Positions 1 to 10,668 of a DNA stretch of 10,668 nucleotides are shown in pieces. The position numbers and the translations under genes are program-made. The notes under the pieces are model-generated. The model had not been told where the DNA came from. It searched no databases and worked only from the letters and a program-made list of their open reading frames with translations. Position 1 is the stretch's first letter, and every line of letters begins with the position of its first letter. The stretch is taken from assembly GCA_001797815.1 (NCBI GenBank), contig MGQK01000011.1, forward strand, positions 26,434 to 37,101, written 5' to 3'. The DNA comes from Deltaproteobacteria bacterium RBG_13_61_14 (GTDB lineage: Bacteria > RBG-13-61-14).

Positions 1-747
1 TACCCGGTCCTGGCCTTGATCAAGCTGCCCCTGGCCGTGCTCGCGCTCTTGGCGCTGCGCATCGTCTATCATCGTCGGGTTGCGGGTGCCCCTGGGGTTG
101 CGGGTGCCCGTTCGGCTGAGCTCACGGCCGAAAGCCTCACCCGCAATCATATTCAAGCCGATCGGCTGGCTGAAATCACCTTGCTCGCGCTCATCCTCGG
201 GCTCCTGGTCTTCTTCATGGTCCTCAATGAAAAGAACATCGGCATCCGCCACCTGCTCCCCATCCTGCCCCTGCTCTATGTTTACCTCGCCCGCCTGTGG
301 CTGTTCGCCGCCGGCCGGCGCGCGCTCCGCTGGCTGGTGCTCGGACTCCTCGCCTGGTATGGCTTGAGCTCGCTGGCCGTTTATCCCGATTACCTGGTGT
401 ATTTTAACGAGCTGGCCGGCGGACCGGAGGCCGGCTTGAAGATCTCGGTGGTGGGCGAGGATTGGGGCCAGGACGTGGCCGGCCTGGGCCAATGGATGAA
501 GGCAAACGGGGTGGAGGAAGTCTTTTACACGCCTTACGGCTCAGCCGATCCCCGGGCTTACGGGGTCAATTATCAGCGCATCCCCTGCGGCCGGCCGGCT
601 GGGCCCGGGATTTACGCCTTACACATCGTGGAAAAACTAAGACCGCTCGAAGACCGGCCCCCGGATTGCTACCAATGGCTGGATAAGTTCCAGCCCATTG
701 CAAAAATCGGGCACACCATCTGGATCTATCAAATTACCGAATACTAA
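1..747 (+). CDS. Membrane glycosyltransferase, GT39/PMT-like, C-terminal part
   Basis: The reading frame is open from base 1, so the N-terminus, with the expected catalytic acidic motif, lies outside the window; 248 residues remain. About four hydrophobic segments are visible: near residues 7-23, 57-76, 83-104 and 109-126. The conserved pattern 'IGIRHLLPILP', then 'YLVYFNELAGGP', then 'DWGQD' (residues 154-158) is typical of dolichyl-phosphate-mannose-type (GT39/ArnT-like) glycosyltransferases, which move a sugar from a lipid-linked donor on the outer face of the inner membrane. The hydrophilic C-terminal tail after about residue 140 would be outside the cytoplasm. The loop between the first two visible membrane segments contains an 18-bp tandem duplication (77-91 and 95-109). 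This is the only gene on the plus strand and it converges on its neighbour. The acceptor cannot be told. The family call is fairly sure. Confidence 0.8.
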   Translation, partial: YPVLALIKLPLAVLALLALRIVYHRRVAGAPGVAGARSAELTAESLTRNHIQADRLAEITLLALILGLLVFFMVLNEKNIGIRHLLPILPLLYVYLARLWLFAAGRRALRWLVLGLLAWYGLSSLAVYPDYLVYFNELAGGPEAGLKISVVGEDWGQDVAGLGQWMKANGVEEVFYTPYGSADPRAYGVNYQRIPCGRPAGPGIYALHIVEKLRPLEDRPPDCYQWLDKFQPIAKIGHTIWIYQITEY

Positions 748-774
748 GGGCCACAGGTTTGAAACCTGTGGCCC
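748..774. repeat. Perfect 13-bp inverted repeat directly after the glycosyltransferase stop
   Basis: The arms at 748-760 and 762-774 are perfect reverse complements around a single central base; the arm reads GGGCCACAGGTTT. The repeat begins on the very next base after the TAA stop. No run of T follows on either strand, so it is not a standard intrinsic terminator, though the hairpin could stop or stabilise transcripts from both converging genes. The shape resembles dispersed intergenic palindromes. Confidence 0.85.
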
Positions 775-795
775 GCTTAAGTCATAAGTCAGTAT

Positions 796-945
796 TATTG
801 AGGATCGCATAATAAGTTGACGGCCAGCGGCTTGGCTCCTGGGGATGCAGAATTGTGGTGCAGGCTTCCAGCCTGCGGAATGATCGGAGGGCAAGCTGGA
901 AGCTTGCACCACAAAAATAGTCAACCTATTTTGCGATCCTCAATA
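796..945. repeat. Nested inverted-repeat element, about 150 bp (MITE-like or structured RNA)
   Basis: The outer arms, 796-821 and 920-945, match as reverse complements at 24 of 26 positions. Inside them a second pair, 853-876 and 891-914, matches at 22 of 24. Each inner arm is itself palindromic: GCAGGC..GCCTGC on the left (five-base loop) and GCAAGCT..AGCTTGC on the right (three-base loop). The left spacer (822-852) has a small GCCA/TGGC hairpin. The element sits between two converging genes, with no open reading frame worth calling and no clear target-site duplication. It could be a non-autonomous mobile element, a dispersed palindromic repeat, or a folded RNA acting as a two-way transcription barrier. 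The repeat structure is directly visible; the role is not known. Confidence 0.85.
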
Positions 946-970
946 GGCAGCCATCTTTAAAAGGGGACAG

Positions 971-1507
971 TTAACGATCAGGCTTTGACCTGGATATCCC
1001 CAGATTAATCTTGTCCCTATTGGTCTTGATGAATTGGAAAAGGCCGGTCTCAATGCTTTCGCCGGACTGAAAATATTCATTATCGCATTGTTCCAATTTT
1101 TCTTCCCGTTCGGAACTCTCTGCTTCCATCACCTCTGCAATCGCCGCTTCCGTGAATGAGCCGCTGATCCCCAAGGCGGCAATGGCTCTCCGGGTGATTT
1201 CCGCGGTCTTGGGGCAGGAGATTCTGGTAAGCGCCTCCACAATGATCGGGGCATATTCCCTGGAACTATTAAGAAAGAACTGCGAGTAACCACCGTTGTT
1301 CACTTCGCGCTCCAGCGCTTCAATAGCTTGGATGACCCGCTCCTCAGCCGTAATTTGATTCGCGCCTGCTCGCGCTTCTTTCTGATCAAGCGCTTGCTCA
1401 AAGGCCAGCACCAGGGAATCAATCCGATATTTACCCTCCAGAGCAATCAGTTCCTCCACCGATTCTCCGGAATACTGATCAAGCCATTTCAGTTCTTTCA
1501 TGGTCAC
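971..1507 (-). CDS. DMP19/DUF4375 family protein
   Basis: The 178-residue product carries the DUF4375 hallmark 'EREVNNGGYSQFFLNSS', followed by 'APIIVEALTRISCPKTAEITRRAIAAL'. The family includes Neisseria DMP19, a DNA-mimic protein that antagonises a repressor, but most members have no tested function. The predicted protein is rich in Glu and Asp (for example 'AEVMEAESSEREEKLEQCDNEYF'), which fits a DNA mimic without proving it. There is no signal peptide or membrane segment, so it should be cytoplasmic. The start is either GTG (1507-1505), 5 bases after GGAGG, or ATG two codons later (1501-1499), 11 bases after it; I chose GTG. By hand count 245 of 480 bases in 1021-1500 are G or C (51%), clearly lower than the flanking genes, which with the nearby repeats suggests acquired DNA. 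No repressor gene is adjacent, so any partner is unknown. Confidence 0.82.
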   Translation of the reverse strand: MTMKELKWLDQYSGESVEELIALEGKYRIDSLVLAFEQALDQKEARAGANQITAEERVIQAIEALEREVNNGGYSQFFLNSSREYAPIIVEALTRISCPKTAEITRRAIAALGISGSFTEAAIAEVMEAESSEREEKLEQCDNEYFQSGESIETGLFQFIKTNRDKINLGISRSKPDR

Positions 1508-1733
1508 TTTTCCCTCCCTAATAGATTTTTTTGAAATGAGATTTTGCGGACCCCGCTCTCAACAACGCTTCCTGGTATTACCAATGAGAGCATAAGTCAG
1601 CGCCCGGCACCGATCACTCCGCGACCGCTGCGCGGCTTCGGCCGAGATCTCAGCCGAACGGTCACGGCTGTATCCGTTCCCGTTCAAGTTCAAGGGCATT
1701 CACTGTGCACTGTGCACCGTGCACTGTCCACTA
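1508..1733. other. Intergenic stretch with scattered short palindromes
   Basis: This 226-bp gap separates the DMP19 gene from the broken MNT gene. It holds the purine-rich ribosome binding site of the DMP19 gene (GGGAGGG, near 1512-1518 on the minus strand), an imperfect palindrome around AGATCT at 1639-1656, and the heptamer repeat at 1701-1731. I found no convincing promoter or open reading frame. Confidence 0.5.
1701..1731. repeat. Heptamer tandem repeat built on GTGCAC
   Basis: Four 7-bp units run in succession at 1704-1710, 1711-1717, 1718-1724 and 1725-1731: tGTGCAC, tGTGCAC, cGTGCAC and tGTCCAC, preceded by a partial unit CAC at 1701-1703. The core GTGCAC is self-complementary, so the tract is also palindromic and can fold in several registers. 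It ends two bases before the stop codon of the MNT gene, where it could affect the 3' end of that transcript. Confidence 0.8.
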
Positions 1734-2087
1734 TTAATGCCCGGCTTTTGCCTTCGGCCGCTTGGGTTTGCGCTTGATCTCGACGCCTTCGCGGCGGGCC
1801 ATTTCGATGATGGTGGAGACGTCATCTTCCCGGAACTGCTTGGGCCCCACCGGGATGGGTTGGAGGCGGAAACCCGCTTTAAGGGTCAGGCGCCAAAGAT
1901 CATCTTCTTTTCCCCAGCGGTCCCGGTCAAACTCCTCGGCCAAGACCAGGATATCAATATCGCTGTCCGGCCGGGCGGTGCCCCGGGCCTAGCTGCCGAA
2001 GAGGATGGCTTTTTCAGCTTGGATCCCATGCTCGACCAGAATGTCCAAGTAGCGTTGGATGAGCCTTACAACTTTTGGATCAACCAT
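1734..2087 (-). pseudogene. MNT-type nucleotidyltransferase, interrupted by in-frame TAG
   Basis: Read through codon 33, the frame gives a 117-codon nucleotidyltransferase (MNT/COG1669-like). The N-terminal helix 'DPKVVRLIQRYLDIL' leads to 'ILFGS', then TAG (1991-1989), then 'ARGTARPDSDIDILVL'. The family motif is GSxARGxxxxxSDxD, with Tyr common at x, so TAC or TAT to TAG by one substitution is the simplest history. The acidic pair of the active site (D43 and D45) lies after the stop, so neither fragment could work alone. The remaining 84 codons hold no further stop or frameshift and end in a basic tail (KRKPKRPKAKAGH), which implies a recent lesion, an assembly error, or readthrough. MNT proteins usually pair with a HEPN toxin (type VII toxin-antitoxin); no HEPN gene is nearby. 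The ATG at 2087 lies 53 nt after the metallophosphatase stop, with only a weak GAGAAG as ribosome site. Confidence 0.85.
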
Positions 2088-2140
2088 CGGCTTCTCGAAC
2101 CCGATGCGCAGATTCTTTTCCGCCTCTCCCTGACCACGAG

Positions 2141-3304
2141 CTACGGGGTCGCGGGCGGGGACGCCGGCGGCTGGGGCGGCTGGGACGGCCCCAACAGCTC
2201 GGTCACCCACTGGGCGACCTGGGGATCTTCCGGCATCGAGAGCTCCACGTCCACCATGGAGTTCTTGTTTTCAAAGCCGCCGGCCAGGGCTTCCAGCTTT
2301 TTGGTCAGCTCGGTCGTCTGTTTTGCCAGCTCATCGGATTTGGCTTTGACCTGGGGGTCGGTCTGGAGCTGCGGGCCTTCGAGAATCCGGCGCTGGGCCA
2401 GCAGCCGCTCCAGCTCGCGGTTCACTTGCTCTCGCTCCTTGAAAGCCTGGGGATTGTGGCCGCCCGGCTGCATGGTGATATCCATCCGGCCCAGATATTT
2501 GCCCCGGTTGCCGGCCTGGACCACCAGGGTGCTCTCGGCCAGGAACGGCTGGGGGGTGGTGCGGCCGCCGCGGCTGCTGACCAGCACGTCAATCCCGGGC
2601 ACCTGCTGCGCCAGTTGCGCGGCCGAGTTGAATTCCAGGCTGACCAGGCCGATGACCAAGTCGCTCTTGCCCCGCAGCTCGGACACCACCTCCCGCGCGG
2701 CCGCGACCGGGTCTCGCGCTTCCAGCTTATCGGCGAGAAATATCGGCGGCTCCTGGATCAGGCCGAAGAAGCCGATCCTGAGCCCGTTGCGCTCGATCAC
2801 TTTCTGGCGGGGGAAGGCGAACTCTTGCTTTTGCTTGTCAAAGAGGTTGGAGGACAACAGAGGCAGGGAAGGGGTCGAACCGAGCTGCTTCTGCAAAAAA
2901 TCCAGGCCTCCGGCCAGGTCAAGCTGTCCGACGTTGAGGGCATCCACGCCCATGCGCTGGAGCGACCGGGCGATCACCTTGGCTTTTTCCTGGTCGTGAG
3001 GCGGGGCCATGGCATTCGCGTTGGTATAAGCAAAGAAGCCGTCGCCCGCGTCCACTTGCACCAGAGTTTTTCCGCCGGCCTGGAGGTCTGCCACATATTT
3101 CGCCCGCCGGGCCATTCCGCCCAGGGGGTGGTGGGGACAGCCGCAGTCTTTGACCTCTCCCTGATTGGACGTGGTGTAAATCATGGTGAGTTGAACGGGC
3201 TGAGTCGGCCGGGAACGAGCCGGCTGATCGCACCCGCCGGGAAGAAGGACCCCTGTTGACAGGACCGCCAGAGCTATCCCTTGGCGAAGGGTGAAACGGT
3301 CCAT
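2141..3304 (-). CDS. Lipoprotein-like, degenerate metallophosphatase/5'-nucleotidase homologue
   Basis: The product has 387 residues. A signal sequence (residues 7-24) ends in PGGC, an imperfect lipobox with Cys25 and Asp26 at +2. The core 'DCGCPHHPLGGMARRAKY' (53-70) followed by 'VDAGD' (84-88) matches the UshA/5'-nucleotidase-like subfamily with a CGC-x-GG-x-ARR signature. Other metal-binding motifs are altered: the DxHG position reads TTSNQG, GNHExD reads VGQLDL, the ...SHxG segment reads LVSLEF, and GHxH reads SSRGGR after 'QVPGIDVLV'. Ordinary two-metal hydrolysis is therefore doubtful and a binding role is possible. Residues 287-342 look like a coiled coil and the C-terminus is Pro-rich (374-387). 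I start at ATG 3304 because AGGAGG lies 10 bases upstream; ATG 3313 would leave only 1 base. It lies 22 nt after the hydrolase gene and is probably co-transcribed. Confidence 0.72.
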   Translation of the reverse strand: MDRFTLRQGIALAVLSTGVLLPGGCDQPARSRPTQPVQLTMIYTTSNQGEVKDCGCPHHPLGGMARRAKYVADLQAGGKTLVQVDAGDGFFAYTNANAMAPPHDQEKAKVIARSLQRMGVDALNVGQLDLAGGLDFLQKQLGSTPSLPLLSSNLFDKQKQEFAFPRQKVIERNGLRIGFFGLIQEPPIFLADKLEARDPVAAAREVVSELRGKSDLVIGLVSLEFNSAAQLAQQVPGIDVLVSSRGGRTTPQPFLAESTLVVQAGNRGKYLGRMDITMQPGGHNPQAFKEREQVNRELERLLAQRRILEGPQLQTDPQVKAKSDELAKQTTELTKKLEALAGGFENKNSMVDVELSMPEDPQVAQWVTELLGPSQPPQPPASPPATP

Positions 3305-3313
3305 CTTAGTCAT

Positions 3314-3319
3314 GCCTCC
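3314..3319 (-). promoter_or_regulatory. Ribosome binding site that decides the metallophosphatase start
   Basis: On the minus strand a full AGGAGG occurs between the upstream TAG stop and two in-frame ATG codons. It is 1 base from the ATG at 3313 and 10 bases from the ATG at 3304, so the latter is the more likely start. Confidence 0.6.
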
Positions 3320-3326
3320 TGATCGT

Positions 3327-4595
3327 CTAATGAGAATACACCGCGGATACCATTTCCAGGTCCAGGCTCGCTCCGGCCGGCACCAGGGCCAGGCTCACCC
3401 CGGGATATCGGGCCGCCAGGCCCAGGTAACGCTGGAGCTCGGCCGACGGGATGCTTTCGCCGGTCTCCCAGTCCACGGTCTGGAACTTGAGCACGGCCCG
3501 GCCCGGCTCTCCGGCCGCGGCCAGGAGCCGCTCGGTTCCTGAATTCATTACAGCAAATAACCGGCGGGGAGTCAAACTCATCTCTTTCTGCATCTGGCGG
3601 TGGTAGAGCATCAGGCAGAGGAACTCAAAATCGCGGCCGGCCGCGGCTTCCAGGTCCTGCGAGAACCACGCCAGCGCGTCTTCGGGCTGGAGCGCGGTCT
3701 CGTAGTAAAGGTTGAGTCCCACCGGGATGCCCGGCCGGCCTCGGTGCACGGCCTCCCGCAGCCGCTCGGCCAGATCCAACAGGCGGTCCCGCTTCCAGCG
3801 CGACCACTGCCAGAACTCCGGGGAGTAATGGTCCACCCGGTATTTCCCGTTGCCCCTTGGGTGGACGCCCCGGTAGAAGCCCTGGGGGTCCATGGCCCGG
3901 CCGGTGGTCAGGCGGTAGAGGTTCTGCACCCGGGGGTTAAAGTCCTCATGGTGGCGGAGCATCAGGTCGTCCTGCAAGAGCACGCCGTCAATCGGATAGC
4001 GGGCCAGCTCCTCAAAGACCCGGACCAGCCGCGTCTGCACCTCGGGCAGAAGCACGCTCTGGCCCCGCGCCGGCGCCGGCCGGCCTAGGGCAAAATCATA
4101 GGCCATGCAGCGCAGCTCAACGTTGTCCTCCACGCCGTAGTCCGCATAGCGGGTGGTCATCCAGGCAAAGAGCCGGAGACCATGGCGGTGGGCCAGCTCC
4201 ACGATCGGCCGCAGCACGTCGTCCACCACCGGCAGTTGCGAGTTCTGGAAATAGACCCCCCGGTCGGACCGGGCCTGGGCCACTTCCAGCAGCCGGTCGC
4301 CCGGGTTATGGAAGACCCGCAAGACCACCGTGTTGACTCCCGCGGCGCGAAAGGCCTGGAAGCGCCGTTCCAGCTCCGGGTAATTTGCCGCGGCCAGGGT
4401 CAAGAGCTGGACGGCCCGGATCGGCTCGGCCGGCGGATGCACCTTGACCACCGGCAAAGGAGGAACCTCACTTGCGGCAACCGGCGGTGTTTGAGAATCC
4501 AGGGAGTGTGGTGACAGGCACAGAACGAGCGCCAAAACAAAGAAAAAGGAAATGATCCTTCTCTGTGCTCTCTGTGTCTCGGTGGTAAGATTCAT
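3327..4595 (-). CDS. Secreted PgaB/GH153-like glycoside hydrolase domain protein
   Basis: The product has 422 residues. A signal peptide is plausible: basic n-region (R9, R12, R13), hydrophobic core 14-28 (IISFFFVLALVLCLS), then a Pro/Ser linker to about residue 57. The rest reads as a TIM-barrel: 'RAVQLLTLAA', 'GVNTVVLRVF', 'HGLRLFAWMTTRY', 'IDGVLLQDDLML' (202-213) and 'IPVGLNLYYET'. The stretch 'DGVLLQDD' plus 'HEDFNP' resembles the GILFHDD..EDASP segment of the C-terminal hydrolase domain of PgaB (GH153, poly-beta-1,6-GlcNAc), so D209/D210 are the catalytic candidates. The N-terminal deacetylase domain of PgaB is absent, as are other pga genes, so the substrate is open; a related hydrolase-like barrel family is an alternative. 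The ATG overlaps the preceding TGA (ATGA, 4592-4595) without its own good ribosome site, pointing to translational coupling. Codons 4-13 come from a dispersed repeat. Confidence 0.68.
   Translation of the reverse strand: MNLTTETQRAQRRIISFFFVLALVLCLSPHSLDSQTPPVAASEVPPLPVVKVHPPAEPIRAVQLLTLAAANYPELERRFQAFRAAGVNTVVLRVFHNPGDRLLEVAQARSDRGVYFQNSQLPVVDDVLRPIVELAHRHGLRLFAWMTTRYADYGVEDNVELRCMAYDFALGRPAPARGQSVLLPEVQTRLVRVFEELARYPIDGVLLQDDLMLRHHEDFNPRVQNLYRLTTGRAMDPQGFYRGVHPRGNGKYRVDHYSPEFWQWSRWKRDRLLDLAERLREAVHRGRPGIPVGLNLYYETALQPEDALAWFSQDLEAAAGRDFEFLCLMLYHRQMQKEMSLTPRRLFAVMNSGTERLLAAAGEPGRAVLKFQTVDWETGESIPSAELQRYLGLAARYPGVSLALVPAGASLDLEMVSAVYSH
4559..4586. repeat. Dispersed CTCTGTG-type repeat inside a gene start
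   Basis: The plus strand shows repeated CTCTGTG units (ctctgtg, ctctgtg, then tctcggtggt). On the minus strand this reads ACC-ACC-GAG-ACA-CAG-AGA and encodes TTETQRAQRR. I recall that TTETQR-like peptides are common at the N-termini of predicted proteins from environmental genomes because this low-complexity repeat is widely dispersed; I cannot check that here. Confidence 0.65.
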
Positions 4596-5734
4596 CCCTG
4601 CGGGCCCAGGCTCTGCGCCAAGAGGGCGATCACGTCTTCCACCACCGCGCCCTGTTCCCGCCCGCTGCGGTCGAGCATGCGTTGGCACATGGGGCAGGCC
4701 GTGGCCAGAAGCTCCGCCCCGCTGCGGGCGAAGTCCTGCATCTTGTTTTGGCCGATGGCCCGCGCGGTCTGCGGGTGGGTGAGGGGAACCCCGCCCCCGC
4801 CCCCGCAGCAGGTGCCGGCTTCCCGGTGCTCGTAGAATTCCAGAGGCTGTTGCCCGGTCGCTTTCTCCAGGATGAGCCGGGGCGGATCGTAAACCCCCAG
4901 GTAGCGGCCGAGGTGGCAAGGATCGTGGTAAATGATCTTCTTTTCCACCGGCTCGCGGACGCTAAGCTCACTGAGCCGGGCCGCCACATATTCGGAAATG
5001 TGTAAAACCTCTCCGGCCGGCTTGAGGCCCGTCCGGGCATAGACCTCTTTGAGGTAATAGACGCAGGTCGGGCAGGGGGAAACGATGGTCTTCCACCCCG
5101 CGAGCCGGGCCATGAGCTCGCGGCTGTGGGTCGCAAAAGTCTCCCGGTGGCCCAGGGTATGGATGGGGTTGCCGCAGCAGATCCGGCCCTGGTGCAACAC
5201 CCGGAAATCCACGTGGAGGGCTTCCAGCACCCGCACGATGGCCTCCAGGTTGGCCGGGTGGTAATGGAGCGCGGTGCAGCCGGGGAAGAGGAGCACTTCC
5301 GCGGAGCCGTCCAGGTATTTCTCCGGCACGTGATTGCGGACAATGGCGGAAAGGTCCTCGCCAAAAGGGTTCCCCTGTTTCTGCCAGGTCTCGAGCGCCT
5401 GCATCGCCCGGGCCGGCGCCACGCCCCTTGCCACCGCCTCGGCCCGGGCCGCCTCCAAGACCGGCATCACTTCGATCCGGTGCTCGCAATAGGTGCGCGA
5501 GATCAGGCACCCGGTGCAGCGGTAGAAGACGTCGGCCGAATCGGCGTCAAAGGGCAAGACCCGGTCGCGCACCAGCCGGAGTAAAGTCATCTTGCCGGTG
5601 GGGGTCACGGTCTCCGAATGCTCGATCTGGGCCACCGGGCAGGCGAAGCGGCAGAGCTTGGGGCAATACGAGCAATACTCGATCTCCCGGCGAAAAGCCT
5701 GGAAGGCTCTCTTCAGTTCCGAATTCTGCGCCAT
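4592..5734 (-). CDS. CCG-domain Fe-S oxidoreductase (HdrD/GlpC/LutA-like)
   Basis: The product has 380 residues with no signal peptide. Its N-terminus carries an iron-sulfur motif, C21xxC24xxxC28xxxC32P. A second motif, C73TGC76LISRTYC83EH, lacks one of the usual four cysteines; Ser79 sits where the third would be. Two CCG domains follow: C153, C186-C187 and C221xxC224, then C273, C309-C310 (in TCCGGGGG) and C347xxC350. These bind the unusual cluster found in heterodisulfide reductase subunits B/D, and relatives (GlpC, LldE/LutA, COG0247) pass electrons between a dehydrogenase and the quinone pool. No flavin dehydrogenase partner such as GlpA or GlcD is in the window, so the substrate is unknown. 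It starts 4 nt after the argC stop without a visible ribosome site, and its TGA overlaps the next ATG, so all three are probably translated from one message. Confidence 0.85.
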   Translation of the reverse strand: MAQNSELKRAFQAFRREIEYCSYCPKLCRFACPVAQIEHSETVTPTGKMTLLRLVRDRVLPFDADSADVFYRCTGCLISRTYCEHRIEVMPVLEAARAEAVARGVAPARAMQALETWQKQGNPFGEDLSAIVRNHVPEKYLDGSAEVLLFPGCTALHYHPANLEAIVRVLEALHVDFRVLHQGRICCGNPIHTLGHRETFATHSRELMARLAGWKTIVSPCPTCVYYLKEVYARTGLKPAGEVLHISEYVAARLSELSVREPVEKKIIYHDPCHLGRYLGVYDPPRLILEKATGQQPLEFYEHREAGTCCGGGGGVPLTHPQTARAIGQNKMQDFARSGAELLATACPMCQRMLDRSGREQGAVVEDVIALLAQSLGPQG

Positions 5735-5738
5735 GGGA

Positions 5739-6773
5739 TCAGGGCACGAGCGGCAAACTTTCCAGGGCGCTGCTCTCGGGCAAGCCCTGCATCAAGTTAA
5801 AGTTCTGCACCGCGGCGCCGGCGGCGCCTTTGACCAGGTTATCGAGGGCGGACGTGATCACGGCCTCCCGGCCGGAGGGAGCGAGCGAAAGCCCGATCTG
5901 GGTCAGGTTGGTGCCCCGCACCTGGGCCACTTCGGGCAGGGTGCCGGGGGGGAGCAGCCGGAGGAAAGGCTCGTCCTGGTAGCTCTCGCGAAAGATGTCG
6001 AACAGGTTATCGAGCGAGAGCTTCTTCTTGAGCTTGACGTAGAGCGTGCTCAGGATGCCGCGGTTCATCGGCACCAGGTGCGGCACAAAGGTCACCCGCA
6101 CCCGGGCCCGGGCCGCGGCGGAAAGCTCCTGCTCCATCTCCGGCGTGTGCCGGTGGCCGTAGATGTTATAGGCGCGCAGGTTCTCGGCGATCTCGCAAAA
6201 GTGCAGGCTCGGCTGGGGCGAGCGGCCGGCGCCGGACACGCCCGATTTGGAATCCGCGATCACCTCCGGCTCCATCACCCCCTTGGCGGCCAGGGGCAAA
6301 AGCCCCAGGATGACCGAGGTCGGGTAACAGCCGGGGTTGGCGACCAGCCGGGCCTTGGCAATCTTTTGGCGGTAAAGCTCGGGCAGCCCATACACCGCCT
6401 CTTTGAGCAAGGCCGGGTAGCGGTGCGGGCCATACCATTTTTTGTAAACCGCGGCCGACTTGAGCCGGAAGTCGGCGGAGAGGTCAATGACCTTGAGGCC
6501 CAGCTTCAAAAGCGCGGCCGCGGCGTCCTGGCTCTCGGAATGGGGCAGGCACAGGAAAGCCAGCTCGGCCTTTTTCGCGATGGCGCGAAAGTCCGGGTTG
6601 GTGATGGGCAGGTCCACCGCTTGCAGGAGTCCGGGAAAGACCTGGGAATAGAGCTTGCCCGCCTGCTGGCGGGAGGTCAGCACGGCCAGCTTGGCCTGGG
6701 GATGGCGGGAGAGGATGCGGACCAGCTCCATGCCGGTGTAGCCGGTGGCGCCGACGATGGCGACTTCAGTCAT
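5739..6773 (-). CDS. argC: N-acetyl-gamma-glutamyl-phosphate reductase
   Basis: ArgC (EC 1.2.1.38) reduces N-acetyl-glutamyl phosphate to the semialdehyde with NADPH, the third step of arginine biosynthesis, in the cytoplasm. The 344-residue product shows the nucleotide-binding 'VGATGYTGMEL' (7-17), 'LAFLCLPHSES' (71-81), 'VIDLSADFRL' (95-104) and the active-site segment 'ANPGCYPTS' with catalytic Cys149. It continues with 'SKSGVSGAGR' and 'HRHTPEMEQE', and its length is normal for the family. The ATG at 6773 has AGGA (6781-6784) at 7-base spacing. The gene lies just beyond the rplM-rpsI terminator, with no clear separate promoter in the short gap, so it may depend on readthrough or a weak promoter. 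The order rpsI-argC is known from several bacterial lineages. No other arg gene is present. Confidence 0.97.
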   Translation of the reverse strand: MTEVAIVGATGYTGMELVRILSRHPQAKLAVLTSRQQAGKLYSQVFPGLLQAVDLPITNPDFRAIAKKAELAFLCLPHSESQDAAAALLKLGLKVIDLSADFRLKSAAVYKKWYGPHRYPALLKEAVYGLPELYRQKIAKARLVANPGCYPTSVILGLLPLAAKGVMEPEVIADSKSGVSGAGRSPQPSLHFCEIAENLRAYNIYGHRHTPEMEQELSAAARARVRVTFVPHLVPMNRGILSTLYVKLKKKLSLDNLFDIFRESYQDEPFLRLLPPGTLPEVAQVRGTNLTQIGLSLAPSGREAVITSALDNLVKGAAGAAVQNFNLMQGLPESSALESLPLVP

Positions 6774-6806
6774 AGCATTATCCTATCACAAACTTTTTGC
6801 CCGCAG

Positions 6807-6837
6807 AAATAAAAAGGGAAGGCGCGAAGCCTTCCCT
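6807..6837 (-). terminator. Intrinsic terminator after rpsI
   Basis: On the minus strand a 9-bp perfect stem AGGGAAGGC/GCCTTCCCT (6829-6837 with 6815-6823) encloses the 5-base loop TTCGC and is followed by TTTTATTT (6814-6807). It begins about 24 bases after the rpsI stop and precedes argC, so it probably ends most rplM-rpsI transcripts and lets through a lower level into argC. Confidence 0.9.
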
Positions 6838-6860
6838 GGCGCACGCTTGCATCCGAGAGT

Positions 6861-7259
6861 TTAGCGCTTGGAATACTGGAACCGGGCCCGGGCGCCGCGC
6901 TGGCCGTATTTCTTGCGCTCTTTGGCGCGCTGGTCGCGGGTGACAAAGCCGGCCTTTTTCAGCGCCGGCCTGAGCGCCGGGTTGATCACCATCAAGGTCC
7001 GGGTAATGCCGTGGCGGATGGCTCCGGCCTGGCCGCTTAAGCCCCCGCCGTCCACGTTGACAAAGATATCGTATTGGCCCAGGGTCTGGGTGAGTTCCAG
7101 CGGCTGCCGGATCACCATCTGGGAGGTTTTGCGGCCGAAGTATTCTTCGAGCGGCCGGTCGTTGACCACGATCTGGCCGCTGCCCGGCTTCATCCGGACG
7201 CGGGCCACCGCGTTCTTGCGCCGGCCGGTGGCAAAAAAGACTTGTTCTGGCTCGGGCAT
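6861..7259 (-). CDS. rpsI: 30S ribosomal protein S9
   Basis: The 132-residue product is full length. It opens with '[21 protein letters not shown]', a signature of S9, followed by '[10 protein letters not shown]' and '[19 protein letters not shown]', and ends in the invariant basic tail '[16 protein letters not shown]', whose last residues reach toward the P-site tRNA in the 30S subunit. The start has a good ribosome site: the rplM stop codon is fused to it (TAAGGAGAG, then AAC, then ATG). The gene lies 9 nt after rplM and is co-transcribed with it, ending at the terminator downstream. Nothing in the sequence is unusual. Confidence 0.98.
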
Positions 7260-7268
7260 GTTCTCTCC

Positions 7269-7700
7269 TTAATCCCAAGCCAGCGGCTTGGGTTGCTGGG
7301 CCTGGTGGGGATGGTCCGGCCCGGTGTAGATCTTGAGCTTGTTGAGCAGGTGCCGGCTGAGCGCGTTTTTGGGGAGCATGCCCCAGACCGCCTGCCGGAT
7401 CATCTGCCCCGGCTTCTTGGCTCGCATCGCCTTGGCCGGCATGGCCCGGAACCCCCCGGGGTGGCCGCTGTGCCGGTAATACATCTTTTTCTCTTCCTTG
7501 GCGCCGGTCAGCTTCACTTTCTCGGCATTGACCACCACCACGAAATCACCGGCGTCCACGTGCGGCGTGAAGCGGGCCTTGTGCTTGCCCCGCAGCACCG
7601 TGGCAATCCGGGTGGCCAGCCGACCCAGAACCTGGTCGCCGGCGTCCACCACGAACCACACCCGCTTCACCTCTCCCGTCTTGGCGCTATAAGTTTTCAT
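7269..7700 (-). CDS. rplM: 50S ribosomal protein L13
   Basis: The 143-residue product is full length (E. coli L13 has 142). Signature segments are '[32 protein letters not shown]', '[33 protein letters not shown]' and '[29 protein letters not shown]'. L13 is an early-assembly protein of the large subunit and binds 23S rRNA. ATG 7700 is preceded by AGGGG with a spacing of about 9 bases. It is the first gene of the rplM-rpsI unit, with a near-consensus promoter in the 99-bp gap upstream. In E. coli the L13-S9 mRNA is said to be autoregulated, but I see no clear leader structure here. Confidence 0.98.
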
Positions 7701-7730
7701 TGCTCTTTACCCCTAAAAACATGAACTTTT

Positions 7731-7758
7731 ATTTTAACACTGTTTTTGTTGTTGTCAA
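7731..7758 (-). promoter_or_regulatory. Sigma-70-type promoter for rplM-rpsI
   Basis: On the minus strand TTGACA (7758-7753, a perfect -35 box) is followed after 16 bases by TAAAAT (7736-7731, five of six matches to the -10 box). Transcription would begin near 7724, about 25 bases before the rplM start. The sequence around it is A+T-rich, unlike the genes. Confidence 0.8.
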
Positions 7759-7799
7759 ACCTTTTTTACTTTGAAATTTGGACCCAGCCCCCCGCGCGG

Positions 7800-9224
7800 T
7801 TAGAGTTTCCGCATCAGTTGCTGGGTGATGAAATCGCCGGCGTCGTCCAGGTAGCGGCCGTTGCAGAGCTTCTTCAGGGACCCGGCGAGCAGGGCCGGCA
7901 CATACTGGCGCAAAAAGACCGGGTCGAAGAAAGGCGAGTGGATGCCGGTGCGGTTGCCGAAGACCAGGAACATGTCCGCCGCGGTGGTGAAACATTTGTC
8001 AATCTTGATCACCTTGCGCGCGTTCTCCACCCGGGCCCGGCTGCAGCTCCCGATCAGGTAGGCATTGCCTCCCTTCGCGTCCACCGGCTCCTTCACCTTC
8101 CCGATCACGAACGCGCCCGGCCGGCCCCGGCTAAAGGCCTCGGCCCCGGCGTAGGACTCCATGAACCCCAGGTACATCTTCAAGCCCATGATGCACCCGT
8201 ATTCGCACTTGGCCTCTGATCCATCCGAGTAAGGCCCCTGATAAAGCCGGAGCGGCGAGCCCAGGCGCTTGAGATCCGTGTTCACGTCCTGCCAGCGGTA
8301 GAACTCCTCGTCAAACGGCTGGATGCGTTTCGAGAAGCGGTCCAGGTCGGCAACCGTCCTGGCGTCGCCCAGCAAGGTCACCTCTTCCAGCCGCGCCGGC
8401 CGAAAGCCCCGGCGGATGGCCGCGGCCAGGTAAGGCACCTCGGTCTCGCCCTTGAGCCCGAGGAGCCGCGCCGCCGCCAGGTCCACCGCGACCGCGTTCC
8501 GGCCCATGAGGATCAGACCGAGCTGGCGGGGGATGGGCACGCCCTCGTTGCCCACGCCGATGGTGATGGCGTCCATGACCACGAAATCGGGCCAGCCCAC
8601 GCTGAGCAGGTCCACCATCTTTTCGTCGAGCAGGTAGTCGTGGTGAATGGAGCGCTCGTCGAAGTTGAGGATGCCGATGTTGAGCTTGACCGTGCCCGTC
8701 ATCTTGCAGACGCAGTGGCACTTGAGCTTGGGGAGATAAATCCTGGTGTCGGCCTCGGCAAAGGCGCGGCTGAGACGGACCTGGTGGTGCACCGACCCGC
8801 CCACCCAGCAGGAGACCCGGCGGTCCTCGTCCATGCCCACCAGATCGAGCGGTTTAGTTAGCTGGGGCTTGAGCCGGCTGATCCGCTCGGTGTAGCCGGA
8901 CCAGCGGAAGCTGAAGCGGCTGGGGTTCCCCACCGCCGAGGTCTCGGTCACCGAGAGCCGCGAGACCTCCGGCCGCTCCGCCGCCGCGCGCAGGGTCCCC
9001 TCCACCACGTCGAGATGGGTGAAGGCGCGCTGGGCAATCAGCCGGGGGTCAAAGGCGCAGACCACGTTGGGCTTGAGCGCCACCTTGCCCTTGGGCTCGT
9101 AGCCGAGCGCGGCCATGCCCTCGGCCACAATCGCTTTGATCTTCTGCGGGTCGTAGTCCGCGCATTCCCGCACCAGAACCGAAAAATCTTGGGGGCCGCC
9201 GGATGACGGTTTTTTTTCGTTCAT
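7800..9224 (-). CDS. DUF362 family protein
   Basis: The product has 474 residues and no signal peptide. The DUF362 core is clear: 'VALKPNVV' (48-55), 'VSRLSVTETS' (87-96), 'ADTRIYLPKLKCHCVCKMTGTVKLNIG' in two parts (158-172 and 173-184), 'DFVVMDAITIGVGNEG' (213-228) and 'GRNAVAVDLAAARLLG' (241-256). Three cysteines cluster at 169, 171 and 173 (CHCVC), where many relatives have KxH. Instead of the two ferredoxin motifs that some members carry at the C-terminus, there is a region with 'CEYGCIMG', 'GSCSRARVENA' and 'KCFTTAAD'. The biochemical activity of DUF362 is poorly known; metal or Fe-S binding is a reasonable guess. The ATG at 9224 overlaps the kinase TGA by 4 bp and has AAGGAG 7 bases upstream, inside the kinase gene, so the two proteins are likely made together. 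Confidence 0.82.
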   Translation of the reverse strand: MNEKKPSSGGPQDFSVLVRECADYDPQKIKAIVAEGMAALGYEPKGKVALKPNVVCAFDPRLIAQRAFTHLDVVEGTLRAAAERPEVSRLSVTETSAVGNPSRFSFRWSGYTERISRLKPQLTKPLDLVGMDEDRRVSCWVGGSVHHQVRLSRAFAEADTRIYLPKLKCHCVCKMTGTVKLNIGILNFDERSIHHDYLLDEKMVDLLSVGWPDFVVMDAITIGVGNEGVPIPRQLGLILMGRNAVAVDLAAARLLGLKGETEVPYLAAAIRRGFRPARLEEVTLLGDARTVADLDRFSKRIQPFDEEFYRWQDVNTDLKRLGSPLRLYQGPYSDGSEAKCEYGCIMGLKMYLGFMESYAGAEAFSRGRPGAFVIGKVKEPVDAKGGNAYLIGSCSRARVENARKVIKIDKCFTTAADMFLVFGNRTGIHSPFFDPVFLRQYVPALLAGSLKKLCNGRYLDDAGDFITQQLMRKL

Positions 9225-10345
9225 GAAGGCACTCCTTCCAACTCTTTCACATACTTGGCAATGATATGATGCAATTCTGAAAGCTCTTGATGAGATGAGA
9301 GGTATTTCCTCAGCGCCCGGTGCATCGGCGGCAGGAAGACCAGGAACTCCGGCCGCTTTTTCACCGAGTGGATGTAGTGGAACCGGCCCACCACCTTGAA
9401 CATCCGGTGGAGCACGCACAGGTCAAAGGTTTCCCGATAGCGCTTGAGGTCAAGCGCTCCCCCGGAAGCCGATTGGAAACGATCGGCGTAATAGGCGACC
9501 AGGCGCTCGATCAGCCCATCGCCCAGGATGGCGGAGGTGTCGCGGTCGTAGAGCAGGCAGGCGAGGTCGTAAGTGAACGGGCCCATCAGCGCGTCCTGGA
9601 AATCAATCACCTTGATCCGGCCGTCCCGGATCATGAGGTTGTCCATGTGCCAGTCGCGGTGCTGCAGCCAATAGGGCGACTCCAGGAGCCGGCGGGTGAT
9701 GTTCTCGAAAGAGCGGTTGATGGTGTTCTCGTCCTCGGGAATCAGCGCGCCGGGAAAACGGTCCCGGATCGCGTAGTCGGTGAAGTGGTTGAGCTCCCAG
9801 AACAGGAGCTCGTGGTCGAAGCGCATCACGAAGCCCAGGAACCTGGGGTTCGGCCGGCGGGTGCCGGCGATTTGCAGTTTCACCAGCTCGTCAATCGCGG
9901 CCTCCATCCATTTTCTTTGCTCGGCCTCCGGCTGATCCTGGACCACGTTCCGGAGCAGCACGTCGCCGAAATCCTCCAGGTAAAGCAGGCCGTGCTCGCG
10001 GTTGTAGTAATAAAGCTCGGGAACGGCGACCCCCGCCGCGGCCAGGTGCTTCTGCACGTTGACAAAAGGCAGCTCCTGGATCTGATCCGCATAGCTCGCC
10101 ACTTCCTCGATCCCTTTGTGCGGGTCCGGGTCGGCCAGCACCATCAGGATCAGGCTTTTCAGGCCGCGGTCGCCGTCCGGGGAAAACACGATCCGGCAAT
10201 AACCCCGGTTGCTGGCCCCGCCGGTGATGGGGATGACCCGGTAAGTCTCGGCGTCGGCTTGGGGAATCTCTCGGAGATCCGCGGCCACCGCCGCCTTCAC
10301 CGGCTCGGGCGAGCGGCGCATCTTGAGGAGAAATGACTCGAACAT
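9221..10345 (-). CDS. Aminoglycoside phosphotransferase-fold sugar kinase, AmgK-like
   Basis: The 374-residue product has a protein-kinase-like (APH) fold. 'ITGGASNRGYCRI' (40-52) is the nucleotide-binding loop, 'LLYLEDFGDVLL' (120-131) the hinge, 'LQHRDWHMDNLMI' (227-239) the catalytic loop with D231 and N236, and 'KVIDFQDALMGPFTYDLACLLYD' the metal-binding segment with D248. The IDFQDA..GP..YDL..LL pattern is that of COG3178/AmgK, which phosphorylates N-acetylmuramate or GlcNAc at the anomeric carbon in peptidoglycan recycling. The usual partner MurU is not in the window, and the DUF362 gene takes its place, so the substrate may differ. ATG 10345 has a weak GGAAA ribosome site. A possible promoter lies just upstream. 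The kinase fold is sure; the substrate is not. Confidence 0.8.
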   Translation of the reverse strand: MFESFLLKMRRSPEPVKAAVAADLREIPQADAETYRVIPITGGASNRGYCRIVFSPDGDRGLKSLILMVLADPDPHKGIEEVASYADQIQELPFVNVQKHLAAAGVAVPELYYYNREHGLLYLEDFGDVLLRNVVQDQPEAEQRKWMEAAIDELVKLQIAGTRRPNPRFLGFVMRFDHELLFWELNHFTDYAIRDRFPGALIPEDENTINRSFENITRRLLESPYWLQHRDWHMDNLMIRDGRIKVIDFQDALMGPFTYDLACLLYDRDTSAILGDGLIERLVAYYADRFQSASGGALDLKRYRETFDLCVLHRMFKVVGRFHYIHSVKKRPEFLVFLPPMHRALRKYLSSHQELSELHHIIAKYVKELEGVPS

Positions 10346-10354
10346 CGTTTCCAG

Positions 10355-10381
10355 ATTAGAGAATCAGAGGGCTGAAGTCAA
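10355..10381 (-). promoter_or_regulatory. Possible promoter of the kinase-DUF362 pair
   Basis: On the minus strand TTGACT (10381-10376) and TCTAAT (10360-10355) each match five of six consensus bases, but the spacing is 15, shorter than the ideal 17. The start of transcription would fall only a few bases before the kinase ATG, which would leave a nearly leaderless message. This is a weak call. Confidence 0.3.
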
Positions 10382-10430
10382 CTGACCTGGTCTGGAAGGG
10401 TGTGCGACATGAATGGTGGTCCATAGAAGC

Positions 10431-10468
10431 ATTGATTCCCATAAGTGTTTAAAATGACTGGAATCAAT
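10431..10468. repeat. 9-bp perfect inverted repeat in A+T-rich gap
   Basis: ATTGATTCC (10431-10439) and GGAATCAAT (10460-10468) are perfect reverse complements separated by 20 A+T-rich bases. It could be an operator for a dimeric regulator or the stem of a small transcript. It lies about 85-125 bases upstream of the kinase start. Confidence 0.55.
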
Positions 10469-10523
10469 CAAAAAATCTGCAAGTATTCAATACTACGACA
10501 TAACTCGTAAAATCAAAGGTTTT

Positions 10524-10541
10524 AAAAGGGGCTCCTCTTTT
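10524..10541. terminator. Weak, possibly bidirectional terminator hairpin
   Basis: AAAAGGGG (10524-10531) pairs with CCTCTTTT (10534-10541) with one G-T pair. In practice the loop would open to about four bases. The stem has the A-tract/T-tract form of a terminator and lies about 50 bases after the stop of the partial gene at the window edge, which reads toward it. The stem is short and the minus-strand version contains an A-C mismatch. Confidence 0.35.
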
Positions 10542-10591
10542 AGATTTTGTGGGTTAGCGTGTAGTTCTCAGGGCCTTTATCTTCAATCTTT

Positions 10592-10668
10592 TCAAAGTGA
10601 TTGTTTGATGACCCGCACCATCCCGACCGGCTCCTCCTCGCTTAGGGTGATCCGGGGGACCAGTCCCC
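10592..10668 (-). CDS. Partial CDS, C-terminal 24 codons of an unidentified protein
   Basis: Reading inward from the right edge on the minus strand, one frame is open and ends at TGA (10594-10592). It gives GLVPRITLSEEEP followed by VGMVRVIKQSL. Codons are mostly G/C-ending (for example CTG GTC CCC CGG ATC ACC), like the other genes here and unlike the adjacent A+T-rich gap. That difference is the main evidence for a real gene end. I do not recognise the family. Confidence 0.5.
   Translation of the reverse strand, partial: GLVPRITLSEEEPVGMVRVIKQSL

Follow-up and report, generated by a model that had tools for sequence, protein, structure and literature searches.

The 150-base double palindrome at positions 796–945 of the window, by which we mean the whole 10,668-nucleotide stretch of DNA from Deltaproteobacteria bacterium RBG_13_61_14 analysed here, is best explained as two non-autonomous mobile elements, one nested in the other: a small gene-less mobile element (MITE) on the outside, with a REP dimer in its middle. 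We put the probability of this reading at about 83%. The outer arms belong to a dispersed TIR family with a common TA border, the inner palindrome has a separate distribution as a REP dimer, and the same outer backbone carries different cores in different copies. Two of the possibilities raised in the original prediction, made from the sequence alone, were a non-autonomous mobile element and a dispersed palindrome family; both proved correct, the first for the outer arms and the second for the inner palindrome. Nested double palindromes are thereby accounted for as stacked mobile elements, not designed RNA folds.

The repeat search recovered the geometry that had been described, with two concentric arm pairs, an outer one of 26 nt (24/26 matches) and an inner one of 24 nt (853–876 and 891–914; 22/24 matches), each 92% complementary, and with each inner arm itself palindromic (Table 1). 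As also described, the site lies between converging genes, one ORF on the + strand that stops at 747 and one resembling DMP19 on the − strand, at 1507–971. The long ORF that overlaps it (637–924, − strand) is an open frame only, and the element has no coding capacity. It is thus short (below about 300 bp) and noncoding, with TIRs common to dispersed copies, as a MITE should be.

Table 1. Coordinates of the composite element and its parts in the window
Feature	Position	Strand	Remarks
MITE-like composite element	796–945	none	150 bp including TA at each end; from TIR family and copy alignment
Left TIR	796–821	+	TATTGAGGATCGCATAATAAGTTGAC; TA target at 796–797
Right TIR	920–945	−	reads TATTGAGGATCGCAAAATAGGTTGAC on the − strand; TA at 944–945
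Flanking pyrimidine of Y(TA)R target	795		partner purine at 946; Y before TA in 20/20 ends
MITE backbone spacer	822–852		its GGCTTGGCTCCTGG resembles the backbone of the C36 and C60 copies; direct sequence comparison
GTGG-tagged REP dimer nested in MITE	853–914		tags outward; similar dimers in G000 (outside this TIR family) and in G002
Left REP half-hairpin	860–876		GCAGGCT-TCC-AGCCTGC; from covariation
Right REP half-hairpin	891–907		GCAAGCT-GGA-AGCTTGC; compensated pair 894/904; from covariation
Short spacer, REP dimer to TIR	915–919		

A dispersed TIR family at TA targets

The window's own genome (G000) is a MAG of 4.74 Mb in 132 contigs, 95% complete, and two further genomes of the same order (G001 and G002) served for comparison. 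When G000 was searched with 796–945, the full length matched only at the site itself, and the outer 26 nt matched on many other contigs. The TIR consensus TATTGAKGATCGCRNAATNRRTTGAC, at up to three mismatches, gave 16 matches in G000 versus none for the reversed control, and none in G001 or G002. Although copy counts vary with the pattern thresholds, about eight copies have both ends and span 71–179 bp: the window copy (150 bp), C68 (155), C70 (179), C81 (157), C36 and C60 (151 each) and two on C35 (86 and, truncated, 71). One-ended remnants lie on C7, C99, C107 and C116; the last, an eroded copy, is the only one in G000 that might be an "empty" MITE without a REP. In wider searches, the TIR pattern was not found among viral contigs, plasmids and phages, and across 85,000 genomes it had four matches, all in unrelated organisms, which by a rough estimate is about the number expected by chance.

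Recognised ends carry TA, with TA at both ends in nearly all copies and Y/R outside it; in every one of the 20 recognised ends a pyrimidine stands just outside the TA, and we therefore take the target to be Y(TA)R. The two borders of the window's TIR family have TA alone in common and show no direct repeat of 3–4 bp. Since no longer duplication is seen, duplication of a TA target is the simplest reading of these ends, although the TA may instead belong to the TIR.

These features suggest how the MITE might move. With ends of 26 bp (TA plus a 24-bp TIR), it would insert at Y(TA)R, and its presumed mover, acting in trans, is a TA-specific transposase of the DDE class and IS630/Tc1-mariner type, which the assembly lacks; judged by TIRs and TA borders, such an enzyme is the most likely candidate. 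IS630 targets CTAG, which is like the Y(TA)R seen here. The likeness to IS630 serves as a working model of the mode of movement only, as no IS630 element was found in the same genome whose TIRs could mark this one as a RUP-like derivative: PF13358, the IS630-type transposase family, has no match in G000. An autonomous partner with TATTGAKGATCGC ends around a transposase was not found in G000, where the TIR match lists hold no kilobase-spaced pair; the MAG may lack one, and for bacterial MITEs the autonomous relative is often unknown. The solo TIR on C7 was considered as part of an autonomous element and rejected, as the downstream gene product, with its translation judged by eye, is no transposase.

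It is quite possible that the mover instead belongs to another class, for example a Y1 enzyme bound to TIRs (TIRYT) or an IS5-like enzyme, whose duplications are short and T-A-rich. Besides the missing PF13358 protein, other composite families in G000 and G002 seem to carry TNA or YTAR duplications, G000 has 19 matching places for Y1_Tnp, and there are known cases of RAYTs with long TIRs at their flanks (PMC3733652). Two findings speak against such a class: the borders of the window's family have nothing beyond TA in common, and no copy of this TIR with fewer than nine mismatches lies within 1.5 kb of any of the 19 Y1 loci.

REP palindromes as varying cores

GTAG-type REPs consist of a tag followed by a hairpin and form outward dimers, with GTGG a known variant of the tag (PMC3733652). 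The inner palindrome, which we call REP-a, is classed with them because its GTGG tag (here GTGGT), perfect hairpin (GCAGGCT-TCC-AGCCTGC) and outward dimer fit this description. Its distribution is separate from that of the TIR: the dimer matches G000 loci without this TIR (C53, C56, C40 and C63) and many places in G002, and the similarity stops at TTGTGGT/ACCACAA. There are about ten places in G000 at up to three mismatches, and 17 matches in G002, which is low for a REP family. G002 has an unrelated TIR element, about 110 bp long and with ends close to GGTAGTGTCCCGCAAATAAGT, whose constant core is the REP-a dimer. On C408 and C254 of the same genome (L062 and L063), a REP-a dimer also lies inside another inverted repeat, GGGCCTGTTGCCCAAAT.

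Copies of the window's MITE have their ends and parts of the backbone in common and enclose GC-rich palindromes of at least three kinds: the REP-a dimer in the window copy, a GTAGGGGCGGCTCGCGAGCCGCCCCTAC core in six copies (C68, C70, C81, C99 and twice on C35) and a CCCTCACCC...GAGGG core in two (C36 and C60). A fourth core, of the GTAGGGGCGACC type, occurs in the C107 copy. The match between the window's GGCTTGGCTCCTGG and the C36/C60 backbone was read directly from the sequences; the MAFFT alignment did not place these stretches in register.

The cores are themselves dispersed in G000, where the GTAGGGGCGG palindrome (REP-b) occurs at 21 places and the CCCTCACCC repeat has 15 matches. REP-b is a perfect palindrome in which GTAG is paired, whereas the classic tag is unpaired. 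In a nesting test with flanks of 90–110 nt, 12 of the 21 REP-b palindromes lay inside an inverted repeat that exceeded the shuffles' 99th percentile. Assignment by eye placed 17/21 within TIR elements of at least six families: six in the window's own TIR family, five in GARACTATCTCAAAACC, two each in TGTATTGACA... and AGTGTAGTKTATCA, and one each in CTAAGTGCAGGG and CTAGTGTCRTGTCCC. None of the 26 copies of a control palindrome family was nested, and the difference held with each TIR family counted once (6/10 versus 0/26; a hand-computed hypergeometric sum gives about 1e-4).

The control family has a member in the window itself, at 748–774, where a 13-bp palindrome without mismatches (GGGCCACAGGTTT-G-AAACCTGTGGCCC) immediately follows the stop codon of the first ORF and lies 21 bp before the MITE. 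The 26 copies in G000 show paired (compensatory) differences, and this one has a terminator-like score on the − strand.

A second MITE family, with GARACTATCTCAAAAC ends, keeps a length of about 130 bp despite differing cores, namely the GTAGGGGCGG palindrome, GTAGGGGCGACCGGCCGGTCGCCCCTAC (C100) and paired GTAG-tagged hairpins (C41, C53, C76 and C81). Nesting is thus general in this genome, with the same few inner palindromes recurring inside different outer elements. Further TIR elements with REP cores were seen at L153 (C90) and at L150, L154 and L155 (C73, C121 and C128), among them one with a TIR of about 39 bp beginning AAATGGTARATGTAATGACTCA... and a family with AGAGCTTATCCGTAAATA ends. 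At C84:16781–17044 (L197–L199), part of an element of the second MITE family is duplicated in tandem, with one palindrome core joined directly to another.

In vitro, RAYTs cleave and join single-stranded REPs, but how REPs are inserted in vivo is poorly understood. Of five G000 proteins tested with NF047646, the model for REP-associated tyrosine transposases, four pass the curated cut-off. The RAYT genes at L096 and L097 are flanked by GTGGTGCGGGTG...CACCCGC palindromes, that is, GTGGTGCGGGTGCCC(A)CACCCGC, which have the same tag, layout and general form as REP-a and a different stem. Because these genes carry same-tag palindromes at their flanks, a RAYT system with the tag of the window's REP is present in G000. 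A cognate enzyme of the exact REP-a was not found among these genes; REP-a, REP-b and REP-c flank none of the 19 Y1 genes.

Three further features of the window were noticed along the way. Inside the first ORF, at 80–111, two GTTGCGGGTGCCC half-palindromes resemble those flanking the RAYT genes of L096–L098 and are perhaps a coding-region REP. A repeat at 1699–1733, CACTGTGCACTGTGCACCGTGCACTGTCCACT, has a similar motif, AACAGTGCACGGTGCACAGTG, beside the RAYT gene in L097. Next to it, at 1734–2210, lies a − strand gene for a nucleotidyltransferase-like protein (PF01909) that is interrupted at about 1990–1992 by an in-frame TAG, at the point where reading through would give an ...FGS-x-ARG... 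motif; the alternatives are a nonsense mutation, a sequencing error or recoding.

How REPs disperse is the field's standing question, and this genome offers a natural record of REP landing sites, in hairpin loops. RAYT-type enzymes act on single-stranded tagged hairpins (PMC8266576). Given the tag, the covariation in the REP hairpins described below and the presence of RAYT genes, we infer that the tip of the MITE hairpin would be exposed as a single strand, that RAYT-type enzymes would place REPs there, in mid-MITE, and that the REP-loaded MITE would then multiply, so that the composite spreads as a unit. The MITE would thus be a second vehicle by which REPs could spread. As copies hold at least three REP families at the middle of the MITE, REPs appear to have been acquired there several times. 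More tentatively, the GTAG/GTGG REPs of this lineage may act generally as interchangeable cores of many unrelated TIR elements, with RAYTs favouring MITE hairpin tips and MITE transposases spreading the REPs, such that a single-strand HUH system and a double-strand DDE system jointly maintain the composites.

A serious rival for the swapping of cores, if on balance the less likely one, is that REP palindromes of different MITEs exchange by template switching or homologous recombination, rather than through RAYT insertion. REP-b copies have core and flanks in common, as if amplified, and the C84 copy has REP-b joined directly to REP-c, both of which recombination would explain. It would, however, have to act through cores that have little common sequence to recombine through, and none of the copies listed combines TIRs from two different families.

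The fold of the whole element

Both strands of 796–945 fold very strongly, at −84.2 and −85.2 kcal/mol versus means of −44.5 and −38.3 kcal/mol for dinucleotide shuffles (z = −9.9 and −13.1), an advantage of about 40–47 kcal/mol that none of 200 shuffles equalled. Taken together with an intergenic position between convergent genes, a frequent setting for REPs and MITEs, this could point to a single evolved structure, a cloverleaf of RNA or DNA whose entire fold is conserved and which would serve, for example, as a terminator or RNA-processing site. We consider this improbable, and the cloverleaf-like design originally proposed is not supported. The outer arms do not change together as a paired stem would: in other copies, left and right differ at 4–9 of 26 positions, without matching changes. 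The core is swapped among copies. Within 796–945 there is no terminator with a T run, and an Rfam search returned no relevant family, only sub-threshold microRNA matches caused by the hairpin.

Covariation locates the conserved structure elsewhere. We aligned 18 REP-a dimers and compared pair counts per cell with shuffles. For a fold consisting of an outer 7-bp stem and the two short hairpins, 96.3% of cells are paired and seven are double changes, a result that none of 500 shuffles reached; for the long-arm fold, 85.2% are paired, below nearly all shuffles, with no double changes. The conserved structure of REP-a is therefore the two short hairpins and not the long inner arms, whose pairing is peculiar to the window copy.

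The mismatches within the inner arms (G863·T904 and C873·A894) had been taken as transitions that keep a G–T pair on one strand or the other, as would be expected under preservation of a fold, two sites being few. This description is literally right, and the two sites are better read as 894 pairing with 904: A894–T904 replaces a G–C pair within the right half-hairpin, so that the two apparent G–T mismatches are one event pair. The expected covariation thus exists for the two short REP hairpins, with none for the long inner arms or the outer arms. A single copy with no compensatory changes had been named as what would speak against a family of elements; further copies and compensatory changes were both found.

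Although an integron attC or other recombination site would likewise be a nested double inverted repeat of similar size, it is a very remote prospect here, as the outer ends (TATTGAGG...CCTCAATA) have TA borders rather than GTTRRRY/RYYYAAC core sites and the copies are scattered singly over many contigs, not in arrays.

Comparison with known systems

The nesting of a REP in a MITE is a kind of arrangement already known. In a limited literature survey, we found no description of many-to-many pairing between REP cores and TIR families. The REP/BIME systems with RAYT (TnpA-REP) have the same GTAG/GTGG-tagged short hairpins, outward dimers and RAYT genes with tagged palindromes (PMC8266576); the window's dimer sits instead in a TIR element, and its stem differs from the RAYT-flanking one.

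Correia/NEMIS of Neisseria and RUP of Streptococcus pneumoniae are MITEs of 107–155 bp with TA termini, the Correia TIRs being about 24 bp long (PMC2229807). They are alike in size and TA ends, but their internal parts are not described as interchangeable REPs (PMC2229807), and the TIR found here is unrelated and has no partner IS found. The Coxiella element QMITE2 is also a MITE with a GTAG-type REP, in the form of a GTAG palindrome; in the part of that account considered here, the REP is mentioned as a site targeted by IS1111 and core swapping is not reported (PMC10969869).

The closest published case is that of Anabaena variabilis, for which a brief remark describes GTAG-15 REP dimers inside long palindromes beginning TATAGGA, with no such outer palindromes found without a REP (Di Nocera 2013, PMC3733652). 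As in the window, a longer inverted repeat with TA at both of its ends encloses the dimers. The sequences are unrelated, however, and whereas in Anabaena a single REP family occupies a single palindrome, the several REP families found here are distributed over six TIR families or more, with different cores occurring within one TIR family as well.
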